This document shows positions 1-64,000 of a stretch of DNA of 64,000 nt, one piece after another. Within the stretch, counting starts at the first letter, position 1. Every line of letters begins with the position of its first letter. The stretch spans positions 1 through 64,000 of the forward strand of contig JAFSFY010000008.1 in NCBI GenBank assembly GCA_017434985.1. The letters are read 5' to 3'. The translations under genes and the position numbers were made by a program. Source of the stretch: Clostridia bacterium (GTDB lineage Bacteria; Bacillota; Clostridia; Oscillospirales; Acutalibacteraceae). The notes under the pieces are model-generated. The model saw only the letters and a list, made by a program, of their open reading frames with translations. It made no database searches and had not been told where the DNA came from.

Positions 1-230
1 GTTACACTATCTGGAATGGTGATGCTTGTGAGGTTTTCGCACCCATCAAACGCCGAATACCCAATGCTTGTTACACCATCAGGAATGGTGATGCTTGTGA
101 GGTTTTTGCACCCCCTAAACGCCCCATCCCCAATGCTTGTTACACTATCAGGAATGGTAACGTCACCGCCGGATCCTAAGTATTTTTTCAACACACCATC
201 TTCAATTACAAAATCTTTTAAATCACTCAT
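1..230 (-). CDS. BspA-like leucine-rich repeat protein, N-terminal part (runs off window)
   Basis: Minus-strand reading frame with ATG at 230 and the ribosome binding site AAGGAG just upstream. It continues past the left edge without a stop. It begins [19 protein letters not shown], the same N-terminus as the larger LRR genes nearby, and goes straight into LRR_5-type repeats of 23 residues with the pattern IPDxVTSIGxxAFxxCxNLTSI. The repeats are almost identical at DNA level (69-bp units). No signal peptide is visible, so unlike typical secreted BspA proteins it is probably cytosolic. It lies 12 bp after the 754-aa LRR gene and is likely its co-transcribed paralogue. Specific role unknown; LRRs suggest protein binding. 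Confidence 0.85.
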
Positions 231-242
231 TTTTATTCTCCT

Positions 243-2507
243 TTATTCCGCTACGAAGGGGATATTGTTTTCTTTCGCGTATTGTTCTGCATAACTGCCC
301 GCCGGCGCGTGAATGGTGAGGGTTTCGCTTGTGAAAACATCTTCCCCCATTTCTGTGACACTGGCGGAAATGTATGCATTTTTGAGAGTTTCACAACCCA
401 TAAATGCACCTTCGCAAATTTTGGTAACGCTATCGGGAATCACTATATTTTCCAGCGTTTTATTGACACAAAAACAGTATCGATGGAGAATTTCAATGCC
501 ATCCGGAATACGATAATCGCTATCTTTTACTTTCCATCCTCGAATCAAATGCTTTCCTATACAAAGCGCCCCATTTTTAAAGTTCTTCTTATCTTTTATA
601 AAAGCGGTGTCATAGACAATGTTGCCATGTATTTCCTCCACAGCATCCGGAATGCCGATATCTATTAACGCGCTACAACCTTGGAAGAGATTGCGTTTTA
701 TGATTTTGATTGTATCCGGGACAGTAATTGCGGTTAGTGATTTGCAATCACGGAATACGGATTCGCCAAGGGTGAGTAGTTGATCCGGCCAAGAGAAATT
801 GCTCAATGAAGTGCATCCCCAAAAAGCACAATCATCAATTTCTGTGACACGTTTCGGAGTATTGAACTGCGCAAGTGCTTTGCAGCCACTAAATGCTTCT
901 ATACCAATGCCGGTGATGGTTTCCGGAAGATTAAATGTAGTTAGAGAAGAACAGTTTTTGAATAAACCATCCGCTAATACAGTGATTTTTGGGGGCAAGG
1001 TAATGCTAACTAACTCTTTGCAATTGCGGAATGCGCCCTTGTGAATGGTTTCCACACATTCGGGTATAACAACAGATGTAATGGGCTTTCCGGAAAAGGC
1101 GGCTTCTCCAATAGCAACTACAGGTTTACCATCAATCATTTCCGGAATAATAACTTCTGTGTCATTGCTTTTGTATTTGTTGATGGTAACTGCGTTTTCG
1201 GAGACGTTTAGCTGGTACATTTTTGCCCAATCGGCGAGAGTTTTTTCTCTAAATCCCAGATCTTTTTCGATAGCATTTGTTTCGTGAGCATCAATATCTT
1301 CTGCAGAATACAATTGGTTTTTGTAATCCAAAAGGATTGCTGACATCTCTTGGTTTGTTTCACAGATAGAAATGAATTCATTGAATTCATCAATAGATAA
1401 TTGTCGCTTTAAATGAATTAACTTTGTAAAAGCGGTGATGTTATTTTGCTGTACAGACAGTTCCAACAGTCCTTTAAGATTGGAGGTCATATACTGTTTT
1501 ACAAAAGCGGGCAAAGTGTCGTCGTTTTCTAAATAGGCAAAACAAAAGATTTCTTTTTTTACTTTTCCCACACTTTGCCAGAATAGTTTTCGCACTCTAT
1601 CGCTGTTGTTGATGCAATTTAAGTGATTTAATGCAGTGCACGATTCAATGGGACATCCGAGAAGTTTAGGCGGCTTGATAATACGTTTTATTCCCTCCGG
1701 CAATGTTAGAGAACAAAGATTCTCACAACCACAAAAAGAATCAATCTGTATCTCTTCTACCTTAGGAGGAATAACGAGGGATGTCAGGGAAGAGCATCCT
1801 GAAAAAGCAAGGCTATCAATCTCGGTAACAGAATCCGGAAGGGTAATATTTTTGAGAGCAGAACACCCCCAAAAAAGGTTACTAGAAATGGTTTTTACAT
1901 TTTCCGATAAGGTGATGGTTTCTAGAGAAGAGCACTTTTCGAATACTCTATATCCCATTTTCGTTACGCTATTGGGAATGACAATCGAGGTGAGGGCACT
2001 GCATTTTTTAAACGCTTCATAACCGATGGAAGTAACGCTATTCGGAATAGACACTGAAACGAGGGAGGGACAATTAGCAAATGCGTGGTCGTTGATAGTG
2101 GTTCTGCCGTAAGGAATAGTGATTTTAGTAATGGATGCACAAGCAAAAGTCGCATTATTGATTTGCAATACTTCTTCCGGCACCACGAGGTGGGTGAGCA
2201 GTTCACCGTTAATGTAAATGGAGTCTGCGTAACGCACGGGACTTGAACCATAGTCGCCAAACTTGACATTCATCCAGGAAACTAAATCGCTAACGAAGAC
2301 CGCTTTGAGTTGTTGACATCTCTCAAAAGCACGCGGCCCGATTCGGGTTAGTGTTTTTGGAATGGTGATGCTGGTGAGAGTTTTTGAAAAGAAAAAAACA
2401 TCCGCAGCAATGCTAGTCACGCCCTCGGGAATGACAACATCGCCGCCGGGGCCGACGTATTTCTTCAATACACCATTTTCAATCACAAAATCTTTCAAAT
2501 CACTCAT
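243..2507 (-). CDS. BspA-like leucine-rich repeat protein, 754 aa
   Basis: Start ATG at 2507 is preceded by AAAGGA at good spacing. Residues about 1-300 are LRR_5/BspA-type repeats (IPxxVTxIxxxAFxxCxxL). Residues about 300-430 are a helical, non-repeat insert that ends in SAILLDYKNQ, a module also seen at the C-terminus of the LRR-DUF4132 protein at 5637-7694. A short unit around residue 440 (VIIPEMIDGKPVVAIGEAAF) resembles a unit in the 455-aa LRR protein. A second LRR block fills the rest, ending in a pattern with AGSYAEQYAKENNI. No signal peptide, sorting motif or membrane segment is seen. It follows the VWA/metallopeptidase gene by 13 bp, so the two are probably one transcript. Function unknown; likely a protein-interaction scaffold. 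Confidence 0.88.
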   Translation of the reverse strand: MSDLKDFVIENGVLKKYVGPGGDVVIPEGVTSIAADVFFFSKTLTSITIPKTLTRIGPRAFERCQQLKAVFVSDLVSWMNVKFGDYGSSPVRYADSIYINGELLTHLVVPEEVLQINNATFACASITKITIPYGRTTINDHAFANCPSLVSVSIPNSVTSIGYEAFKKCSALTSIVIPNSVTKMGYRVFEKCSSLETITLSENVKTISSNLFWGCSALKNITLPDSVTEIDSLAFSGCSSLTSLVIPPKVEEIQIDSFCGCENLCSLTLPEGIKRIIKPPKLLGCPIESCTALNHLNCINNSDRVRKLFWQSVGKVKKEIFCFAYLENDDTLPAFVKQYMTSNLKGLLELSVQQNNITAFTKLIHLKRQLSIDEFNEFISICETNQEMSAILLDYKNQLYSAEDIDAHETNAIEKDLGFREKTLADWAKMYQLNVSENAVTINKYKSNDTEVIIPEMIDGKPVVAIGEAAFSGKPITSVVIPECVETIHKGAFRNCKELVSITLPPKITVLADGLFKNCSSLTTFNLPETITGIGIEAFSGCKALAQFNTPKRVTEIDDCAFWGCTSLSNFSWPDQLLTLGESVFRDCKSLTAITVPDTIKIIKRNLFQGCSALIDIGIPDAVEEIHGNIVYDTAFIKDKKNFKNGALCIGKHLIRGWKVKDSDYRIPDGIEILHRYCFCVNKTLENIVIPDSVTKICEGAFMGCETLKNAYISASVTEMGEDVFTSETLTIHAPAGSYAEQYAKENNIPFVAE

Positions 2508-2520
2508 TATAATTTTTCCT

Positions 2521-3876
2521 TTAAATGTCGTTTTGTTCTAATACAAGTTTGATCGCCCAGGGGGGAACGTCAGGAATTTCGTAGTCGTCTTTCACGAACA
2601 CAAAGGCTGTATCGTAATCGGGCTTGCGTTCAGGGAAGACGCCATAACCGTCAGTAAAGTAGATAAGCCCTTTTAGGTTTCGAAACTCTTTATTTTTAAT
2701 AAGCTCATCTACTTTTTCAAAAACGGGACGAAAATCGGTGCCACCGAGACCTTTGATTTGCATTGTTTTCAGATATTCATCAAATTCATCTTGATTAGTG
2801 ATTTTGATATGCTCTTGAATATCCGCATCACACTGAATGATATGAAGATTGATTTTGCTGAAAAAGCTTTCGGTGCTTTTAAGTATGTTGTAGGTTTTCC
2901 GAACAAATGCTTGTACTTGCTCGCCCACAACCGAACCGGACGTATCAATGGCGATAACAAACTCTTTTATCCGTTTAACTTCTTTGTATTCAAGCGGCTC
3001 AATAAGCGGCATTTTGTCATAGAGCTTCAGCCCATAGGTGTAGAAGATATAATCAAACTCATCATCGTTTATCTTCATTGCTTCACCCATAACGGCGAAC
3101 TTTTTGAGGAAGGAGGTATAATCATATTTTTCGCGGTTAACTTCTTTTAAATTTTGAATAAGTCCGCCCGCTATATCGCCGCGCTGTTTACCAAAGGTTT
3201 CGATATCCACCTGCATTCGCTCGGCAATTTTCTGCCAAGTAGCGTTCAATTCTACAGCCGACAGCGTCAAGTCGTTCACGCCGTCACCTTGTTCGTCAAA
3301 TGATTGCCCGATACCGTACGCTGCCGCCTTTTCCTCATCGGTCATATACCATATTTCGTGATTATCGGCATAAAAGCGGGAGCGGATGTCGGTAGCGGTC
3401 ATTGGGTCAACGTTATTTGATTTTAAGTAGGCGTAAATCTTTTCTGCGGTAAGCATTTTACACTCTTTTTTGAATTTAGCGCTATCTTTCGCTTGCAATC
3501 CTTCGCGGAAAGATGTCGCCGCTTTTAATCCCAAATCGGTTATTACGTTTTCTACCGCAATATCCGTTGCCAAATCCCAAAGCGGACGGTCAAGAGTTGG
3601 GTCCATAAACATATGCCGATACACGCAGTGCATCACGATATGTAAATAGTCACGTACGACCGTTTCTTTTTGGTGTTTGAAATTCGATAGCACGCGCTTG
3701 GGGTTATACATCAGGAAATGCCCGTCGGTGAGCATAGAGGATTCACCGACAGGTTTCATTTCAAATTGGCTAAGTGCTGCATCTAAAAACCGCAAATTCA
3801 CGAGCAAGGTGTTGCGTGAAAGAATCAGCACTTCTTCCGCTAGCTTTTCAGCTTTATTTAGTTGTTTTTCTTCCAT
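2521..3876 (-). CDS. DUF2201-type protein: metallopeptidase-like domain plus VWA-like domain
   Basis: The 451-aa product matches the layout of the DUF2201 family, an N-terminal putative zinc metallopeptidase-like domain followed by a von Willebrand A-like domain. At about residues 78-87 the sequence YLHIVMHCVYRH has the spaced histidines, but the usual catalytic Glu of HExxH is replaced, so peptidase activity is doubtful. The C-terminal half has a MIDAS-like set: IDTSGSV near residue 315, GGTDFRP near 375 and FTDGYG near 408. In many genomes this family sits beside a MoxR-type AAA ATPase; none is visible here, although it could lie beyond the left edge. It is embedded between LRR genes on the same strand. 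A truncated near-copy lies at 5382-5624. Role inferred only: chaperone-like or conflict-related VWA protein. Confidence 0.82.
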   Translation of the reverse strand: MEEKQLNKAEKLAEEVLILSRNTLLVNLRFLDAALSQFEMKPVGESSMLTDGHFLMYNPKRVLSNFKHQKETVVRDYLHIVMHCVYRHMFMDPTLDRPLWDLATDIAVENVITDLGLKAATSFREGLQAKDSAKFKKECKMLTAEKIYAYLKSNNVDPMTATDIRSRFYADNHEIWYMTDEEKAAAYGIGQSFDEQGDGVNDLTLSAVELNATWQKIAERMQVDIETFGKQRGDIAGGLIQNLKEVNREKYDYTSFLKKFAVMGEAMKINDDEFDYIFYTYGLKLYDKMPLIEPLEYKEVKRIKEFVIAIDTSGSVVGEQVQAFVRKTYNILKSTESFFSKINLHIIQCDADIQEHIKITNQDEFDEYLKTMQIKGLGGTDFRPVFEKVDELIKNKEFRNLKGLIYFTDGYGVFPERKPDYDTAFVFVKDDYEIPDVPPWAIKLVLEQNDI

Positions 3877-3903
3877 CGTAACACCCCACTTTCTGTTATT
3901 TAT

Positions 3904-3956
3904 TCAAATTTTATGAAACCACTCCAAATCTTCTTGTGTGAAGTTATCGGGAATGA
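3904..3956 (-). pseudogene. Relic of the 73-aa small gene (C-terminal tail only)
   Basis: Immediately after the stop of the 455-aa LRR gene the minus strand reads PDNFTQEDLEWFHKI followed by a stop. The intact small protein at 7711-7932 ends PNNFTQEDLERLQEKLNENI. The shared stretch NFTQEDLE and its position just in front of a VWA/metallopeptidase gene indicate a decayed second copy of the small gene. No start codon or N-terminal part remains. Confidence 0.65.
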
Positions 3957-5324
3957 TTATACTGATACAAAAGTTATATTGTTTTCTTTTGCATACTGTT
4001 CAGCAAAACTGCCGGTAGGTGCATGGATAGCAAGATTATTACAACCATCGAACGCAGACTTCGCGATACTTGTAACACTTTCCGGAATAGTAACACAAGT
4101 AAGATTTATGCAATCACAAAACGCACTATCTTCAATGATTGTAACGCTACTTGGAACAATTATCGTTTTAAGATTAGCACATCCTTCAAACACACTAACA
4201 CCAATCTGCGTAACGCTATTGGGTATATTAATGTTTTTCAATCCTGTACACTCTGAAAAAGCCGCAAGATAAATATTATTAACACTTTCAGGAATTGAAA
4301 CAGTTTCAATATGTGCACATCCCGCAAATGCACCAAAACCAATACTAACAACGCCGTCAGGTATAACAACGGAAACATCTTTTCCCATATAAATTTTCAA
4401 CATTCCATCTTCGATTGCAAATTCGGGCGGATTTTCCACAAACTGTTCGGCAAAGCTACCTTTCGGAGCATGAATAACAAGATTTTCACAGTTATAAAAC
4501 GCTGTGCTTCCAATGCTTGTAACGCTTTCAGGAATAACTATACTTTTAAGGTTTTCACAAAAAGCAAACGCATCGTCGCCAATGCTTACAACACCTTCAG
4601 GAATAACTATACATTCAAGGTTTTTACAAAAAGCAAACGCACCGTCGCCAATGCTTACAACACCTTCAGGTAATGCAACACTTTTAATGTTTTTTCTAGC
4701 AGTTGCAATTTTTGAACTAACACCCATACGATCGGGACTAAAAGCTAAATCACCTATTGCAACAACCTTATACCCTTCAATAAAATCAGGAACGATTATA
4801 TCAATCTCCGTACCGTTATATTCTTTTATAATAGCGCCTTCGTTAGTAACATTAACAACATAGATCGGTTTACTACTTGCTTTTTTCGTGGTTTTTTTAG
4901 GCTTTTTGGTAGGTTTTATCCATTTTTGTCCGTCATATACCTTGTTTATTTTCTTTGTTTCTTTTTCGCCATCACCATAATCTCTAGTGAGTGTATAATG
5001 AAATTCTGCATTTTCAACTTTTGCATACTCATCAAATAGCATATCGCCAGCACCTTCAAATGAAGATTCCAGTTCAAAACTATAGTTAGGGTGTTGAGAC
5101 GCTATCTCCATAGCTATTTCAAAACATGCGCCATTCTCACATCTATCCCATATGGGATTAGAATTTAAAACAATTTCCCCATCAACCAACTTAGCATTTT
5201 TAAAATTAATCTCAAGTTCATCTTCTATTTCGTCTTCTGCTATTTCCATAACGATTTGATATACTGTTTGTACTGTTTCAGGATCCTTCATAGTGATTCT
5301 CATTTCAAAATTTTCTCTTGCCAT
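3957..5324 (-). CDS. LRR protein with a distinct N-terminal domain, 455 aa
   Basis: ATG at 5324 follows GGAGG at a proper distance. Residues about 1-140 form an unrecognised acidic domain (starts MARENFEMRITMKDPETV), followed by a Lys-rich linker (KKPKKTTKKASSK). A short unit (IDIIVPDFIEGYKVVAIGDLAF) then leads into BspA/LRR_5 repeats, interrupted near residue 300 by a second cap-like sequence (FAIEDGMLKIYMGKDVSVVIP) that copies the N-terminus used by the sister LRR proteins. This looks like fusion of two LRR blocks. Neighbouring repeats at 4500-4680 are near-identical 69-bp units. No signal peptide. Its function is unknown; it differs from the sisters in lacking the MSDLKDF start. Confidence 0.85.
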   Translation of the reverse strand: MARENFEMRITMKDPETVQTVYQIVMEIAEDEIEDELEINFKNAKLVDGEIVLNSNPIWDRCENGACFEIAMEIASQHPNYSFELESSFEGAGDMLFDEYAKVENAEFHYTLTRDYGDGEKETKKINKVYDGQKWIKPTKKPKKTTKKASSKPIYVVNVTNEGAIIKEYNGTEIDIIVPDFIEGYKVVAIGDLAFSPDRMGVSSKIATARKNIKSVALPEGVVSIGDGAFAFCKNLECIVIPEGVVSIGDDAFAFCENLKSIVIPESVTSIGSTAFYNCENLVIHAPKGSFAEQFVENPPEFAIEDGMLKIYMGKDVSVVIPDGVVSIGFGAFAGCAHIETVSIPESVNNIYLAAFSECTGLKNINIPNSVTQIGVSVFEGCANLKTIIVPSSVTIIEDSAFCDCINLTCVTIPESVTSIAKSAFDGCNNLAIHAPTGSFAEQYAKENNITFVSV

Positions 5325-5381
5325 AATTTTTCCTCCGTTTTATATTTTGTTCTTATCAATCCAATTTCTAGAAGTTTCAAA

Positions 5382-5624
5382 TTAATAAATAAAACTTATA
5401 GACAATAATTCCGCTTGGTGGTTGAAATTCGATAGCACGTGCTTGGCGTTATAAAGCAGGAAATGCCCGTCGGTGAGCATAGAGGATTCACCGACAGGTT
5501 TCATTTCAAATTGGCTAAGTGCTGCATCTAAAAACCGCAAATTCACGAGCAAGGTGTTGCGTGAAAGAATAAGCACCTCTTCAGCCAGTTTTTCGGCTTG
5601 GGTTAGTTTCTTTTCTTTCATCAT
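5382..5624 (-). pseudogene. Truncated duplicate of the DUF2201 VWA/metallopeptidase gene
   Basis: The first about 68 residues match the N-terminus of the intact gene at 2521-3876 (shared core EKLAEEVLILSRNTLLVNLR). The DNA is identical over roughly 110 bp, 3713-3826 against the equivalent part of this copy. The frame then leaves the homology after NFNHQ and stops within 10 codons, so both functional domains are missing. It keeps a start (ATG ATG after GAAGGTG) and could still be translated into an 80-aa peptide. It sits 12 bp after the LRR-DUF4132 gene, the same kind of position as the intact gene behind the 455-aa LRR gene, which points to duplication of a whole cassette. Confidence 0.8.
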
Positions 5625-5636
5625 AACACCTTCTCT

Positions 5637-7694
5637 TTACTCCAATACAAATTCATCCATCGGGTCGAAATCCGCAAAATTTTTGTTTTTGTAGTCTAAT
5701 AAAATTGCCAAAGCATTAGTTGCGTTATTTTCATTTGCAATTCTGATGAAATCGGATATTTGTGCTAAAGTAAAGCGCTTCAATTCATTTGTTGAGTCTA
5801 ATCGGTTATTAAGAATTCTGCTGTAAATTGTTATTTTATCCAAAAAGGATACAATGGTGTTTGATTTGCGAGACCATTCTTTTACCACTATTTCATCAAT
5901 CGTAAGTTCGGTACCCTCGTCATTACCACTTGCCTTAACTTCAAAACCATCTATGTATAAAGATCGATAGGTAATTTCATCATACCCCACGTCTCGATTA
6001 TACCATAAACAATCAATCCCTATTTCTTTACGATTAATCAGATATACGCTCTTAATTACACAATCACTATATCTATCTGTATTAATATCTTCTGCTTTAT
6101 AGGAGTTTTCCCAAATTTGCAAAAACGCTTGAGTTTTTTGATTGGAAACAAAAAGTTTTTGCCAATTGTTAATCGTTTTTTCATACATATCAGAAACGTA
6201 TGCAATACGAATCGGCTTGTCTCTTAATGTGTAGACTTTCCCATTTTCGTCAACAGTCGAATCGTTGATAAATGAAAAGAATGAATCTTCTTGTTGCCAG
6301 ACAAGACTTTGTGATAATGCCTTAGTTATAAAATTGGTTTGCCATTGTTCTTGCCAGACCCTCAATTCAAGCCATTCGCCAGAAAAATACAATTCTAACA
6401 ACTTTGATTTATATGTTTTTAAAAGCTGTTTATACGTTTTCTGAATCGCTTGCAAATCCGCTTTTGCAGCATCGTATAATTCCGCATCTGCACCACGTTT
6501 TGGTATTGTTTTAGATATTTTGTTGCTTTCTAAATCAATGATATCAAAAGATAGCTTTGAATTAATAGAAACCGCAACCTTTTTGTTTCCTAAATCATAA
6601 ATTTTTGTTCCGTCGTCATCAAAGCCCATGTTGGCGATGACTCTATCTTCTTCTGTAGCAAAGCTATTTACACATTTGCTTTGTACAGTCACATCTTTAG
6701 CCGATTCAATTTTTTTCTTTAATCCCGCATTCCCTAATATCATCTTTATTGCGTCAGCCCCCACTTTTTGGGCACCAATCACATCAAAAAGTTGCTTTAA
6801 ATACGAGGCGTCTATAGTTGCATAATAATTCGCCATAAACTCAGCAACACAGGTGAACTCTTTTTTAGAAACTTTACCTTTAAGTATATTGACGAATTCT
6901 TCTGCCAGAGCACACGTATCTACAGGCTTAAACTTTTTCTTGTATAATTTTTTCATCTCTTTATCTTGACATGCAAGATAAATTAACGCCTTCGAATAAT
7001 AGGAAATATTATCCCAATGGTTTAGTGATGATTTGATAAGACATCCTTTTACGGCATTTGCATCCATATATAAAGACAACTGCTCAACCTGATATGAAAG
7101 TCCTTGCGGCAATCTACCACCAAACCAATTTCCTCTTTTTAGAGAAGCATCATCCGGAATCTCAATTTTTTCTAATCCAAATGCGTTGAAAGCGTTCTTG
7201 CCAATAGATACAATAGTTTTTGGCAATACAATATGTTTTAGATTGTTACAATCCTCAAATGCACTTTCACCTATGTTAGTTACGCCCTCAGAGATAATAA
7301 GTTTTTTTATACCAGCACCTTTGAAGACGTGCGGCTTAACTTCCATAACCTCGTTTGGGATAACAAGTTCTTGTAATAATTCCCCATTTAAAATAATGTT
7401 ATTTTCTGAAAAGAAATTGGGGGGGAAGATTCCATAAGGACAATCCATATCACATAATACACGAATGTCATCTATATGAATATTAAATGGTCTGGATTCA
7501 TAATCAACAAAGAAAGCGTGAAAATTAATATTCTTGACATTGGAAGGAATATAAACATCCGTAACAAAGGGCTTTCCTTCTAAAACACCGTTCCCTATTG
7601 TTGTGACATCTTCAGGAACTCTTACCAAACTTTCATTACCTAAATACTTTTTAAGCACACCGTCTTCAACTAAAAAATCTTTTAAATCACTCAT
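5637..7694 (-). CDS. LRR protein with DUF4132 (MolR-like) domain, 685 aa
   Basis: I choose ATG 7694 ([19 protein letters not shown]) because GGAGG lies 8 bp upstream; an in-frame ATG at 7724 would add ten residues. Residues about 1-170 are LRR_5 repeats. The centre is a helical region with Lys-rich parts. Residues about 345-560 fit DUF4132: a GTKIYDLGNKKVAVSI strand, SKTIPKRG, a long YKQLLKTYKSKLLELYFSGE helix, then W-rich segments with LVWQQED. The C-terminus ends in AILLDYKNKNF, shared with the insert of the 754-aa LRR protein. DUF4132/MolR proteins are often encoded near MoxR-VWA genes, and the VWA/metallopeptidase genes here fit that association. Biochemical role unknown. Confidence 0.83.
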   Translation of the reverse strand: MSDLKDFLVEDGVLKKYLGNESLVRVPEDVTTIGNGVLEGKPFVTDVYIPSNVKNINFHAFFVDYESRPFNIHIDDIRVLCDMDCPYGIFPPNFFSENNIILNGELLQELVIPNEVMEVKPHVFKGAGIKKLIISEGVTNIGESAFEDCNNLKHIVLPKTIVSIGKNAFNAFGLEKIEIPDDASLKRGNWFGGRLPQGLSYQVEQLSLYMDANAVKGCLIKSSLNHWDNISYYSKALIYLACQDKEMKKLYKKKFKPVDTCALAEEFVNILKGKVSKKEFTCVAEFMANYYATIDASYLKQLFDVIGAQKVGADAIKMILGNAGLKKKIESAKDVTVQSKCVNSFATEEDRVIANMGFDDDGTKIYDLGNKKVAVSINSKLSFDIIDLESNKISKTIPKRGADAELYDAAKADLQAIQKTYKQLLKTYKSKLLELYFSGEWLELRVWQEQWQTNFITKALSQSLVWQQEDSFFSFINDSTVDENGKVYTLRDKPIRIAYVSDMYEKTINNWQKLFVSNQKTQAFLQIWENSYKAEDINTDRYSDCVIKSVYLINRKEIGIDCLWYNRDVGYDEITYRSLYIDGFEVKASGNDEGTELTIDEIVVKEWSRKSNTIVSFLDKITIYSRILNNRLDSTNELKRFTLAQISDFIRIANENNATNALAILLDYKNKNFADFDPMDEFVLE

Positions 7695-7710
7695 TTTGAT
7701 TTCCTCCATT

Positions 7711-7932
7711 TTAAATGTTTTCATTTAGTTTTTCTTGCAAACGCTCTAAATCCTCTTGTGTAAAGTTGTTAGGATCAATGCCGCATTTATGGCAGTGATA
7801 ATCAAAAGTGCTGCGATCAATTTCGGTGAGACCGGTGGCGAGTAATGACTCTGCCACCCGGTCGATATGTTCATCACGAATGCCGTTATAACCGGCATCG
7901 TCCATTGCAGCTAATTGCCATGGTTCAAACAT
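7711..7932 (-). CDS. Small hypothetical protein, 73 aa
   Basis: The start MFEPWQLAAMDDAG at 7932 follows AAGGGTGG. The sequence has a single HCHKCG motif near residue 45 that could bind a metal, and an acidic C-terminus (NNFTQEDLERLQEKL). No family recognised. It is the first gene of the LRR/VWA run, 16 bp upstream of the LRR-DUF4132 start, and a relic of a second copy lies at 3904-3956, so it seems to be a stable partner of that cassette. Confidence 0.7.
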   Translation of the reverse strand: MFEPWQLAAMDDAGYNGIRDEHIDRVAESLLATGLTEIDRSTFDYHCHKCGIDPNNFTQEDLERLQEKLNENI

Positions 7933-7961
7933 AACATTACCACCCTTATTTTGATGATACC

Positions 7962-7994
7962 ATTATAAATCGATCGCTGTCCTATAAAACGGAC
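7962..7994 (-). promoter_or_regulatory. Promoter with palindromic operator-like motif upstream of the 73-aa gene/LRR group
   Basis: On the minus strand the palindrome-ended motif GTCCGTTTTATAGGAC (7994-7979) is followed by 11 bp and then TATAAT (7967-7962). The same motif with the same 11-bp gap is found at 12484-12516. The palindrome covers the expected -35 position, so it is either an operator or the recognition site of an alternative sigma factor. Confidence 0.55.
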
Positions 7995-10760
7995 TTAAAC
8001 GACGATGGTGGCTACGCTGCCGCCGACTTTGTCTTTCTTGACAATGATCTGTTTATCGATTTTTTGCTTGAGTTCACCGACGTGGGAAATGATACCGACA
8101 AGGCGGTTGCCCTCTGCCAACGAGGAAAGTGCTTTCATAGCGGCGGCGAGAGATTCCTCATCGAGGGAACCAAAGCCTTCGTCCACGAACATCGTATCAA
8201 GCTTAATGCCACCTGCGCTGGATTGAATCTCGTCGGCAAGGCCGAGAGCCAATGCCAAGGATGCCTTGAAGGATTCGCCGCCCGAAAGGGATTTGACGCT
8301 GCGGTGGCTACCGTTATAGTGGTCGATCACATCCAAATCCAAACCACTTTGTCCGGATTTGGAAAGGGCTTCCTTGCGGCGCACCAAATCGTACTGACCG
8401 TCGGTCATAATCATCAGGCGGGTGTTGGCACGATTGATGATACGGTCAAAGTAGTTCATTTGGATATAGGTTTCCAACATAATCTTTTCCTTGCCGGAAA
8501 GTTGACCGTTCGCCGTGTTGGAAAGTGCTTTTACCCATGCGTATTTCTTCTCGGTCGCGACAAGATCGCCCGATTTCTGCTTAATATTATCCAGCGCCGA
8601 TTGGTTGGTGCCGATGCGACTGTGAACGGTTTTGGCTTGCCTATCCAGCTCAGCTAACTGCGCTTCCAAAATCGTCAGCTTTTCGGTTTCCTTTTCCAAA
8701 TCAATCGCGATATCCTCGCCAATCCTTTTCACGATTTCCTTTTTTGCCGCCTCAAGGGACGCCAATTTCTCGTTGCTCTCGTTCAAGGCTTTCAGCGCAT
8801 CCTCACAGCTCTTGACCAGTTCTTCCGCTTTCTCGGTCAGCGCCGTAATTTCCGTTTCCGCCTCCGCTTTGGTTTCGAACGTGAGTTTGGCTTTCAGTTC
8901 CGCGATGCGTTTTTCCAGAGAATCGTTTTCGGCAATTTTGGCTTTAACCGCATCGTTAATCTCGGTAAGTTTTCCCTTCAAAACTTCCAACTGCTGCATT
9001 TTTTCGGGCAGCAGGTTCTCGATTTCCGCTTTGCGGTCGATGTTCTTTTGTGCCGTTTGGATCCGTGCGTTTTGCTCGGCGATTTTGGCATCCACATCCG
9101 ACAATTTTACCGCTGCGAGCGATTTGGCTTCTTCGAACGCAACGTCGCCCAACAGCGCTTGCGTTTCTCCCAAAACGCCGGCACGCTTTTCCTCCAACGC
9201 GCCTTTCAAACTCCCTGCCTTTTGTCTGGCGTCATTGGCGCGGGTATTCGCCGTTTCTAAATCGCTCTGCAACGCTTCCAGCTGTTCTTTTGTGGGAGCA
9301 TTTTCGGGTTTTACTGCCGGTTTCGGATGAGCAGTAGAGCCGCAAACGGGACAAGGCTCGTTTGCCGCTAACGTATCTGCCAAAATACCCGCCTGTGCGT
9401 CTAAATACAGTTTGTTCTGCGCTTTGTATGCCGCATCCGCTTGATCGGCGGCCGCCTGCTTTTCGGTATATTTCTCAACGGCTTGTTTATACTCCGCTTC
9501 GGCATTTTCGAGCAGAACAATATTCCGCTTTAAGGCATTCAATTTATCGGCGTTATCGCTCAGTGCTTTTTTCTCGATTTCCAGCTTGATCTTCTCTTCG
9601 CCCGCCTTGTCCAAAGACTTGCTTTCTTCGGTAAGGGCGGAAATGTCATCGTTTACCGTCGCAATAGACGCGGTGGTGCTATCAACATCTTTGGCACTGT
9701 TGTCGATAAATGCTTTATTATTGCTAAACGCGGACAGTTTATCGGACAACTCGTCGTAATCGGGCAGTAAGGCCTTAAGCGCCGCCGCCCGCTCGCGCAT
9801 ATGCGCAACTTCAGGTTGTTTGGCTTTCTCAGCTTCGGCTTTTTCGGCGAGACGCTGACCGTTTTCCGTTTCGGCTGCAAGGTCGGCGGTGTTCTTTTCC
9901 AGATCCGCTTTTGCCTGTTGGATATCGTTAGCTTTGTTTACGGATACCTTAACCGCATCCAGGGATTTTTGCAGCTCACCTTTCTTCTCTTCGACGCCCC
10001 GTTCCGCTTTTTTATCCTCATCAATCAGCTTTTCGATAAGCGTAAGCGTATCCTCAATGGTCATATCGCCCCGTTTGGCTTTGCTGACCTCGATGGAGTC
10101 AGTGTTGTCTTCATCGCAAACGATACCGCTTACATATTGCGAAATGCTGCGTCGAATGACGTCGCATTCGTCAGCAAGTTTTCCCGACTCTCTCTTCAAA
10201 CGGTCTTGCAGATCTTGGAACAGTTCCGTCTTAAAAATGTGTCGAAAAATCTCCATACGTTCTTTCGTAGGAGCAAGCAGCAGCTTCAGGAAATCGCCTT
10301 GCGCAATCATCGCAATTTGGCAGAATTGGTTACGGTCAATGCCGATAATCTCTTGGACAGCATTATCAACGTCTTTGATTTTGGTAACGACTCTTCCGTC
10401 GGGATAGGTGAGTTCGGCATTGGCCACCTGTTTGGTGGTGCCGCCACCGCGTTTGGATTCACGCTCATATTCGGGATTGCGTTTAACGGTATACTCTTTA
10501 TCGCGATAACTAAAAACGAGTTCCACCTCGGTGGGCGTAGATTCGTCGGCGTATTTCGAGCGCAACATCGAAACCTCGCGGTTTTTGCCGCTCGGCTCTC
10601 CGTAAAGCGCGTAGGTGATCGCATCGAAAATAGTGGTTTTACCCGCGCCGGTATCGCCGGTGATGAGATACAGTCCGCCCGTGCCGAGTTTATTAAAATC
10701 AAATTCGGTTACGCCCGCATAAGGCCCGAAGGCCGAGATTTTCAGTTTTAACGGTCTCAT
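7995..10760 (-). CDS. sbcC: Exonuclease SbcC, SMC-like ATPase subunit
   Basis: The 921-aa protein forms with SbcD the Mre11-Rad50-like complex that opens hairpins and trims double-strand ends. Walker A GDTGAGKTT lies near residue 35, followed by long coiled-coil arms. A zinc-hook CPVCG lies near residue 470, at the middle. The ABC signature LSGGES is near 825 and Walker B FVDEGFGSLDEE near 863. The length is slightly below that of E. coli SbcC (about 1050), mainly in the coils. The start codon follows the sbcD stop directly (TAAATG), so translation is coupled. It is less AT-rich than the LRR genes to its left. Confidence 0.95.
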   Translation of the reverse strand: MRPLKLKISAFGPYAGVTEFDFNKLGTGGLYLITGDTGAGKTTIFDAITYALYGEPSGKNREVSMLRSKYADESTPTEVELVFSYRDKEYTVKRNPEYERESKRGGGTTKQVANAELTYPDGRVVTKIKDVDNAVQEIIGIDRNQFCQIAMIAQGDFLKLLLAPTKERMEIFRHIFKTELFQDLQDRLKRESGKLADECDVIRRSISQYVSGIVCDEDNTDSIEVSKAKRGDMTIEDTLTLIEKLIDEDKKAERGVEEKKGELQKSLDAVKVSVNKANDIQQAKADLEKNTADLAAETENGQRLAEKAEAEKAKQPEVAHMRERAAALKALLPDYDELSDKLSAFSNNKAFIDNSAKDVDSTTASIATVNDDISALTEESKSLDKAGEEKIKLEIEKKALSDNADKLNALKRNIVLLENAEAEYKQAVEKYTEKQAAADQADAAYKAQNKLYLDAQAGILADTLAANEPCPVCGSTAHPKPAVKPENAPTKEQLEALQSDLETANTRANDARQKAGSLKGALEEKRAGVLGETQALLGDVAFEEAKSLAAVKLSDVDAKIAEQNARIQTAQKNIDRKAEIENLLPEKMQQLEVLKGKLTEINDAVKAKIAENDSLEKRIAELKAKLTFETKAEAETEITALTEKAEELVKSCEDALKALNESNEKLASLEAAKKEIVKRIGEDIAIDLEKETEKLTILEAQLAELDRQAKTVHSRIGTNQSALDNIKQKSGDLVATEKKYAWVKALSNTANGQLSGKEKIMLETYIQMNYFDRIINRANTRLMIMTDGQYDLVRRKEALSKSGQSGLDLDVIDHYNGSHRSVKSLSGGESFKASLALALGLADEIQSSAGGIKLDTMFVDEGFGSLDEESLAAAMKALSSLAEGNRLVGIISHVGELKQKIDKQIIVKKDKVGGSVATIVV

Positions 10761-11900
10761 TTATTTGCCCTCCCAGATCTGTTCAATAATATCGTTGACA
10801 AATGCCGTTTGTTCGTCGCTGAGCGGTTGTCCGTTTTGAAGTTCGTAGAACTCAGCAAAATGCTGGGACGGAGACTTTTCTTTGACGTTTTCCGCACCGT
10901 TAATTTCGTTCATCGTGCGCGTTCTTTTGTTATCGTAATCCAGCTTCATAATGTTTTTGTAGATAACACGAAGCTTTGTCAGCACATCAGGAATGTCTTC
11001 TTCATCGGTCAAGGTGATGTGCATATAGTCTTCGTTGTAGCTGGTGTTCTCCCAAAAACTTTTAAGGGTCAGTTCTTCGTACGTTCCTTTGATCTCCACC
11101 ATATCGCGTTTCGGAATAAGCGGAATAAAATCGAGCGATATATCTCCCTTAGCGTTCATCTCCACGACCGTGACGGTTTTCTTATCATTCGCTTCGGAAA
11201 AAGAATATTTGAGGGGCGTGCCGCTGTAACGGATATGCTCACCGCCGCCGCATTTTTGCGCTCTGTGAATGTGGCCGAGTGCAACGTAGTCAAAATCGGT
11301 AAACACAGAAGCGTCTACATTATCGGTACCGCCCACCGAAACGTCCTCCGATTCGGTACGATCGGCTCCCGTTACAAACTGGTGGGTGACCAGCAGGTTG
11401 CGCTTGGACGTGTCGACGTTCATCGCATCAACCGTGAGTTTTACCGCGTCGGTGTACGAAGTGATTTCCGTATCGGGAAAAAATCTTCTGGCATTAGCCG
11501 GCTTGATGAACGGCAGCATATACACGTTCACGTCGCCGAACTCGTCCGTTAATGTGATCGGCTCAATGTAACCGGCATATACGGGAGACATATAAATACC
11601 GCTTTTGTCCATCAGACGTCCGCCAAAGGCAATACGCTCAGCAGAATCGTGGTTGCCGCTAATGACAAACACTTTTAGATCACGTTTGGCCAAGTGCACC
11701 AAGAAATGGTCGAACAGTTCCACCGCTTCTGCGGAAGGAACGGATTTGTCATAAACGTCACCTGCGATGATCACTGCGTCGGGTTTTTGTTCGTCAATGA
11801 TATTCATGATTTTGATCAGTATAAACTCCTGATCCTCCAACATAGAAAACTCATTGACGCGCTTTCCGAGATGCAAGTCCGATAAATGTACAAATTTCAT
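10761..11900 (-). CDS. sbcD: Exonuclease SbcD, nuclease subunit
   Basis: This Mre11-type calcineurin-like phosphoesterase is the nuclease partner of SbcC. ATG at 11900 (MKFVHLSDLHLGKRV) is preceded by GGAGGGA at 5-6 bp; an upstream in-frame start at 11915 would place the binding site inside the gene. The metal-binding blocks are visible in order: SDLHLG near residue 7, AGDVYDK near 47, SGNHDS near 83, VTHQ near 168 and ALGHIHRAQ near 207. The length of 379 aa is normal. It is upstream of and coupled to sbcC, and the 133-aa gene precedes it by about 65 bp. Confidence 0.95.
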   Translation of the reverse strand: MKFVHLSDLHLGKRVNEFSMLEDQEFILIKIMNIIDEQKPDAVIIAGDVYDKSVPSAEAVELFDHFLVHLAKRDLKVFVISGNHDSAERIAFGGRLMDKSGIYMSPVYAGYIEPITLTDEFGDVNVYMLPFIKPANARRFFPDTEITSYTDAVKLTVDAMNVDTSKRNLLVTHQFVTGADRTESEDVSVGGTDNVDASVFTDFDYVALGHIHRAQKCGGGEHIRYSGTPLKYSFSEANDKKTVTVVEMNAKGDISLDFIPLIPKRDMVEIKGTYEELTLKSFWENTSYNEDYMHITLTDEEDIPDVLTKLRVIYKNIMKLDYDNKRTRTMNEINGAENVKEKSPSQHFAEFYELQNGQPLSDEQTAFVNDIIEQIWEGK

Positions 11901-11965
11901 ATAGAATCCCTCCAAATCACTATTTTTAAATACGGTTTTATATTACACAGAAAATTCCCAGCAAA

Positions 11966-12367
11966 CTATGGCGCATTTTTAAATGCTTTCTCGTTTGCTT
12001 CTTCCTCTTTGAGCCATTCTTCGTATTGGCGGTTACCTTCTTCGGTTTCAAAGAAAGCGATAATATCCGGGAGAATCGTTCGAGCGAAAGATTCAAGTGC
12101 TTCACGCGGAATAGTGCATTTTGCGCTTCTATTACCGAGTACTACATATTTGAAAATTAAAAATGCTTTCTTGAACGGATTTGCGTGTTGCATTTCTTCA
12201 AGTTTGGGTTGGATTTTTCTTGCAACTATTTTGGCAAGTATTTTATCCTCGGATTCAGAAGCGGCCTTTAATTCGGCTTCGGTCATATTCGAATAAACTG
12301 AACTTGCATTAGTTATTAAAACTCGAAGTTCGTCGGTTGCTATATTTTTAAGTGTAATACGATTCAT
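11966..12367 (-). CDS. Hypothetical protein, 133 aa
   Basis: ATG at 12367 follows AAAGGAG. Predicted helical, mixed-charge protein (MNRITLKNIATDELRVLI...) with a basic middle and an acidic C-terminus (EEWLKEEEANEKAF). I recognise no domain, signal peptide or membrane helix. It precedes sbcD on the same strand by 65 bp and is the first gene behind the palindrome-containing promoter at 12484-12516, so it is probably co-transcribed with sbcDC. It might be an accessory protein of that unit, but nothing in the sequence proves this. Confidence 0.6.
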   Translation of the reverse strand: MNRITLKNIATDELRVLITNASSVYSNMTEAELKAASESEDKILAKIVARKIQPKLEEMQHANPFKKAFLIFKYVVLGNRSAKCTIPREALESFARTILPDIIAFFETEEGNRQYEEWLKEEEANEKAFKNAP

Positions 12368-12387
12368 AAATAAACTCCTTTTCGAGT

Positions 12388-12468
12388 GGGTATTAGGGAG
12401 TCATCCCTAACAAGTGGCGAAGCAAGCCGCGTTATATAAAAACGCGATGCTTGCGAAGATGATTCCGT
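12388..12468 (+). repeat. Hairpin repeat element, left copy
   Basis: This stretch has the order GTATTAGGG-spacer-CCCTAACAAG (a small hairpin), then AACGCGATGCTTGCGAAGA. The same order occurs in inverted orientation, expanded, at 12908-13067. It lies between the 133-aa gene and its promoter, in the leader of that transcript. Probably a dispersed intergenic palindromic element. Confidence 0.5.
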
Positions 12469-12483
12469 CTTTGCAATATCTTT

Positions 12484-12516
12484 ATTTTACAGCAATCAAA
12501 GTCCTATATAACGGAC
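12484..12516 (-). promoter_or_regulatory. Promoter with palindromic operator-like motif upstream of the 133-aa/sbcDC group
   Basis: Minus-strand motif GTCCGTTATATAGGAC (12516-12501), then 11 bp, then TAAAAT (12489-12484) as -10. The motif differs at one base from the one at 7979-7994 and has identical spacing. The XRE gene immediately upstream is an obvious candidate regulator. Confidence 0.55.
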
Positions 12517-12548
12517 ACTAAGTAGTGTATAATGTAAACAAAGCAAAG

Positions 12549-12755
12549 TTATTTCTCAGGAATAACCTCAACAATATCTTCGATTTTGCAATCGAGGGTA
12601 TAGCAAATCTTTTCAAGGGTTTCGATAGATACCGGCTCATCACGCCAAATCTTAGCCATAGCGTTGGTGGTGATTTTGGTCGCTTGTCTGAGCTGGGTGT
12701 TGGTAATCTTTTTGTCTATCATAAGTTTCTTTAATTTATCGTAAGAACGCGCCAT
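12549..12755 (-). CDS. XRE-family transcriptional regulator, 68 aa
   Basis: Start MARSYDKLKKLMIDKKI at 12755, with GGAGG 8 bp upstream. The whole protein is one Cro/C1-type helix-turn-helix: the recognition part reads TNTQLRQATKITTNAMAKIWR, followed by the typical PVSIETLEKICYTLDC block and an IEDIVEVIP end. This is the short HTH_26-like class, common on mobile elements and as single-domain regulators. It lies between two copies of an inverted repeat and next to the palindromic promoter of the following gene, so control of that promoter is plausible but unproven. Confidence 0.88.
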   Translation of the reverse strand: MARSYDKLKKLMIDKKITNTQLRQATKITTNAMAKIWRDEPVSIETLEKICYTLDCKIEDIVEVIPEK

Positions 12756-12907
12756 ATTGTAATCCTCCAATACCAATAATTCATTTTAAAGTATACCATA
12801 CCTTGCTTCAATAAACAACACTTATTTTGATTTTCTCAAAATATTTTTGAACTTGATATAGGCATACGAAACAGAATGTGCTATAATCAATTTACAAAAG
12901 TTTAAAG

Positions 12908-13067
12908 GACGGCAGCGTCTTCGCAAGCATCGTGTTTGTGATACCACAGACAAATCGCGACCTTGTCTTCGCAAGCATCGCGTTTTGTCTCCTATCCCGC
13001 GTTCTTGCCGTAGCAAGCATCGCGTTTGTGTACACAAAACACCTTGTTAGGGTGAGCCCTAATACCC
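12908..13067 (-). repeat. Hairpin repeat element, right copy (inverted and expanded)
   Basis: The interval 12756-13092 upstream of the recombinase holds no convincing gene. Its right half contains three copies of GCAAGCATCG(C/T)GTTT (near 12923, 12971 and 13013) and ends in a small hairpin, TTAGGG-TGAG-CCCTAA, near 13046-13062. Read on the minus strand it repeats the element at 12388-12468, with the core unit tripled. A TATAAT at about 12886 may belong to a promoter of the recombinase. Confidence 0.55.
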
Positions 13068-13092
13068 CATAAAATAAAGGCAGGTGAAAAGT

Positions 13093-14610
13093 ATGAAAGG
13101 TGTAATTTACGCTCGATATTCAAGTGACCATCAGCGTGAAGGGTCTATTGAAGGACAGATTCGTGAATGTACGGCATTTGCCGAGAAGAATGGAATTACC
13201 TTACTTCATAATTACATCGATCGTGCTTACTCTGCCAAAATAGATAATCGTCCCGCTTTCCAAGAGATGATAAAAGACAGTCATAAAAAGATGTTTGACG
13301 TCATTCTCGTTTGGAAACTTGACCGATTCGCTCGCGACCGTTTTGATTCGGCATACTATAAAAACTTGCTCAAAAAGAATGGCGTTCGTGTTGTGTCGGC
13401 AACCGAACCAATCTCAGACGGACCTGATGGTATTGTTATTGAAGCATTGTTTGAGGGTATGGCTGAATACTATTCTGCCGAGCTTGCTCAAAAAATCAAT
13501 CGCGGCATGACCGGGAATGCTCTTAAATGTAAATACAACGGCGGCACTCTTGCGGTGGGATATAAAATCAATAAAGAAACCCGTCTTTATGAAGTTAATC
13601 CCTTAACTGCTCCAATCGTAACCGAAGCATTCAATGCCTACCTTGACGGCAAAACAATGAAGCAAATCGCTGACGACTTTAATGCAAAGGGTTACCGCAA
13701 TACTATCGGAAGAAAGTTCTCTATTGATGCTATTTCAAGAATGTTGCAAAACCGCCACTACATAGGCGAATATAAATTCAAAGATATTGTAACACCCGGC
13801 GGCGTTCCTGCACTCATACCAATAGAGCTGTTTAATGCCGTACAACAAAGAATCGTAAAAACAAAAAAGGCACCGTCCAGCCACAAGGCGGTTGACGATT
13901 ACCTTTTAACAACAAAGCTATATTGCGGACATTGTGAGTCCTTTATGGTCGGCGAAAGCGGAACAAGTAACACCAATAAGATTTACCGCTATTATAAATG
14001 TGCAACCGCCAAGAAACGTAAAGGCTGCCACAAGAAAGCCGTTCGCAAAGAGTGGATTGAAGATATAGTCATTAACCAAGTCATGCGATTCCTAATGGAT
14101 GATGAGGCAATTGATGAGCTCGTTGATATTCTAATGAGGGCTCAAAAGAAAGAAAACACCACTCTACCGTTACTTAAACAAGAATTGCGCGAGGTTGAAA
14201 AGAGCATAAAGAATATGCTCGATGCAATTCAAAACAGCATTTTCACTTCATCTACAAAACAGAGGTTGGAAGAACTTGAAGCAAGAAAAGAAGATTTGGA
14301 AATCTCTATTGCTCGGGAGCAAATGTTCAAGCCTGTATTGGAGCCGAAGAAAATCAAGTTCTTCTTACATCAATTCCGCAAACTTGATACCACAAAGCTG
14401 GAACACCGGCGTTCACTGATAGACAATTTCGTAAATGCAGTTTTCCTGCACGATGACCGCATTGATTTTGTCTTCAACTATCAGAAAGGCACGAAAACCG
14501 TGACCTTCAAAGAATTGGAAGAGGCGTCCGAAGGAAGTTCGGATTTAATCGTGTCTGCTCGACCAAATAACGGAGATAGGCAAAAGCCTATCTCCGTTAT
14601 TTCTTTGTGA
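13093..14610 (+). CDS. Large serine recombinase
   Basis: About 505 aa. I choose ATG 13093 (MKGVIYARYSSD) because AGGTG lies 6 bp upstream; GTG 13084 would overlap that site. Order of domains: resolvase catalytic domain with the nucleophile Ser in YARYSS near residue 10 and the KLDRFARD helix near 80; a Recombinase domain with DGKTMKQIADDFNAKGYRN; a zinc-ribbon-like part with CGHCE and CATAKKRKGC near 290-315; and a C-terminal coiled coil. This is the architecture of integrases/excisionases of integrative elements such as the TnpX type. No phage genes follow on the right. It sits exactly at a sharp base-composition boundary. Confidence 0.93.
   Translation: MKGVIYARYSSDHQREGSIEGQIRECTAFAEKNGITLLHNYIDRAYSAKIDNRPAFQEMIKDSHKKMFDVILVWKLDRFARDRFDSAYYKNLLKKNGVRVVSATEPISDGPDGIVIEALFEGMAEYYSAELAQKINRGMTGNALKCKYNGGTLAVGYKINKETRLYEVNPLTAPIVTEAFNAYLDGKTMKQIADDFNAKGYRNTIGRKFSIDAISRMLQNRHYIGEYKFKDIVTPGGVPALIPIELFNAVQQRIVKTKKAPSSHKAVDDYLLTTKLYCGHCESFMVGESGTSNTNKIYRYYKCATAKKRKGCHKKAVRKEWIEDIVINQVMRFLMDDEAIDELVDILMRAQKKENTTLPLLKQELREVEKSIKNMLDAIQNSIFTSSTKQRLEELEARKEDLEISIAREQMFKPVLEPKKIKFFLHQFRKLDTTKLEHRRSLIDNFVNAVFLHDDRIDFVFNYQKGTKTVTFKELEEASEGSSDLIVSARPNNGDRQKPISVISL
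14565..14602 (+). terminator. Intrinsic terminator overlapping the recombinase 3' end
   Basis: Seventeen-bp perfect stem (AAATAACGGAGATAGGC and its complement) with loop AAAA, running into a T-rich tract. The recombinase stop at 14610 lies just after it, so the last codons are within the hairpin. Confidence 0.75.
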
Positions 14611-14678
14611 CGGTAGTTGGAATTTTTGCAATTATGAAAATGGGGACACTGCTCGGCGGGCGGTGTCCCTATTCACAA

Positions 14679-14707
14679 TTGACGGTAAAGGGTCCTTGCG
14701 CTATAAT
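14679..14707 (+). promoter_or_regulatory. Sigma-A type promoter for the phosphatase-family gene
   Basis: TTGACG (14679-14684), 17 bp, TATAAT (14702-14707). Transcription would begin near 14714, downstream of an in-frame GTG at 14710, which supports the ATG at 14737. A GGGACAC...GTGTCCC hairpin lies just upstream at 14643-14669. Confidence 0.75.
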
Positions 14708-14736
14708 GAGTGCGAAACAGCAAAGGAGGATGTAAC

Positions 14737-15588
14737 ATGCTTCGTTTGATGACCCACAACGTATGGAATAAAGACGAGAATCAGCCTGCTTGGGCGGAAA
14801 AAGGGCTCGACTGCTCCGCCGTTGCTCGTGTCGGCGGATTGGTGCAGGTATACAAAGACACGACGCCCGATATCATCGGTTGTCAAGAGGTGTCTTGTTT
14901 GATGGCCGATCTGCTCCGCGAACAAACGCTGGAAGCGGGATTCAACTACGCGCTGATTTGGGGACGATTCACCCCCATTTTGTACCGCGCGGACAAATTC
15001 GAGCTGGTGGACACCGCGTTTGGCACCTACGCCGAGCACATTGACGGCTTTGAAGGCAGCTTTAACGACGTGCAATCCAAAGCGTGGAACGTGGGTGTGT
15101 TCCGCGAAAAAGCGACCGGCAAACTGTTTGTGTTTGCCACCACCCATTTGTGGTGGATGTCCTCCGACAAAAACGTGGAACCGGATTGGTGGTACCAAGA
15201 ACATTCCGACGAGGCGCGCGAGATCCAAATCGCCGAAGTGGGTGCCAAAGTGAAAGAATTCAGCGAACAATACCACTGCCCCGCCGTGCTGGTGGGCGAT
15301 CTGAACACCGGCTACAACTCCAAGGCGGTGCAACATTTACTGGCAAACGGTTACCGCCACGCGCACGACATTGCGACCGACTACGCGGAAGAAGCCGTGG
15401 GCTATCACGATTGCTTCCCGTGGGGGTACGAGGAGCAGTACCACGACCGCCCGTTTGAAACGGCCATTGACCACATCTTGTTGTTAAACGAGCCTGACGG
15501 TTGTGTGAAACGCTTTGAACGCTATTCGCCCGACTACTACCTCCCCATTTCCGACCACTCCCCCGCCTACATTGACGTGGAATTTTAA
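14737..15588 (+). CDS. Endonuclease/exonuclease/phosphatase family protein
   Basis: ATG 14737 has AAAGGAGG 7 bp upstream. The 283-aa protein opens with the family signature MTHNVWNKDENQPAW, followed by GCQEV near residue 52 (metal-binding Glu), WWM near 140, LVGDLNTGYNS near 186 and the C-terminal SDHSPAYIDVEF with the catalytic Asp-His. Members include DNases, inositol phosphatases and sphingomyelinases; without a signal peptide this one is probably a cytosolic phosphodiesterase or phosphatase of unknown substrate. It stands alone on the plus strand and converges on the glycosidase-like genes. The codon use is GC-rich, unlike the recombinase next to it. Confidence 0.85.
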   Translation: MLRLMTHNVWNKDENQPAWAEKGLDCSAVARVGGLVQVYKDTTPDIIGCQEVSCLMADLLREQTLEAGFNYALIWGRFTPILYRADKFELVDTAFGTYAEHIDGFEGSFNDVQSKAWNVGVFREKATGKLFVFATTHLWWMSSDKNVEPDWWYQEHSDEAREIQIAEVGAKVKEFSEQYHCPAVLVGDLNTGYNSKAVQHLLANGYRHAHDIATDYAEEAVGYHDCFPWGYEEQYHDRPFETAIDHILLLNEPDGCVKRFERYSPDYYLPISDHSPAYIDVEF

Positions 15589-15592
15589 AAGG

Positions 15593-15623
15593 AACAGCCA
15601 CCGTGCACGGCACGGTGGCTGTT
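15593..15623. terminator. Bidirectional terminator
   Basis: Fourteen-bp perfect stem AACAGCCACCGTGC / complement with a 3-nt loop, followed by TTTT on the plus strand and an A-rich run on the other side. It serves the converging genes ending at 15588 and 15627. Confidence 0.8.
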
Positions 15624-15626
15624 TTA

Positions 15627-17753
15627 TTATTTCTCGTAGTAGGAGGGCAGTTCGGTATCAATGACCTTGTGCAAACGCTCGAGTTTCCATTCGATGTGGG
15701 CGCGGTCGCACATATATTCCATACTCGGCTCAAACCCGAGACGGGAATCGAACTCCACGATCGGGATGGTATCCTCAGCGTTTTTGACCTCGCCGCGGCA
15801 GAGTTCCAGCATACGGTCGACCAAACGATTGCGTTCCTCGCCGTGGGCTTTAAGCAATTTGCATTTGCATTTGTAGAACTCTTTGTACGCGACCGACGTG
15901 CGCACCGTGTTGCGAATGAACATACCGAGTGCCAAAATGCGTTCGGCGTTATCGCGCTTACGGGCGGGCACTTTGTCCATAATCGACACGAGCAACTCAC
16001 AACCACGCGTATACAGATCGCGGGATTTGGTGAAACTTTCGATCTCGTAATCGAACTTGCGCACGTCCTTTTCGGTGGGGTTCTCCACGTTGAGGCCGAC
16101 ACCGATGTCGTTGCCCCACATATCGGCACCGTAGTTGGTGTAGCAATAGCGGCTGCCGAAGTGCGAATAGGGTTCTTCCGGCAACGCTTCGCCCAAGTTC
16201 TCAAACAGTTGGAACGGATAGGCGGGACCCACACGGTGGGGGCCGTATTGGTCGGGGTCGGTGGAGATGAGGTAATGGATACCGTCACTGAAACAGCGGT
16301 AAGCTTCGCACACGGTGTCCGCCACTTCGGGCGCGAAATCGCGCGCCGCCATTTGATGCAAAATACCGTCGAGATCGGGCATCGGCGAATAGAACGCCCA
16401 TTTGGCCAGTTCCGAAATAAACGACGGCGAACAACCGTAATGGTGGCTTTCCATTGCGCCGACCAACCCGTACTCGTCGTGCGCTTTGCGCATACCCTCA
16501 TACCGCTTGATCCATTGATACGGCGCGGGAATGTACGGTACCACACCGATATCCCACGTGAGGCCGCCCGTGTTGGTCATCGAATAAAAACGCAAGCCGT
16601 TTTCCTTGGCATATTCGCCCTCGGTGGTGAAATATTTGCCGGGGCCGGGGCTGAACAAGGTGTAGTCGGTGGTGCGGTTTTCCACCCCGTCACGCGGGAC
16701 GGTATCCCACATCTCGTAGGTGGCTTGAATCGCCACGTCTTTGGGCAACACATCCAAGAGCGCCTTGCGGTGTTTGCCTTCCACAAACCCCCAGTTGTAG
16801 GACCACAGCACGATGTCCGCGTCGGGACGGCGTTTGTACACGATCTTTTTGATGAGATTCATCAGATCGGCATAGTCCACACACGGAAACCAGCCGGGAT
16901 ATTCCGCTTGTTTGTGACGGGGATTGCCGTTTTCGTCTTTGTCGGCAAAACGCGGAATACCGCAGGTATGCGGGTCTTTGCTGGGGAACTCGCAAGACTC
17001 GCCCACGAACACCAGACCTTTGAAGTAGGGACAACGGTCGAACAGTTTGCCGTAGATATTCTCGTAATATTCCTCGGCATCCGCATCATCGGGGTGGCGC
17101 AAATGTTCAAAGTAACTGTAGGCATACACGTCCACACCATATTGGGCGGCGCGGTAGCACAGGTCGTTAAAATCTTGATAACCGTGTGCCGTTTGGTCGA
17201 TCTTTTCCACAAACAAGAGGATCGCCGTCATACCCACGTGCGCCAAGTTGATAATGTGCTCGTTGGGATACATATCAATGCCGTAGCCCGAGTGCACCAT
17301 ACGGGTGTGGAGCAACGACTCACGCACTTCGTCCACAGGATCGACAAAAGGAGCTTCGCACAGGTTCATCAAGTCTTCCAGATGATAGCCTGCTTGCGCC
17401 GCCATACGGGGGCTGCCGCCGATGAGGAGGATCTCGGCGTCACGCACCACAAAGCGATAAGAATTTTCATCCAATTCGTCCGACACGCCGTACACAATGC
17501 GTTTGCCAACGTTTTCGGCACCGTCACGCACCACGCGCACCGACACGTTCATCGAGGTGAAGAGATAATCTTCCAGGTCACGGGCGGCGTTTTTGACCAC
17601 CACGTGCGCATCCGACGGCATCACAATCGTCCACGTATGATCCACTTCCACCTGACCGACACCGCAAACCTTATTCACGTCCCGACGGTCGGGGCGGTGG
17701 ATCACGCTGAAACGCTGCCGAAATTGATAACTCACTTCTTTGGTGTTCATCAT
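15627..17753 (-). CDS. Glycosidase-like protein (alpha-glucuronidase/GH20-type fold), paralogue A
   Basis: About 708 aa, starting MMNTKEVSYQF at 17753 (AAGGAGG upstream; an ATG at 17762 touches the binding site). Residues about 30-130 resemble the small N-terminal domain of GH67/GH20 enzymes (NAARDLEDYLFTSMNVSVRV, then LIGGSPRMAAQAGYHLEDLM). The centre looks like a TIM barrel: GMTAILLFV, YGVDVYAYSYFEHL, FKGLVFVGESCEFPSKDP and DADIVLWSYNWGF. The Glu in FVGES and nearby acidic residues are candidate catalytic groups. The C-terminus is helical. No signal peptide, so it would act on an imported sugar derivative. It is a tandem paralogue of the gene at 17877-20027. The exact CAZy family is not assigned here. 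Confidence 0.7.
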   Translation of the reverse strand: MMNTKEVSYQFRQRFSVIHRPDRRDVNKVCGVGQVEVDHTWTIVMPSDAHVVVKNAARDLEDYLFTSMNVSVRVVRDGAENVGKRIVYGVSDELDENSYRFVVRDAEILLIGGSPRMAAQAGYHLEDLMNLCEAPFVDPVDEVRESLLHTRMVHSGYGIDMYPNEHIINLAHVGMTAILLFVEKIDQTAHGYQDFNDLCYRAAQYGVDVYAYSYFEHLRHPDDADAEEYYENIYGKLFDRCPYFKGLVFVGESCEFPSKDPHTCGIPRFADKDENGNPRHKQAEYPGWFPCVDYADLMNLIKKIVYKRRPDADIVLWSYNWGFVEGKHRKALLDVLPKDVAIQATYEMWDTVPRDGVENRTTDYTLFSPGPGKYFTTEGEYAKENGLRFYSMTNTGGLTWDIGVVPYIPAPYQWIKRYEGMRKAHDEYGLVGAMESHHYGCSPSFISELAKWAFYSPMPDLDGILHQMAARDFAPEVADTVCEAYRCFSDGIHYLISTDPDQYGPHRVGPAYPFQLFENLGEALPEEPYSHFGSRYCYTNYGADMWGNDIGVGLNVENPTEKDVRKFDYEIESFTKSRDLYTRGCELLVSIMDKVPARKRDNAERILALGMFIRNTVRTSVAYKEFYKCKCKLLKAHGEERNRLVDRMLELCRGEVKNAEDTIPIVEFDSRLGFEPSMEYMCDRAHIEWKLERLHKVIDTELPSYYEK

Positions 17754-17864
17754 CACAAACATCCTCCTTTTTCGGCTCTACTGCCGACTTTATAAGGCTA
17801 TTGTACCGATTGCCTCATGGAAAGTCAATTATTAAAAAAGTCACCGTTTTGCGCCCTCTATATA

Positions 17865-17897
17865 CAAAAAGACAACTCACAACGAGTTGTCTTTTTG
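17865..17897. terminator. Terminator between the two glycosidase-like paralogues
   Basis: Perfect 14-bp stem CAAAAAGACAACTC / complement with a 5-nt loop. The last codons (VQKDNSL) of the 17877-20027 gene form half of it, so the hairpin ends that transcript on the minus strand. Confidence 0.7.
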
Positions 17898-20027
17898 CAC
17901 GTATTCGTAATAGGACGGCAATTCCTCGTCGATCACGCGATAGAGCCGTTCCAACTTCCACTCGATGTGAGCGCGGTCACACATATATTCCATACTCGGC
18001 TCAAACCCGAGGCGGGAATCAAATTCCACGAGCGGAATGGTATCCTCGGCATTGCTCACTTCGCCGCGACACAGTTGCAGCATCTCGTCCACCAGACGGT
18101 TGCGTTCTTCGCCGTGAGATTTCAGCAACCGACATTTGCGTTTGTAAAATTCCTTAACCGCCACCGAGGTACGCATGGTGTTGCGAATGAACATCGCGAG
18201 CGCCAAAATGCGTTCGGCGTTGTCGCGCTTGCGTTCGGGAAGCGTTTTGATCACCGATGCAAGAAGTTCGCAACCGCGCGCGTAATGCGCTTCTGCTTGG
18301 GTAAAACTTTCAATCTCGAAATCGAATTTGCGCACGTCTTTTTCGGACGGCTCGTCCACGTTCAACCCGATGCCGAGATCGTTACCCCACATACCCATCC
18401 CGTAATGCGTAAAACAAATACGGCTACCGAAGTGCGCATACGGTTCTTGCGGCATCCGCTCACCCGCGTTCTCAAACAATTGGAACGGATAAGCAGGGCC
18501 TACGCGGTGGGGACCGTATTGATCGGGGTCGGTGGAGACAAGGTGATGGATACCTTCGCTGAAGTGCCGATAGGCTTTACACACGGTATCGGCATTATCC
18601 GCACCGAAATCACGCACCACCAAACGGCGTAACGTGTCTTCCAGATCCACGGCGGGCGAATAAAATGCCCATTTGGCCAGTTCGGTGATAAACGACGGGG
18701 TACATCCGTAATGGTGGCTTTCCATCAAGCCGACCAGTCCATACTCGTCGTGTGCTTTACGCATCCCTTCGTACCGTTTCATCCACTGATACGGCGCGGG
18801 CAGGTAGGGCACCACACCGATATCCCACGTCAGGCCGCCCGTGTTGGTCATCGAATAAAACCGCAGACCGTTTTGCTTAGCAAACTCACCTTCGGTGGTA
18901 AAATACTTACCGGGGCCGGGGATAAACAACGTATAGTCGACGGTACGATTGTCCACCCCGTCGCGAGTGACCGTTTCGAACATTTCGTAGGTCGCTTGGA
19001 TCGCCACATCTTTGGGGAGTACGTCGAGCAGTGCTTTGCGATGTTCGGGCGCCGCATGCCCCCAGTTGTACGACCACAGCACAATGTCCGCATCGGGACG
19101 GCGTTTGTACACAATCTTTTTGATCAGATTCATCAAGTCGGCATAGTCCACGCACGGGAAATAGCCGGGATATTCATACAAGTTATGGCGCGGATTGCCG
19201 TTTTCGTCCAAATCGTCGAAATAGGTCACACCGCAGGTGTGGGGGTCTTTGCTGGGGAAATCGGCATCTTCACCCACGAAAATGAGACCCTTGAAATAGG
19301 GGCAACGGTCAAACAAATGACCGTACACGCTTTCGTAATATTCCTCGGCCCCCTCGTCATCGGGGTGGAATTTGTTGCGGAAATAACTGTAGGCGTACAC
19401 ATCGATGCCGTATTGCGCGGCACGATAACACAGGTCGTTGAAATCTTGGTAGCCGTGTGCGGTTTGGTCGATCGCCTTGACGAACAACAGCACCGCGGTA
19501 ATGCCCACGTGCGCCAGATTAACAAGATGCTCGTTCGGATACATATCGATACCAAAGCCCGAATGCACCATACGGGTACCGAACAGTGATCGACGCACTT
19601 CGTCCGTTTGGTCGAGAAAAGGAGCCTCGCACAGATTCATCAAATCTTCAAGATAATAACTTGCCTGCGCGGCCATACGGGGGCTGCCGCCGACCAGCAA
19701 AATTTCGGTTTCGCTCACCGCAAAACGGTAGGAATTTTCGTCCAATTCCGCCGAAACACCATACACGATGCGCTTATCACCAACGGCGTTTGACCCTTCG
19801 CGCGCCACCCGCACCGACACGTTCATCGAGGTAAACAGATAATCCTCCAAATCGCGCGCGGCATTTTTTACCACCGCATCGGCATCAGCGGGAATTACAA
19901 TCGTCCACGTGTTGTCCACTTCCACCTGACCGACACCGCAAACCTTATCCGCGTCCCGACGGTCGGAACAGTGAATGACGCTGTAGCGTTGGCGGAATTG
20001 ATAATTCACTTCTTTGGTATTCATCAC
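17877..20027 (-). CDS. Glycosidase-like protein (alpha-glucuronidase/GH20-type fold), paralogue B
   Basis: 716 aa, starting MMNTKEVNYQF (GTG 20027, or ATG 20024), after AAAAGGGGG. It aligns with paralogue A over its whole length and shares almost all long motifs (GQVEVD, LFTSMNVSVRV, GGSPRMAAQA, FKGLIFVGEDADFPSKDP, DADIVLWSYNWGH, YSMTNTGGLTWDIGVVPY). A difference at the candidate active site is FVGED in place of FVGES-C, and in B the partner gene C-terminus is longer. The two could have split substrate range. Cytosolic by lack of a signal peptide. It is downstream of the 455-aa glycosidase-like gene on the same strand, separated by a terminator, so it may have its own promoter around 20030-20130. 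Confidence 0.7.
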   Translation of the reverse strand: MMNTKEVNYQFRQRYSVIHCSDRRDADKVCGVGQVEVDNTWTIVIPADADAVVKNAARDLEDYLFTSMNVSVRVAREGSNAVGDKRIVYGVSAELDENSYRFAVSETEILLVGGSPRMAAQASYYLEDLMNLCEAPFLDQTDEVRRSLFGTRMVHSGFGIDMYPNEHLVNLAHVGITAVLLFVKAIDQTAHGYQDFNDLCYRAAQYGIDVYAYSYFRNKFHPDDEGAEEYYESVYGHLFDRCPYFKGLIFVGEDADFPSKDPHTCGVTYFDDLDENGNPRHNLYEYPGYFPCVDYADLMNLIKKIVYKRRPDADIVLWSYNWGHAAPEHRKALLDVLPKDVAIQATYEMFETVTRDGVDNRTVDYTLFIPGPGKYFTTEGEFAKQNGLRFYSMTNTGGLTWDIGVVPYLPAPYQWMKRYEGMRKAHDEYGLVGLMESHHYGCTPSFITELAKWAFYSPAVDLEDTLRRLVVRDFGADNADTVCKAYRHFSEGIHHLVSTDPDQYGPHRVGPAYPFQLFENAGERMPQEPYAHFGSRICFTHYGMGMWGNDLGIGLNVDEPSEKDVRKFDFEIESFTQAEAHYARGCELLASVIKTLPERKRDNAERILALAMFIRNTMRTSVAVKEFYKRKCRLLKSHGEERNRLVDEMLQLCRGEVSNAEDTIPLVEFDSRLGFEPSMEYMCDRAHIEWKLERLYRVIDEELPSYYEYVQKDNSL

Positions 20028-20141
20028 GGTCCAAGCCCCCTTTTGAACTACACATCGTCATTGTATCAATTGCAGTCAAGCGCGTCAATGGAGAAAACCC
20101 TCTATTTCCCGGCATTTTGACGAGTCTGTCCTATAAAAATA

Positions 20142-20170
20142 CCCCCGATCGCCATAAAGGCGGTCGGGGG
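20142..20170 (-). terminator. Terminator after the 455-aa glycosidase-like gene
   Basis: CCCCCGATCGCC paired with GGCGGTCGGGGG (one G-T pair), 5-nt loop, followed on the minus strand by ATTTTTAT. The sequence 20028-20141 holds no gene. Confidence 0.75.
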
Positions 20171-20178
20171 CGTTACCG

Positions 20179-21546
20179 TTACACGCGGCGCAAGAACAAG
20201 ATTTTGTTTGGCTCAATCGTCCACGTGGCGGAAATCTCGCCCGTTTCGCGATTTTCCCACGGGGCATCCAACGTCAGTTCATAGGGTTTGCCCTCTTGCA
20301 GGTTGGACACCGTTATATAGGTCTCCTCGTTGACGAACATCGAGGCATATACATCCTCGGGAAGCGGCGACAGAATGTCGGCACAATCGTTCAGTTCCAC
20401 GTAGACGACCGAATTTTCCGCCACCATCGGCTTGTACAGCGACATATAGTGGCTCCAACGACCGAACTCGGTCGGGTCGTCGGGAATGGAGGACCACAAG
20501 CTGTGTACGAACGGGCCGTCGGGATGCGCTTTGGTCCAATCGCCGACCGCTTTGTTGAACAACCATTCGTGACCGTATTTGCCGTTTTCGTTGCCGTAGT
20601 ACGGCACGTCCGCCTCGATGCGTTTGCCCATCAGCGGGCGACCCATCGTGGTGAGGAACGGGAACTGCATAAACGGAATGACCGCGGCAAAATAGTAGTC
20701 GGGGTCGTCGGTTTTGAGTTGTGTTTTGTCTTGGCAGGGCACCACGTAGTCGGGGAAATCTTTACCCGCACCCGCGGTTTTGCCGCCTACCAACTCACCG
20801 ATCCACAAATAGTCGTACACCTTATCCATACACGGCGCGGGCGCGTTGCCGTCGCAATGCAGTTTGTACACGCCGCCACGGCGTTTCACTTCGGCATAGA
20901 TGGTACCGAGCAGGTCTTCCACTTCGGGGTCATACCCGTCGGGACAACCCGCGCGCTGCAGACGACCGTTGGCGAAATATTGACTGTCGGCACCCCAATC
21001 GTTGTACAGACCGTCAAAATTATAATCGTCCAAAATCTTGAGCGTGCGCGGAATGAGATATTCGCGCCATTCGGCACTGCCCGCCGAGCACATACGATAT
21101 TTGAAGTGCGAACCGATGCAGCAATAGCGGTGTCCGTGCGGCGCAAATTCCTCGCGGAAATCGCGGTCGTACTCGTGGAAATAACCCGTCGAGGTATAGG
21201 GAATCACCTTGATGCCGAAGCTGTGGCACAGATCAATAAAGCGTTGCAACCCTTTGGGATCGTGGCTGGTGTATTTATCCGCACCGAAAATGCGAATGGA
21301 GTCGTTCCATTCTTCGTGGATCTGAATGAGGTCCACGCCGCCTTCCGCCATCGCTTTCAGCGTGGTGAAATCGTATTCCGTCGGTTCAATGGAAAACGGA
21401 TACGGATAGTCACCCAGCGTATACACGGCTTGTCCGCACAGATAGTCGCGCACACGGTGACGGCGGAAATAGGTGCGGTTGCGCACCTCCGCGCGGTTGA
21501 TGTTGTCAATGCGAGCGCGATGTTGTTCCAGAGTCAACGTTTTCAT
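20179..21546 (-). CDS. TIM-barrel glycosidase-like protein, 455 aa
   Basis: Start MKTLTLEQHRARIDNINRAE at 21546 after AAAAAGGAG. The sequence reads like a (beta/alpha)8 hydrolase: TLKAMAEGGVDLIQIHEEWN near residue 90, FIDLCHSFGIKVIPYTSTGYF near 140, LDDYNFDGLYNDWGAD near 190 (acidic pair typical of catalytic strands) and KLHCDGNAP near 245. The C-terminal about 90 residues look like a beta-sandwich domain (VYVELNDCADILSPLP, then TWTIEPNKILFLRRV). No signal peptide. It is 14 bp from the transketolase subunit gene upstream and so belongs to the transketolase/SDR operon. The precise family and substrate are unknown. Confidence 0.65.
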   Translation of the reverse strand: MKTLTLEQHRARIDNINRAEVRNRTYFRRHRVRDYLCGQAVYTLGDYPYPFSIEPTEYDFTTLKAMAEGGVDLIQIHEEWNDSIRIFGADKYTSHDPKGLQRFIDLCHSFGIKVIPYTSTGYFHEYDRDFREEFAPHGHRYCCIGSHFKYRMCSAGSAEWREYLIPRTLKILDDYNFDGLYNDWGADSQYFANGRLQRAGCPDGYDPEVEDLLGTIYAEVKRRGGVYKLHCDGNAPAPCMDKVYDYLWIGELVGGKTAGAGKDFPDYVVPCQDKTQLKTDDPDYYFAAVIPFMQFPFLTTMGRPLMGKRIEADVPYYGNENGKYGHEWLFNKAVGDWTKAHPDGPFVHSLWSSIPDDPTEFGRWSHYMSLYKPMVAENSVVYVELNDCADILSPLPEDVYASMFVNEETYITVSNLQEGKPYELTLDAPWENRETGEISATWTIEPNKILFLRRV

Positions 21547-21560
21547 ACGTAAGCTCCTTT

Positions 21561-22481
21561 TTATTTGTTCAGCATTTCCTTTACGGCGTTGTAAATATCG
21601 TCTTGACCAAGGCCGTATTGCTCACGCAACCATTCTTGCGAGCCGACTTTGGACACGTACACGTCGGGGAGTGCCAAGCGTTTGAGTTCGCAAGGGCAAC
21701 CCGCTTCCGCCAACACTTCCGCCACGGCACTGCCGAAACCGCCGCTCAGGTTGTGCTCTTCCACCGTTAAAATCTTACCAAAACGTTTCGCGCTCGTCAA
21801 GATCTCTTCTTTGTCGATGGGTTTGATGCTGTGCATACTCACGAGACGCACGCTGATGCCTTCTTCCGCCAAGCGTTTGACGGCTTTCTTCGCATCGTAG
21901 CCGATGGGGCCGGTGAAGAACAGGGCAATGTCGTCACCGTCACACACGGGAATGGATTTGCCGATTTGGAAGTTGATGGGACCTTCGTGGATGTCGCTCT
22001 CGTTTTTGTAACCGCAGCGATAGTACACGGGGCCGTCGTGCTCGATCATCGCGTGCACCGCGGCTTCCGCTTCGATGCAGTCGCAGGGCACCATCACCAC
22101 GATGTTGGGGAGGGCGCGCATAATGGCGATGTCTTCGGTGGAGTGGTGCGAAATGCCGAGCGGGCCGTAGGACACACCGCCGCCGATGATGACGATCTTC
22201 ACGTTTTGGTTGTGATAGCACACGTCGTTACGAATCTGCTCGAGGCAACGAAGGGTCGGGAAGTTCGCGATGGAGTAGGTGATGCACACGTTGCCTTCCA
22301 TCGCCATACCGCAGGCCACACCCGTCATATTTTGTTCCGCCACGCCAACGTTGTACAAACGGCCGGGGAACGCTTCGTCAAACGGTTCGATCTCGCCGTA
22401 ACCGATGTCGGCCAGGATCATATGAATACGCGGATCATCTTTCGCAATATCAATGAGCGTTTTGTTGAATATCGTTCTCAT
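21561..22481 (-). CDS. Transketolase, C-terminal subunit
   Basis: 306 aa, beginning MRTIFNKTLIDIAKDDPRI. It carries the pyrimidine-binding and C-terminal transketolase domains: GEIEPFDEAFPGRLYNVGVAEQNM with the conserved Glu, GVSYGPLGISHHSTEDIAIM, and TVEEHNLSGGFGSAVAEVLAE. Together with the gene 3 bp upstream it makes a split transketolase, as in many archaea and Clostridia. It would transfer two-carbon units in a pentose-type route. The company of SDR and oxidoreductase genes suggests a dedicated sugar-derivative pathway and not the housekeeping pentose phosphate enzyme, but this is inference. Confidence 0.9.
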   Translation of the reverse strand: MRTIFNKTLIDIAKDDPRIHMILADIGYGEIEPFDEAFPGRLYNVGVAEQNMTGVACGMAMEGNVCITYSIANFPTLRCLEQIRNDVCYHNQNVKIVIIGGGVSYGPLGISHHSTEDIAIMRALPNIVVMVPCDCIEAEAAVHAMIEHDGPVYYRCGYKNESDIHEGPINFQIGKSIPVCDGDDIALFFTGPIGYDAKKAVKRLAEEGISVRLVSMHSIKPIDKEEILTSAKRFGKILTVEEHNLSGGFGSAVAEVLAEAGCPCELKRLALPDVYVSKVGSQEWLREQYGLGQDDIYNAVKEMLNK

Positions 22482-22484
22482 TTC

Positions 22485-23330
22485 TTATTCCCCCTTCATG
22501 CATTCGTCCGCATACGCGCGGCAACCGGCAATGGCTTCTTCCACACGATCGTTCGGGATAAAGCCGTAGTGCGATTTGACGGTGTCTTCCAGCCACGGCA
22601 CGCCGCGCGCTTTGATGGTGCGGCAGATGACCATGGTGGGTTTGCCGTTGTTCGGGAGCGAGGTGAAGGTGTTTTCGATAGCTTCGAGGTCGTGACCGTC
22701 CACCGTCACGCAGTTCCAACCGAACAACTCGAGTTTTTGATCGAGGGGTTCAAGGTCAGCCACGTTTTCGGAGTGACCGAGCGCTTGCACGCGGTTGTAG
22801 TCCACGATACCGACGAGGTTGCCGAGTTTTTGTTGCGCGGCAAACACGATGGCTTCCCAAGAAGAACCTTCGTTCATATCGCCGTCGGACATCATGCAGT
22901 ACACTTTGTGGGAGGCCTTTTTCAGTTTACCGGCCAACGCCATACCCACCGCCACGGGCAAACCGTGACCGAGCGAGCCGGTGGAGAATTCCACACCCGG
23001 CACGTGGTGGCTGATGTGACCCATCAGTTTGCCGTTGTCACGGTAATAGGTCATCAGCCAATCTTCGGGGAAATAGCCTTTCTCAAACAGCGTGGCGTAT
23101 ACCGCGCAGCCTGCGTGACCTTTGCTCAAAATAAAGCGGTCACGGTTCGGGTTTTTCGGGTCTTCGGCGGATACGTTTTTGAGGATGCCGTTGTACAGCA
23201 CCGTGATCACGTCCGCCATCGAGAGCATACTGCCCACGTGGCCCGATTGACCGTTGTTGGTCATACGGATGCAGTTTCTGCGAACACGGAACGCAAATTC
23301 CGCGAGTTCGCAACGTCTTTGTTTGTCCAT
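22485..23330 (-). CDS. Transketolase, N-terminal subunit
   Basis: 281 aa from ATG 23330 (MDKQRRCELAEFAFRVRRN); AAAGGA lies 9 bp upstream, and a start at 23363 has no such site. It is the thiamine diphosphate-binding half: GHVGSMLSMADVITVLY, KGHAGCAVYATL, STGSLGHGLPVAVGMAL and the motif GDGDMNEG-like SDGDMNEGSSWEA followed by DYNRVQ. Three bp separate its stop from the C-terminal subunit, so the two are translationally coupled. About 70 bp follow the SDR gene on the same strand. Confidence 0.92.
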   Translation of the reverse strand: MDKQRRCELAEFAFRVRRNCIRMTNNGQSGHVGSMLSMADVITVLYNGILKNVSAEDPKNPNRDRFILSKGHAGCAVYATLFEKGYFPEDWLMTYYRDNGKLMGHISHHVPGVEFSTGSLGHGLPVAVGMALAGKLKKASHKVYCMMSDGDMNEGSSWEAIVFAAQQKLGNLVGIVDYNRVQALGHSENVADLEPLDQKLELFGWNCVTVDGHDLEAIENTFTSLPNNGKPTMVICRTIKARGVPWLEDTVKSHYGFIPNDRVEEAIAGCRAYADECMKGE

Positions 23331-23398
23331 AGTGATTGTTCCTTTCTTTATGTTTTTATTCACACCGCTCTTCCCGACGGAAGAGGCGTTTGATAACC

Positions 23399-24187
23399 TT
23401 AATACTTCTCTTTATTTACGTTGCCGTTAATGGTGATACCGCCGTCCGCCGAAATCACCGTGCCGTTCAGATAGGCTCCTTCGTCACTCGCCAAGAAGCA
23501 AGCCACGTTGGCCACGTCTTCGGGTTTGCCCCAACGGCGAAGCGGCGTAATTTGATGTAAAAAGAATTCGTTGTCAAATTCGGGATCGTTCAGGTTGCTT
23601 TCTTTCACCATCTCGGTCATAATCGCCGCCGGAGCGATGCAGTTCACGCGGATGTTGTATTTGCCGAGGTCGACCGCCATACCTTTGGTAAGCGACACGG
23701 TCGCGCCTTTGGTGGCGGTGTAAGCCGCGCAACCGGGAATACCGACCACACCGGCCGACGAAGCGGTGTTGATGATGGCACCGCCGTGTTCTTTCATCAA
23801 CGGCACGGCATATTTGGAGCAGTAGTACAACCCGTCCAGGTTGATGGCGAGGACGCGATGCCACACGTCGGAAGCCACGTTTTCAATACTGCTGTCTTTC
23901 CCGCCGAGGAACACCGACGCGTTGTTGTAGAGCGCATCCACACGGCCGTAGGTTTCCCCGATGGTCTCAAACGCCTCTTTCACCGAGGCTTCATCCGAAA
24001 TGTCCACCGCGATAAATTGCACGCGGGCACCCGTCGCTTTGATCTCCGCTTCGGCTTTCTCACCCGCTTCACGGTTGTAATCCAAAATGATCACGCGCGC
24101 ACCTTTGTCAGCAAAGATGGACGACGCCACGCGGCCGATACCGCCCGCGCCACCCGTGATGACCACGATTTTGTCTTGCACGTTCAT
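23399..24187 (-). CDS. Short-chain dehydrogenase/reductase (SDR)
   Basis: 262 aa, MNVQDKIVVITGGAGGIGRVAS at 24187 after AAAAGGGGAG. Classical SDR marks: nucleotide-binding TGGAGGIG near residue 12, LYNNASV near 88, active-site Ser in NTASSAG near 140, YTATKG (Tyr-x-x-x-Lys) near 154, and the PLRRWGKPEDVANVACFLASDEG end. It would oxidise or reduce a hydroxyl of a small substrate, probably a sugar or polyol given its neighbours, using NAD(P). It is 14 bp downstream of the Gfo/Idh/MocA gene in the same operon. Confidence 0.9.
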   Translation of the reverse strand: MNVQDKIVVITGGAGGIGRVASSIFADKGARVIILDYNREAGEKAEAEIKATGARVQFIAVDISDEASVKEAFETIGETYGRVDALYNNASVFLGGKDSSIENVASDVWHRVLAINLDGLYYCSKYAVPLMKEHGGAIINTASSAGVVGIPGCAAYTATKGATVSLTKGMAVDLGKYNIRVNCIAPAAIMTEMVKESNLNDPEFDNEFFLHQITPLRRWGKPEDVANVACFLASDEGAYLNGTVISADGGITINGNVNKEKY

Positions 24188-24201
24188 AAAAACTCCCCTT
24201 T

Positions 24202-25206
24202 TCAGTGTTGCTTATAGATCGATTCGACCAACGCTTGTATATGAGCGGCACGTGTCGCCCCCTCGTAGGTGGACACACCGCTTTCTACCTCTTGTCGGAA
24301 TGCCGCCACCTGCTCGGTATACAGGTTGTTGCCGTCGGCATCGTATTCGGTGACCGTTTGGGTCTGCCCGCGCGTTTGTTGCGCTTCATACGCCCCTTGC
24401 GGCGCGTAAACGTGAGACAAGGTGCCCACGTCTTCCTGCGACAGGGTGCCTTTGGCGTTCAAACACCCGTCGGTACCGTAGATATCCACCACCGACAGCG
24501 ATGCCGCATCCGGCACGTTGAAATGCACGCGCACGGTGCCCAACACGCCTTTTTGCGTGCGCACGATCATCACGGCGGAATCTTCCACTTCGTAGCGGAA
24601 CGTTTGGGTATCACAGAAACTGCGCACTTCCACGATGGTATCGTCAAGCAACCATTCCATCAGTTCCAAGCAGTGCACACCGAGATCCATCACCGCGCCG
24701 CCGCCGAATGCTTTTTGTTGCCGCCACGCACCCTCGATATCGGGGTACCAGCACGAAAAATGCATATGCACGGAGTTGACCTGCCCGATACCGCCGTCAC
24801 GAAGGATCGCCTTCATACGGCGGTGCAGACTGTGGTGTTTCATCATATACCCCACCGTCAACTGTTTGCCCGCTTTTTCAAACGCGTCTACCAATTCCTG
24901 CCCTTCTTTGGAGCCGATGGTGATGGGTTTTTCCACCAACACGTGACATCCCGCCGCCAGCGCTGTTTGCACCTGTTCTTTATGGAACGGAACGGGGGTG
25001 GCAATGTACACCGCGTCACACGGTACGGCGCGCAACATCTCGCCCATATCGGTAAACGAGGGGACGCCGAATTCTTCCCCCACCGCTTTGGCCGCTTCGG
25101 CACTGACGTCCATCACCGCGCACAGCGTGGAACCCGCATCCTTGACCAGACCCGGAATGGTACGCCGACGGGCAATGCCGCCCGCACCTACGATACTCCA
25201 ACGCAT
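24202..25206 (-). CDS. Gfo/Idh/MocA family oxidoreductase
   Basis: 334 aa. The start at 25206 (MRWSIVGAGGIARRRTIPGL) has AAAGGAGG upstream; the longer open frame to 25734 runs through the divergent gene and is not coding. Rossmann motif GAGGIA near residue 7, YIATPVPFH near 72 and the family motif VEKPIT near 97 (EKP), then a dehydrogenase C-domain with GGAVMDLGVHCLELMEWL (catalytic-type HxxD/H region near 180). Likely a sugar or cyclitol dehydrogenase using NAD(P). It is the first gene of the minus-strand operon reaching down to 20179 and is divergent from the AraC regulator. Confidence 0.9.
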   Translation of the reverse strand: MRWSIVGAGGIARRRTIPGLVKDAGSTLCAVMDVSAEAAKAVGEEFGVPSFTDMGEMLRAVPCDAVYIATPVPFHKEQVQTALAAGCHVLVEKPITIGSKEGQELVDAFEKAGKQLTVGYMMKHHSLHRRMKAILRDGGIGQVNSVHMHFSCWYPDIEGAWRQQKAFGGGAVMDLGVHCLELMEWLLDDTIVEVRSFCDTQTFRYEVEDSAVMIVRTQKGVLGTVRVHFNVPDAASLSVVDIYGTDGCLNAKGTLSQEDVGTLSHVYAPQGAYEAQQTRGQTQTVTEYDADGNNLYTEQVAAFRQEVESGVSTYEGATRAAHIQALVESIYKQH

Positions 25207-25255
25207 ACAGACCCTCCTTTTCACACTTGTCATCCCCATTGTACAAAAAATATAC

Positions 25256-25284
25256 TTGAAATGGAGTAGAAAATCCTTTATAAT
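25256..25284 (+). promoter_or_regulatory. Promoter of the AraC-type regulator
   Basis: TTGAAA (25256-25261), 17 bp, TATAAT (25279-25284). The intergenic stretch 25207-25314 must also hold the opposing promoter of the oxidoreductase operon and is the likely binding region of the regulator. Confidence 0.75.
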
Positions 25285-25314
25285 ACTTATACAATCCTCC
25301 AAGGAGGCGTTGTT

Positions 25315-26250
25315 GTGAAAGACAATTTTATAAGAATAGACTTTGATCACATCTTTTCGGTGGACAAGATCATCACCATTTTTCGCATGAATTTTGCGCC
25401 CGATTTCACCTGCGAGGGCGAAAGCCACGATTTTTGGGAAATGGTGTATATTGACGGCGGCGACGTGATGTGCACGGCGGGCAAGCGGCGGTTTTTGATG
25501 AAGGCCGGCGAGGTCACCTTTCACAAGCCGAACGAATACCACACTTTTTCGGGGACGGGAAACAGCACCGCCACCGTGTCGGTCATTTCGTTTGAATGCG
25601 CCAGCGGCGAGATGGATTATTTTGACGGCAAGATCGTATGCCTCAATCACGAGGAAAAGACGTTTTTCCACGCCTTGATGACCGAAGGGTTGTTGGCGTT
25701 TGAGATGGAAGTGCCCAACGACCCGCTGGTGCAACGCTTAAACAAGCGGGAAAACGCGCCGCTTGGCAGCAGCCAGGCGCTGAAAAATCTGTTGGAAGTG
25801 TTTCTCATTCGCTTGCGCCGCAACAAAGAGATCGTGCCGAAAAACGAACGGTATAACTACAAGATCGGCGGCGTGGAAGTATCGCGCGAGGTGAAAGAGT
25901 TGTTGGACATCCTCGCGGAAAACGTGTACGGGCGCCTCACGGTGAGCGATATTGCCGCCAAGATGCATCGAAGTATCAGTACCGTCAACAACCTCTTTTC
26001 CACCTATCAAAAAGGCGGCATTATCCGGTATTTTAATTTTTTGAAGATCGAAGAAGCCAAACGACTGATTCGGGAGACCGAGTTACCGCTCACGCAGATC
26101 GCCGAACAGTTGGCATTTGACACGCCGCAATATTTTTCGCGGTGTTTTCGCGTCTTTGCGGGACAGTCGCCGCAAGAATACAAACGCACCTTAAAAGACT
26201 ACACCCCACCCGTCAGCAACCAAACGCCCGTGGGGTCACGCGAGGCATAA
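25315..26250 (+). CDS. AraC-family transcriptional regulator
   Basis: 311 aa from GTG 25315 (MKDNFIRIDFDHIFSVD), with AAGGAGG upstream. The N-terminal half resembles an AraC-type cupin sensor domain (FHKPNEYHTFSGTG; ligand pocket for a small sugar-type molecule). The C-terminal about 100 residues are a double helix-turn-helix: LTVSDIAAKMHRSISTVNNLF and LPLTQIAEQLAFDTPQYFSRCF, with the family end GQSPQEYKR. It is transcribed away from the glycosidase/transketolase operon, the usual arrangement for a local activator of that operon. Confidence 0.92.
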   Translation: MKDNFIRIDFDHIFSVDKIITIFRMNFAPDFTCEGESHDFWEMVYIDGGDVMCTAGKRRFLMKAGEVTFHKPNEYHTFSGTGNSTATVSVISFECASGEMDYFDGKIVCLNHEEKTFFHALMTEGLLAFEMEVPNDPLVQRLNKRENAPLGSSQALKNLLEVFLIRLRRNKEIVPKNERYNYKIGGVEVSREVKELLDILAENVYGRLTVSDIAAKMHRSISTVNNLFSTYQKGGIIRYFNFLKIEEAKRLIRETELPLTQIAEQLAFDTPQYFSRCFRVFAGQSPQEYKRTLKDYTPPVSNQTPVGSREA

Positions 26251-26397
26251 AAAAACGCTTTCGTCGTCTTGACGAAAGCGTTTTTTGGTTGTTTTCGCGG
26301 CGTTTGATCTCCCGTAACACACAACAAAGCAACACGGTACCGAGCACGGCGGCCAGCAAAAATCGCTGGCGCACATCACTTCCGCTTTGGTTTTCAT
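26236..26397 (-). CDS. Possible small protein after tetR (doubtful)
   Basis: The ATG at 26397 lies 9 bp after AAAGGAG that overlaps the tetR stop region, a strong translation signal. The reading frame gives 53 Cys-rich residues and runs into the terminator at 26250-26286. Another frame of the same DNA codes for a hydrophobic segment (FLLAAVLGTVLLCCVL) followed by basic residues, as in a one-helix membrane protein, so a frameshift after about seven codons is possible. I cannot decide between these. Confidence 0.3.
   Translation of the reverse strand: MKTKAEVMCASDFCWPPCSVPCCFVVCYGRSNAAKTTKKRFRQDDESVFLCLA
26250..26286. terminator. Bidirectional terminator
   Basis: Sixteen-bp perfect stem AAAAAACGCTTTCGTC / complement with a 5-nt loop, between the AraC gene and the tetR unit. 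The A and T ends let it work in both directions. Confidence 0.85.
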
Positions 26398-26408
26398 TGT
26401 CTTCTCCT

Positions 26409-26960
26409 TTATACGGCTGCGAGAAAATACGCGGTGATGGTTTCGGGCGATTCGCGCCGCCCGTTGTCCAGCCACCAACGAATCGTGTCCACAAACACCG
26501 ACGCGATGTGATCTACCCAAAATGCCTCGGGCAACTCGTCACTTTTGCGCGCGGCAAACAGCGGCAACTGCGTGTTGACGAGCTTGATGAGATCGGTTTT
26601 GAAATAGCGCAAAAACAGGTCGTTGCTTTGGCAAGAAAGCAATTCCAACACGTGGTTGTCGTTGCGTTGCAGATGTTGTACCAAATGCAAAAACACCGAA
26701 TCGGGCGCTTCACACGAAAAAATGTGCCGATGGTCGCACGCCTCACCGTGCGCGGCATCGAAAATATGGCAGAACAGTTCTTCACACAATTCTTTGAGCA
26801 AAAATTCTTTGGTTTCAAAATGCGCGTAAAAGGTGGCGCGCCCCACGTCGGCACGGTCAATGATCTCCCCCACCGTGATGTGCGCAAATTCTTTTTGCGA
26901 AAGCAAGGCGGTAAACGCCGCAAAGATCGCTTCCCGCGTTTTGCGTTGCCGTCTGTCCAT
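26409..26960 (-). CDS. TetR-family transcriptional regulator
   Basis: 183 aa, MDRRQRKTREAIFAAFTALL at 26960, AAAGGAG upstream. The N-terminal helix-turn-helix is clear (ITVGEIIDRADVGRATFYAHFETKEFLL). The C-terminal ligand domain resembles TetR_C_8-like regulators (FKTDLIKLVNTQLPL, then VDHIASVFVDTIRWWLDNGRR). It is divergent from the cation exporter gene with 137 bp between the starts, so it probably represses that exporter and itself. The effector is unknown. Confidence 0.9.
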   Translation of the reverse strand: MDRRQRKTREAIFAAFTALLSQKEFAHITVGEIIDRADVGRATFYAHFETKEFLLKELCEELFCHIFDAAHGEACDHRHIFSCEAPDSVFLHLVQHLQRNDNHVLELLSCQSNDLFLRYFKTDLIKLVNTQLPLFAARKSDELPEAFWVDHIASVFVDTIRWWLDNGRRESPETITAYFLAAV

Positions 26961-27011
26961 ATACAGTTTCTCCTTTTTGTTCGGTATCGAATAGGTGCGC
27001 CGTTTTGCTTG

Positions 27012-27040
27012 TTGATTACCGTCACGTTACCGAATATACT
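27012..27040 (+). promoter_or_regulatory. Promoter of the cation exporter, with nearby repeated TAnCGAATr sites
   Basis: TTGATT (27012-27017), 17 bp, TATACT (27035-27040). Three direct repeats of the form TA(T/C/G)CGAAT(A/G) occur at 26985, 27028 and 27047; two flank or overlap the -10 box. They are candidates for the TetR binding sites. Confidence 0.6.
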
Positions 27041-27097
27041 GTTCCATAGCGAATGTATTGTATCGTATTTATGTATAAAAGTCAATGGGGGATCGAC

Positions 27098-27994
27098 ATG
27101 AAAACCACACGAAATATGGCGATTGCATTTTTGCTGAATCTTACCTTTGCCATCTTGGAGGCGGTGGGCGGTATGCTCACCGGCAGTGTCGCGGTATTGT
27201 CCGACGCGGTGCACGATATCGGGGATGCCGCCGGTATCGGATTGTCGCTGTTTTTGGAAAAGAAAAGCGGTCAACGCCCCGACGAACGGTACACCTACGG
27301 TTACGGGCGCTATTCGGTCATCGGCAGTGTGATCGTCACCCTCATTTTGTTGATCGGTTCGGTGTCGGTCGTCATCGGGGCGGTGCGCCGTTTGATCACA
27401 CCAACCGCCATTCACTACGACGGGATGATCGTGTTGGCCATCGTCGGTGTTCTTGTAAACGGCAGCGCCGCGTTTTTCACCCGCGAGGGAGATTCGCTCA
27501 ACCAAAAAGCGGTCAATCTGCATATGCTCGAGGATGTGCTCGGTTGGATCGTGGTGTTGTGCGGTGCCGTGGTGATGCGATTTACCGATTGGACCTTTAT
27601 CGACCCGCTGTTGTCCATCGGCGTGGCGATCTTCGTGTTGGTCAACGCCCTGCGCAACCTAAAAGAAGCGCTGGATCTGTTTTTGGAGAAAACGCCGCAC
27701 GGGTTGGACGTGGACGAGATAAAAGCGCATCTCACCTCGCTTGACGGTGTCGCCGACGTACATCACGTTCATCTGTGGAGTATGGACGGGCATCAACATT
27801 TTGCCACTCTGCACGTAGTGACCGACGGCAACCCTCATCTCATCAAGGAAGCGGTGCGCGCCGAACTGCGCGAACACGGCATCAGCCACGCGACCTTGGA
27901 GCTGGAAACGGTGGACGAGGTGTGTGCGGAAGAACACTGCCATCCTACCGCCACCACCCACGCAGGGCATCATCATCACCATCATCATCATTAA
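27098..27994 (+). CDS. Cation diffusion facilitator (CDF) family transporter
   Basis: 298 aa from ATG 27098 (MKTTRNMAIAFLLN); GGGGGA is 5 bp upstream, and the earlier ATG at 27053 has none. Six membrane segments, with the metal site SDAVHDIGDAAG in helix 2 (residues about 40-55) and the matching LEDVLGW in helix 5 (HxxxD-type partner reads MLEDVLG). A cytosolic C-terminal domain has VHHVHLWSMDGHQHFATLHV. The protein ends in a run of eight His after HPTATTHAG, probably a metal-binding tail. It would export Zn2+, Co2+, Fe2+ or Mn2+ from the cytosol. Divergent tetR gene likely controls it. Confidence 0.92.
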   Translation: MKTTRNMAIAFLLNLTFAILEAVGGMLTGSVAVLSDAVHDIGDAAGIGLSLFLEKKSGQRPDERYTYGYGRYSVIGSVIVTLILLIGSVSVVIGAVRRLITPTAIHYDGMIVLAIVGVLVNGSAAFFTREGDSLNQKAVNLHMLEDVLGWIVVLCGAVVMRFTDWTFIDPLLSIGVAIFVLVNALRNLKEALDLFLEKTPHGLDVDEIKAHLTSLDGVADVHHVHLWSMDGHQHFATLHVVTDGNPHLIKEAVRAELREHGISHATLELETVDEVCAEEHCHPTATTHAGHHHHHHHH

Positions 27995-27995
27995 A

Positions 27996-28031
27996 AACCG
28001 CGCAGACAAGAAAAAACTTGTCTGCGCGGTT
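27996..28031. terminator. Bidirectional terminator
   Basis: Fifteen-bp perfect stem AACCGCGCAGACAAG / complement with loop AAAAAA between the converging exporter and aldo/keto reductase genes. Confidence 0.85.
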
Positions 28032-28037
28032 GCTTTT

Positions 28038-29030
28038 TTACAACACGATATCGTCAATGCATTTGAGTTGTTCCGCCGTGAAGGGAGCCGCGTGAACGGC
28101 ACCGATGTTATCGAGAATTTGTTCGGGTTTGGATGCGCCAATCAACACGCTCGTCACTTCGGGCGTTTTGAGCACCCACGCCAACGCCATTTGCGCCAGC
28201 GTTTCACCACGCTCCTCTGCAATACCGTTGAGAGCGTTGATCTTTTCCACCATTTCGGCAGTGATGTGGCTTTCTTTCAAAAAAATACCGCTGGTTTTCA
28301 CGCGGCTGTCAACGGGAATGCCGTGCAAATAGCGGTTGGTGAGCAACCCCTGCGCCAACGGGCTAAACACGATAACCCCCTTCTTTTCGCGATGCGCTTC
28401 ACCGAGCAACCCGTTTTGTTCCACCGTGCGATCCAAAATGGAATAGCGGTTTTGGTTGATAACAAACGGGCAATGGAGCGACCGCAAAATGGCGGCGGCC
28501 CGTTTCATCGTCGGCCCATCGTAGTTGGAAAGACCCGCATACAACGCTTTGCCGCTTTTCACCGCGGTGTCAAGCGCCCCCATCGTCTCCTCCAACGGGG
28601 TGTTCGGATCGGGACGGTGATGATAAAAAATATCCACGTAATCGAGATTCAGGCGTTTTAAACTCTGATCCAAACTGGAAAGGAGATATTTGCGACTGCC
28701 GAAATCACCATACGGCCCTTTCCACATAAAATATCCCGCTTTGGTGCTGATCACCATTTCATCGCGGTGGGCCACCATATCGTCGTGCAAAATTTTGCCG
28801 AAATTGATTTCCGCCGTGCCGACCGCAGGTTGTCCGTAGTTGTTGGCAATGTCAAAATGGGTGATGCCGTTGTCAAACGCGGTAAAACACAATTGCCGCA
28901 TATTCTCAAAATCGTCGTTTGCACCAAAGTTGTGCCACAACCCCAGCGAAACGAGAGGGAGTTTTAATCCGCTTTCACCACAGTGGTTATACACCATCGA
29001 ATCGTATCGTGCAGGAGACGCATTATACAT
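28038..29030 (-). CDS. Aldo/keto reductase (YghZ-like)
   Basis: 330 aa, MYNASPARYDSMVYNHCGESG at 29030, AAAGGTG upstream. It has the NADPH-dependent aldo/keto reductase tetrad: Asp and Tyr in HFDIANNYG near residue 55, Lys in STKAGY near 95, His in DIFYHHRPD near 135. The C-terminal VLIGASKPEQILDNI block binds the cofactor. The closest known type is the L-glyceraldehyde-3-phosphate/methylglyoxal reductase group (GQPAVGTAEINFGKIL is typical). Probably detoxifies reactive aldehydes. Monocistronic between two terminators. Confidence 0.9.
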   Translation of the reverse strand: MYNASPARYDSMVYNHCGESGLKLPLVSLGLWHNFGANDDFENMRQLCFTAFDNGITHFDIANNYGQPAVGTAEINFGKILHDDMVAHRDEMVISTKAGYFMWKGPYGDFGSRKYLLSSLDQSLKRLNLDYVDIFYHHRPDPNTPLEETMGALDTAVKSGKALYAGLSNYDGPTMKRAAAILRSLHCPFVINQNRYSILDRTVEQNGLLGEAHREKKGVIVFSPLAQGLLTNRYLHGIPVDSRVKTSGIFLKESHITAEMVEKINALNGIAEERGETLAQMALAWVLKTPEVTSVLIGASKPEQILDNIGAVHAAPFTAEQLKCIDDIVL

Positions 29031-29051
29031 ATTTCTACACCTTTCTTATCA

Positions 29052-29087
29052 AAAAAGCCCACAAAACAAGGTTTTGACGGGCTTTTT
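29052..29087 (-). terminator. Terminator of nrdR
   Basis: AAAAAGCCC...GGGCTTTTT stem with an inner CAAAAC/GTTTTG helix, directly after the nrdR stop on the minus strand. Confidence 0.7.
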
Positions 29088-29090
29088 GTA

Positions 29091-29543
29091 TCATTTTTCG
29101 ATTAACTTGCTGATTTCCGCTTGGAACGAACTGATGTCGGTAAACTGACGGTACACCGACGCAAAGCGCACGTAGGCCACCTCATCAATGTCTTTGAGCG
29201 CATCCATTACGTATTCGCCGATCTGCTCGGTCGACACTTCGCGCGCGAGCGAATTTTGGATGGTCGCTTCGATGTCGTTCACCACATTTTCGAGCGTTTG
29301 CATCGGCACGTGCCGTTTTTGACAAGCGCGCACCATACCGCTCATGAGTTTGCCGCGGTCAAACAGTTCGCGCGACCCGTCTTTCTTCACCACGACAAGC
29401 GGCACACTTTCGACGATCTCGTACGTCGTAAACCGTTTGGCGCACGACAGACATTCGCGACGACGACGAATACGCGTTCCTTCGTCCGTCGGACGAGAGT
29501 CAATTACCTTACTGTCTTCCACACCGCAAAAGGGACATTTCAT
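29091..29543 (-). CDS. nrdR: Transcriptional repressor NrdR
   Basis: 150 aa, the usual length. ATG 29543 ([18 protein letters not shown]) is chosen because AAAGGAG is 9 bp upstream; ATG 29549 is too close. A zinc ribbon with CPFC and CLSC (residues 3-34) is followed by the ATP-cone domain ([19 protein letters not shown]...[30 protein letters not shown]). NrdR senses ATP/dATP and represses ribonucleotide reductase genes; the dataset shows no nrd gene in the window. An NrdR box covers its own promoter, so autoregulation is likely. Confidence 0.96.
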
Positions 29544-29587
29544 AGTCATTCGCTCCTTTCGGTATTTGGCGCGACACGCCAAACTGC

Positions 29588-29628
29588 ACACTATATGTAG
29601 TATATCACAACCCATTAGAAAAGTGCAA
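29588..29628 (-). promoter_or_regulatory. nrdR promoter with an NrdR box
   Basis: Minus-strand -35 TTGCAC (29628-29623), 18 bp, -10 TATACT (29604-29599). The 16-bp plus-strand site ACACTATATGTAGTAT (29588-29603) fits the NrdR-box consensus acaCwAtATaTwGtgt at all strongly conserved positions and overlaps the -10 box. A second box, commonly spaced about three helical turns away, is not seen. Confidence 0.65.
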
Positions 29629-29656
29629 GAATTTTTTTAAAACGCGCATACTAACC

Positions 29657-30244
29657 GTGGTGATGGTTGTGTATACACATATAAAACGGTTATTGGACGT
29701 GCTGCTTTCCTGCACGCTTCTCACGATATTATCTCCCGTTTTCTTTGCGGTAATGTTCGCGGTCAATCTGGAAGCCAAAGGCAACATCTTTTTCAAGCAA
29801 CGGCGTATGGGGCAAAACGGACGTCCGTTTACCATTTATAAATTTCGTACCATGCATCCCGACGCGCCGCACAACGTGGCTTCCCACGATCTTACCGACG
29901 CCAAACGCTTTATCTCCCCCATCGGACGGTTTTTGCGCATCACGAGTTTGGACGAATTGCCGCAACTGCTCAACGTACTCAAAGGCGATATGAGTTTTGT
30001 GGGGCCGCGTCCCGTTATTTTGCAAGAGACCGCGTTGTTGGCACTGCGCCACGAAGTGGGAGCCGACCGCGTGCGCCCGGGTATTACGGGGTTGGCACAA
30101 ATTTGCGGGCGCGATCACGTTTGTGACCTGCAAAAAGCCGCCTACGACGGCCTCTACGCGCGGCACTGCTGTTTCGGGTTGGACCTGCGCATTTTACTCT
30201 GCTCGGTCAAATACGTGCTCAAACGCGAAGACGTTTGTTTGTGA
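29657..30244 (+). CDS. Bacterial sugar transferase (undecaprenyl-phosphate glycosyl-1-phosphate transferase)
   Basis: 195 aa. It is the short, single-helix form of the WcaJ/PglC family: N-terminal membrane segment (LLDVLLSCTLLTILSPVFFAVMF) followed by the family signature IFFKQRRMGQNGRPFTIYKFRTM, then the catalytic DE in SLDELPQLLNVLKGDMSFVGPRP and RPGITGLAQICGRD. It attaches the first sugar phosphate to the lipid carrier for exopolysaccharide or glycan assembly at the inner membrane. The start is uncertain: GTG 29657, GTG 29660 or ATG 29663, none with a good binding site. No other glycan genes are adjacent. Confidence 0.9.
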   Translation: MVMVVYTHIKRLLDVLLSCTLLTILSPVFFAVMFAVNLEAKGNIFFKQRRMGQNGRPFTIYKFRTMHPDAPHNVASHDLTDAKRFISPIGRFLRITSLDELPQLLNVLKGDMSFVGPRPVILQETALLALRHEVGADRVRPGITGLAQICGRDHVCDLQKAAYDGLYARHCCFGLDLRILLCSVKYVLKREDVCL

Positions 30245-30290
30245 CGGGACATGCCCGTTTTGCATACCGTGATAAACGGGAGGGATGGGC

Positions 30291-31361
30291 ATGGAACAAA
30301 CGAACAATCCGTTGCGCTTTTTTTCGGGAAGCAGTACCCCCGTGGGATTTTGGGGTGCCGCGTCGCAGTTATACGACCCGTTTGACGGGTGGCGGGTATA
30401 TTTGCTCAAAGGGGGTGCGGGGTCGGGAAAGTCCACCTTTTTGAAAAACGTGACCGCTCGCGCGGGCGACGAGGCCGAGGTATTTTATTGCAGTGCCGAT
30501 CCGCTGTCACTTGACGCGGTGCGTGTGCCGTCAAAAAAGCTGTTGGTGCTGGACGCCACCGCGCCGCACGCGGTGGAGCCGCAGTTGTGGGGAGCGTGTG
30601 AACAACTCGTTCCGCTTTCACTGTGTGCAGACGAAACCCTTTTATATGAACAACGCGAGTCACTTGTTCGATTGGCGCGCGAAAAAGAAGCGTGCCACCG
30701 CCGTTGTCGGCGTTTACTCGGCAGTGCGGCATCGCTGCTTTCCGAGAATCGCCGCGCCGTGCGAGAACGGTTAGACGAACGAGCACTGGCCTCCGTTGCC
30801 ACAAATTTGGCCAAACAGGAATGGAGCCGAACGGGTGACGAAGGATGCGAGGAGAGGCTCCCTCTCAGTGCTGTCACCCCCGATGGTTTTGTCACTTTAT
30901 TTGAAACGGTGCAGGCCTGTTGTCCGCGTATTTACGTGTTGCGTGACGAACACGGTGCCGCCGCCAAATTGTTGCAACTGCTCAAAACCAAAGCCGTAGC
31001 AGACGGACAACACGTATGCCTCTCTCCCTCGCCGCTCTTCCCCGACACGGCCATCGAACATCTGTGGTTGCCGCAACTCGGCACCGCCTTTCTCACTGCC
31101 AACCGCCTGCAACCCGTTGAGTTCCCCGTCTACCGTCGTTTGCATATGGCACGATTTTACGAAGAAGAGGCGTTGCGGGAACACCGTAACCAACTCACCT
31201 TCCGCGAAAAAACGGCGCAGGAACTGCTGAGCGGTGCGGTTGCCGCTTTGGCCGAAGCGCGAAACTTTCACAAAGAGATGGAAGCCCACACCGCCGCGGC
31301 TACCGACTGGCCGGCGGTTTCGCGAATGTGCGACACGTTTTTGGAAAGAATGGATATATAG
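30291..31361 (+). CDS. P-loop ATPase, PRK06851-like
   Basis: 356 aa; ATG 30291 (MEQTNNPLRFFSGSSTPVGF) has GGGAGGG 6 bp upstream. Walker A GGAGSGKST near residue 42 within YLLKGGAGSGKSTFLK, then FYCSADPLSLDAVRVPSKKLLVLDATAPH, the arrangement of the uncharacterised PRK06851-type ATPases of spore-forming Firmicutes. A second part contains VLRDEHGAAAKLLQLL and SPSPLFPD. Normal family length is about 360, so it is complete. Function unknown; a role in sporulating cells is suspected for the family. It is 46 bp downstream of the sugar transferase and may share its transcript. Confidence 0.7.
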   Translation: MEQTNNPLRFFSGSSTPVGFWGAASQLYDPFDGWRVYLLKGGAGSGKSTFLKNVTARAGDEAEVFYCSADPLSLDAVRVPSKKLLVLDATAPHAVEPQLWGACEQLVPLSLCADETLLYEQRESLVRLAREKEACHRRCRRLLGSAASLLSENRRAVRERLDERALASVATNLAKQEWSRTGDEGCEERLPLSAVTPDGFVTLFETVQACCPRIYVLRDEHGAAAKLLQLLKTKAVADGQHVCLSPSPLFPDTAIEHLWLPQLGTAFLTANRLQPVEFPVYRRLHMARFYEEEALREHRNQLTFREKTAQELLSGAVAALAEARNFHKEMEAHTAAATDWPAVSRMCDTFLERMDI

Positions 31362-31391
31362 TAAAATCGCCGACACGTTGTGTCGGCGATT
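31361..31391. terminator. Bidirectional terminator
   Basis: AAAATCGCCGACAC / GTGTCGGCGATTTT with a 3-nt loop, between the ATPase and yitT-like genes. Confidence 0.8.
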
Positions 31392-31397
31392 TTGCTT

Positions 31398-32303
31398 TTA
31401 TCGTTCTTCGCTGGTGGATTTGAAGCCTTTGCCGAATACTTGGTCGGTGGCGGTGATGATGATAAAGGCATCGGGGTCGATGGACACCACCAAACGGCGC
31501 AAGGTGTACAGTTGCGGGCGACGAAGCGCGCACAAAAGCACCCGCCGTTTTTCGCCGCTGTAAGCGCCCTCGCTTTCGAGTTTGGTGCATCCGCGCCCGA
31601 GTTGGTTCACGATTGCTTCGGCGATCTCGTCGTCCTTGGTGCTCATGATCATCGCCATTTTGCCCGCGTCACCGCCGTATACCAACGCATCCAACACGGT
31701 GGAGGACACGAACACCAAAATGACGGCGTACATTGCGGCGGTCACCCCAAAAGTGAACGCACCCACCGCAATGACGATGGCATCCACAATCAAGATCAGA
31801 CGACCGACCGACAAATGCGGGAAACGGCGTTCAAACAACCGCGCGACAATTTCGCTGCCACCGGTACACGCGCCGCGCATAAAGAGAAGTCCCAGACCGA
31901 GTCCCATCAGTAAACCGCCGAAAATGGGGACCAACAACGGGTCGCTGTCGCCGATATAGGCGGGCACACCGAGGGCGGTAAACAGGTCGATCGCCACCGA
32001 CGACCACACCGTGCAGATAAGGGTGCGAACCGTAAAGGCGCGACCGCCTTTAAACCACGATGCGATAAACAGCGGCACGTTCATTGCCAAGATGGCAGTA
32101 CCGATGGGCAGGGCGTGAAAATAGTGATGCAAAATGGTGGCCACACCCGTAAGCCCACCCGGCGCAATGGCGTTAGGGGCGGTGAAAATGACCACCGACA
32201 GCGCGTAGCACGCACCGCCGACAAGGTAAAAGAAAAGATCAACAAGCGTGAAGATCGGCCGCCTTTTGGCACGCGGCCGTTTTTCTTTTTTCCGTTTAGG
32301 CAT
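31398..32303 (-). CDS. YitT family membrane protein (DUF161/DUF2179)
   Basis: 301 aa. A basic N-terminus (MPKRKKEKRPRAKRR) is followed by about five membrane segments, including FYLVGGACYALSVVIFTAPNAIAPGGLTGV and GGLLMGLGLGLLFMRGACTGGSEIVARL, the characteristic YitT patterns. The cytosolic C-terminal DUF2179 domain contains GRGCTKLESEGAYSGEKRRVLLC and SIDPDAFIIIT. The family is common in Firmicutes and of unknown transport function. The start overlaps the mrnC stop by 8 bp, so it ends the obg-mrnC-yitT operon. Confidence 0.93.
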   Translation of the reverse strand: MPKRKKEKRPRAKRRPIFTLVDLFFYLVGGACYALSVVIFTAPNAIAPGGLTGVATILHHYFHALPIGTAILAMNVPLFIASWFKGGRAFTVRTLICTVWSSVAIDLFTALGVPAYIGDSDPLLVPIFGGLLMGLGLGLLFMRGACTGGSEIVARLFERRFPHLSVGRLILIVDAIVIAVGAFTFGVTAAMYAVILVFVSSTVLDALVYGGDAGKMAMIMSTKDDEIAEAIVNQLGRGCTKLESEGAYSGEKRRVLLCALRRPQLYTLRRLVVSIDPDAFIIITATDQVFGKGFKSTSEER

Positions 32304-32691
32304 CGTAATCCTCCACGATCAGATTGAACAGTTCCCGCACGCGGGCAATGTCGCCCGACAAATACAGATAGCCGAACAACGCTTCCAGCCCCGTGGCTTT
32401 GTGGTAACCGTTGCCGCTACGCGAAGTATGGGCGTTGCGCCCGCGTTTATACACCGCGAGTTCGTTTTCGGTGAAATGTTCCATCAGTTTATCCACCGCG
32501 GCGGCCTGCGCCTCGGCACGCACCTGCGTGACCGACAACTTATGCAGTTCTTTGTTGGGACGATTGGCAAGCGACACCAGCCGCTCGCGCACCATCAGTT
32601 CGTATACGCCGTCCCCCACAAACGCAAGGTTTAAGGGGCTGACGGTGCGCAGATCCACGTCCATCGGCAACAAGCGTTCCATACGTTTCAC
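32296..32691 (-). CDS. mrnC: Mini-ribonuclease 3
   Basis: 131 aa, the RNase III catalytic domain alone without a double-stranded RNA-binding domain: LNLAFVGDGVYELMVRERL near residue 20 and RGRNAHTSRSG(N)GYHKATGLEALFGYLYLSGD. It matures 23S rRNA ends in Firmicutes. It starts 3 bp after the obg stop, so the two are coupled, and it overlaps the yitT-like gene by 8 bp. In B. subtilis the gene follows cysS; here it follows obg, a different context. Confidence 0.93.
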   Translation of the reverse strand: MKRMERLLPMDVDLRTVSPLNLAFVGDGVYELMVRERLVSLANRPNKELHKLSVTQVRAEAQAAAVDKLMEHFTENELAVYKRGRNAHTSRSGNGYHKATGLEALFGYLYLSGDIARVRELFNLIVEDYDA

Positions 32692-32694
32692 CTT

Positions 32695-33966
32695 TTAATA
32701 CACAAAGTCAAATTCGAGGTCGTAAATGCTGACGGTGTCGCCTTCCTGCACACCCGCATCAACGAGTTTTTGAATCACGCCGCTGTTTTGCAACACCTTT
32801 TCAAAATATTGCAAACTGTCGGGTTCCTGCAGGTCGATGGTTTGGAGCAAACGGAGCAACCATTCGCCCTCCACGAAAAACACACCGTCGTGATTGGCAA
32901 TGTGCACCTCTTTGCCGTTGCCGACCGTCACGTCGGCGACGGGAACGGGTTCCGCCTCAAACTCACGGATGGGCGGCAACTGAGCCAATTTGGCGGCGCA
33001 CGCGTTGACCAATTCGTCGGTGCCGTGCGCAATGGCAGCCATCATCGGGAAATATTCGTACCCGCGTGCGCGAATTTCGGCTTCGAATTTCGCGCAGGTC
33101 TCGTCGTCGGTCAGGTCACACTTGTTGCCCGCCACGATCATCGGTCGCGCCGCCAACTCGGGGTTGAATTTTTCAAGTTCGCGGTTGATGATATCAAAAT
33201 CTTCCAGCGGGTCACGCCCCTCGCTGCCCGACACGTCCACAATATGAATAAGCAGACGGCAACGTTCCACGTGCCGCAAAAATTCGTGACCGAGACCGAC
33301 CCCTTCGCTCGCGCCCTCGATGACACCGGGAATATCCGCCATCACAAACGACGCGCCTTGCGCCACGCGTACCACACCGAGCACGGGGGTGAGGGTGGTA
33401 AAATGGTAGTTGGCAATTTCGGGTTTGGCTTCGCTAACCACCGAAACGAGGGTGGATTTGCCCACGTTGGGGAACCCGACCAACCCGACGTCGGCAAGCA
33501 ATTTGAGTTCCAAGCGCAGGGTGTATTCCTCACCGGGTGTACCGGGTTTGGCAAACCGCGGCACCTGACGGGTGGGGGTGGCAAAATGGGCGTTGCCCCA
33601 ACCGCCGCGACCGCCCTTGGCGGCCACAAACGGTTCGTCACTCGACATATCCGCCATCAAGCGGCCGGTTTCATTGTCGTAAATCAACGTGCCGCGCGGC
33701 ACGGCAATGACGATATCCTCGCCCGTTTTGCCGAAACGGCGATTTTTGTTGCCGTCCTCACCGTTCATAGCGGCGTATTTGCGTTTGTAACGGAAGTCGG
33801 ACAGGGTGTTGGAACCGTCTTGTGCGACGAACACCACGTTGCCGCCACGGCCACCGTCGCCCCCGTCGGGGCCGCCCGCCGCCACGAATTTTTCGCGGTG
33901 GAACGCCACCGCACCGTTACCGCCGTTGCCGGCTTTGATGTGTATAACTGCCTTATCAATAAACAT
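32695..33966 (-). CDS. obgE: GTPase Obg
   Basis: 423 aa, MFIDKAVIHIKAGNGGNGAVAF at 33966, GAAAGGA upstream. N-terminal Gly-rich Obg fold (GGPDGGDGGRGGNVVF, GRGGWGNAHFATPTRQVPRFA), the G domain with GFPNVGKST near residue 168, DIPGVIEGASEGVGLGHEFLRH and NKCDL near 285, and a C-terminal OCT domain. Essential ribosome-associated GTPase linked to 50S assembly and stress response. First gene of the obg-mrnC-yitT group. Confidence 0.97.
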   Translation of the reverse strand: MFIDKAVIHIKAGNGGNGAVAFHREKFVAAGGPDGGDGGRGGNVVFVAQDGSNTLSDFRYKRKYAAMNGEDGNKNRRFGKTGEDIVIAVPRGTLIYDNETGRLMADMSSDEPFVAAKGGRGGWGNAHFATPTRQVPRFAKPGTPGEEYTLRLELKLLADVGLVGFPNVGKSTLVSVVSEAKPEIANYHFTTLTPVLGVVRVAQGASFVMADIPGVIEGASEGVGLGHEFLRHVERCRLLIHIVDVSGSEGRDPLEDFDIINRELEKFNPELAARPMIVAGNKCDLTDDETCAKFEAEIRARGYEYFPMMAAIAHGTDELVNACAAKLAQLPPIREFEAEPVPVADVTVGNGKEVHIANHDGVFFVEGEWLLRLLQTIDLQEPDSLQYFEKVLQNSGVIQKLVDAGVQEGDTVSIYDLEFDFVY

Positions 33967-33990
33967 AGTGTTTTCCTTTCAAAAGTGAAA

Positions 33991-34017
33991 AAGCGCAGTC
34001 GCCGCAGCGACCGCGCT
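33991..34017 (-). terminator. Terminator after the HPr gene
   Basis: AAGCGCGGTCGC paired with GCGACTGCGCTT around TGCG on the minus strand, followed by TTTTT. Confidence 0.7.
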
Positions 34018-34092
34018 TATACAACAAAGCTTGCGCCCACGGGCAGTGTTGAGGGACCGCACGGGACAACGCACTAAAGCCTTACTCGGCTC

Positions 34093-34356
34093 TTATTCCG
34101 TGAAACCGGACTGAACGAGCGCAACCAACGCTTCGACCGCATCTTCTTCGTCAGCACCGTCCGCAATGATGCGAATGGTGGTGCCGCCGACGATGCCGAG
34201 GGACAACACACCGAGCAAGCTCTTGGCGTTGACGCGGCGATCTTCACGCTCTACCCACAACGAGGATTTGTATTCGTTTGCTTTTTGGATGAAAAACGTA
34301 GCGGGACGGGCGTGCAAGCCCACTTGGTTTTGAACCAAAACATCTTTAACGTACAT
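34093..34356 (-). CDS. ptsH: Phosphocarrier protein HPr
   Basis: 87 aa, MYVKDVLVQNQVGLHARPATFF at 34356 after AAGGAG. The phosphorylated His lies in LHARPA near residue 15, and the regulatory Ser in AKSLLGVLSLGI near 46 is intact, so both PEP-dependent transfer and HPr-kinase control are possible. No enzyme I gene is adjacent. The Crh alternative is unlikely because the active His is present. It is flanked by a terminator on its 3' side and about 200 bp of gene-free sequence on its 5' side. Confidence 0.92.
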   Translation of the reverse strand: MYVKDVLVQNQVGLHARPATFFIQKANEYKSSLWVEREDRRVNAKSLLGVLSLGIVGGTTIRIIADGADEEDAVEALVALVQSGFTE

Positions 34357-34562
34357 ACGATTACTCCTTCTGTCGGTCGTCCGAAATTTGTTTTACTTTA
34401 CGTAACTATATTATACCAAAACGACCCGCTCCGTCAATGAAAAATCCCGTCAAAAACTGCCAAAAACCGCAATTTTGTTTGCCTGCCCTATTTTGAGCAA
34501 ATCGAAGTGCCCGTGTTTGTGCAGTTTTACCATAGTGGTGAATAACTTTTGTCGAGAGTGTC

Positions 34563-35297
34563 TCACTCGTCGAGCGGCTGTTCGGCCAACCATCGTTGTT
34601 CTTTCGGGGTAAGTTCGGCGTTTTCCAGCATATCGGGGCGGTGTTTACGCGTCCTCAATAAAGATTGTTCCCGCCGCCACGTCTCAATATTCTTGTGATG
34701 CCCCGAAAGTAACACTTCCGGCACTTCGCGCCCCTCCCACACGGCGGGACGGGTGTACTGCGGGTATTCGAGAAGCGACGAAAAGTGGCTTTCTTCGGTG
34801 AAACACACGTCGTCCGACAGCACGCCGGGAATCATCCGCGAAATGCAATCCACCACCACCATCGCCGGCAGTTCACCGCCCGTCAGCACGTAATCGCCGA
34901 TGGAGATCTGCTCGTCCACAAAGGCTTCCAGCACCCTCTCGTCCACGCCCTCGTAGTGTCCGCACAAAAGGCACAGTTCGGGCAGTTCGGCCAACTCGCG
35001 TGCCCGTTGTTGGGTGAGCGTTTTGCCCTGCGGCGACAGATAGATCAAATGCGGACGGTGACCGAGCTCGTCACACACCGCGCGGAAACAGTCGGCAATG
35101 GGTTGGGCGTTCATCACCATACCCATGCCGCCGCCGTACGGATAGTCGTCCACTTGCTTTTGTTTATTTTCGGTGTAATCACGAATTTGGTGACACCGAA
35201 TATCCAAAATCCCTTTTTGTCGCGCACGCCCGATGATGCTCTCGCTGAGCACCGCGTTGCACGAATCGGGGAACAAGGTCAGTATGTCAAATCTCAT
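34563..35297 (-). CDS. trmD: tRNA (guanine-N1)-methyltransferase
   Basis: 244 aa from ATG 35297 ([22 protein letters not shown]); the longer frame to 35321 would intrude into rimM. SAM-binding knot motifs are present: [13 protein letters not shown] near 58, YLSPQGKTL near 88, [12 protein letters not shown] near 110 and [13 protein letters not shown] near 132. It methylates G37 of tRNAs to prevent frameshifting. It overlaps the rimM 3' end by 11 bp and ends the metK-rimM-trmD operon. Confidence 0.97.
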
Positions 35298-35802
35298 CGT
35301 CAAACAAACCTGCCATTGCAAAAATTCGAATCTCGCCGCCGTCGATGTCCACCTTTTTCACCACGTCGGGAATGGCGGGGATGAGCACCTCTTTCCCATC
35401 GGTGGTTTTCAGGTGGTACACGTTGTTGGCGCCCGTTTCGGTCACGTCGACACATTCGCCGTACACGACGCCGCTGTCGTTGTCCACCACCGACAATCCG
35501 ATGAGGTCACAAATGAAATAGCGGCCTTTGGGCAACTTCACGTCGCGGCGGTTGAGATACAACACCGTGCCGCGCAACGCTTCCGCTTGCTCGACCGTGT
35601 CCACGTCTTTCAACTTCACCAGCGCCACGTTTTTGTGGGGGCGGCAGGTCACCTTCACGGGGCGGGCACCCTCGTCAAAATACAGCGTTTTGATGGGAGT
35701 GAGGGTGGCGGCACTGTCGCACCACGGTTGCACCTTCACTTCCCCGCGCACACCGTGGACTCCCACGATCTGCCCCGCTTCCAAAAAGATCTTTTTGTTC
35801 AT
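35287..35802 (-). CDS. rimM: Ribosome maturation factor RimM
   Basis: 171 aa from ATG 35802 ([22 protein letters not shown]), the usual RimM start; the ATG overlaps the metK stop (ATGA). N-terminal RimM domain and a PRC-barrel with [15 protein letters not shown] and [15 protein letters not shown]. It assists 30S head assembly. Coupled to metK upstream and trmD downstream, with the first link unusual, as metK more often stands alone. Confidence 0.95.
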
Positions 35803-36980
35803 CCCGCTACCGCCGCTTTCAGGGCATCCACACGGTCGGTGTGTTCCCAACGCACGTCCACGTCGGTACGGCCGAGATGACCGTATGCCGCCAAGGGACG
35901 GTATTGCGGGCGGCACAGTTCCAACGTGTCGATGATCGCGGCGGGACGGAAATCAAACACGCGTTCCACCGCGTTGGCGAGCACGTCGTCCGCCACCACA
36001 CCCGTGCCGCGGGTATCCACGCGCACCGACACGGGGCGCGCCACACCGATGGCGTACGCGAGTTGCACTTCACATTGTTTGGCAAGACCTGCCGCCACCA
36101 CATTTTTGGCAGCGTAACGCGCCATATAACTCGCGGAACGGTCCACCTTGGTCGGGTCTTTGCCCGAGAAGGCACCACCGCCGTGGCACGCATAACCGCC
36201 GTAGGTGTCGACGATGATCTTGCGACCGGTGAGGCCGCTGTCACCTTGCGGGCCACCCACCACGAAACGACCGGTGGGGTTCACAAAGATTTTGGTGTTC
36301 TCGTCCATCAAATTCGCCGGAATGATGCGGCGAATGAGTTTGTCTTCCATATCGGCGCGGATGGTGGCGAGATCCACCTCAGCCGCGTGTTGGGTGGATA
36401 CCACCACGGTGTCCACCCGCACGGGAGTGTTGCCGTCGTATTCCACCGTCACCTGCGTTTTACCGTCGGGACGCAGATAGGTAAGCGTACCGTTTTTGCG
36501 AAGCGCGGTGAGTTCCTGCGCCAAGCGATGCGCGAGCGCAATGGGAAGCGGCATCAGTTCGGGGGTCTCGTCACACGCGAAACCGAACATAAGACCTTGG
36601 TCGCCCGCACCGATGCGGTCGTATTCGTCCCCACCGCCGTCACGCGATTCGAGTGCTTCGTTGACACCCATCGCGATGTCGGGAGATTGTTTATCCAATA
36701 CGGTGAGCACCGAACAAGTGTTGCCGTCAAAGCCGCCTTTGCCGTCGTACCCGATGTCGCACACCACGTCGCGCACCACGCTCGGGATATCCACCGTCGC
36801 GGTGGTGGTGATCTCGCCCATCACGAGCACCATACCCGTGGTGGTCACCGTTTCGCACGCCACGTGGGCGTTCGGGTCTTGCGCCAAAATGGCATCGAGC
36901 ACCGCATCCGACACGCAGTCACAGACTTTGTCGGGATGCCCTTCGGTTACGGATTCGGATGTAAAAAAGTGTTTGGCCAT
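35799..36980 (-). CDS. metK: S-adenosylmethionine synthetase
   Basis: 393 aa from ATG 36980 ([21 protein letters not shown]), GAAAGGAAG upstream. Typical motifs: EGHPDK near residue 11, [15 protein letters not shown] near 115, [22 protein letters not shown] near 235 and [17 protein letters not shown] near 260. It makes SAM from methionine and ATP. The SAM-I riboswitch with terminator upstream explains its control: high SAM stops transcription. The operon also includes rimM and trmD, the latter a SAM-using enzyme. Confidence 0.98.
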
Positions 36981-37004
36981 TGTCGTTTCTTCCTTTCTTT
37001 TTAC

Positions 37005-37135
37005 GAAAAAAGCGCCCCACAAGGTGGGGCGCTGTGTCCACCTCATCTATCGGTTCTCAACCGCAGGATTTGGCACCTTGCATCATGCAGGTTGCCGGGC
37101 TTCACAGGGCCTGTCCCTCCGCCGCTCTTGATAAG
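37005..37135 (-). promoter_or_regulatory. SAM-I (S-box) riboswitch with terminator upstream of metK
   Basis: Minus-strand sequence from 37135 has the S-box hallmarks in order: CTTATCAAGAG, GGAGGGACAGGCCC, TGAAGCCCGGCAACC, GGTGCCAAATCCTGC and the closing GATGAG (37047-37042), which pairs with the opening CTTATC. The 37012-37032 hairpin (GCGCCCCAC / GTGGGGCGC) followed by TTTTTT is the expression platform terminator. SAM binding is expected to favour termination and shut off metK-rimM-trmD. Confidence 0.95.
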
Positions 37136-37187
37136 GAAATATTCAGTTCGACATAATCATATCATATTTTCAACAGATGTCAAGCAG

Positions 37188-38786
37188 TTATTTTTCCCAT
37201 TTGTCGCACAAGGTGTTCACCTGGTCGGTAAATTTCGCCAGATCCTTGTTGGCGCGGCCGCGGCAATGCTCGATGACGCGAAGCAGGCGTTGTCCCGCCG
37301 CCAGCAAACGACCGAACACCGCGTTTTCACGCACGCCGTCGGTACGGCGCACGATGCGGCGGCGCGAGCCTTTGTCTACGCACGCGTCGGTAAGCAGGTC
37401 CCATCCGTCGCCGCTGTACGGCGCGTCGGCGGTGATGCCGCGCCCGTTCAAGGTGGCGGTGAGTGCTTCACACGCTTCTTCGTCGCCGTGCTTGACAAAC
37501 ACGCGCACGGGTTTCGGGTCAAACCCTTCCACCCAGCGGAGCAACCCGCGGTCATCCGCGTGACCGCTGATGCTGTCCAGTTTCACGATCTCGGCGTGCA
37601 CTGAAATGCTCTCGCCGAACAATTTCACCGATTTGGCGCCGTCCAGCAAAAACCGCCCCACCGTGTTTTCCGATTGATACCCCACGAAACAGACGGTGCT
37701 TTCGGGGCGCCACAAGTTGTGCTTGAGGTGGTGACGAATACGCCCTGCCTCACACATACCGCTGGCGGACAAAATCACTTTGCTGCGCTTATCCTCGTTG
37801 ATGGCGCGCGAATCGTCCGCCGTCACGCTGGTGGTCAACCCGTCAAAGGTGAGCGGGTTGACACCGCTGTTGAGCAGAGCAAGCGTTTGCTCGTCGTAAC
37901 AGTCGCGCGCGTCGTTTGAGAAGAGCTTGGTCGCCTCCACCGCAAGCGGGCTGTCGATCACAACGGGGAAATCGGGATGGTTCGGCACCAAATTGCGTTG
38001 TTTGATTTCGCGCAGGAAATAGAGCAGTTCCTGCGTGCGCCCCACCGCAAACGACGGAATGACCACGTTGCCGCCGCGATCAAACGTGCGGCGAATGATG
38101 GCGGCGAGGTCTCCCACGTAATCGGGCGTCACGTCGCTGTGAGAGCGGTTGCCGTAGGTGGATTCCACCACCACGTAATCTGCCGCCGCAGGGTGTTGCG
38201 GATCACGCAGAATGGGTTTATTGATGTTGCCGAGGTCGCCCGAAAACACGATGCGACGGGTCTCGCCGTTTTCCGTCACGGTGGCGGTGATGCTGGATGA
38301 ACCGAGCAGGTGCCCCGCATCGGTAAACCGCAAAGTGAGCCCTTCGCCCGCTTCGTAATCGGTTTCGTAGTCGCACGGGACGAACAGCGGCAACACGCCC
38401 TCCACGTCTTGCATGGTGTACAGCGGCACGTAGGCGGGTGCGCCCGACCGCTTGGCTTTGCGGTTACGCCACTCGGCTTCAAATTCCTGGATGTGCGCCG
38501 AGTCGCGCAACATCAGTTCACACAAGCGGCAGGTGGCACGGGTCGCGTACACCGCGCCGCGGAAACCTTGCGCATACAGCATCGGGATCTTGCCCGAATG
38601 GTCGATGTGCGCGTGGGTTAAGAGCACCGCGTCAATATCCGCGGCGGCGACCGACAATTCTTGGTTTTCAAACATATCGCGGCCTTGTTCCATACCGCAA
38701 TCGATCAAAATATGGCGACCGCCGAACGACAGCAGCGTGCAACTGCCGGTCACTTCGTGCGCCGCACCGAAAAAGGTGAGTTTCAT
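37188..38786 (-). CDS. MBL-fold RNA hydrolase with beta-CASP domain
   Basis: 532 aa, MKLTFFGAAHEVTGSCTLLSF at 38786, AAGGAG upstream. Metallo-beta-lactamase zinc motif THAHIDHSG near residue 60, GHLLGSSS near 160, then the beta-CASP part with VIPSFAVGRTQELLYFL and ASGMCEAGRIRHHLKHNLW, and LDSISGHADDRGLLRWVEGF. It resembles YtxX/CPSF73-like RNA-cleaving enzymes. A C-terminal helical extension of about 80 residues follows. Likely RNA processing or degradation in the cytosol. No partner gene nearby. Confidence 0.88.
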   Translation of the reverse strand: MKLTFFGAAHEVTGSCTLLSFGGRHILIDCGMEQGRDMFENQELSVAAADIDAVLLTHAHIDHSGKIPMLYAQGFRGAVYATRATCRLCELMLRDSAHIQEFEAEWRNRKAKRSGAPAYVPLYTMQDVEGVLPLFVPCDYETDYEAGEGLTLRFTDAGHLLGSSSITATVTENGETRRIVFSGDLGNINKPILRDPQHPAAADYVVVESTYGNRSHSDVTPDYVGDLAAIIRRTFDRGGNVVIPSFAVGRTQELLYFLREIKQRNLVPNHPDFPVVIDSPLAVEATKLFSNDARDCYDEQTLALLNSGVNPLTFDGLTTSVTADDSRAINEDKRSKVILSASGMCEAGRIRHHLKHNLWRPESTVCFVGYQSENTVGRFLLDGAKSVKLFGESISVHAEIVKLDSISGHADDRGLLRWVEGFDPKPVRVFVKHGDEEACEALTATLNGRGITADAPYSGDGWDLLTDACVDKGSRRRIVRRTDGVRENAVFGRLLAAGQRLLRVIEHCRGRANKDLAKFTDQVNTLCDKWEK

Positions 38787-38847
38787 ACCGCATCACTCCT
38801 TACTTTCAGTATACTCGTTTTTGTGCCAAAAAACAATCGTGTTTTTC

Positions 38848-38876
38848 TTGAAATTGCGGCAAAATTATCGTATAAT
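38848..38876 (+). promoter_or_regulatory. Ferritin gene promoter
   Basis: TTGAAA (38848-38853), 17 bp, TATAAT (38871-38876), 11 bp before the ribosome binding site of the ferritin gene. The short leader leaves little space for an RNA switch. Confidence 0.8.
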
Positions 38877-38903
38877 GAGAAAAAACAAAGGAGGACTACC
38901 GTT

Positions 38904-39416
38904 ATGATGAATGCAAAAGTACACGAACTGCTCAATCAACAAATCAACAAAGAATTTTATTCCGCGTATCTGTATCTGCAATTTTCCAACTATTTTGAAG
39001 ATGCCGGTCTGGACGGGTTTGCCAACTGGTATATGATCCAAGCGCAGGAAGAACGCGACCACGCGATGCTGTTTTATCAATACCTGCAAAACGAAAACCA
39101 AAAGGTCACGCTGGAAGCGATCGACAAACCCGAAAAGACCGTCACTTGTCATATGGACGTGCTGAAAGCCGGTTTGGAGCACGAGGAATACGTCACCTCG
39201 CTGATCAACGACATCTACGCGGCCGCGTATGACGTGAAGGATTTCCGCACGATGCAGTTCCTCGATTGGTTTGTGAAAGAGCAAGGCGAAGAGGAAACCA
39301 ACGCCAACGACCTCATCACCAAAATGGAACTGTTCGGTTCCGACCCCAAGAGCCTGTATATGCTCAACCAGGAATTGGCGGCGCGCATCTACTCCGCCCC
39401 GTCGCTGGTGCTGTAA
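38904..39416 (+). CDS. ftnA: Ferritin (non-haem)
   Basis: 170 aa, start MMNAKVHELLNQQINKEFY at 38904 (ATG 38907 also possible), AAAGGAGG upstream. The four-helix bundle ferroxidase ligands are visible: Glu in NKEFYSAYLYL, EERDHAMLF (ExxH), EHEEYV and the EQGEEETNA pair. The protein oxidises Fe2+ and stores it as a mineral core in a 24-mer. No haem-binding Met as in bacterioferritin is noticed. Monocistronic with its own promoter and terminator. Confidence 0.95.
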   Translation: MMNAKVHELLNQQINKEFYSAYLYLQFSNYFEDAGLDGFANWYMIQAQEERDHAMLFYQYLQNENQKVTLEAIDKPEKTVTCHMDVLKAGLEHEEYVTSLINDIYAAAYDVKDFRTMQFLDWFVKEQGEEETNANDLITKMELFGSDPKSLYMLNQELAARIYSAPSLVL

Positions 39417-39421
39417 GGTAG

Positions 39422-39455
39422 AAAAAAGGAACGGTTTTGCAACCGTTCCTTTTTT
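39422..39455. terminator. Bidirectional terminator
   Basis: Fifteen-bp stem AAAAAAGGAACGGTT / complement with loop TTGC, between the ferritin gene and the lipoprotein gene; its end touches the lipoprotein stop codon. Confidence 0.85.
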
Positions 39456-40191
39456 ATTTCACCCAATCCATTTCCAAAATGTGTGCATCGTAGGGCTCGT
39501 GCCGTGATGCGCCAATTTGGTACAGGTCGAAATCCTCGTACAGCGTATACCTGTACAACACGAATTCCCCGTCTTCCATTCGATAATTCGCTTCGAAGAT
39601 GCCGTCTTCCAAATAATGTTGCGTTTCCAAACCGTATTCTTCATGTAACCAGCGGTTGGGAGTGGCTTTATGCACGTTGAGCATAATTTGCTCCATTCCC
39701 AACACCCGAGCGGCGGCGGTAAGCGGTGCCGACGGTTTCATCAAATCGTCAATATCCGCAAAGGATAACCGTTTTTGCTCGTAAAACCAACGGCGGATGG
39801 AAGAGTTGGCAAACTTTGTATCTTGTTGCCGCTCATAATTGTTGTAAAAGACGTACAACAACCCGCCTTGCGCCACTTTGTGGACGCTGTACAACGCGCC
39901 CGCGTCTGTCTCGCGCAAACATTCGATACCGAACTGCTCCTGCACGTCGTTGATGCATTTGTCGCCGGACGGAGCAAACTGCTCGGCAAAAGCGTGGATA
40001 TCCACGGTTTTGGTGATGAGATCTTCGTACGGTGTGACGTTGTCCACCGTAAAGATGGGGCTGTCTTCGTGCGTGGGATGAGCGCCACCGTAATTCAACA
40101 CGTATTCGGCGGCCAGCTTGTTGTTCGCGGCGCAACCCACCGTCAACAGCAGTGCCAGCAGGACTGCCGCGAGTTTGATTGTGCGATTCAT
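39454..40191 (-). CDS. Putative lipoprotein, 245 aa
   Basis: MNRTIKLAAVLLALLLTVGCAANNK at 40191, GGAGGTGG upstream. The N-terminus is a lipoprotein signal with the lipobox LTVGC, so mature residue Cys20 would be lipid-anchored on the outer membrane face of the cell membrane. The rest (about 225 residues, acidic, with many Tyr) matches no family I know. It has one repeated-looking part around QRRWFYEQKRLSFADIDDLM. Single gene between two terminators; function unknown. Confidence 0.8.
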   Translation of the reverse strand: MNRTIKLAAVLLALLLTVGCAANNKLAAEYVLNYGGAHPTHEDSPIFTVDNVTPYEDLITKTVDIHAFAEQFAPSGDKCINDVQEQFGIECLRETDAGALYSVHKVAQGGLLYVFYNNYERQQDTKFANSSIRRWFYEQKRLSFADIDDLMKPSAPLTAAARVLGMEQIMLNVHKATPNRWLHEEYGLETQHYLEDGIFEANYRMEDGEFVLYRYTLYEDFDLYQIGASRHEPYDAHILEMDWVK

Positions 40192-40254
40192 ACAGCCACC
40201 TCCTCTGTTTTTATTCTACACAAATAGAAGCATCTTGTCAATAGGATTTTATAT

Positions 40255-40283
40255 AAAAAGGCTTCCCGACGGGAAGCCTTTTT
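40255..40283. terminator. Bidirectional terminator
   Basis: AAAAAGGCTTCCC / GGGAAGCCTTTTT with a 3-nt loop, downstream of spoVAE and upstream of the lipoprotein gene. Confidence 0.85.
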
Positions 40284-40288
40284 TGCGT

Positions 40289-40654
40289 TTAACTTTTGTC
40301 CGCCGATTTGGAACACAGGGCGCACACAAGCGACAGCGTGATCGCGGCGGCAATGCCGCCCGCCGTTCCCGTGATGCCGCCCGTGAAAATACCGAGCCAC
40401 CCTTGTTTGGTGACCCCCTCTTCCACGCCTTTGGCGAGGGCGTAACCAAAGCCCGTCAGCGGAACACAAGCCCCCGCGCCCGCCCATTCGATAAGCGGTT
40501 CGTACACGCCGATGGCGGTAAGCGCGACGCCGAGCGTGACGTAGGTGACCAAAATGCGAGCGGGGGTGAGTTTGGTGAGGTCGATGAGCACCTGCCCCAC
40601 CGTACAGATGGCACCACCCACCGCAAACGCTTTGAGAAGCATCCACCAATCCAT
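40289..40654 (-). CDS. spoVAE: Stage V sporulation protein AE-like (SpoVAE)
   Basis: 121 aa, MDWWMLLKAFAVGGAICTVGQ from ATG 40654 (ATG 40657 precedes it). Three to four membrane segments and the SpoVAE patterns VGQVLIDLTKLTPARILVTYV and GYALAKGVEEGVTKQGWLGIFTGG. SpoVA proteins load dipicolinic acid into the forespore and release it during germination. Unlike the typical spoVAC-AD-AE cluster, the upstream genes here are two small proteins and mscL, so it is a stand-alone copy. Start is within the stop of the 69-aa gene (ATGATGA overlap). Confidence 0.88.
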   Translation of the reverse strand: MDWWMLLKAFAVGGAICTVGQVLIDLTKLTPARILVTYVTLGVALTAIGVYEPLIEWAGAGACVPLTGFGYALAKGVEEGVTKQGWLGIFTGGITGTAGGIAAAITLSLVCALCSKSADKS

Positions 40655-40863
40655 CATTTCCCCTCCTGCGTCGGGGGCGGCGTTTTGGGCAAGCCCGCCG
40701 CGATGGTGGGAAACACGTTGCCCGAATCGGAGGTGGGTTGAATCTCGTACGTACCGTATTTGTTGACGAGTTCCTCGCAATCGGTGGGTTGCACGTTCAG
40801 TGATTGCACGTTCAGCGGAATGTCCACCGCTTCGTCGGGCGTTTTGGGTATTTTTTTGGCCAT
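40654..40863 (-). CDS. Small protein, 69 aa, upstream of spoVAE
   Basis: MAKKIPKTPDEAVDIPLNVQ at 40863 with GAAGGAG in the loop of the hairpin 40854-40897. Proline-rich, hydrophilic, without membrane segment, ending PKTPPPTQEGK. No family recognised. Its stop overlaps the spoVAE start, so the two are coupled. Its own start codon is buried in a strong hairpin stem, suggesting translational control. Confidence 0.6.
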   Translation of the reverse strand: MAKKIPKTPDEAVDIPLNVQSLNVQPTDCEELVNKYGTYEIQPTSDSGNVFPTIAAGLPKTPPPTQEGK

Positions 40864-40897
40864 TCTATCCTCTCCTTCGAGAATAGAATGGCCAAAA
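40854..40897 (-). promoter_or_regulatory. Fifteen-bp hairpin that buries the start codon of the 69-aa gene
   Basis: TTTTGGCCATTCTAT and its exact complement ATAGAATGGCCAAAA enclose a 14-nt loop that contains GAAGGAG. The ATG of the 69-aa gene lies in the 3' arm. It may block initiation unless opened by read-through ribosomes or a factor. Confidence 0.6.
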
Positions 40898-40916
40898 GCA
40901 AAGAAGTTATTCTCTT

Positions 40917-41048
40917 TTAGATATTGATGACACCCAACATTTTTAAGATGAAAAACAAAATGCCGACGCCGCCGAAAATGAGAAAACCGACGAAACCGCA
41001 ACCTTTTCCGGCATCGCCGGCGTCGTTCCAATCAAAATCGTCCGACAC
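40917..41048 (-). CDS. Small membrane protein, 43 aa, after mscL
   Basis: Starts at GTG 41048 (MSDDFDWNDAGDAGKGCGFV) with AAGGAGG upstream, overlapping the mscL 3' end. An acidic N-terminus is followed by one hydrophobic helix (GFLIFGGVGILFFILKMLGVI). It is too short for ordinary gene finders. It sits between mscL and the spoVAE pair on the same strand, so it may share their operon. Function unknown. Confidence 0.65.
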   Translation of the reverse strand: MSDDFDWNDAGDAGKGCGFVGFLIFGGVGILFFILKMLGVINI

Positions 41049-41051
41049 GAC

Positions 41052-41513
41052 TTAGTCCTCCTTGGCTTGCAACAACGCGCGAATGTCACGCAGAATGTCT
41101 TCCTGCGTTTCGGCAGGTGCCGCCTCTTCTTCGGCCGCGGCCGCTTCTTCAACCTTTTTCTCAAACAATTCTTTGGCCTTGGTTTGCATCGCAAGCACCA
41201 CTTTGAGCGCCACGAAGATGCAGAATGCCACGATCAAAAAGTCGATGACCGCTTGGATGAGCATACCGTAGCTGACCGCCACTTCGGGGGTGACCACCGC
41301 GCCCGCTTCGTCCAACACGGCGGGGGTGAGCACCCATTTCCATTCGGTGAAATTGAGGCCGCCGACCGCCAAACTGATGAGCGGCATAATCACGTTGTCC
41401 ACCAGCGCCGTGACGATGGCTTTGAACGCATTACCGACGATGACCGCAACCGCCATATCCATGACGTTGCCGCGCGTGATAAATTCCTTAAACTCCGCAA
41501 AAAACTTCTTCAT
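41052..41513 (-). CDS. mscL: Large-conductance mechanosensitive channel
   Basis: 153 aa from ATG 41513 (MKKFFAEFKEFITRGNVMDMAVAVIVGNAF). First transmembrane helix with the gate GNVMDMAVAVIVGNAFKAIVTALVDNVIMPLI, a periplasmic-type loop, a second helix (LIQAVIDFLIVAFCIFVALKVV) and a cytosolic Glu/Ala-rich tail (EEAAAAEEEAAPAETQ). It releases solutes under osmotic downshock. The tail is longer than average. Head of the small-protein/spoVAE run. Confidence 0.95.
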   Translation of the reverse strand: MKKFFAEFKEFITRGNVMDMAVAVIVGNAFKAIVTALVDNVIMPLISLAVGGLNFTEWKWVLTPAVLDEAGAVVTPEVAVSYGMLIQAVIDFLIVAFCIFVALKVVLAMQTKAKELFEKKVEEAAAAEEEAAPAETQEDILRDIRALLQAKED

Positions 41514-41526
41514 TGTTCTTCCTCCT

Positions 41527-41976
41527 TTATTTTGACCGCAACCTGCGGAAAAAACCTTTGAGCAGTGCCCGACTTTCTTCTTCCAACAACCCGTGTTCCA
41601 CCGCGGGACGGTGGTTGTAGGGCAACGAAAACAAATTGACAAGCGAGCCGCACGACCCGGCTTTTGGGTCTTCGGTGGCAAACACCACGCGGTCCAGCCG
41701 CGCGTTGATGATGGCACCCGCACACATCGGGCAGGGTTCCAACGTGACGTACAACGTGCACCCCGACAATCGCCACCCGCCGAGCGCCGTGCAGGCGTTG
41801 TGAATGGCTTCAATCTCGGCGTGGGCAAGCGCGTGTTTGCCCGTTTCGCGGCGGTTGCGACCCGTGCCGATGATCACACCGTCTTTGACCACCACCGCAC
41901 CGACGGGGACTTCCCCCTCGGCGGCGGCTTCGGCGGCAAGTTCCAGCGCCGCCGTCATATACGCTTTTTCACTCAT
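41527..41976 (-). CDS. tadA: tRNA-specific adenosine deaminase
   Basis: 149 aa from ATG 41976 ([22 protein letters not shown]). Cytidine deaminase-type zinc motif HAEIEAI near residue 52 and [17 protein letters not shown] near 83, and the TadA end [19 protein letters not shown]. It converts A34 to inosine in tRNA-Arg. The start overlaps the CPBP protease stop, so they are coupled. It is 13 bp upstream of mscL. Confidence 0.95.
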
Positions 41977-42980
41977 ACCGCCACCATACTTGTCACCAAC
42001 TGAAAGACCATCACGATGAGCGCGATCAGCATCGCGGGGGACACGAGGGCGATGCCGACCCGTTTGGACACCGAGAAAACACACGTGCCGTTGTGCACGG
42101 GACGAAACAGATCGCGGTTGCCCGAGCCGCCTTTGTCACGCAGCAGCAACGCGCCGAGGGCGACCACGCCTACCGCCGCCACCACGGCGAAGGTAACGGT
42201 GATCTGTTCGTTTTGCGTGTCGGGATACGCTTTGGCATACCAATCGAGCAACACCGACATCAGGTTGTTGCCGAAATGCACCAACACGCTCGGCCAAATG
42301 CTGCCGGTGGCGGCGAACAACCAGCCGAACACAAGACCCATCAAAAACGCAAACGGGAACTGCAAAATGTTGCCGTGGAAAATACCGAAAATGAACGCCG
42401 ACAACACAATGGCAATGCCGTTGCCGAACGGTTTCAGCGCCCCTTGTATATACCCGCGGAAAATGAATTCCTCCACAAGCGCCGGCAACACCGCCGTGGA
42501 CAGGATGTTGAGTATCAAACTAAGCGCGGTGAGTTCCATCGTGTCGGGAAACTCGGGGTACGGAATGCCGATCGCGGTCAAAAAGTCCATCAAATAGCTA
42601 GACAAGAGGTTAGAGAGGATCGCCATTCCCATACCGGCCAACACAAGACACACCGTCAACCCCATCCCCACTTTTTTGACGGGGAACGGGTGGATGCGGC
42701 TGCGCGAAAGGGCGGCGGTGGCAAGCGCGGGCAACGGCAAAAACACGAGGTACAACACCATATTGAAAATGAGGTAGGCGGTGTTATTCAGCCCGTAATT
42801 GTCCGCCCCGAGGTCAAAAACCCCGAACGAGGCCAAGATGAGGATGACGACCGAGATGACCACGTTGGCGGCAAACATCGCGAGCACCATCAGGCCGCAA
42901 AAGTTGGCGCTGCGGCGCAACGCTTTGCGCTCCACGTCAACGGGATTCGGTTGAGGGAACATCGATTCGTACATAAGCAA
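41973..42980 (-). CDS. CPBP family intramembrane metalloprotease
   Basis: 335 aa, eight or so membrane helices. CPBP motifs: [13 protein letters not shown] near residue 165 (EExxxR) and [18 protein letters not shown] near 205 (FxxxHxxxxx). Substrate unknown; the group contains Rce1-like proteases and self-immunity proteins of bacteriocins. First gene of the tadA-mscL-spoVAE run; divergent from icd. The start (ATG 42980) follows AAGGAGATT. Confidence 0.88.
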
Positions 42981-42998
42981 ATCTCCTTATACAGAGAC

Positions 42999-43083
42999 AG
43001 TATAGCGTATTTGTGTCCGATTTGCAAGAAATGTATAAAATTTTTCAAAATCGGTTGCCGAATGCCGAAAAATGCGGTATACT
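42999..43083. promoter_or_regulatory. Divergent promoters of the CPBP protease gene and icd
   Basis: Minus strand: TTGCAA (43027-43022), 17 bp, TATACT (43004-42999). Plus strand: TTGCCG (43055-43060), 17 bp, TATACT (43078-43083). The two start about 50 bp apart. Confidence 0.7.
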
Positions 43084-43115
43084 GTATCCATTCTTGCAAT
43101 AAAGGGGTTTGTACC

Positions 43116-44315
43116 ATGGCCAAAATTCAAATGAAAACGCCGCTCGTCGAGATGGACGGCGACGAAATGACCCGTATTTTATGGAAAGAGATCAAAGATC
43201 GGTTGATCCTTCCGTTTGTGGATCTCAAAACCGAGTATTACGACCTCGGTCTTCCCTATCGTGACGAAACCAACGACGAAGTGACGGTGAAAGCCGCCGA
43301 AGCCAACAAAAAATACGGCGTGGCGGTGAAATGCGCCACCATCACCCCCAACGCCCAACGCGTGACCGAATATCACCTCAAGGAAATGTGGAAGAGCCCC
43401 AACGGCACCATCCGTGCCATTTTGGACGGCACGGTGTTCCGCGCCCCCATCGTGGTGAAGGGCATCACCCCCACCGTGTCGACGTGGAAAAAGCCCATCG
43501 TGCTCGCCCGTCACGCGTACGGTGATATCTACAAAAACAGCGAGTTGTACGTGGACGGTGCCGCCAAGGCGGAACTCACCGTCACCTATCCCGACGGTCG
43601 CGTGGATACGAAACTCATCCACGATTTCAAGGGCGCGGGCGTGCTGATGGGTATGCACAACACCGATGCCTCCATCAGCAGTTTTGCGCGCGCGTGCTTT
43701 AACTACGCGCTGTCGCTGAAACAAGATCTGTGGTTCTCCACCAAAGATACCATCTCCAAAACCTACGACCATCGGTTTAAGGACATCTTCAACGAGATCT
43801 ACGAAGCGGAATACAAAACCGCGTTTGAAGAAGCGGGCATCGAGTATTTCTACACCCTCATCGACGATGCGGTGGCCCGCGTGGTGCGTTCCGAGGGCGG
43901 GTTCATTTGGGCGTGCAAAAACTACGACGGTGACGTGATGAGCGATATGGTCGCCACCGCATTCGGCTCGCTCGCGATGATGACCAGCGTGCTGGTGTCG
44001 CCCGACGGCAACTTTGAGTATGAAGCGGCGCACGGCACCGTGACCCGCCACTATTACAAACACTTGAAAGGCGAGCCCACCTCCACCAACTCGGTGGCCA
44101 CCATTTTTGCGTGGTCGGGCGCGCTGCGTAAGCGCGGCGAATTGGACGAATTGCCCGAACTCGTCGCCTTTGCGGATAAATTGGAAGCCGCCACCGTCGG
44201 CACCATTGAGGACGGCGTGATGACCGGCGACCTGTATGCGCTTTCCACCCTGGAAAACAAACGCAAGGTCGGCAGTATCGAATTCCTCGACGAAATTGCG
44301 AAAAGATTGGCATAA
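43116..44315 (+). CDS. icd: Isocitrate dehydrogenase, NADP-dependent (homodimeric type)
   Basis: 399 aa from ATG 43116 ([21 protein letters not shown]), AAAGGGG upstream. It belongs to the type related to eukaryotic cytosolic enzymes: [40 protein letters not shown]-like [15 protein letters not shown] (metal-binding Asp pair) and [14 protein letters not shown] with the NADP-selecting His-Arg. It produces 2-oxoglutarate and NADPH. No other TCA gene is adjacent, in line with a partial cycle in fermenters. Confidence 0.96.
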
Positions 44316-44343
44316 TTTCTTTCAAAGTCGAATTATAAAATTC

Positions 44344-44377
44344 AAGGCGACAAGAGGGGCTCCCCTCTTGTCGCCTT
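44344..44377. terminator. Terminator after icd
   Basis: AAGGCGACAAGAGGGG / complement with a 2-nt loop, then TTTTCTAT. Perfect 16-bp stem. Confidence 0.8.
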
Positions 44378-44399
44378 TTCTATATTGGACTATTCTACT

Positions 44400-45047
44400 C
44401 TAAAATTGCGGAATGTATGAAAGTGAAACCTCGCGACTTTCGGCACGAAAGATTTTCAAATCTCGAAACTGCACGTGACTGCAATACGTACCTAACCCTA
44501 TGCGAGAACACTCGTCTTGATGAATAGGATCGGGGTCACACAATAAGACGGCAAGTTCGCCGTCCACAACAACGAAACAGTAGGATCCAACGATTCCTGC
44601 TTGGATATGATAATCGCGATCCGACTCTGCCACAAACAGGCCACTCATGGCAAAAACGTCGCAGGCCGGATAATGCTCGATCCCCACACGGTTTTTCCAC
44701 CAACCGTTGATGCCGACAATGTATCCTTCTGCCGCATCCTCCTGTTCGTAATCCCAACCTTTGGCCCTAAACGAAAAGTTTAAGTCATTGTTGCACGGCG
44801 AAACCATTCGACCGTAAAAATCGATCAAAACATCACCGGGAAATTGTTTCTTGGTATAAATCAATCCACCTGCGTTCCCACGATAGACCCCATCCAAAAT
44901 ACCATCTTTGGCGTGCCATTCCCCGCCTGAAATCTCCCACCGCTCTTCCCAGCCTTCCGAAAAATCCTCAAAAAACAGCAGTTCCCCCTCGGTCACTTCT
45001 CTCTCGCGTAAACAAAACACCTTCTTCACCTCTTGCCGATAAATCAT
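44400..45047 (-). CDS. ConA-like lectin/glucanase-fold protein, 215 aa
   Basis: The body looks like the beta-sandwich fold of DUF1080/laminarinase-related proteins: LLFFEDFSEGWEERWEISGGEW, then GGLIYTKKQFPGDVLIDFYG, YIVGINGWWKNRVGIEHY and FVVVDGELAVLLCDPDP. No signal peptide, so it may be a cytosolic sugar-binding or -cleaving protein. The start ATG 45047 has no clear binding site (CATTTG...), so the N-terminus is uncertain. Divergent from the AraC gene; probably its target. Otherwise unassigned. Confidence 0.6.
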   Translation of the reverse strand: MIYRQEVKKVFCLREREVTEGELLFFEDFSEGWEERWEISGGEWHAKDGILDGVYRGNAGGLIYTKKQFPGDVLIDFYGRMVSPCNNDLNFSFRAKGWDYEQEDAAEGYIVGINGWWKNRVGIEHYPACDVFAMSGLFVAESDRDYHIQAGIVGSYCFVVVDGELAVLLCDPDPIHQDECSRIGLGTYCSHVQFRDLKIFRAESREVSLSYIPQF

Positions 45048-45225
45048 TTGTCATCGCACCGATACGTGCACTTGGCATGAGTAAGTATAACAAAACCACA
45101 CAAACACTTTCTAGCATCCGATTGCTCTCGTGCTATCAATATCTTGCCGTTCGTCTCTTCCGTCTCGCCTTACGAAATCGCAAGTTTTCGACACAAAAAA
45201 GAGCAATCTTGTTATACGCGCTTGA

Positions 45226-45254
45226 TTGTTTAACGGTATTTTTTACGGTATACT
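45226..45254 (+). promoter_or_regulatory. Promoter of the second AraC gene
   Basis: TTGTTT (45226-45231), 17 bp, TATACT (45249-45254). The 302-bp gene-free stretch 45048-45349 also includes the opposing promoter of the lectin-fold gene, not clearly seen. A short open frame at 45077-45319 is not convincing. Confidence 0.6.
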
Positions 45255-45349
45255 GTATAATGTATCTCGTAACCAGACGCGTTGGCTCTTTAATTTTGTC
45301 ATTGATTTTTTATATGTAACAATCTTGCGATTACAAGGGGGTGCTGTTT

Positions 45350-46222
45350 ATGCAACGGGATTATCGGCATATTTTTCATCAACCGAGCGAAACGGAATGT
45401 GATCATCTGCTTTACGTTCACTCGCTCGGCATCTACGAGTGCGACAAAACCTTTTATGAAGATAGTTACTACCACGACGGCTACTATTTTCTTTATGTCA
45501 TCAGTGGGCGTGGCTTTATAGGAAATGAAACCGATTGTTTCCACGTCGGCGAAGGGCACGTAGCCCTGCTCGATCTCACGCGCCCGTATCGGATCTATCC
45601 GAACACAACTGATCCATGGAAATTTGCGTGGATTCGTTTTGACGGACGGGAAGCGTCGTGGTTCTACAAGTTTATCTGCGAACGTTCCTACCTGTTCTCC
45701 TCATCCAATAGCAGTCCTTTTGAAACCATCGTGGAAAATCTGCTTCATTGTTATGAAAAAAAGGGGAGCGGTTTCGAACTTCGAGGATCGGCAATGCTGC
45801 AGCAGATCCTTGCCGAACTCTATACGCTCAGTCGCGATTCCCGCAGCGCCTATCTGATGCCCCCGTATTATCCCAATATCGTACAACGAGTTGCCGATTA
45901 TATCGAAACCAACTATTTTCGTCGGCTAACGTTGCAGGAGTTGGCGTCGGTGGCCTTTGTCAGTCCTTATCACTTGTTGCGAACATTTAAAGAGCATACG
46001 GGGTTTACACCCTTGCAATTCACCAATCGCTATCGCCTTACACTTGCCAAACACATGCTCATCACAAGCGAACTGACGATCGAACAAATTGCCCTTAACA
46101 TCGGGTTTTGCAGTCACAGCTATTTTACGAAGTGCTTTCGGGATTCCACCGGCATCACGCCGGAACAGTTCCGTATGCAAAACAAACCCGAACTGTCGAA
46201 CATTTCGGACACGGAACATTGA
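45350..46222 (+). CDS. AraC-family transcriptional regulator
   Basis: 290 aa from ATG 45350 (MQRDYRHIFHQPSETECDH); GGGGG 8 bp upstream favours it over GTG 45341. Cupin sensor domain (GHVALLDLTRPYRIYPNTTDPWKFAWIRFDG) typical of regulators of plant-sugar genes. C-terminal HTHs: LTLQELASVAFVSPYHLLRTF and LTIEQIALNIGFCSHSYFTKCF. It is followed at 124 bp by a Gfo/Idh/MocA gene, its probable target, and faces the lectin-fold gene on the other side. Confidence 0.9.
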   Translation: MQRDYRHIFHQPSETECDHLLYVHSLGIYECDKTFYEDSYYHDGYYFLYVISGRGFIGNETDCFHVGEGHVALLDLTRPYRIYPNTTDPWKFAWIRFDGREASWFYKFICERSYLFSSSNSSPFETIVENLLHCYEKKGSGFELRGSAMLQQILAELYTLSRDSRSAYLMPPYYPNIVQRVADYIETNYFRRLTLQELASVAFVSPYHLLRTFKEHTGFTPLQFTNRYRLTLAKHMLITSELTIEQIALNIGFCSHSYFTKCFRDSTGITPEQFRMQNKPELSNISDTEH

Positions 46223-46346
46223 TGCAGTTGTATCCTTCCTCCGCGGAAAGCAATTTTGCAACAGAAAAAAGAGCAACGCCTTTCTATGAGATCCTCAAAC
46301 CGTTGTGCTATATTGAAGTAACACCACAGAAAAGGAGTTCGTTATT

Positions 46347-47329
46347 ATGAAGAAAATCCGAATCGGCGTCATCGGTCTCGGCCATAACGGTCGCGCTTTT
46401 TGCGATATCTATGCCGAACGCTCCGATTGTGAACTTGTTGCAGTTTGCGATCTTGACAATTCCCGCGTGGAAGATGCAGTCAGTACGTACGGATGCAAAG
46501 GCTATACGAATTATGAGATTCTTCAAGATCCATCGATTGAAGTAATTTCCATCCACACCTCTGATAACGCCCACCGAGAACCGTTCATCAAAGCAATCGA
46601 AACCGGACATCACGTGTTTGTGGAAAAGCCCATGGCAGATACGTTGGAAGACGTTGAAGCAATGGTGGCCGCCTATCGGGCACATCCCGATTGCATTGCG
46701 GCAGTCGGTCACGTGCTTCGCTTTAATCGATATTTTGAAATCATCAAAAAATGGGTCGATCTTGGGTTGTTGGGCGATATATTTTATATGGAAGGCGATT
46801 ATATCCACGATCTTCGTTATCAATACTATATGGAGGACTGGAAAATTTCCAAAGAGATCCCGATGCTCGGCGGCGGTTGCCATCCGCTGGATCTTCTCCG
46901 GTGGTACGCCGGCGACGTGACGGAAGTAACTGCCTTTTCCAACCACATCGCCTATCCCGAAATGGCCGAAGATGCCTCTATGGTCGCCATTTTCAAATTT
47001 GCCGGCGGTGCTACGGGCAAAGTGACCTCTTTGTACGGTCCTTGCAGTCCTATGCCGTACGGCTACAACTTGTCCATATACGGCACCAAAGGCACTGTGG
47101 TACGTGATAAGGTCTCCTTTGATGGTTTGGGCCATCAGTGGATGGATATACCGGATACGTTTGATCCAACCCACAGTTACGTTCCTGAGGTTGAACACTT
47201 CTTGGATTGTGTTCGCACGGAAAAAAACCTCTGGTTACACCGGAGGTCGCCGCCAACACCGTTATCGCTTCTTTGTATGCGGTACGCTCTGCCAAAGAAA
47301 AAACCATCCTTAAGGTGCCACAGATCTGA
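46347..47329 (+). CDS. Gfo/Idh/MocA family oxidoreductase, frameshifted near the 3' end
   Basis: MKKIRIGVIGLGHNGRAFCDIY at 46347 after AAAAGGAG. Rossmann motif GVIGLGHNG, ISIHTSDNAH, the family motif VEKPMADTLEDVE, then LGGGCHPLDLLRWYAGDV in the substrate domain. In the continuous frame the C-terminus departs from family sequence after VRTEKN and runs into the following TPP leader, stopping at 47411. If one base is added in the A7 run at 47221-47227, the frame continues KKPLVTPEVAANTVIASLYA up to a stop at 47329, the expected end. See the findings. Function likely an NAD(P)-dependent sugar dehydrogenase. Confidence 0.8.
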
Positions 47330-47354
47330 TTTTCGCAATTTCCCAAAAATCGTC

Positions 47355-47383
47355 TTGACAAATGTGCCGCGTTGCGGTATGAT
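47355..47383 (+). promoter_or_regulatory. Promoter of the thiT transcript
   Basis: TTGACA (47355-47360), 17 bp, TATGAT (47378-47383), about 15 bp before the TPP aptamer. Confidence 0.8.
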
Positions 47384-47397
47384 GTCGTTGAAATTGA

Positions 47398-47480
47398 ACA
47401 AGGGGTGCTGAGTTTTCGGCTGAGAGGAACGTCACGTTCTAACCCTGTAACCTGATCCGGATAATGCCGGCGGAGGGATG
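47398..47480 (+). promoter_or_regulatory. TPP riboswitch (THI element)
   Basis: Conserved pieces in order: GGGGTGCT, GGCTGAGA, CCCTGTAACCTGATCC, GGATAATGCCGGCGGAGGGA. This is the thiamine pyrophosphate aptamer; the hairpin at 47525-47549 with TTTTTT is the expression platform terminator. It reduces thiT expression when TPP is high. Confidence 0.96.
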
Positions 47481-47524
47481 TTTCATACTACACACGGTTT
47501 TCCGTGTGAGCGCGCGCGTATGAC

Positions 47525-47555
47525 GCCCTTCCCGTTTTTCGGGAAGGGCTTTTTT
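47525..47555 (+). terminator. Riboswitch-controlled terminator
   Basis: GCCCTTCCCG / CGGGAAGGGC stem, loop TTTTT, then T6. Just before it the CACACGG/CCGTGTG hairpin at about 47491-47508 may be a helper stem. Confidence 0.85.
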
Positions 47556-47599
47556 CATCCACAGTTCAATTTTTGAAAAAATTTGAAAGGATGTTTCAC

Positions 47600-48409
47600 A
47601 TGCAACAAAAATCGGTCTACCGTTTGGTCGAAAGCGCGTTGCTGCTCGCCATGGCGGCGGTGCTGTCGGTCATCAAGATCATCGACATGCCCTACGGCGG
47701 CAGCGTTACGGCGTTCAGTATGTTGCCGCTGCTCATCATCGCCTACCGCTACGGTACCAAATGGGGAATGCTCACCGCGTTTACCTACAGTCTTATCCAA
47801 TTACTGCTCGGTATGGAGAACTTCTCCTACGTGACAGGCTTCACGTCGATGGCGGCGCTCGCTCTCTTTGACTATCTCCTCGCCTTTTTGGTGTTGGGTC
47901 TCGGCGCACTGTTCCGCCGCCAAAACACGTCGCAAACCGCGTCGTTGGTGCTGGCGGCGGTGGTCACGGGCGTGCTTCGCTATCTGTGCCACTGCGTATC
48001 GGGTTTCACCGTGTGGCGCGATCTGTCGGTCCCATTCTCGCAATCGCTTGCCTACTCGTTGTCCTACAACGCCACCTATATGATCCCCGAGATCATTATT
48101 TTGGCGATCGGCGCCGTCTATATTTCGCGCGTGCTGTCGTTTGACAACGCGGGCATCACCCGTGTGGCGGCGCAAAAGACCGCCTCTCCCGCGGCGCTGA
48201 CCTTCTCCATCCTCGCCAAAACGGCGTTATTGGTTGCCGCTGTGTGGGTAGTGGTGCTCATCGCCCCGGCCATGCAATCGGCAGACAGCGGCGAATTGTT
48301 CCTCGCCGGCCTTGCGGGGGTCAAATGGCTCACCGTCGCCATCGTGGCCGCCGTCGGCGCCGCCGTGTTCGGTGTGTTGACCCTTATTTCCAAAAAAATA
48401 AGCAAATAA
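47600..48409 (+). CDS. thiT: Thiamine transporter ThiT (ECF S component)
   Basis: 269 aa from ATG 47600 (MQQKSVYRLVESALLLAMAAV), AAAGGA 8 bp upstream; earlier in-frame codons overlap the site. About six membrane helices plus a typical ThiT/YuaJ loop (IKIIDMPYGGSVTAFSMLPLLIIAYRYG), with the aromatic thiamine-binding W/Y residues expected in this group. It binds thiamine for an energising ECF module encoded elsewhere. The TPP riboswitch supports the substrate. The C-terminus carries about 70 extra residues (a further helix pair ending LISKKISK) compared with ThiT of about 190 aa, which is unusual. Confidence 0.9.
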   Translation: MQQKSVYRLVESALLLAMAAVLSVIKIIDMPYGGSVTAFSMLPLLIIAYRYGTKWGMLTAFTYSLIQLLLGMENFSYVTGFTSMAALALFDYLLAFLVLGLGALFRRQNTSQTASLVLAAVVTGVLRYLCHCVSGFTVWRDLSVPFSQSLAYSLSYNATYMIPEIIILAIGAVYISRVLSFDNAGITRVAAQKTASPAALTFSILAKTALLVAAVWVVVLIAPAMQSADSGELFLAGLAGVKWLTVAIVAAVGAAVFGVLTLISKKISK

Positions 48410-48412
48410 AGA

Positions 48413-48447
48413 AAAAACGGCAGAGGACTTGCTCCTCTGCCGTTTTT
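48413..48447. terminator. Terminator after thiT
   Basis: AAAAACGGCAGAGGA / complement with a 5-nt loop, followed by TTTTT. A TTGCTC-17-TATAGT promoter for the next gene appears to overlap it. Confidence 0.85.
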
Positions 48448-48487
48448 GTGTTATAGTGATAAAAAACTTGAAAAAGGCGGGATCACC

Positions 48488-49270
48488 ATGCAACATCAAG
48501 CATACGACATTTTTTTGGAAGCGGGACAATCCAACGCAGAAGGCAGCGGTATCGGCCCCGTGACAACCGAATACGTGCCGAACGAGCGCATTTTGTACTT
48601 GCGTCCGTCGGTGGATGTGCAAGTCGTTAACAACTGGTTGGAAATCAACTACGACGACGTGCCGTTTATTTACGAAATCGCGGCAGAGCGCCCCTCCGGC
48701 GACGATACGGTGGGTGATTTTGCCCTCACCTTTGCCGAAGAATATATCCGCAGCGGTCGCCTTGCAGAGGGTCGAAAGGTACTCATCATCCGCGCGGCTA
48801 TCGGCGGCACGGGTTTTACACGCAAACACTGGGGTATGGAAGACCCGCTCTATAAAAAAATGATCGAACTGACCGATTTTGCCTTGGCGCAAAATCCCGA
48901 AAACCGCTTGATGGGCTTTTTGTGGCATCAAGGCGAGCACGATGCGGATAACTTTATGCCGCCCGAGGAATACCGCTCGCTGATGAGTGCGTTGGTGGAC
49001 AGTGTGAAAGCGCGCTACGATAAAACCTTGCCCTTTATCTGCGGTGGGTTTGCGAACGAATGGGTGCAAAGTTGCCCCGAAAAAGGCGAGCCGATCATGC
49101 AAGTGTTGCGCGAACTCGCCGCCGCCCAAAACGGCGCCTACGTGGAAACCGCCGACCTGCCCTCCAACAACCAAACGGTGCACAACAACGACGTGATTCA
49201 TTTCAGCCGTGAAAGCTTACACAAATTGGGGCGCCGCTATTTTGAGGCGTATCAGCAGTTGACGAGGTGA
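48488..49270 (+). CDS. SGNH-type sialate O-acetylesterase family protein, 260 aa
   Basis: MQHQAYDIFLEAGQSNAEGSG at 48488. The GQSNAEG block near residue 13 is the nucleophile Ser of the DUF303 (sialate O-acetylesterase-like) SGNH family; GGTG near 118 and FLWHQGEHDA near 145 are further blocks, and NNDVIHFS near 240 has the catalytic His. It removes acetyl groups from sugars. Without a signal peptide it is cytosolic. The next SGNH gene starts 5 bp after its stop, so the two are an operon with complementary compartments, one inside and one outside. Confidence 0.8.
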   Translation: MQHQAYDIFLEAGQSNAEGSGIGPVTTEYVPNERILYLRPSVDVQVVNNWLEINYDDVPFIYEIAAERPSGDDTVGDFALTFAEEYIRSGRLAEGRKVLIIRAAIGGTGFTRKHWGMEDPLYKKMIELTDFALAQNPENRLMGFLWHQGEHDADNFMPPEEYRSLMSALVDSVKARYDKTLPFICGGFANEWVQSCPEKGEPIMQVLRELAAAQNGAYVETADLPSNNQTVHNNDVIHFSRESLHKLGRRYFEAYQQLTR

Positions 49271-49275
49271 TCCCG

Positions 49276-50295
49276 ATGAAAACGCGACTTGCTTCCTTGT
49301 TGCTTGCGTTATCGTTGTTGACGGGATGCCAAGCGGCGAATACTCCGCCGCCGAGCACCACCACGACAGCGACCACCACAACCTCAACGGCGACAAGCAC
49401 GACCACTGCCGAGGGCACGACGACCACGGTTACCGCCAAACAAACCACGACGACCGCCGTCACCACTTCGACACGCATCACCTACCGAACGCGAACGACG
49501 ACGACCACCACGACGACCGCCGCCGTCACCACCGAAACGGAGGAGATTACCATGACCTCAACCACGCAAGCCACCACGACGACCAAGCAACCGACCACCA
49601 CGACCGTCAATCCCGACGCACCGCTGGAAGGCAAGACGGCTTTGTTTGTCGGTGATTCCATTGCTTACGGTTATGCAACAAACGGTGAGGGATTTGCCCA
49701 CCACGTGAAAGAAATGTGGGGGCTCGGGCAAGCCCTCAACGGTGCGGTTAACGGTGCGGAGGTGACCCCGCGCAAAGGCGATACCCAACAATACATTTAC
49801 AATCAACTGAAAACCTTTACCTTTTGGAAGTTCGATTACGTCTTATTGCACGGTGGCGTCAACGACTCGGTCGGCAAGCCAAACTTCCCCGAAGACGTGC
49901 CGCTGGGTACACTGTCGGACGACGGCAACTACGACACTTCCACCTTTGCGGGTGCACTTGAAAAGGAAATTTCGTTCGCGTTGGAAGCGTGGCCGAATGC
50001 CAAGATCGGGTATATCCTCAACTACGACATTACCGACCCCATCTACCGTCCGCGGATGAACGAGTACATCGACATGATCCGTAAGGTGTGTGACAAGTGG
50101 GACATTCCCACCCTTGATTTGTTTGACGGCAAGTTGTGTCCCTCGGCGGACGGCAGCAAGCTCGTCACCATCGGTGAACGGTACGACACCACCCACGGCC
50201 CCAACGAATTTATGGCCGACCAATTCCACCCCACCGCCATGGGGTATGAGGTTTTGGCCAAATACATCGGTGAGTTTATGATCTCCTTAGGGTAA
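49276..50295 (+). CDS. SGNH/GDSL hydrolase lipoprotein with a Thr-rich linker
   Basis: 339 aa from ATG 49276 (MKTRLASLLLALSLLTGCQAAN), GAGGTGA upstream. Lipobox LLTGC, then about 85 residues of almost pure Thr with Pro, Ala and Glu (a stalk that could be O-glycosylated), then the SGNH domain: ALFVGDSIAYGYATNGEG near residue 122, HGGVNDSVG near 190 and DQFHPTAMGYEVLAKY near 320 (Asp-His). An extracellular, membrane-anchored esterase on cell-wall or diet polysaccharides. Coupled to the preceding cytosolic SGNH gene. Confidence 0.85.
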   Translation: MKTRLASLLLALSLLTGCQAANTPPPSTTTTATTTTSTATSTTTAEGTTTTVTAKQTTTTAVTTSTRITYRTRTTTTTTTTAAVTTETEEITMTSTTQATTTTKQPTTTTVNPDAPLEGKTALFVGDSIAYGYATNGEGFAHHVKEMWGLGQALNGAVNGAEVTPRKGDTQQYIYNQLKTFTFWKFDYVLLHGGVNDSVGKPNFPEDVPLGTLSDDGNYDTSTFAGALEKEISFALEAWPNAKIGYILNYDITDPIYRPRMNEYIDMIRKVCDKWDIPTLDLFDGKLCPSADGSKLVTIGERYDTTHGPNEFMADQFHPTAMGYEVLAKYIGEFMISLG

Positions 50296-50309
50296 TGCAT
50301 CCTAAAGCA

Positions 50310-50341
50310 AGTCGCCCCGCATCGGTCGATGCGGGGCGACT
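50310..50341. terminator. Bidirectional terminator
   Basis: AGTCGCCCCGCATCG / complement with a 2-nt loop between the SGNH operon and the P-type ATPase gene; TTTTTT on the plus side. Confidence 0.85.
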
Positions 50342-50346
50342 GTTTT

Positions 50347-52998
50347 TTATTTGTTTTTGTTCACACTGCGCTGAACGAGTTTGACGATTTCGACAATCGG
50401 AATGACGCAGAAGCCGATCGCGATCGCAATCGCGTATTCGCCGAGGCCGATGCTTTCAAATCCAAACGCATTCGCGAGGAACGGTACTTCACACACCGCG
50501 GTGGTGGCGAGCAGCGAGCCGAGACCCGCGATCCACAAGGTCTTGTTTTGGTGACCGATGGTGAACAGACTGCCGCGTTGCGAACGCATATTGAAGCTGT
50601 GGAAGATCTCCGCCATCGACATGGTGAGAAACGCCATCGTCGTACCGTGAGAACTGTTGGTGATGAGCCAGTTGCCGGTTTCCATAAAGTGACCGACGAA
50701 GTAGGACGCGAGCACCAATGCCGCGACCATCACGCCTTGGTAGGCCACGTCAAAGCCGAGACCGTTCGAGAAAATACCGTCTTTGGGGTTGCGGGGGCGG
50801 CGGGACATAATGTTCCGCTCCGCTTTTTCCATACCGAGCGCGAGCGCGGGGAAACAGTCGGTGACCAGATTGATCCACAGCAGGTGGACGGGTTCAAGAA
50901 TGGTAAAGCCGAGCAAGGTCGCCACGAAGATGCACAGCACCTCGCTCATATTGGAGCCGAGCAGGAACTGGATGGCTTTGCGGATGTTGTCGTAGATGCG
51001 GCGGCCTTCTTCCACCGCGCCCACGATGGTGGCAAAGTTATCGTCGGCAAGCACCATATCCGCCACGTTTTTGGTGACGTCGGTGCCCGTGATACCCATG
51101 CCCACGCCAATGTCGGCGGATTTGATGGAGGGGGCGTCGTTGACGCCGTCGCCCGTCATCGCGGTGATATACCCCGCCGCACGCCACGCGTTGACGATGC
51201 GGGTCTTGTGTTCGGGTTGCACACGCGCATACACGCTGATGTTTTGGAACTCGCGAGCGAATTCTTCGTCGCTCATTTCGTTCAGTTGCGAACCCGTGAT
51301 GGCGCGCAATCCGTCTTCCAAAATGCCGAGTTCACGCGCAATGGCGGTGGCGGTATCCACGTGGTCGCCCGTGATCATAATGGGGCGAATACCCGCACGG
51401 CGGCATTCCACAATAGCAGCGGTCACTTCGGGACGGACGGGGTCGATCATACCGCACAGACCCATAAAGCACAGGTCGGTTTCGAGTACGTCGGGCTCGT
51501 AGGCGGGTTCGCTGTCCCACACGCGGGTGGCACACGCCAGCACGCGCAGAGCACGGTCGGCCATTGCCTTGTTGGCGGCCAGAATTTCGGCACGGTACGC
51601 GTCGGTCATCGGGGTGGGCACGCCGTCTTTCAGGTAGTGGGTGCAACGGTCGATGACCACGTCGGGCGCGCCTTTGGTGTACTGCACGCGACCGTTTTCG
51701 GTTTGGTGCACGGTGGTCATCATTTTACGAGAGGAGTCAAACGGCGCTTCGCCGCAGCGAGGATACGCCTTGACCAGGTCGTATTTCTTGAGGTCTTGTT
51801 TCGCCGCCCACGCGACCAGGGCGGCCTCGGTGGGTTCGCCCGTGACGGTGCCGTCGTCGTTGAGTTCGGCGTCACAGCAGAGCGCCATCGCGGTGGCGAT
51901 GTTCGCTTCGTTTTCGCCGAAGAAATCCACCACCGTCATTTTGTTTTGGGTGAGAGTACCCGTTTTGTCGGAACAGATGATTTGCGCGCAACCGAGCGTT
52001 TCCACCGCGGTCAAGCGACGAATGATGGCGTTGCGCTTCGACATATTGGTCACGCCGATGGAGAGCACCACCGTGACCACAGCGGCCAAGCCTTCGGGGA
52101 TGGCGGCCACCGCGAGCGACACCGCGATCATAAAGGAATCGAGAATGATGCGCACGTCGCCGAGGCCGTTGCGGATGAGTTGCACGCCGAACACCAGCGC
52201 ACTGATGCCGAGCACCAGCCAGGTGAGGATCTTGGACAGTTGACTAAGTTTGATCTGCAACGGGGTTTTGCCTTCTTCGGCTTGTGCGAGCGCGCCCGCG
52301 ATCTTGCCCATTTCGGTGTCCATACCGGTGGCGGTCACCACCGCGGTGCCGCGGCCGTACACCACCGTGCCGCCCATATACACCATATTTTTGCGGTCGC
52401 CGAGCGGCACGTCTTTGCCGTCGGTCAAGTTGATGAGATCAATGAATTTGGTGACGGGCACCGATTCGCCCGTCAACGCGGCTTCTTCCACCTGCAAGCT
52501 GGCGCTTTCCAGCAAACGTGCGTCGGCAGGGACGGCGTCGCCCGCTTCGAGCAAAATGATGTCGCCCACCACGAGGTCTTCGCTGTGGATGACGCAGACA
52601 CGCCCGTCGCGCAATACTTTGGAGGTGGCGGCAGACATTTCCTGCAACGCTTCGATGGCTTTTTCCGCCTTGCTTTCCTGATACACGCCGAGCACCGCGT
52701 TGATGATGACCACCGCCAAAATGATGATGGCATCCGCGAAACCCTCACTGTGCGCCCCGCTCATCATATTGATGACTTCCAGCACCGTGCTGACCACCGC
52801 GGCGGCAAGCAAAATGAGGATCATCGGGTCGGACAGTTGTTCCAGGAAGCGGCGAAGGAGCGATTTGCCCGGCGCGGCTTCGAGTTTGTTTTTACCGTTT
52901 TGTTCCAAGCGGGCGGTGGCTTCGGCGGTGGTGAGACCGCCCTCCGTCACGCCGAGCGCTTGCAGGACGGCGGTTTTGTCCTCGGAATAGTACTTCAT
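50347..52998 (-). CDS. P-type cation-transporting ATPase (Ca2+/Mn2+ type)
   Basis: 883 aa from ATG 52998 (MKYYSEDKTAVLQALGVTEGG), GAAAGGAAG upstream. N-terminal cation ATPase domain; PEGLAAVVTVVLSIGVTNM in helix 4 (the Ca/Mn PMR1-like pattern), phosphorylation site CSDKTGTLTQNKM near residue 340, KGAPDVVIDRCTHY, TGDGVNDAPSIKSADIGVGMG hinge near 600. The extended N-terminal reading frame in the leader is not coding. The type pumps Ca2+ or Mn2+ out of the cytosol. The yybP-ykoY riboswitch upstream senses Mn2+ and so argues for Mn2+ export here. Confidence 0.95.
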   Translation of the reverse strand: MKYYSEDKTAVLQALGVTEGGLTTAEATARLEQNGKNKLEAAPGKSLLRRFLEQLSDPMILILLAAAVVSTVLEVINMMSGAHSEGFADAIIILAVVIINAVLGVYQESKAEKAIEALQEMSAATSKVLRDGRVCVIHSEDLVVGDIILLEAGDAVPADARLLESASLQVEEAALTGESVPVTKFIDLINLTDGKDVPLGDRKNMVYMGGTVVYGRGTAVVTATGMDTEMGKIAGALAQAEEGKTPLQIKLSQLSKILTWLVLGISALVFGVQLIRNGLGDVRIILDSFMIAVSLAVAAIPEGLAAVVTVVLSIGVTNMSKRNAIIRRLTAVETLGCAQIICSDKTGTLTQNKMTVVDFFGENEANIATAMALCCDAELNDDGTVTGEPTEAALVAWAAKQDLKKYDLVKAYPRCGEAPFDSSRKMMTTVHQTENGRVQYTKGAPDVVIDRCTHYLKDGVPTPMTDAYRAEILAANKAMADRALRVLACATRVWDSEPAYEPDVLETDLCFMGLCGMIDPVRPEVTAAIVECRRAGIRPIMITGDHVDTATAIARELGILEDGLRAITGSQLNEMSDEEFAREFQNISVYARVQPEHKTRIVNAWRAAGYITAMTGDGVNDAPSIKSADIGVGMGITGTDVTKNVADMVLADDNFATIVGAVEEGRRIYDNIRKAIQFLLGSNMSEVLCIFVATLLGFTILEPVHLLWINLVTDCFPALALGMEKAERNIMSRRPRNPKDGIFSNGLGFDVAYQGVMVAALVLASYFVGHFMETGNWLITNSSHGTTMAFLTMSMAEIFHSFNMRSQRGSLFTIGHQNKTLWIAGLGSLLATTAVCEVPFLANAFGFESIGLGEYAIAIAIGFCVIPIVEIVKLVQRSVNKNK

Positions 52999-53022
52999 CT
53001 GTTTTCTTCCTTTCTGTGAATC

Positions 53023-53191
53023 AAAAAAGGTACAGCCGCAACGACTGTACCCGTGTCCTCTTTCCTCTATGCGACACCATGTACAACCGTGCGATCGTGC
53101 ATGAGTCTCGCAATTTAAAGCAAACCAGACCGAAACGGCCAAGGTGTTGATTTGCTCCGCACCGAAACGGTGCGCCTGCTACTCCCTCACT
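53023..53191 (-). promoter_or_regulatory. yybP-ykoY (Mn2+) riboswitch with terminator upstream of the P-type ATPase
   Basis: On the minus strand from 53191 the leader reads TGAGGGAGTAGC, a C-rich/GTTTCGGTG stem, CAACACC, GCCGTTTCGGTC, and later GCGAGACTCA (53102-53112), which pairs with the opening TGAG (P1). These are the conserved parts of the yybP-ykoY family (GGGAGTAG and GAGAC). The hairpin GGTACAG...CTGTACC at 53029-53051 plus T6 is the terminator. Mn2+ binding would be expected to prevent termination and switch the pump on. Judged by eye, without covariance scoring. Confidence 0.75.
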
Positions 53192-53210
53192 TAAGTTTTG
53201 CTACCGTTTT

Positions 53211-53240
53211 AGTATAGCACCGCCGGTATCTTTTTGTCAA
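53211..53240 (-). promoter_or_regulatory. Promoter of the P-type ATPase transcript
   Basis: Minus strand TTGACA (53240-53235), 18 bp, TATACT (53216-53211), about 20 bp before the riboswitch. Confidence 0.8.
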
Positions 53241-53244
53241 GTGT

Positions 53245-54147
53245 CTACATCATGAGAGACAACAGCAACATCTCGCGCGCTTTTTCGTAGATCGCGTCAA
53301 ATTCGGCAAGCGGCAACGGGTTTTGTCCTTTGCCGAGTTCGATGGTAAACGCAGGACGGTGCATCTCGTCGATAAACCAGTCTTTAAACCCGCCGTGCGA
53401 GGCGAGACCCTCGGGGTCGGCGATGCGATAACCCGAAGCCGAGGACATCACCAGTGCCATAAGCCGCGAAGCGGGCGGGGTGTGCTCGCCGTACCGCCAA
53501 TAAATTTCTTCGCCTTGACTGTGAAGCGCCACCGCGTGGCGAAAATCGCCGCGACGACACAGCGCGGTGAGAGCACGGGTTTCGGGTTCGCTTTCGGGAA
53601 ACGCGCCGCCGAAACGGCGTGCCGACGGACCGACAATGCCGTTTTTTTGTTCCTCCTGTTGCAATTGTGCCCAACCTGCGTTAAAATTATGATTGAGATC
53701 GACGCCGTTTACGTTGGCTTGCCACAACCCGTGGGTATCGCCGCCGAGCGCGCGCACCGTTTCGGCATATTCGGCGGCGGCATCCGCGCCGTAAAGGGCG
53801 ACCTGCACGCCGTCGGGGTTGACCATCGGCACAAACACCAGACTGCGCCCCGCCATCGCACGGGACATGCGCCATCCGTTCCATTCGCGGCCGCTGTGCA
53901 GTGCCGCGGCGATCTCCTCGCACAACCGCAAACACACGAGCGACGTGAGCCATTCCTGCGCGTGAAACGCGGCGGCCATCAGTACCCGCTCGCGCCCCAT
54001 ACCGAGCGTGATGCCCCAAATACTGCGGCCGAGCACGCTGCGTCCCATCGGCGCGGCGCTGAGACACGGGTACCGCGCGCACAACGCCCCCGTCAATCCG
54101 CTGATATATCCGTAATCGGCCTTCGCCGCCTTGACCAGTTGTTCCAT
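53245..54147 (-). CDS. Zinc carboxypeptidase, M14 family
   Basis: 300 aa from ATG 54147 (MEQLVKAAKADYGYISGLTGAL), AAAGGGG upstream. M14 motifs: HAQEW near residue 60 (HxxE zinc ligands), MVNPDGVQVALYG near 105, NGVDLNHNFNAGW near 150, VALHSQGEEIYWR near 195 (His ligand) and FTIELGKG near 275 (catalytic Glu). No signal peptide; it resembles cytosolic gamma-D-glutamyl-meso-diaminopimelate peptidases of the M14C group that handle cell-wall fragments. Divergent from the NUDIX gene, 47 bp apart. Confidence 0.88.
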   Translation of the reverse strand: MEQLVKAAKADYGYISGLTGALCARYPCLSAAPMGRSVLGRSIWGITLGMGRERVLMAAAFHAQEWLTSLVCLRLCEEIAAALHSGREWNGWRMSRAMAGRSLVFVPMVNPDGVQVALYGADAAAEYAETVRALGGDTHGLWQANVNGVDLNHNFNAGWAQLQQEEQKNGIVGPSARRFGGAFPESEPETRALTALCRRGDFRHAVALHSQGEEIYWRYGEHTPPASRLMALVMSSASGYRIADPEGLASHGGFKDWFIDEMHRPAFTIELGKGQNPLPLAEFDAIYEKAREMLLLSLMM

Positions 54148-54194
54148 TGTTGTCCACCCCTTTTCTACCATCATATAATAAAGGAGCCTTCTTT

Positions 54195-54734
54195 ATGAAT
54201 CTGACCGAAAAAACCTTAACCGAATCCTATCCGTTTCGCGGCCGCATCATCAATTTGCGGGTGGACGAAATTGAACTGCCCAACGGTCACCGTTCCGACC
54301 GCGAGGTGGTGGAACATCCCGGCGGTGTATGCGTGGCACCGCTGACCGACGAGGGAGAACTCATTTTCGTGCGGCAATTCCGTTATCCGTACAAGGAAGT
54401 GGTGCTCGAACTGCCCGCGGGCAAACGCGACAGAAACGGCGAGGACCCGCTCACCTGCGGCAAACGCGAACTGCTGGAAGAAACGGGCGCCACCGCCGCG
54501 GAGTATCGGTATTTGGGTCCTCTCTACCCCACGCCGGGCTATTGTGACGAGGTCATTCATCTGTATTTGGCAAAAGGGCTCACGTTCGGCGACGCGTGTC
54601 CCGACGAAGACGAGTTTGTGGAAGTGGAACGCATCCCATTAGAAGAAGCCGTGCAGATGGTGTTGCGCAATGAGATCCCCGATGCCAAAACCCAAGTGGC
54701 GATCATGAAAACGTATTTGTTGTTGCAAAAATAA
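54195..54734 (+). CDS. NUDIX hydrolase (ADP-ribose pyrophosphatase type)
   Basis: 179 aa from ATG 54195 (MNLTEKTLTESYPFRGRIIN), AAAGGAG upstream; the longer frame from 54147 overlaps the divergent gene. Family features are VVEHPGGVCVAPL, VRQFRYPYKEVVLELPAGK and the NUDIX box (GEDPLTCGKRELLEETGA), with one residue more between the Gly and first Glu than the consensus. It splits ADP-ribose to AMP and ribose 5-phosphate. Monocistronic, with a terminator 3 bp behind the stop. Confidence 0.92.
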   Translation: MNLTEKTLTESYPFRGRIINLRVDEIELPNGHRSDREVVEHPGGVCVAPLTDEGELIFVRQFRYPYKEVVLELPAGKRDRNGEDPLTCGKRELLEETGATAAEYRYLGPLYPTPGYCDEVIHLYLAKGLTFGDACPDEDEFVEVERIPLEEAVQMVLRNEIPDAKTQVAIMKTYLLLQK

Positions 54735-54736
54735 GC

Positions 54737-54770
54737 AAAACAGCCGATGACACAAAGTCATCGGCTGTTT
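54737..54770 (+). terminator. Terminator of the NUDIX gene, identical to 55304-55337
   Basis: Stem AAACAGCCGATGAC / complement with a 5-nt loop. The 34-bp sequence occurs again unchanged at 55304-55337 in the same orientation, so the XRE and 67-aa genes lie between direct repeats. Confidence 0.8.
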
Positions 54771-54771
54771 G

Positions 54772-54990
54772 TTATTTTGTAGGATAGGGCGTTTTAACAG
54801 TGGTTCTTCCTATCAAGTAATCCACGCTGACCTGATAATAATCCGCCAATTTGTCAGCATACTCAAGAGGCAACGGCCGTTCTTCACGCTCGTATTTCGA
54901 ATACAGCGACTGATCGCACAACAAATAATCGGCCACCTGTTTTTGCGTTAAATCCAAATCTTCTCGCAAATCGCGAATGCGCAATTTCAT
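54772..54990 (-). CDS. XRE-family transcriptional regulator, 72 aa
   Basis: Start MKLRIRDLREDLDLTQKQ at 54990, with AGGGTGATA upstream. Single Cro/C1-type HTH: LTQKQVADYLLCDQSLYSKYERE, then PLPLEYADKLADYYQVSVDYLIGRT, a common class in Firmicutes. Divergent from the 67-aa gene; two palindromes between the two starts are its probable operators (55014-55034, 55043-55055). The C-terminus is next to the shared terminator. Confidence 0.92.
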   Translation of the reverse strand: MKLRIRDLREDLDLTQKQVADYLLCDQSLYSKYEREERPLPLEYADKLADYYQVSVDYLIGRTTVKTPYPTK

Positions 54991-55013
54991 AATTATCACC
55001 CTGCCAAGCATAC

Positions 55014-55061
55014 AATAGGACGATACGTCCTATTGACTTTTTGGACTATATGTCCTAAAAT
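55014..55061 (+). promoter_or_regulatory. Promoter and operators of the 67-aa gene
   Basis: Perfect inverted repeat AATAGGACG-ATA-CGTCCTATT (55014-55034) and a second GGAC-TATAT-GTCC (55043-55055). The promoter TTGACT (55033-55038), 17 bp, TAAAAT (55056-55061) overlaps both. Binding of the divergent XRE protein would block it. Confidence 0.7.
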
Positions 55062-55113
55062 ATGCTTGCTACAGTGCCTTTTTTTACGATAAGGGGTTAA
55101 GGGGTGCATTGAC

Positions 55114-55317
55114 ATGGACCATAGTTTGGAAAAATACTTAGAAAAATTATCTCCTGCGGAACTAAAAAATGCTTGGTGCTATTACTTGGAGAAAAACAAA
55201 GCGGGAGATTACGAATACGAATTGAGTGAAATCTTTCGAATTCTGCAATCACGCGGAAATACCACCTCTGCTTATGAAGAACGTCCGTTTTGGTTGTATA
55301 ACGAAAACAGCCGATGA
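55114..55317 (+). CDS. Small hypothetical protein, 67 aa
   Basis: MDHSLEKYLEKLSPAELKNAW at 55114, AAGGGGTG upstream. Predicted helical and acidic, with aromatic residues (CYYLEKNKAGDYEYELSEIF). No family recognised. It has an operator-controlled promoter and stops inside the 34-bp direct repeat (ENSR, stop). With the XRE gene it could be a two-gene regulatory or toxin/antitoxin-like module, but no toxin signature is seen. Confidence 0.65.
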   Translation: MDHSLEKYLEKLSPAELKNAWCYYLEKNKAGDYEYELSEIFRILQSRGNTTSAYEERPFWLYNENSR

Positions 55318-55337
55318 CACAAAGTCATCGGCTGTTT
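55304..55337 (+). terminator. Second copy of the 34-bp terminator
   Basis: Same 34-bp sequence as 54737-54770, followed here by TTT. It terminates the 67-aa gene and contributes its last codons. Confidence 0.75.
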
Positions 55338-55338
55338 T

Positions 55339-55500
55339 TTGCGCTTTTGTTGTAACAGCATAGGCTCCCTCCGGGAGGGAGCTCCCGCGATAGCGGGTGA
55401 GGGAGAATGCGTAACAACCGTACTGTACAACCGTGAAATTGCGCAGGCTCCTTCCACCAACGCTCCGCGTCGGTCCCCCTTCCTCCCGGAGGAAGGCTTT
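55339..55500. repeat. Intergenic palindromic repeat element
   Basis: About 160 bp without a gene, with two palindromes (CTCCCTCCGGGAGGGAG near 55365 and CTTCCTCCCGGAGGAAG near 55482) and GCGATAGCGGGTGAGGGAGA between them. It has the look of dispersed, REP-like elements of Clostridia. One copy only in this window. Confidence 0.45.
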
Positions 55501-55866
55501 TTACCTCTGCTCAAGAGAATCTTTAACAATTTCATCAATGTATTCGCACACACCGCGGAAATTTGTGTTGATTTGTCGGTTGGTGAATCGTATCACCTTC
55601 AAATCGTAACCCTCCAACCGTTCCGTTCGAAACTCGTCCTTGCGCTGTCCCTCGTCACTATAATGTTGGGAACCGTCAATTTCGATCACCAATTTTGCCC
55701 TGTGGCAATAAAAATCGGCTATAAAATTGTCGATTGCCTTTTGTCGCTGGAATCGAATTTCGTATTTCGACAAAAAATCATACCACAAGTGATTCTCTTG
55801 CGGCGTTGCGTTTTTTCGCAATCGTTTTGCAAGGGGAATGTTTTTTCCGTTATAATCCAGCGACAT
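55501..55866 (-). CDS. DUF559-domain protein (Vsr/endonuclease-like)
   Basis: 121 aa, MSLDYNGKNIPLAKRLRKNATPQE. The fold is the very-short-patch-repair endonuclease-like DUF559: NHLWYDFLSKYEIRFQRQKAID, FYCHRAKLVIEIDGSQHYSDEG (catalytic-type Asp, Glu) and YDLKVIRFTNRQI. It starts 2 bp after the dusB stop, so both come from one transcript. The activity of the family is unproven; nuclease is inferred from the fold. Confidence 0.88.
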   Translation of the reverse strand: MSLDYNGKNIPLAKRLRKNATPQENHLWYDFLSKYEIRFQRQKAIDNFIADFYCHRAKLVIEIDGSQHYSDEGQRKDEFRTERLEGYDLKVIRFTNRQINTNFRGVCEYIDEIVKDSLEQR

Positions 55867-55868
55867 CG

Positions 55869-56840
55869 TTACAGTTCCTCATTCTCTTTGAGTGCGTGGT
55901 AGCACAGGCGGCGCAGGTCGTCCATCGTGCTGATGGAACCCGCTTCGCCGCGCAGGATGGCGGCGCCGCGAAATCCCCGCAGATACCACGACGCGTGCTT
56001 GCGCGCTTCCAGCAGGGCACTGCGTTCGCCTTTGAGTTCGACAGCGAGTGCCACCTGACGGCACAACACTTCCAAACGGTGGGCAAGCGGCGGTTCGGGA
56101 AGTAACGTCCCCTCGTTCAAATAGGCTTCGATTTGGGAAAACAACCACGGTGCGCCCAGCGCGCCGCGCCCCACCATCACGAGGTCACACCCCGTGTGTT
56201 CGTACAGACGGGCGGCATCCTCGGCAGTCGTCACGTCGCCGTTGCCGATGACCGGCACCGACACCGCGCGTTTGACCTCACGGATGATGTCCCAATCGAC
56301 GGGCGGGGCATACATTTGGTCGCGGGTACGACCGTGCACCGTGATGGCGGCGGCACCGCCGCTTTCGCACGCGAGCGCCACTTCCACCGCGTTCACTTCG
56401 TCTTTCGCGTACCCTTTGCGGATCTTCACCGTCACGGGCACGTCCACCGCGCCGCACACCGCCTTGACGATACGGTGGCACAGTTCGGGTTCGCGCATCA
56501 GCGAACTGCCGCAGTGGTTGCCCGCAATTTTGGGGGCGGGACACCCCATGTTGATGTCCAACCAATCGGGTTGTTGCTTCATCGCAAGCAGGGCGGCGTT
56601 GGCCATGGTATCAGGGTCGTCTCCAAACAGTTGAATGGCGGTGGGACGGGCGCGATCGTCGAGTTCCATCAGTTCGCCGCTTTTGCGGTCACCCATCGAC
56701 AAGGCTTTGGCACTCACCATTTCCGACACCGTAAACGCCGCGCCGTGGTCGGCGCAGATACGACGAAAAGCGCGGTCTGCCACACCGGCCATCGGTGCCA
56801 ACGCCGCGCGTTTCGTTATGTCGATCGAACCGAGTTTCAT
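55869..56840 (-). CDS. dusB: tRNA-dihydrouridine synthase
   Basis: 323 aa, MKLGSIDITKRAALAPMAGVADRAFR at 56840, GAGGTGGG upstream. FMN barrel with APMAGVADRAFRR near residue 15, the catalytic Cys in INMGCPAPKIAGNHCG near 98, VTVHGRTRDQMY near 165, VPVIGNGDVTTAEDAARL near 195 and GRGALGAPWLF near 220. DusB type (reduces U17 and others). Operon with the DUF559 gene. Confidence 0.95.
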   Translation of the reverse strand: MKLGSIDITKRAALAPMAGVADRAFRRICADHGAAFTVSEMVSAKALSMGDRKSGELMELDDRARPTAIQLFGDDPDTMANAALLAMKQQPDWLDINMGCPAPKIAGNHCGSSLMREPELCHRIVKAVCGAVDVPVTVKIRKGYAKDEVNAVEVALACESGGAAAITVHGRTRDQMYAPPVDWDIIREVKRAVSVPVIGNGDVTTAEDAARLYEHTGCDLVMVGRGALGAPWLFSQIEAYLNEGTLLPEPPLAHRLEVLCRQVALAVELKGERSALLEARKHASWYLRGFRGAAILRGEAGSISTMDDLRRLCYHALKENEEL

Positions 56841-56883
56841 CTTCCCACCTCGGTGGGTATTATAACGGAGATTGGCGATTCCG

Positions 56884-58233
56884 TCAAGTCACGTTGCTGT
56901 CGGGGTCGGCCAAAAATACAATGACGTCCCACGTGACGGGCCCCACCACCCCGTTTTGGGGAATGTCCGCCCACGCTTGTGCGGCGCGCACCGCCGCCTC
57001 GGTCTGTGCACCGTAGATGCCGTCCACCAACACGGGCGGCATAAAGTCTCGCAGTTCCGACGCGCGCTCGAGCAGCACCTGCAACGCGCGCACGTTGGCC
57101 CCCTCCTGCCCCGGCGTTAAAAACTGCCCGGGATATAGTTCGCTCGCGTCGGCGGTGGGCGGCAGGGATGCGATCACCGCGTCGTACGCACGGGTGAGCG
57201 CGTTCCACGTCTGCCGTCCCACAATGCCGTCCACGGCCAAACCTTGCTGTGCTTGAAATGCGCGCACCGCCGCCGTGGTTTCGGGACCGAAGACGCCCGT
57301 TTCCTCCACCATCGGCAACGTGTTATCAAAGGTGGCAAGTACGAGCAAATAGTGTTGCAACGTTGCCACCCCGATGCCCGTATCCCCCTCACGCAACAAT
57401 TCGGCGTATACGCGCTCGACCTCTTCGGGGGTGAGCCCCTCGCTTTCGAGTTCCGCCAGCCCTTTCACCGCGTTGAAAATGGACTTGATCTTGTACCACG
57501 TGGCTTTGCCGACGATGCCGTCGGGCGTGAGGTTGAAAATACGTTGGAAGTTCTCCACCGCCTGTTCGGTGGGGATGTCAAAGATGCCGTCGTCGTTCAG
57601 CACGGGACGGATGGCAGGGTAATTTTGCCCGATGCGGTTCAGTTGCCGCTGAACGGTGCGCACGTCCTCCCCCGCCGACCCCAGCCGCAACGGCACGCCG
57701 GGATAGGTGGGGACGTTTTGCCCGATGGGAGCGTTGAACACGATGCCGATGTCGTCGCCGTAATAGTACTGCAAGATCTCGTACGGCAACAACCCTTCCT
57801 CGGCAAGCGGCACCGTTCCCCATTGGGACAGCCCGTCGCAGGTGCTGGTGGTGCCGTTGCAGTACCGCGCAAACAACGGTTGCACCGTTCCCTCGCGGAT
57901 GATATAGTCGTTGTACACGTCGTCCACGATACGGGAAATGTCGTCGAATATTTCCCGCCCGTCGATGTATTTTTGATCAAACTGCGTGTCGCTTGTGATG
58001 TCAAAATCGTACCCGCGTGCGCGGTAAAACTCGGTGTAGACGCGGTTGAGCGCAAAAGAGATCTGCGCCAAAATGTTGGCACGCAGTGCCGTTTCGGGCC
58101 AGGTGGGATAAATTTCGCTGGACGCTACGTTTTTGATGTAATCCGCAAACGGCACCCGCACGTTGGGCGCGCTCGTATCGTTCGGTGCGCCGAGGTGCAC
58201 GGTGATGTAATCGGGAATGCGCACGGTCGCCAT
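56884..58233 (-). CDS. Peptidoglycan-binding domain protein, 449 aa
   Basis: MATVRIPDYITVHLGAPNDTS at 58233 after AAAGGAGG. Residues about 1-170 form an unrecognised N-terminal part (SEIYPTWPETALRANILAQISFALNRVYTEFY), similar to spore-coat/cortex proteins SpoIID-related segment; then three PG_binding_1 repeats near residues 175-245, 285-350 and 370-440 (LRLGSAGEDVRTVQRQLN, GDTGIGVATLQHYLL, GQEGANVRALQVLLE). No classical signal peptide. It is 1 bp after the amidase gene start region, so the two probably act together on the spore or cell wall. Confidence 0.85.
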   Translation of the reverse strand: MATVRIPDYITVHLGAPNDTSAPNVRVPFADYIKNVASSEIYPTWPETALRANILAQISFALNRVYTEFYRARGYDFDITSDTQFDQKYIDGREIFDDISRIVDDVYNDYIIREGTVQPLFARYCNGTTSTCDGLSQWGTVPLAEEGLLPYEILQYYYGDDIGIVFNAPIGQNVPTYPGVPLRLGSAGEDVRTVQRQLNRIGQNYPAIRPVLNDDGIFDIPTEQAVENFQRIFNLTPDGIVGKATWYKIKSIFNAVKGLAELESEGLTPEEVERVYAELLREGDTGIGVATLQHYLLVLATFDNTLPMVEETGVFGPETTAAVRAFQAQQGLAVDGIVGRQTWNALTRAYDAVIASLPPTADASELYPGQFLTPGQEGANVRALQVLLERASELRDFMPPVLVDGIYGAQTEAAVRAAQAWADIPQNGVVGPVTWDVIVFLADPDSNVT

Positions 58234-58234
58234 C

Positions 58235-59200
58235 TTATTCCTCCTTTAACAATAATCGTAAGGGTTGAATGGCGGTGATACCCTCGTAAATTTCAATCGG
58301 CACGTCCACGTCGCGGTAAAGCGGATGTCGCGCCGACAGGTCGTACACTGCCGTGGTGAGCGGATCGTCGGGAACCAGCGACTCGCCTCGCGGCGCGGCG
58401 GGCAGGTCAATACCGTCGAGAATGCCGTTTTCGTCGGTGACACCCTCAAAAAACACACGGCGTCCGTCGGCAAATTCCCGTGACACCGTCACCGCCACGC
58501 CCGGGACGGGATATGTTTGATCGCCGCGGAATGCTTGCACCTTTAAGTACCCTTTATAGGGGTTTTGTTGCAAAAACTGCGCGTAGGTCAGCCCCTCGCC
58601 GTTTGGGATTTCGGGGGTGGGGCGCACCGCCGTATCCGCCGTGTCGTTTACGAACTCGTTGATACCTTCGGCAATACCCTGCGCGAACAGCTCGGGGCGT
58701 CCTGCCATCAAGTCGGCGTCGCGCTTGTTGGTGATAAACCCGAGTTCGAGAAGCACGGCGGGCATCTGCGTGCGGCGCAACACGTACAAATTCGGGCGCG
58801 GTGTCACTCCGCGGTCGGGCAGACCCGTAGTGTCGGCCAGTCCGTCCAAGATATCCTCACCGAGTTCAGCGGCTACCGACCCCAACCGATACACCAGCGC
58901 TTCCGACCCGCTTGCCGACGCGATGCTTGAGGCGTTGGCGTGCAAACTGATAAAGTAATCCGCGCCCCACGCATTGGCATCGTTCACCCGTGCGGCGAGC
59001 GACGAGGCGTTGGAAGTGCCGAGCTGCGTGTCGGCGGTGGGACGAGACAGGCGCACGTCGTACCCCTCGGCGCGCAAGATGTCCGCCAATTCGAGACCGA
59101 TCGTAAACACCAGATCTTGTTCGCGATAACCGTTGCCCTCCGCCCCTGCGTTGGGGTTTTGGGGATTGTGCCCTTGGTCAATGTAAATTTTGATTGCCAT
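58235..59200 (-). CDS. N-acetylmuramoyl-L-alanine amidase (Amidase_3)
   Basis: 321 aa from ATG 59200 (MAIKIYIDQGHNPQNPNAGA), AAAGGA 9 bp upstream. The zinc site His lies in IDQGHNP near residue 9 and ISLHANAS near 85; LVFTIGLELADILRAEGYDVRLSR and VLLELGFITNKRDADLM complete the family pattern. The C-terminal about 110 residues are an uncharacterised beta-rich domain (YLKVQAFRGDQTYPVPGVAVTVSREF). No signal peptide, so it may work in the mother cell/forespore on cortex. Same transcript as the peptidoglycan-binding gene. Confidence 0.92.
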   Translation of the reverse strand: MAIKIYIDQGHNPQNPNAGAEGNGYREQDLVFTIGLELADILRAEGYDVRLSRPTADTQLGTSNASSLAARVNDANAWGADYFISLHANASSIASASGSEALVYRLGSVAAELGEDILDGLADTTGLPDRGVTPRPNLYVLRRTQMPAVLLELGFITNKRDADLMAGRPELFAQGIAEGINEFVNDTADTAVRPTPEIPNGEGLTYAQFLQQNPYKGYLKVQAFRGDQTYPVPGVAVTVSREFADGRRVFFEGVTDENGILDGIDLPAAPRGESLVPDDPLTTAVYDLSARHPLYRDVDVPIEIYEGITAIQPLRLLLKEE

Positions 59201-59332
59201 TGTCACCCATCCTTTCCTTTTCAGTGTACGGGTGGGACAACGTGTGGGTGCGATTTTTATAAATTTGTAAATTTCTATGGCATTGTGGCGAAAAGTATGG
59301 TATGATAAATAGGATAAAGTGAGGTGAATGCG

Positions 59333-59755
59333 GTGGCAACGTTTGTGACCGACAGTGAATACGAAACCACCGCTTTGGGCGAACGGGTGGCCGCGCGCTT
59401 AACGGGCGGTACGGTGGTGGCCTTTTTCGGCGGGCTCGGCATGGGCAAGACCGCGTTTGTGCGCGGGATGGCGCGTATCCTTTCTCCCGATGCCGCGGTG
59501 TCCAGCCCCACCTTTGCGCTGGTCAACGATTACGGCGGCAATCCGCCGCTCGTTCACTTTGATATGTACCGCGTGTGCGGGTGGGAGGACCTCGACACCA
59601 CCGGTTTTTTTGAGTATTTGGATGCGGGTGCGGTGCTCGCGGTGGAATGGAGCGAAAACATCGAAGCCGCTCTACCCGCCGATGCTGTGCGTGTCACGTT
59701 TGAGCGCGAGAGCGATACCCGCCGCAACATCACCATTGAGGGGGTGGAACTGTGA
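59333..59755 (+). CDS. tsaE: tRNA threonylcarbamoyladenosine biosynthesis ATPase TsaE
   Basis: 140 aa from GTG 59333 (MATFVTDSEYETTALGERVA); GTG 59324 would lie in the ribosome site GAGGTGA. Walker A FFGGLGMGKTAF near residue 30, SPTFALVNDYGG near 60, HFDMYRVCGWEDL and WSENIEAALPADAV. It completes the TsaBDE complex for t6A in tRNA. It overlaps tsaB by 4 bp. Confidence 0.94.
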   Translation: MATFVTDSEYETTALGERVAARLTGGTVVAFFGGLGMGKTAFVRGMARILSPDAAVSSPTFALVNDYGGNPPLVHFDMYRVCGWEDLDTTGFFEYLDAGAVLAVEWSENIEAALPADAVRVTFERESDTRRNITIEGVEL

Positions 59756-60501
59756 AACCGATCACCATACCGTATACCGTGCTGGCGGTGGAAAGTTCCG
59801 CCACCCCCGCTTCGTGCGCGCTCTTGCGCGTGGAGGAACACGGATCCACGCTGCTGTGTGAAGCGGCGGTCAACACCAAACTTACCCACAGTCAAACGCT
59901 GTTGCCGATGATTACCGATATGCTCAAAAACGCGGGGCTTGCCGTTTCGGACGTGGATGCGTTGGCCATCGCGCACGGTCCCGGGTCGTTCACGGGGGTG
60001 CGCATCGGGGTTGCCGCCGTCAAGGGGCTTTCGTTTGCCGACGATCTTCCGTGTGTCGGTGTTTCCACGTTGGAAGCGATGGCGCTGCGGTTTGACGGCG
60101 TGCCCTACACGGGGCGCATTCTCACCGCGATGGACGCGCGTTGCAACCAAATTTACACCGCGTTGTTCGCGTGCGACAACGGAGCGGTCACCCGCTTGAC
60201 GCCCGACGAAGCGTTGCCGATCGCCGAGGTGGGCGAACGCCTGAAAAACGAAACCGCCCCCCTCCTCGTGATGGGCGACGGTGCCGAACTGTGTTACCGC
60301 ACGTTGCACGAAATCGTGCCGACCTTATCGCTCGCCCCCGTGTCGCTTCGTTTGCAACACGCCGTGGGGGTAGCACGGGCGGCGGTTGCCGCCGTTGCCG
60401 ACGGGCAAGCCGTGTCGGGCGATGCCCTGCTTCCCGTGTATCTTCGTCTGCCACAGGCCGAACGTGAGTTGCGCCTGCGTCAAAATAAAGAAGTATTATA
60501 A
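59752..60501 (+). CDS. tsaB: tRNA threonylcarbamoyladenosine biosynthesis protein TsaB
   Basis: 249 aa, [20 protein letters not shown] from GTG 59752 (overlaps the tsaE stop, GTGA). Kinase/chaperone-like fold with [27 protein letters not shown] near residue 80 and [14 protein letters not shown] near 125. It supports TsaD. Neither tsaD nor rimI follows here, so those lie elsewhere. Same transcript as upp. Confidence 0.95.
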
Positions 60502-60517
60502 TTTTGGAGGTCTTTGT

Positions 60518-61144
60518 ATGAAACCGTTTATTGCCGATCATCCCCTCATTCAGCACAAGGTCACCATCCTTCGCGACGAGAGAACCTCTTCCAAGCAATT
60601 CCGCGAACTCATCAGTGAGATCACGGGCCTGATGTGTTATGAAGCCACCCGTGATCTTCCTCTGTGCGAAGTGACGGTGAAGACCCCGCTTTGCGAAACC
60701 ACGTCCCACGTCATTGCGGGTCGCAAACTTGCGTTTGTGCCGATCTTGCGTGCCGGTCTCGGTATGGTGGACGGCGCGGTGGAACTCGTGCCCAACGCCC
60801 GCATCGGTCACATCGGTCTGTACCGTGACGAAACCACCCTCAAACCCGTGGAATACTACTGCAAACTCCCCGGTGACATCGGCGAACGCGACGTCATTGT
60901 GCTTGACCCGATGCTGGCTACCGGCGGCTCGGCGGTGGACGCCATTTCCCAAATCAAAGAACGCAAACCCCGCAGCATCAAATTTATGTGCATCATTGCC
61001 GCGCCCGAAGGCCTCAAAGCGTTGCAGGAAGCACATCCCGATGTGCAGATCTATTGCGCCGCGCTGGACGAAAAACTCAACGAAAACGGCTACATTATGC
61101 CCGGCCTCGGTGACGCCGGCGACCGCATTTTCGGCACGAAATAA
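60518..61144 (+). CDS. upp: Uracil phosphoribosyltransferase
   Basis: 208 aa from ATG 60518 ([20 protein letters not shown]), TTGGAGG upstream. Type I PRTase with [14 protein letters not shown] near residue 80, the PRPP loop [12 protein letters not shown] near 131 and the uracil-binding [16 protein letters not shown] at the end. It salvages uracil to UMP. It is 16 bp after tsaB. Confidence 0.97.
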
Positions 61145-61202
61145 TCGCCACCGCTTGGTTGCGGGACAGGCTGCTATTCATAATGGCTGACTTTATAAAG
61201 AA

Positions 61203-61238
61203 AACAAATCCCCACCGATGTTTCGGTGGGGATTTGTT
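61203..61238. terminator. Bidirectional terminator
   Basis: Stem AACAAATCCCCACCGA with its complement around a 4-nt loop between upp and the SGNH gene, whose stop it touches. Confidence 0.85.
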
Positions 61239-61239
61239 G

Positions 61240-61914
61240 TTACATAGACTCGATCAGCTCTTTGAGTTTGTGGGCGATTTGGGTGTGGCCTTTGTCGTTA
61301 AAATGCAGACCGTCGATGGTGTAGGTGTCAAAATGTTCGGGGATGTGCGGGTCGATCCCCAAGTCGCGATACAAGTCAAGCACCTTGATACCGAATTGTT
61401 TGGCGGTTTCGATGATCACGTCCACGTACGCAACAAGCGGTTTTCCTGCCACGTATTTCGCTTCGTGGGTGGAAGGGAGGGTGTCGTCGATCGCACGCAG
61501 ATAGAAACTGCGGGCGGGCGTTAAAAATACGATGGGTTTATCCCCGTACGTTTCACGCAGAAAATTCATCAAAAAGTACACACCGCCGCAAAAGGTGGTG
61601 TTGGTGGTGTCCCCCGGTTCGCCAAACGGTGCGTCGCCGTGAATGTAGTCGTTCACACCACCGTAAACCACCACCATATCGGCCGTTTGATCCATATAGT
61701 AAGCGCGACCGCAAAACGAAAGATCGTATTTGGGAAGTCCGCTCGGGCGCGTTTGATGTGCCAAACGCGTGCCGCTGGCACCGTAGTTGTTGGCCGAAAA
61801 CCCCAGCAGTTTGGCCAAGTAATTGTCGTAGCGGAAATTCCGGGCGTCGGTCACGCCGACGCCCTCGGTGATGCTGTCGCCCAAAAAGTTTATCGTAAAA
61901 CCGGTCACGTTCAT
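61240..61914 (-). CDS. SGNH/GDSL hydrolase, 224 aa
   Basis: ATG 61914 (MNVTGFTINFLGDSITEGVG) with AAAGGAG upstream. GDSITEG near residue 11, NNYGASGTRLAH near 43, VYGGVNDYI near 79 and IDGLHFNDKGH near 207 give the Ser-Gly-Asn-His/Asp set. Cytosolic, since no signal is present. Neighbouring rhamnulokinase suggests it deacylates a rhamnose-type or plant-derived sugar. Starts 29 bp after the rhaB stop on the same strand. Confidence 0.88.
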   Translation of the reverse strand: MNVTGFTINFLGDSITEGVGVTDARNFRYDNYLAKLLGFSANNYGASGTRLAHQTRPSGLPKYDLSFCGRAYYMDQTADMVVVYGGVNDYIHGDAPFGEPGDTTNTTFCGGVYFLMNFLRETYGDKPIVFLTPARSFYLRAIDDTLPSTHEAKYVAGKPLVAYVDVIIETAKQFGIKVLDLYRDLGIDPHIPEHFDTYTIDGLHFNDKGHTQIAHKLKELIESM

Positions 61915-61943
61915 CGCCAATTTCTCCTTTGCCAATCGGTGAT

Positions 61944-63335
61944 TTACACCTTGTTCACGTCGAACGAACGGCCGATGCATTCGCGGCCTTCTTCCAGCGA
62001 GGCAAACACGCCGTCAGCGAGCATTTGCACCATCAGGTTGCCGAGCGCGGTCGCTTCGATGGGACCCGCGTACACGTCCAAACCAGTGGCTTCGGCGGTA
62101 AGTTTGTTCAAATAACCGTCCTGACAACCGCCACCCACGATGTGCAGCCGCGTGTAGGTGCGACCGGTGATCTGTTCCATCTCGCGCACCGCTTCGCCGT
62201 AGCGTTTGGCAAGGCTCAAATACACGGTTTTGACGAGTTCGCCCACCGTTTGCGGTTGTTTACCGCCCGCTTCGGCGCACATCACCTTGACCGCCTCGAT
62301 CATACTCGCGGGGGCAAGCAGGCGTTGATCGTCCACGTCAAACACGGTGTCGATGTCGGCGGCTTTCGCCATCTCGCTGAGTTCGCCGAACCCGTATTCA
62401 TCTTTCAGTTCGCGTTTGATGGATTGGATGATCCACAAACCCATAATGTTTTTGAGGTAACGGAAACGGTAGTTGATACCGCCCTCGTTGGTGAAGTTGA
62501 GCAGGCGGCTTTGTTCGCTGCAATCGGGGATCATCCGTTCCACACCGAGCAGCGACCACGTGCCCGAACTGATGTACAGGAAATCGTCATCGTTCGCGGG
62601 GACGGCAGCCACGGCGGAAGCCGTGTCGTGGGTGCCGGGAAGCACCACTTTGCAAGAGAACCCGACTTCTTGTGCAATGGCGGGAGTAAAGTCGCCCACC
62701 GTATCGCCCGGCAAACCGAGTTTGCCGAACAGACGACGCGGGAATCCCAAACGATCAATAATGTCAAAATCCCAATCCTTGCTTTCGGCATTGACGAGAT
62801 TGCCGGTGGTGGCGAGTGTATACTCGTTCACCGCGTTGCCGGTGAGCAGATAGTGGAAATAGTTGGGGATCATCAACATTTTGTCGGCCGCCTCGAGATG
62901 TTCGGGGTGTGCCGTTTTGATGCTCATCAACTGATAAATGGTGTTGTACAGTTGTTTTTGGATGCCCGTTTTGGCATACAATTCTTCGGCGGGGACGTAC
63001 TTGTACACTTCGTCGTCCATCCCCTCGGTACGGCTGTCGCGATAGGCGACCGTGTCGCCCACCAAGTTGTCGTGTTCATCCAGCAACACGAAGTCGACAC
63101 CCCACGTGTCAATGCCCATCGACACGGGAATTTTGCCGAGCGTTTTGCATTGCTTGATGCCGTTTTTGATTTCGGTGAACAGACGGACGGTATCCCAACA
63201 CAGTTGCCCGTTCACATTATCCACGTTGTTTTTGAAACGATAAACTTCTTCCAGCACGATCTTGCCGTTTTCGAGATGTGCCAAGATATGACGGCCGCTG
63301 GACGCGCCGATATCCACTGCCAAATAGTAGGTCAT
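61944..63335 (-). CDS. rhaB: Rhamnulokinase
   Basis: 463 aa from ATG 63335 (MTYYLAVDIGASSGRHILAHL), GGAGGGGG upstream. FGGY kinase with DIGASSGR near residue 8, GIDTWGVDFVLLDEHD near 75, IPNYFHYLLTGN near 155, PGTHDTASAVAAVP near 235, SSGTWSLLGVE near 260 and IVGGGCQDGYLNKLTAEA near 405. It phosphorylates L-rhamnulose. No rhaA or rhaD is adjacent on the sides visible, so the pathway must be split. Confidence 0.93.
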   Translation of the reverse strand: MTYYLAVDIGASSGRHILAHLENGKIVLEEVYRFKNNVDNVNGQLCWDTVRLFTEIKNGIKQCKTLGKIPVSMGIDTWGVDFVLLDEHDNLVGDTVAYRDSRTEGMDDEVYKYVPAEELYAKTGIQKQLYNTIYQLMSIKTAHPEHLEAADKMLMIPNYFHYLLTGNAVNEYTLATTGNLVNAESKDWDFDIIDRLGFPRRLFGKLGLPGDTVGDFTPAIAQEVGFSCKVVLPGTHDTASAVAAVPANDDDFLYISSGTWSLLGVERMIPDCSEQSRLLNFTNEGGINYRFRYLKNIMGLWIIQSIKRELKDEYGFGELSEMAKAADIDTVFDVDDQRLLAPASMIEAVKVMCAEAGGKQPQTVGELVKTVYLSLAKRYGEAVREMEQITGRTYTRLHIVGGGCQDGYLNKLTAEATGLDVYAGPIEATALGNLMVQMLADGVFASLEEGRECIGRSFDVNKV

Positions 63336-63378
63336 CACCGGTTCCCCCTCCATGATTTTTAAGTATTATACCAAGTTT

Positions 63379-64000
63379 TTACAACAACCGCAACCCTTTC
63401 GGGTAGTGATTTTTGAGTTTTCCGCCCGACACTTTGCCGAATCCCGTCACCACCCCGTCTGCCGCCACGGCGGTATACCCGTCGGGTGATTCGACGGCGA
63501 GTTCTTCACCGTGCAAAAAGGCGGTTACGCGAGCATCGTCAAGTGACAGGTTTAAGAGGCGGCGACAATCGTCTGCGGCGGCGCTTTGGAACACCGCGTG
63601 GTGCGGTTCTGCCCGCAGGGTGCGCCCCTGACGCAGGGTGGCCACCGCCACCCCCGCCGCCACGATGGAAATACCGCGCGTTTCCGGCATCTCTTCGGGC
63701 AACAAGCGCACCGTATCACCAAACACCGACAACCGACCGCGCGGCGGATTAACAAAACAATCGGCGTACAGCGCCCGTGCGGCCGAGACCGCTTCGGGTT
63801 CCTTTGCTGATTTCACCGCAACGGCAGGACGCGCCTCGTCCCCCTCGCGCACAAACAGGGCAATGAAATGCCCTTCGCCGCCGTCGGTCGGTAATATACG
63901 GCGGCAATACTGTAGCGGCACGTTTTCGACCGATTCGCCCTCCCCAAACGGGGCAATCCGTGTAGCCGAAAAGCCGGGGCGACCGAATGTGACGCCCGTA
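63379..64000 (-). CDS. rRNA cytosine-C5 methyltransferase (NOL1/NOP2/Sun, RsmF type), C-terminal part
   Basis: The minus-strand frame is open from the window edge at 64000 to the stop at 63379; no start is within the window, and the GTG at 63921 is internal. CRRILPTDGGEGHFIALFVREG is the typical transition after the catalytic domain of RsmF proteins. The remainder is the RsmF-type C-terminal RNA-binding domain (VKSAKEPEAVSAARAL, then KVSGGKLKNHYPKGLRLL). The catalytic domain with its two Cys is outside the window. About 40 bp after the rhaB start region. Confidence 0.85.
   Translation of the reverse strand, partial: TGVTFGRPGFSATRIAPFGEGESVENVPLQYCRRILPTDGGEGHFIALFVREGDEARPAVAVKSAKEPEAVSAARALYADCFVNPPRGRLSVFGDTVRLLPEEMPETRGISIVAAGVAVATLRQGRTLRAEPHHAVFQSAAADDCRRLLNLSLDDARVTAFLHGEELAVESPDGYTAVAADGVVTGFGKVSGGKLKNHYPKGLRLL

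Follow-up and report, generated by a model that had tools for sequence, protein, structure and literature searches.

Small cassettes bounded by palindromic repeats are known from integrons and dif modules, and small XRE repressors that face a divergent promoter with repeated operators are typical of RstR/ImmR-type systems, such as those of the CTX phage and ICEBs1. A further route, insertion with long target duplication, was reportedly described by Nobusato et al. in 2000 for restriction-modification units of H. pylori. In the parts of two papers that concern it (PMC1643837, PMC3031569), this process is characterised by transposase-free cargo, by long direct repeats of variable length, and by a single copy of the repeated sequence in the related genome. 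For the T6SS immunity arrays of V. cholerae, a portion of another paper (PMC5361080) carries the proposal of homology-facilitated illegitimate recombination, in which one homologous anchor serves to import genes, whilst the displaced resident gene stays downstream. Our literature search returned nothing on point for duplicated terminators or for insertion at terminators, which does not imply absence from print.

The locus described here lies in a window of 64,000 nucleotides (the whole stretch of DNA analysed; Table 1). Two exact copies of a 34-bp terminator, AAAACAGCCGATGACACAAAGTCATCGGCTGTTT, enclose 533 bp holding a divergent gene pair, an XRE family regulator and an orphan 67-aa open reading frame, as the original prediction had stated. 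The likeness to integron cassettes and dif modules, i.e. a small cassette between palindromic repeats, does not extend to the nature of the repeats, which here are terminators and vary between sites; an integron cassette was rejected, as the terminator ends misfit the attC core GTTRRRY.

Table 1. Positions of the features at the module locus (window numbering) and at the compared loci (numbering of the respective locus or contig).
Feature	Position	Strand	Remarks
Nudix hydrolase gene (ADP-sugar pyrophosphatase type)	54195..54734	+	Pfam NUDIX 7.9e-15; host gene upstream of T1
Terminator T1	54737..54770		bidirectional hairpin separating nudix (+) and XRE (-)
XRE family regulator, 72 aa	54772..54990	-	Pfam HTH_3 1.3e-13; RstR/ICEBs1-repressor-like
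Operator O1	55016..55032		TAGGACGATACGTCCTA; perfect palindrome, 0 mismatches, ends at the -35 element
Promoter of 67-aa gene	55033..55061	+	sigma-70-type TTGACT-17-TAAAAT, 10/12 consensus
Operator O2	55041..55057		TTGGACTATATGTCCTA; in promoter spacer, 1 mismatch to O1 half-site pattern
Orphan 67-aa ORF	55114..55317	+	last residues and stop codon encoded by T2
Terminator T2	55304..55337		identical to T1
DUF559 gene	55501..55866	-	Pfam DUF559 5.6e-27; right-hand neighbour
dusB	55869..56840	-	NCBIfam DusB 3.4e-108; right-hand host gene
ribF-udg junction, occupied	L056:6495-7188; L071:6506-7201
ribF-udg junction, empty	L059:2000-2038; L067:6505-6546
rplQ case	L175:16866-16954 / 18636-18724 (G000:C35)		insert: 430-aa gene after rplQ
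Mn-catalase case	L172:16142-16268 / 17461-17595 (G000:C31)		insert: BspA-type LRR gene
157-aa gene case	G000:C2 18858-18981 / 21532-21655		insert: 659-aa gene; 124 bp, 95%

T1 and T2 are palindromes, each with 14-bp arms around a short spacer, and fold into near-perfect hairpins on either strand (14-16 bp, -23.9 to -26.8 kcal/mol), an energy matched by none of 200 shuffles; beyond the exact match, the similarity of the two copies covers 43 nt at 93% identity (54731-54773 / 55298-55340). Allowing up to three mismatches, the terminator was found at two places only in the 1.62 Mb of the window's own genome, and was absent from eight congeners; the exact pattern had no match in IMG/VR, and a search of Rfam gave no result. 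In the sampled part of the own genome, 197 hairpin pairs are separated by 300-3000 bp, and 2 of them have at least 13 arm bases in common, T1/T2 being one of these. None of 11,909 distant pairs in the same genome reaches this level, and none of 155,870 between-genome pairs has at least 12 arm bases in common; since these control pairs give zero, the T1/T2 match exceeds chance. (In another genome, G005, 1 of 27,139 distant pairs reaches at least 13.) The twin is a real, non-random feature.

The XRE stop codon (54772) lies 2 bp from T1, with the nudix stop at 54734 on the other side. The protein scores 47.2 bits against the NCBIfam RstR model, under the family cut-off of 80, and matches the ICEBs1 Xre regulator in the PDB (7t8i, 9.4e-06); judged by its sequence, its closest kin are small repressors of mobile elements. 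Approximately 120 bp separate it from the divergent 67-aa frame. The original prediction had claimed a clear operator in this pair; there are in fact two, O1 and O2, each of 17 bp and 25 bp apart, which cover the -35 element and the spacer of the 67-aa promoter. Allowing up to two mismatches, their pattern has five matches in the 64-kb window against 0.68 expected, O1 and O2 being the best two. The most likely role of the XRE protein is repression of the 67-aa gene through these sites, and it probably tunes its own expression in the same way. The small XRE repressor, the divergent promoter and the repeated operators resemble the RstR/ImmR-type arrangement, but the RstR score falls under the cut-off, the module contains no phage or ICE genes, and the partner is an orphan.

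The 67-aa frame reads unbroken into T2, its stop codon (55315-55317) sitting within the stem. Searches of Pfam, PHROGs, NCBIfam and PADLOC assign its product to no family, and they therefore give no match to a known toxin or defence family such as the partner in a toxin-antitoxin module might show. It has no phage or plasmid match, and relatives were sought without result in 98 related genomes, in IMG/VR (including by exact pattern) and, by sequence, in the PDB. Within 398 genomes of the family it is convincing in one, the window's own; the 17 other matches (E up to 0.1) lie mostly within long unrelated frames, the best (6e-4) inside a frame of 1184 residues. A single-sequence AF2 model is helical (mean pLDDT 75, low at the C-terminus), and a fold search with this model found nothing at E 0.001. 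The G+C content of the insert is 40.5%, compared with 51.8% for the window, a weak signal given that 141 of 1270 windows are equally low.

The same site was compared in congeners, with one genome per species. The nudix gene is present in eight of nine genus genomes (seven of eight congeners), adjoining an M14 peptidase gene in six of the seven congener loci. In all seven, XRE, the 67-aa frame, DUF559 and dusB are absent within 1.5 kb downstream of nudix; four (G002, G003, G004, G008) have an unrelated terminator of their own after nudix, followed by a common gene which we read as transporter-like. Congener dusB lies in other neighbourhoods (five loci), and nudix stands beside dusB or DUF559 in no congener examined. 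The XRE/67-aa module is therefore new to the lineage at the nudix site, and because the right flank of the congeners differs too, they do not provide a strict empty site. Neither excision nor a one-terminator allele was seen at the nudix locus in this comparison. Beside the DUF559 gene, at 55362-55498, are G+C-rich inverted repeats (AGGCTCCCTCCGGGAGGGAG ... CTTCCTCCCGGAGGAAGGCT), possibly a repeat element associated with DUF559.

A scan of 80 loci retrieved by a search with the nudix protein revealed a parallel locus, L056. Its plan, ribF->T<-SLOG / 62-aa protein->T<-uracil glycosylase (udg), is like that of the window, with a different, exact 38-bp terminator present in two copies in that genome. 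In another Ruminococcus-like species (L071) the same module is flanked by near-identical terminator copies, whilst two further loci (L059, L067) run ribF-T-udg with one terminator, no module and approximately 30 bp between matched coding ends. The state with one terminator and no module, for which the original prediction had proposed to look amongst strains, is therefore present at this parallel site, with occupied and empty forms side by side. Other genes occupy the junction in L062, where the terminator is kept on the udg side only, and there are other inserts in L081, L112 and L113. The L056 and L071 modules (618 and 621 bp) have 575 identical alignment columns, and their flanks are 86.7% identical. 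The flanking-gene tree places L056 at the base and L071 in a nested position, and the occupied state with its twin terminators therefore requires two changes. A pair of insertions at the same site would explain the pattern, as would a later exchange. The two terminators of L056 have a common loop, unlike the loops of its relatives. The 62-aa protein has no Pfam match; the label ribbon-helix-helix is our own reading. SLOG genes occur in 59 of 200 genomes, and terminator twins at 2 of 30 SLOG loci, L056 itself and L246 (T<-SLOG / XRE->T<-dusB; same stems, different loops). At udg loci a twin was seen in 1 of 30, again L056 itself (55 genomes with matches out of 100 searched).

Scanning of the own genome (G000; 737,635 bases, window included) revealed three more inserts bracketed by duplicated gene ends with their terminators, at the rplQ, Mn-catalase and 157-aa loci; in each the far copy retains only a truncated end of the gene, and the origin of the repeat from the resident gene end is clear. 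At rplQ the 3′ end and terminator are doubled around the inserted gene (90 columns, approximately 97%). The 157-aa case was counted with its two hairpins as part of the repeated gene end, the near copy having no T run. Over the 30 codons of the Mn-catalase end copies there are nine synonymous and two nonsynonymous codon differences; the differences being mainly synonymous, the copies look like two functional alleles. A drifting pseudogene is not expected to give such a pattern, and both copies look as if they were once functional, although comparison with congeners does not distinguish which copy is foreign. In the window itself the match is confined to the terminator plus a few bases at the nudix stop, and because the repeat barely exceeds the terminator, derivation from the nudix end is a weak point. 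Repeat lengths across the loci range from 34 to about 135 bp.

The congener G002 has a pair of XRE and 59-aa frames bracketed by two copies of another terminator, which align over 36 columns with one mismatch and one gap. Terminators therefore seem to belong to sites and not to modules, and on the strength of this other terminator with another XRE we rejected the idea that the terminator is carried by the XRE family. Small XRE genes of the genus stand just behind terminator hairpins at six loci, L013-L018, and at L021, L023, L024 and L028; the cargo diverging from them is very varied (lipoprotein-like, SLOG-like, small Cys-rich proteins), and several of these loci have palindromic operator-like sites of their own. 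Two repeats of other kinds were also recorded: a multicopy palindromic element around 270-aa and 439-aa frames (G000:C40 28025-28194 and 30580-30747), with matches on C10, C15 and C57, and an exact 114-bp direct repeat in the window (3712-3825 / 5457-5570; 1631 bp between the copies).

No terminator twin was found in the scanned parts of G004 (230 kb), G005 (485 kb) and G007 (82 kb), together 797 kb, three scan matches in G005 being a local repeat array, nor in the single-contig genomes G217 and G015 (400 kb each). Left out of the count were long tandem or multicopy repeats (G005 C48, C38 and C59; L107; G000 C57, C52, C23 and C20, and the palindromic element of C40) and chance-level pairs with short arms (G000 C66, G004 C19, G005 C53 and C43). 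As the genome scans and the udg loci mostly lack them, twins are uncommon and unevenly spread.

Our preferred explanation, to which we assign a probability of roughly 0.6, is that the XRE/67-aa pair is a horizontally gained cassette that entered exactly behind nudix, leaving a gene end and terminator on each side. The process would begin either with incoming DNA whose cargo is attached to a related terminator or gene end, or with a break at the gene end. In the former case the incoming end might pair with the resident end and terminator, the other end being joined illegitimately; alternatively, a staggered break might be filled in. Either way, to judge from the cases in the own genome, the resident end and terminator would be kept on the far side. 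The product would be A->T<-C D->T<-B, with a bidirectional terminator at every convergent junction, an arrangement seen in the sequence. In favour of gain are the exact twin, with two genomic copies, the absence of the module behind nudix in seven of seven congener loci, the near-confinement of the 67-aa frame to the own genome, the similar footprints at other loci, and the parallel ribF-udg site in its two states; against it stand the lack of twins in G004, G005, G007, G217 and G015 and the 28 of 30 SLOG modules without one. The anatomy thus fits the part of the original prediction that had a module gained and the neighbouring terminator doubled, whereas nothing at the nudix locus shows the excision that it also envisaged. 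Because other inserts in the own genome show the same pattern, the evidence suggests that the repeat is more likely the footprint of an insertion at a gene end than an evolved excision device. Loss through the 34-bp copies, by recombination or slippage, is possible and probably rare; 34 bp is short for homologous recombination.

Like long target duplication, these cases have cargo that brings no transposase of its own, and a direct repeat far longer than the target duplications of transposons (34 bp exact here, 90 to 135 columns elsewhere). They differ in the nature of the repeat, which is either a bare terminator or the 3′ end of a gene with its terminator, in that one case has allele-like differences between the copies, and in that the cargo is a regulator pair or other accessory gene and not a restriction system as in the H. 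pylori units. Compared with the T6SS arrays, the anchor would be as short as a terminator and a few codons, and the cargo is unrelated to T6SS. The Mn-catalase copies, by their pattern of codon differences, would favour homology-facilitated illegitimate recombination over long target duplication; the identical copies of the window, which carry no allele signal, fit either route. The twin is best read as an instance of a recurrent insertion footprint, a variant of long target duplication or of insertion with one-sided homology.

Several other explanations deserve consideration. The modules might be mini-elements moved in trans by a recombinase for which the hairpin or the gene 3′ end is the attachment site, much as dif and integrase sites are. 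The 34-bp palindrome with its 14-bp arms, the insertion at a gene end with repeats on both sides, and a regulator like the repressors of mobile elements are all consistent with such site-specific integration, but the repeats differ at every locus and vary in length, unlike the site of one recombinase, and the 533-bp module contains no recombinase; we consider it unlikely. We are similarly doubtful of an internal event, in which a resident XRE/67-aa pair gained its second terminator through gene conversion or a template switch, without DNA from outside. The common loop of the L056 terminators is what homogenisation would give, and in the window the terminator alone is clearly repeated; such an event nonetheless leaves unexplained the gene-end fragments and allele-like divergence at the other loci of the own genome, and the absence of the module from congeners.

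The own genome is a draft in fragments and probably represents a metagenome bin, in which mixed-strain haplotypes joined in tandem could yield false twins. The four cases in 738 kb of this genome, against none in 800 kb of the two single-contig genomes, keep misassembly in play as a minor rival, as does the resemblance of the Mn-catalase copies to two strain alleles. It is improbable in view of L056 and L071, separate assemblies of different species with the same module and twin terminators, and of the continuity of the 67-aa frame into T2; moreover, a false join could arise only where identical terminators already stood at two sites. As terminators are short palindromes subject to shared constraints, a match might come about by coincidence or because selection favoured one and the same sequence, yet the zero counts amongst distant and between-genome control pairs, together with loops that match too, make this extremely improbable.

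More tentatively, terminators at gene ends may be docking points where small cargo modules enter and leave genomes, by way of short homology that the terminator provides, sometimes with the last codons of the resident gene; we hold this wider proposal to be possible and rather less than probable. Because each convergent junction keeps a two-way terminator, insertion need disturb neither neighbour, and the twin design would explain how a cassette enters between two genes with no upset to the transcription of either. Many small accessory genes of gut Clostridia have no visible mobile element alongside. If docking is true, twin terminators would be a readable footprint of gains in these bacteria; if entry is marked by such twins or by duplicated gene ends, it would become possible to date gains, to trace donors through allele-like copies, and to test whether the cargo arrived by transformation, conjugation or phage.
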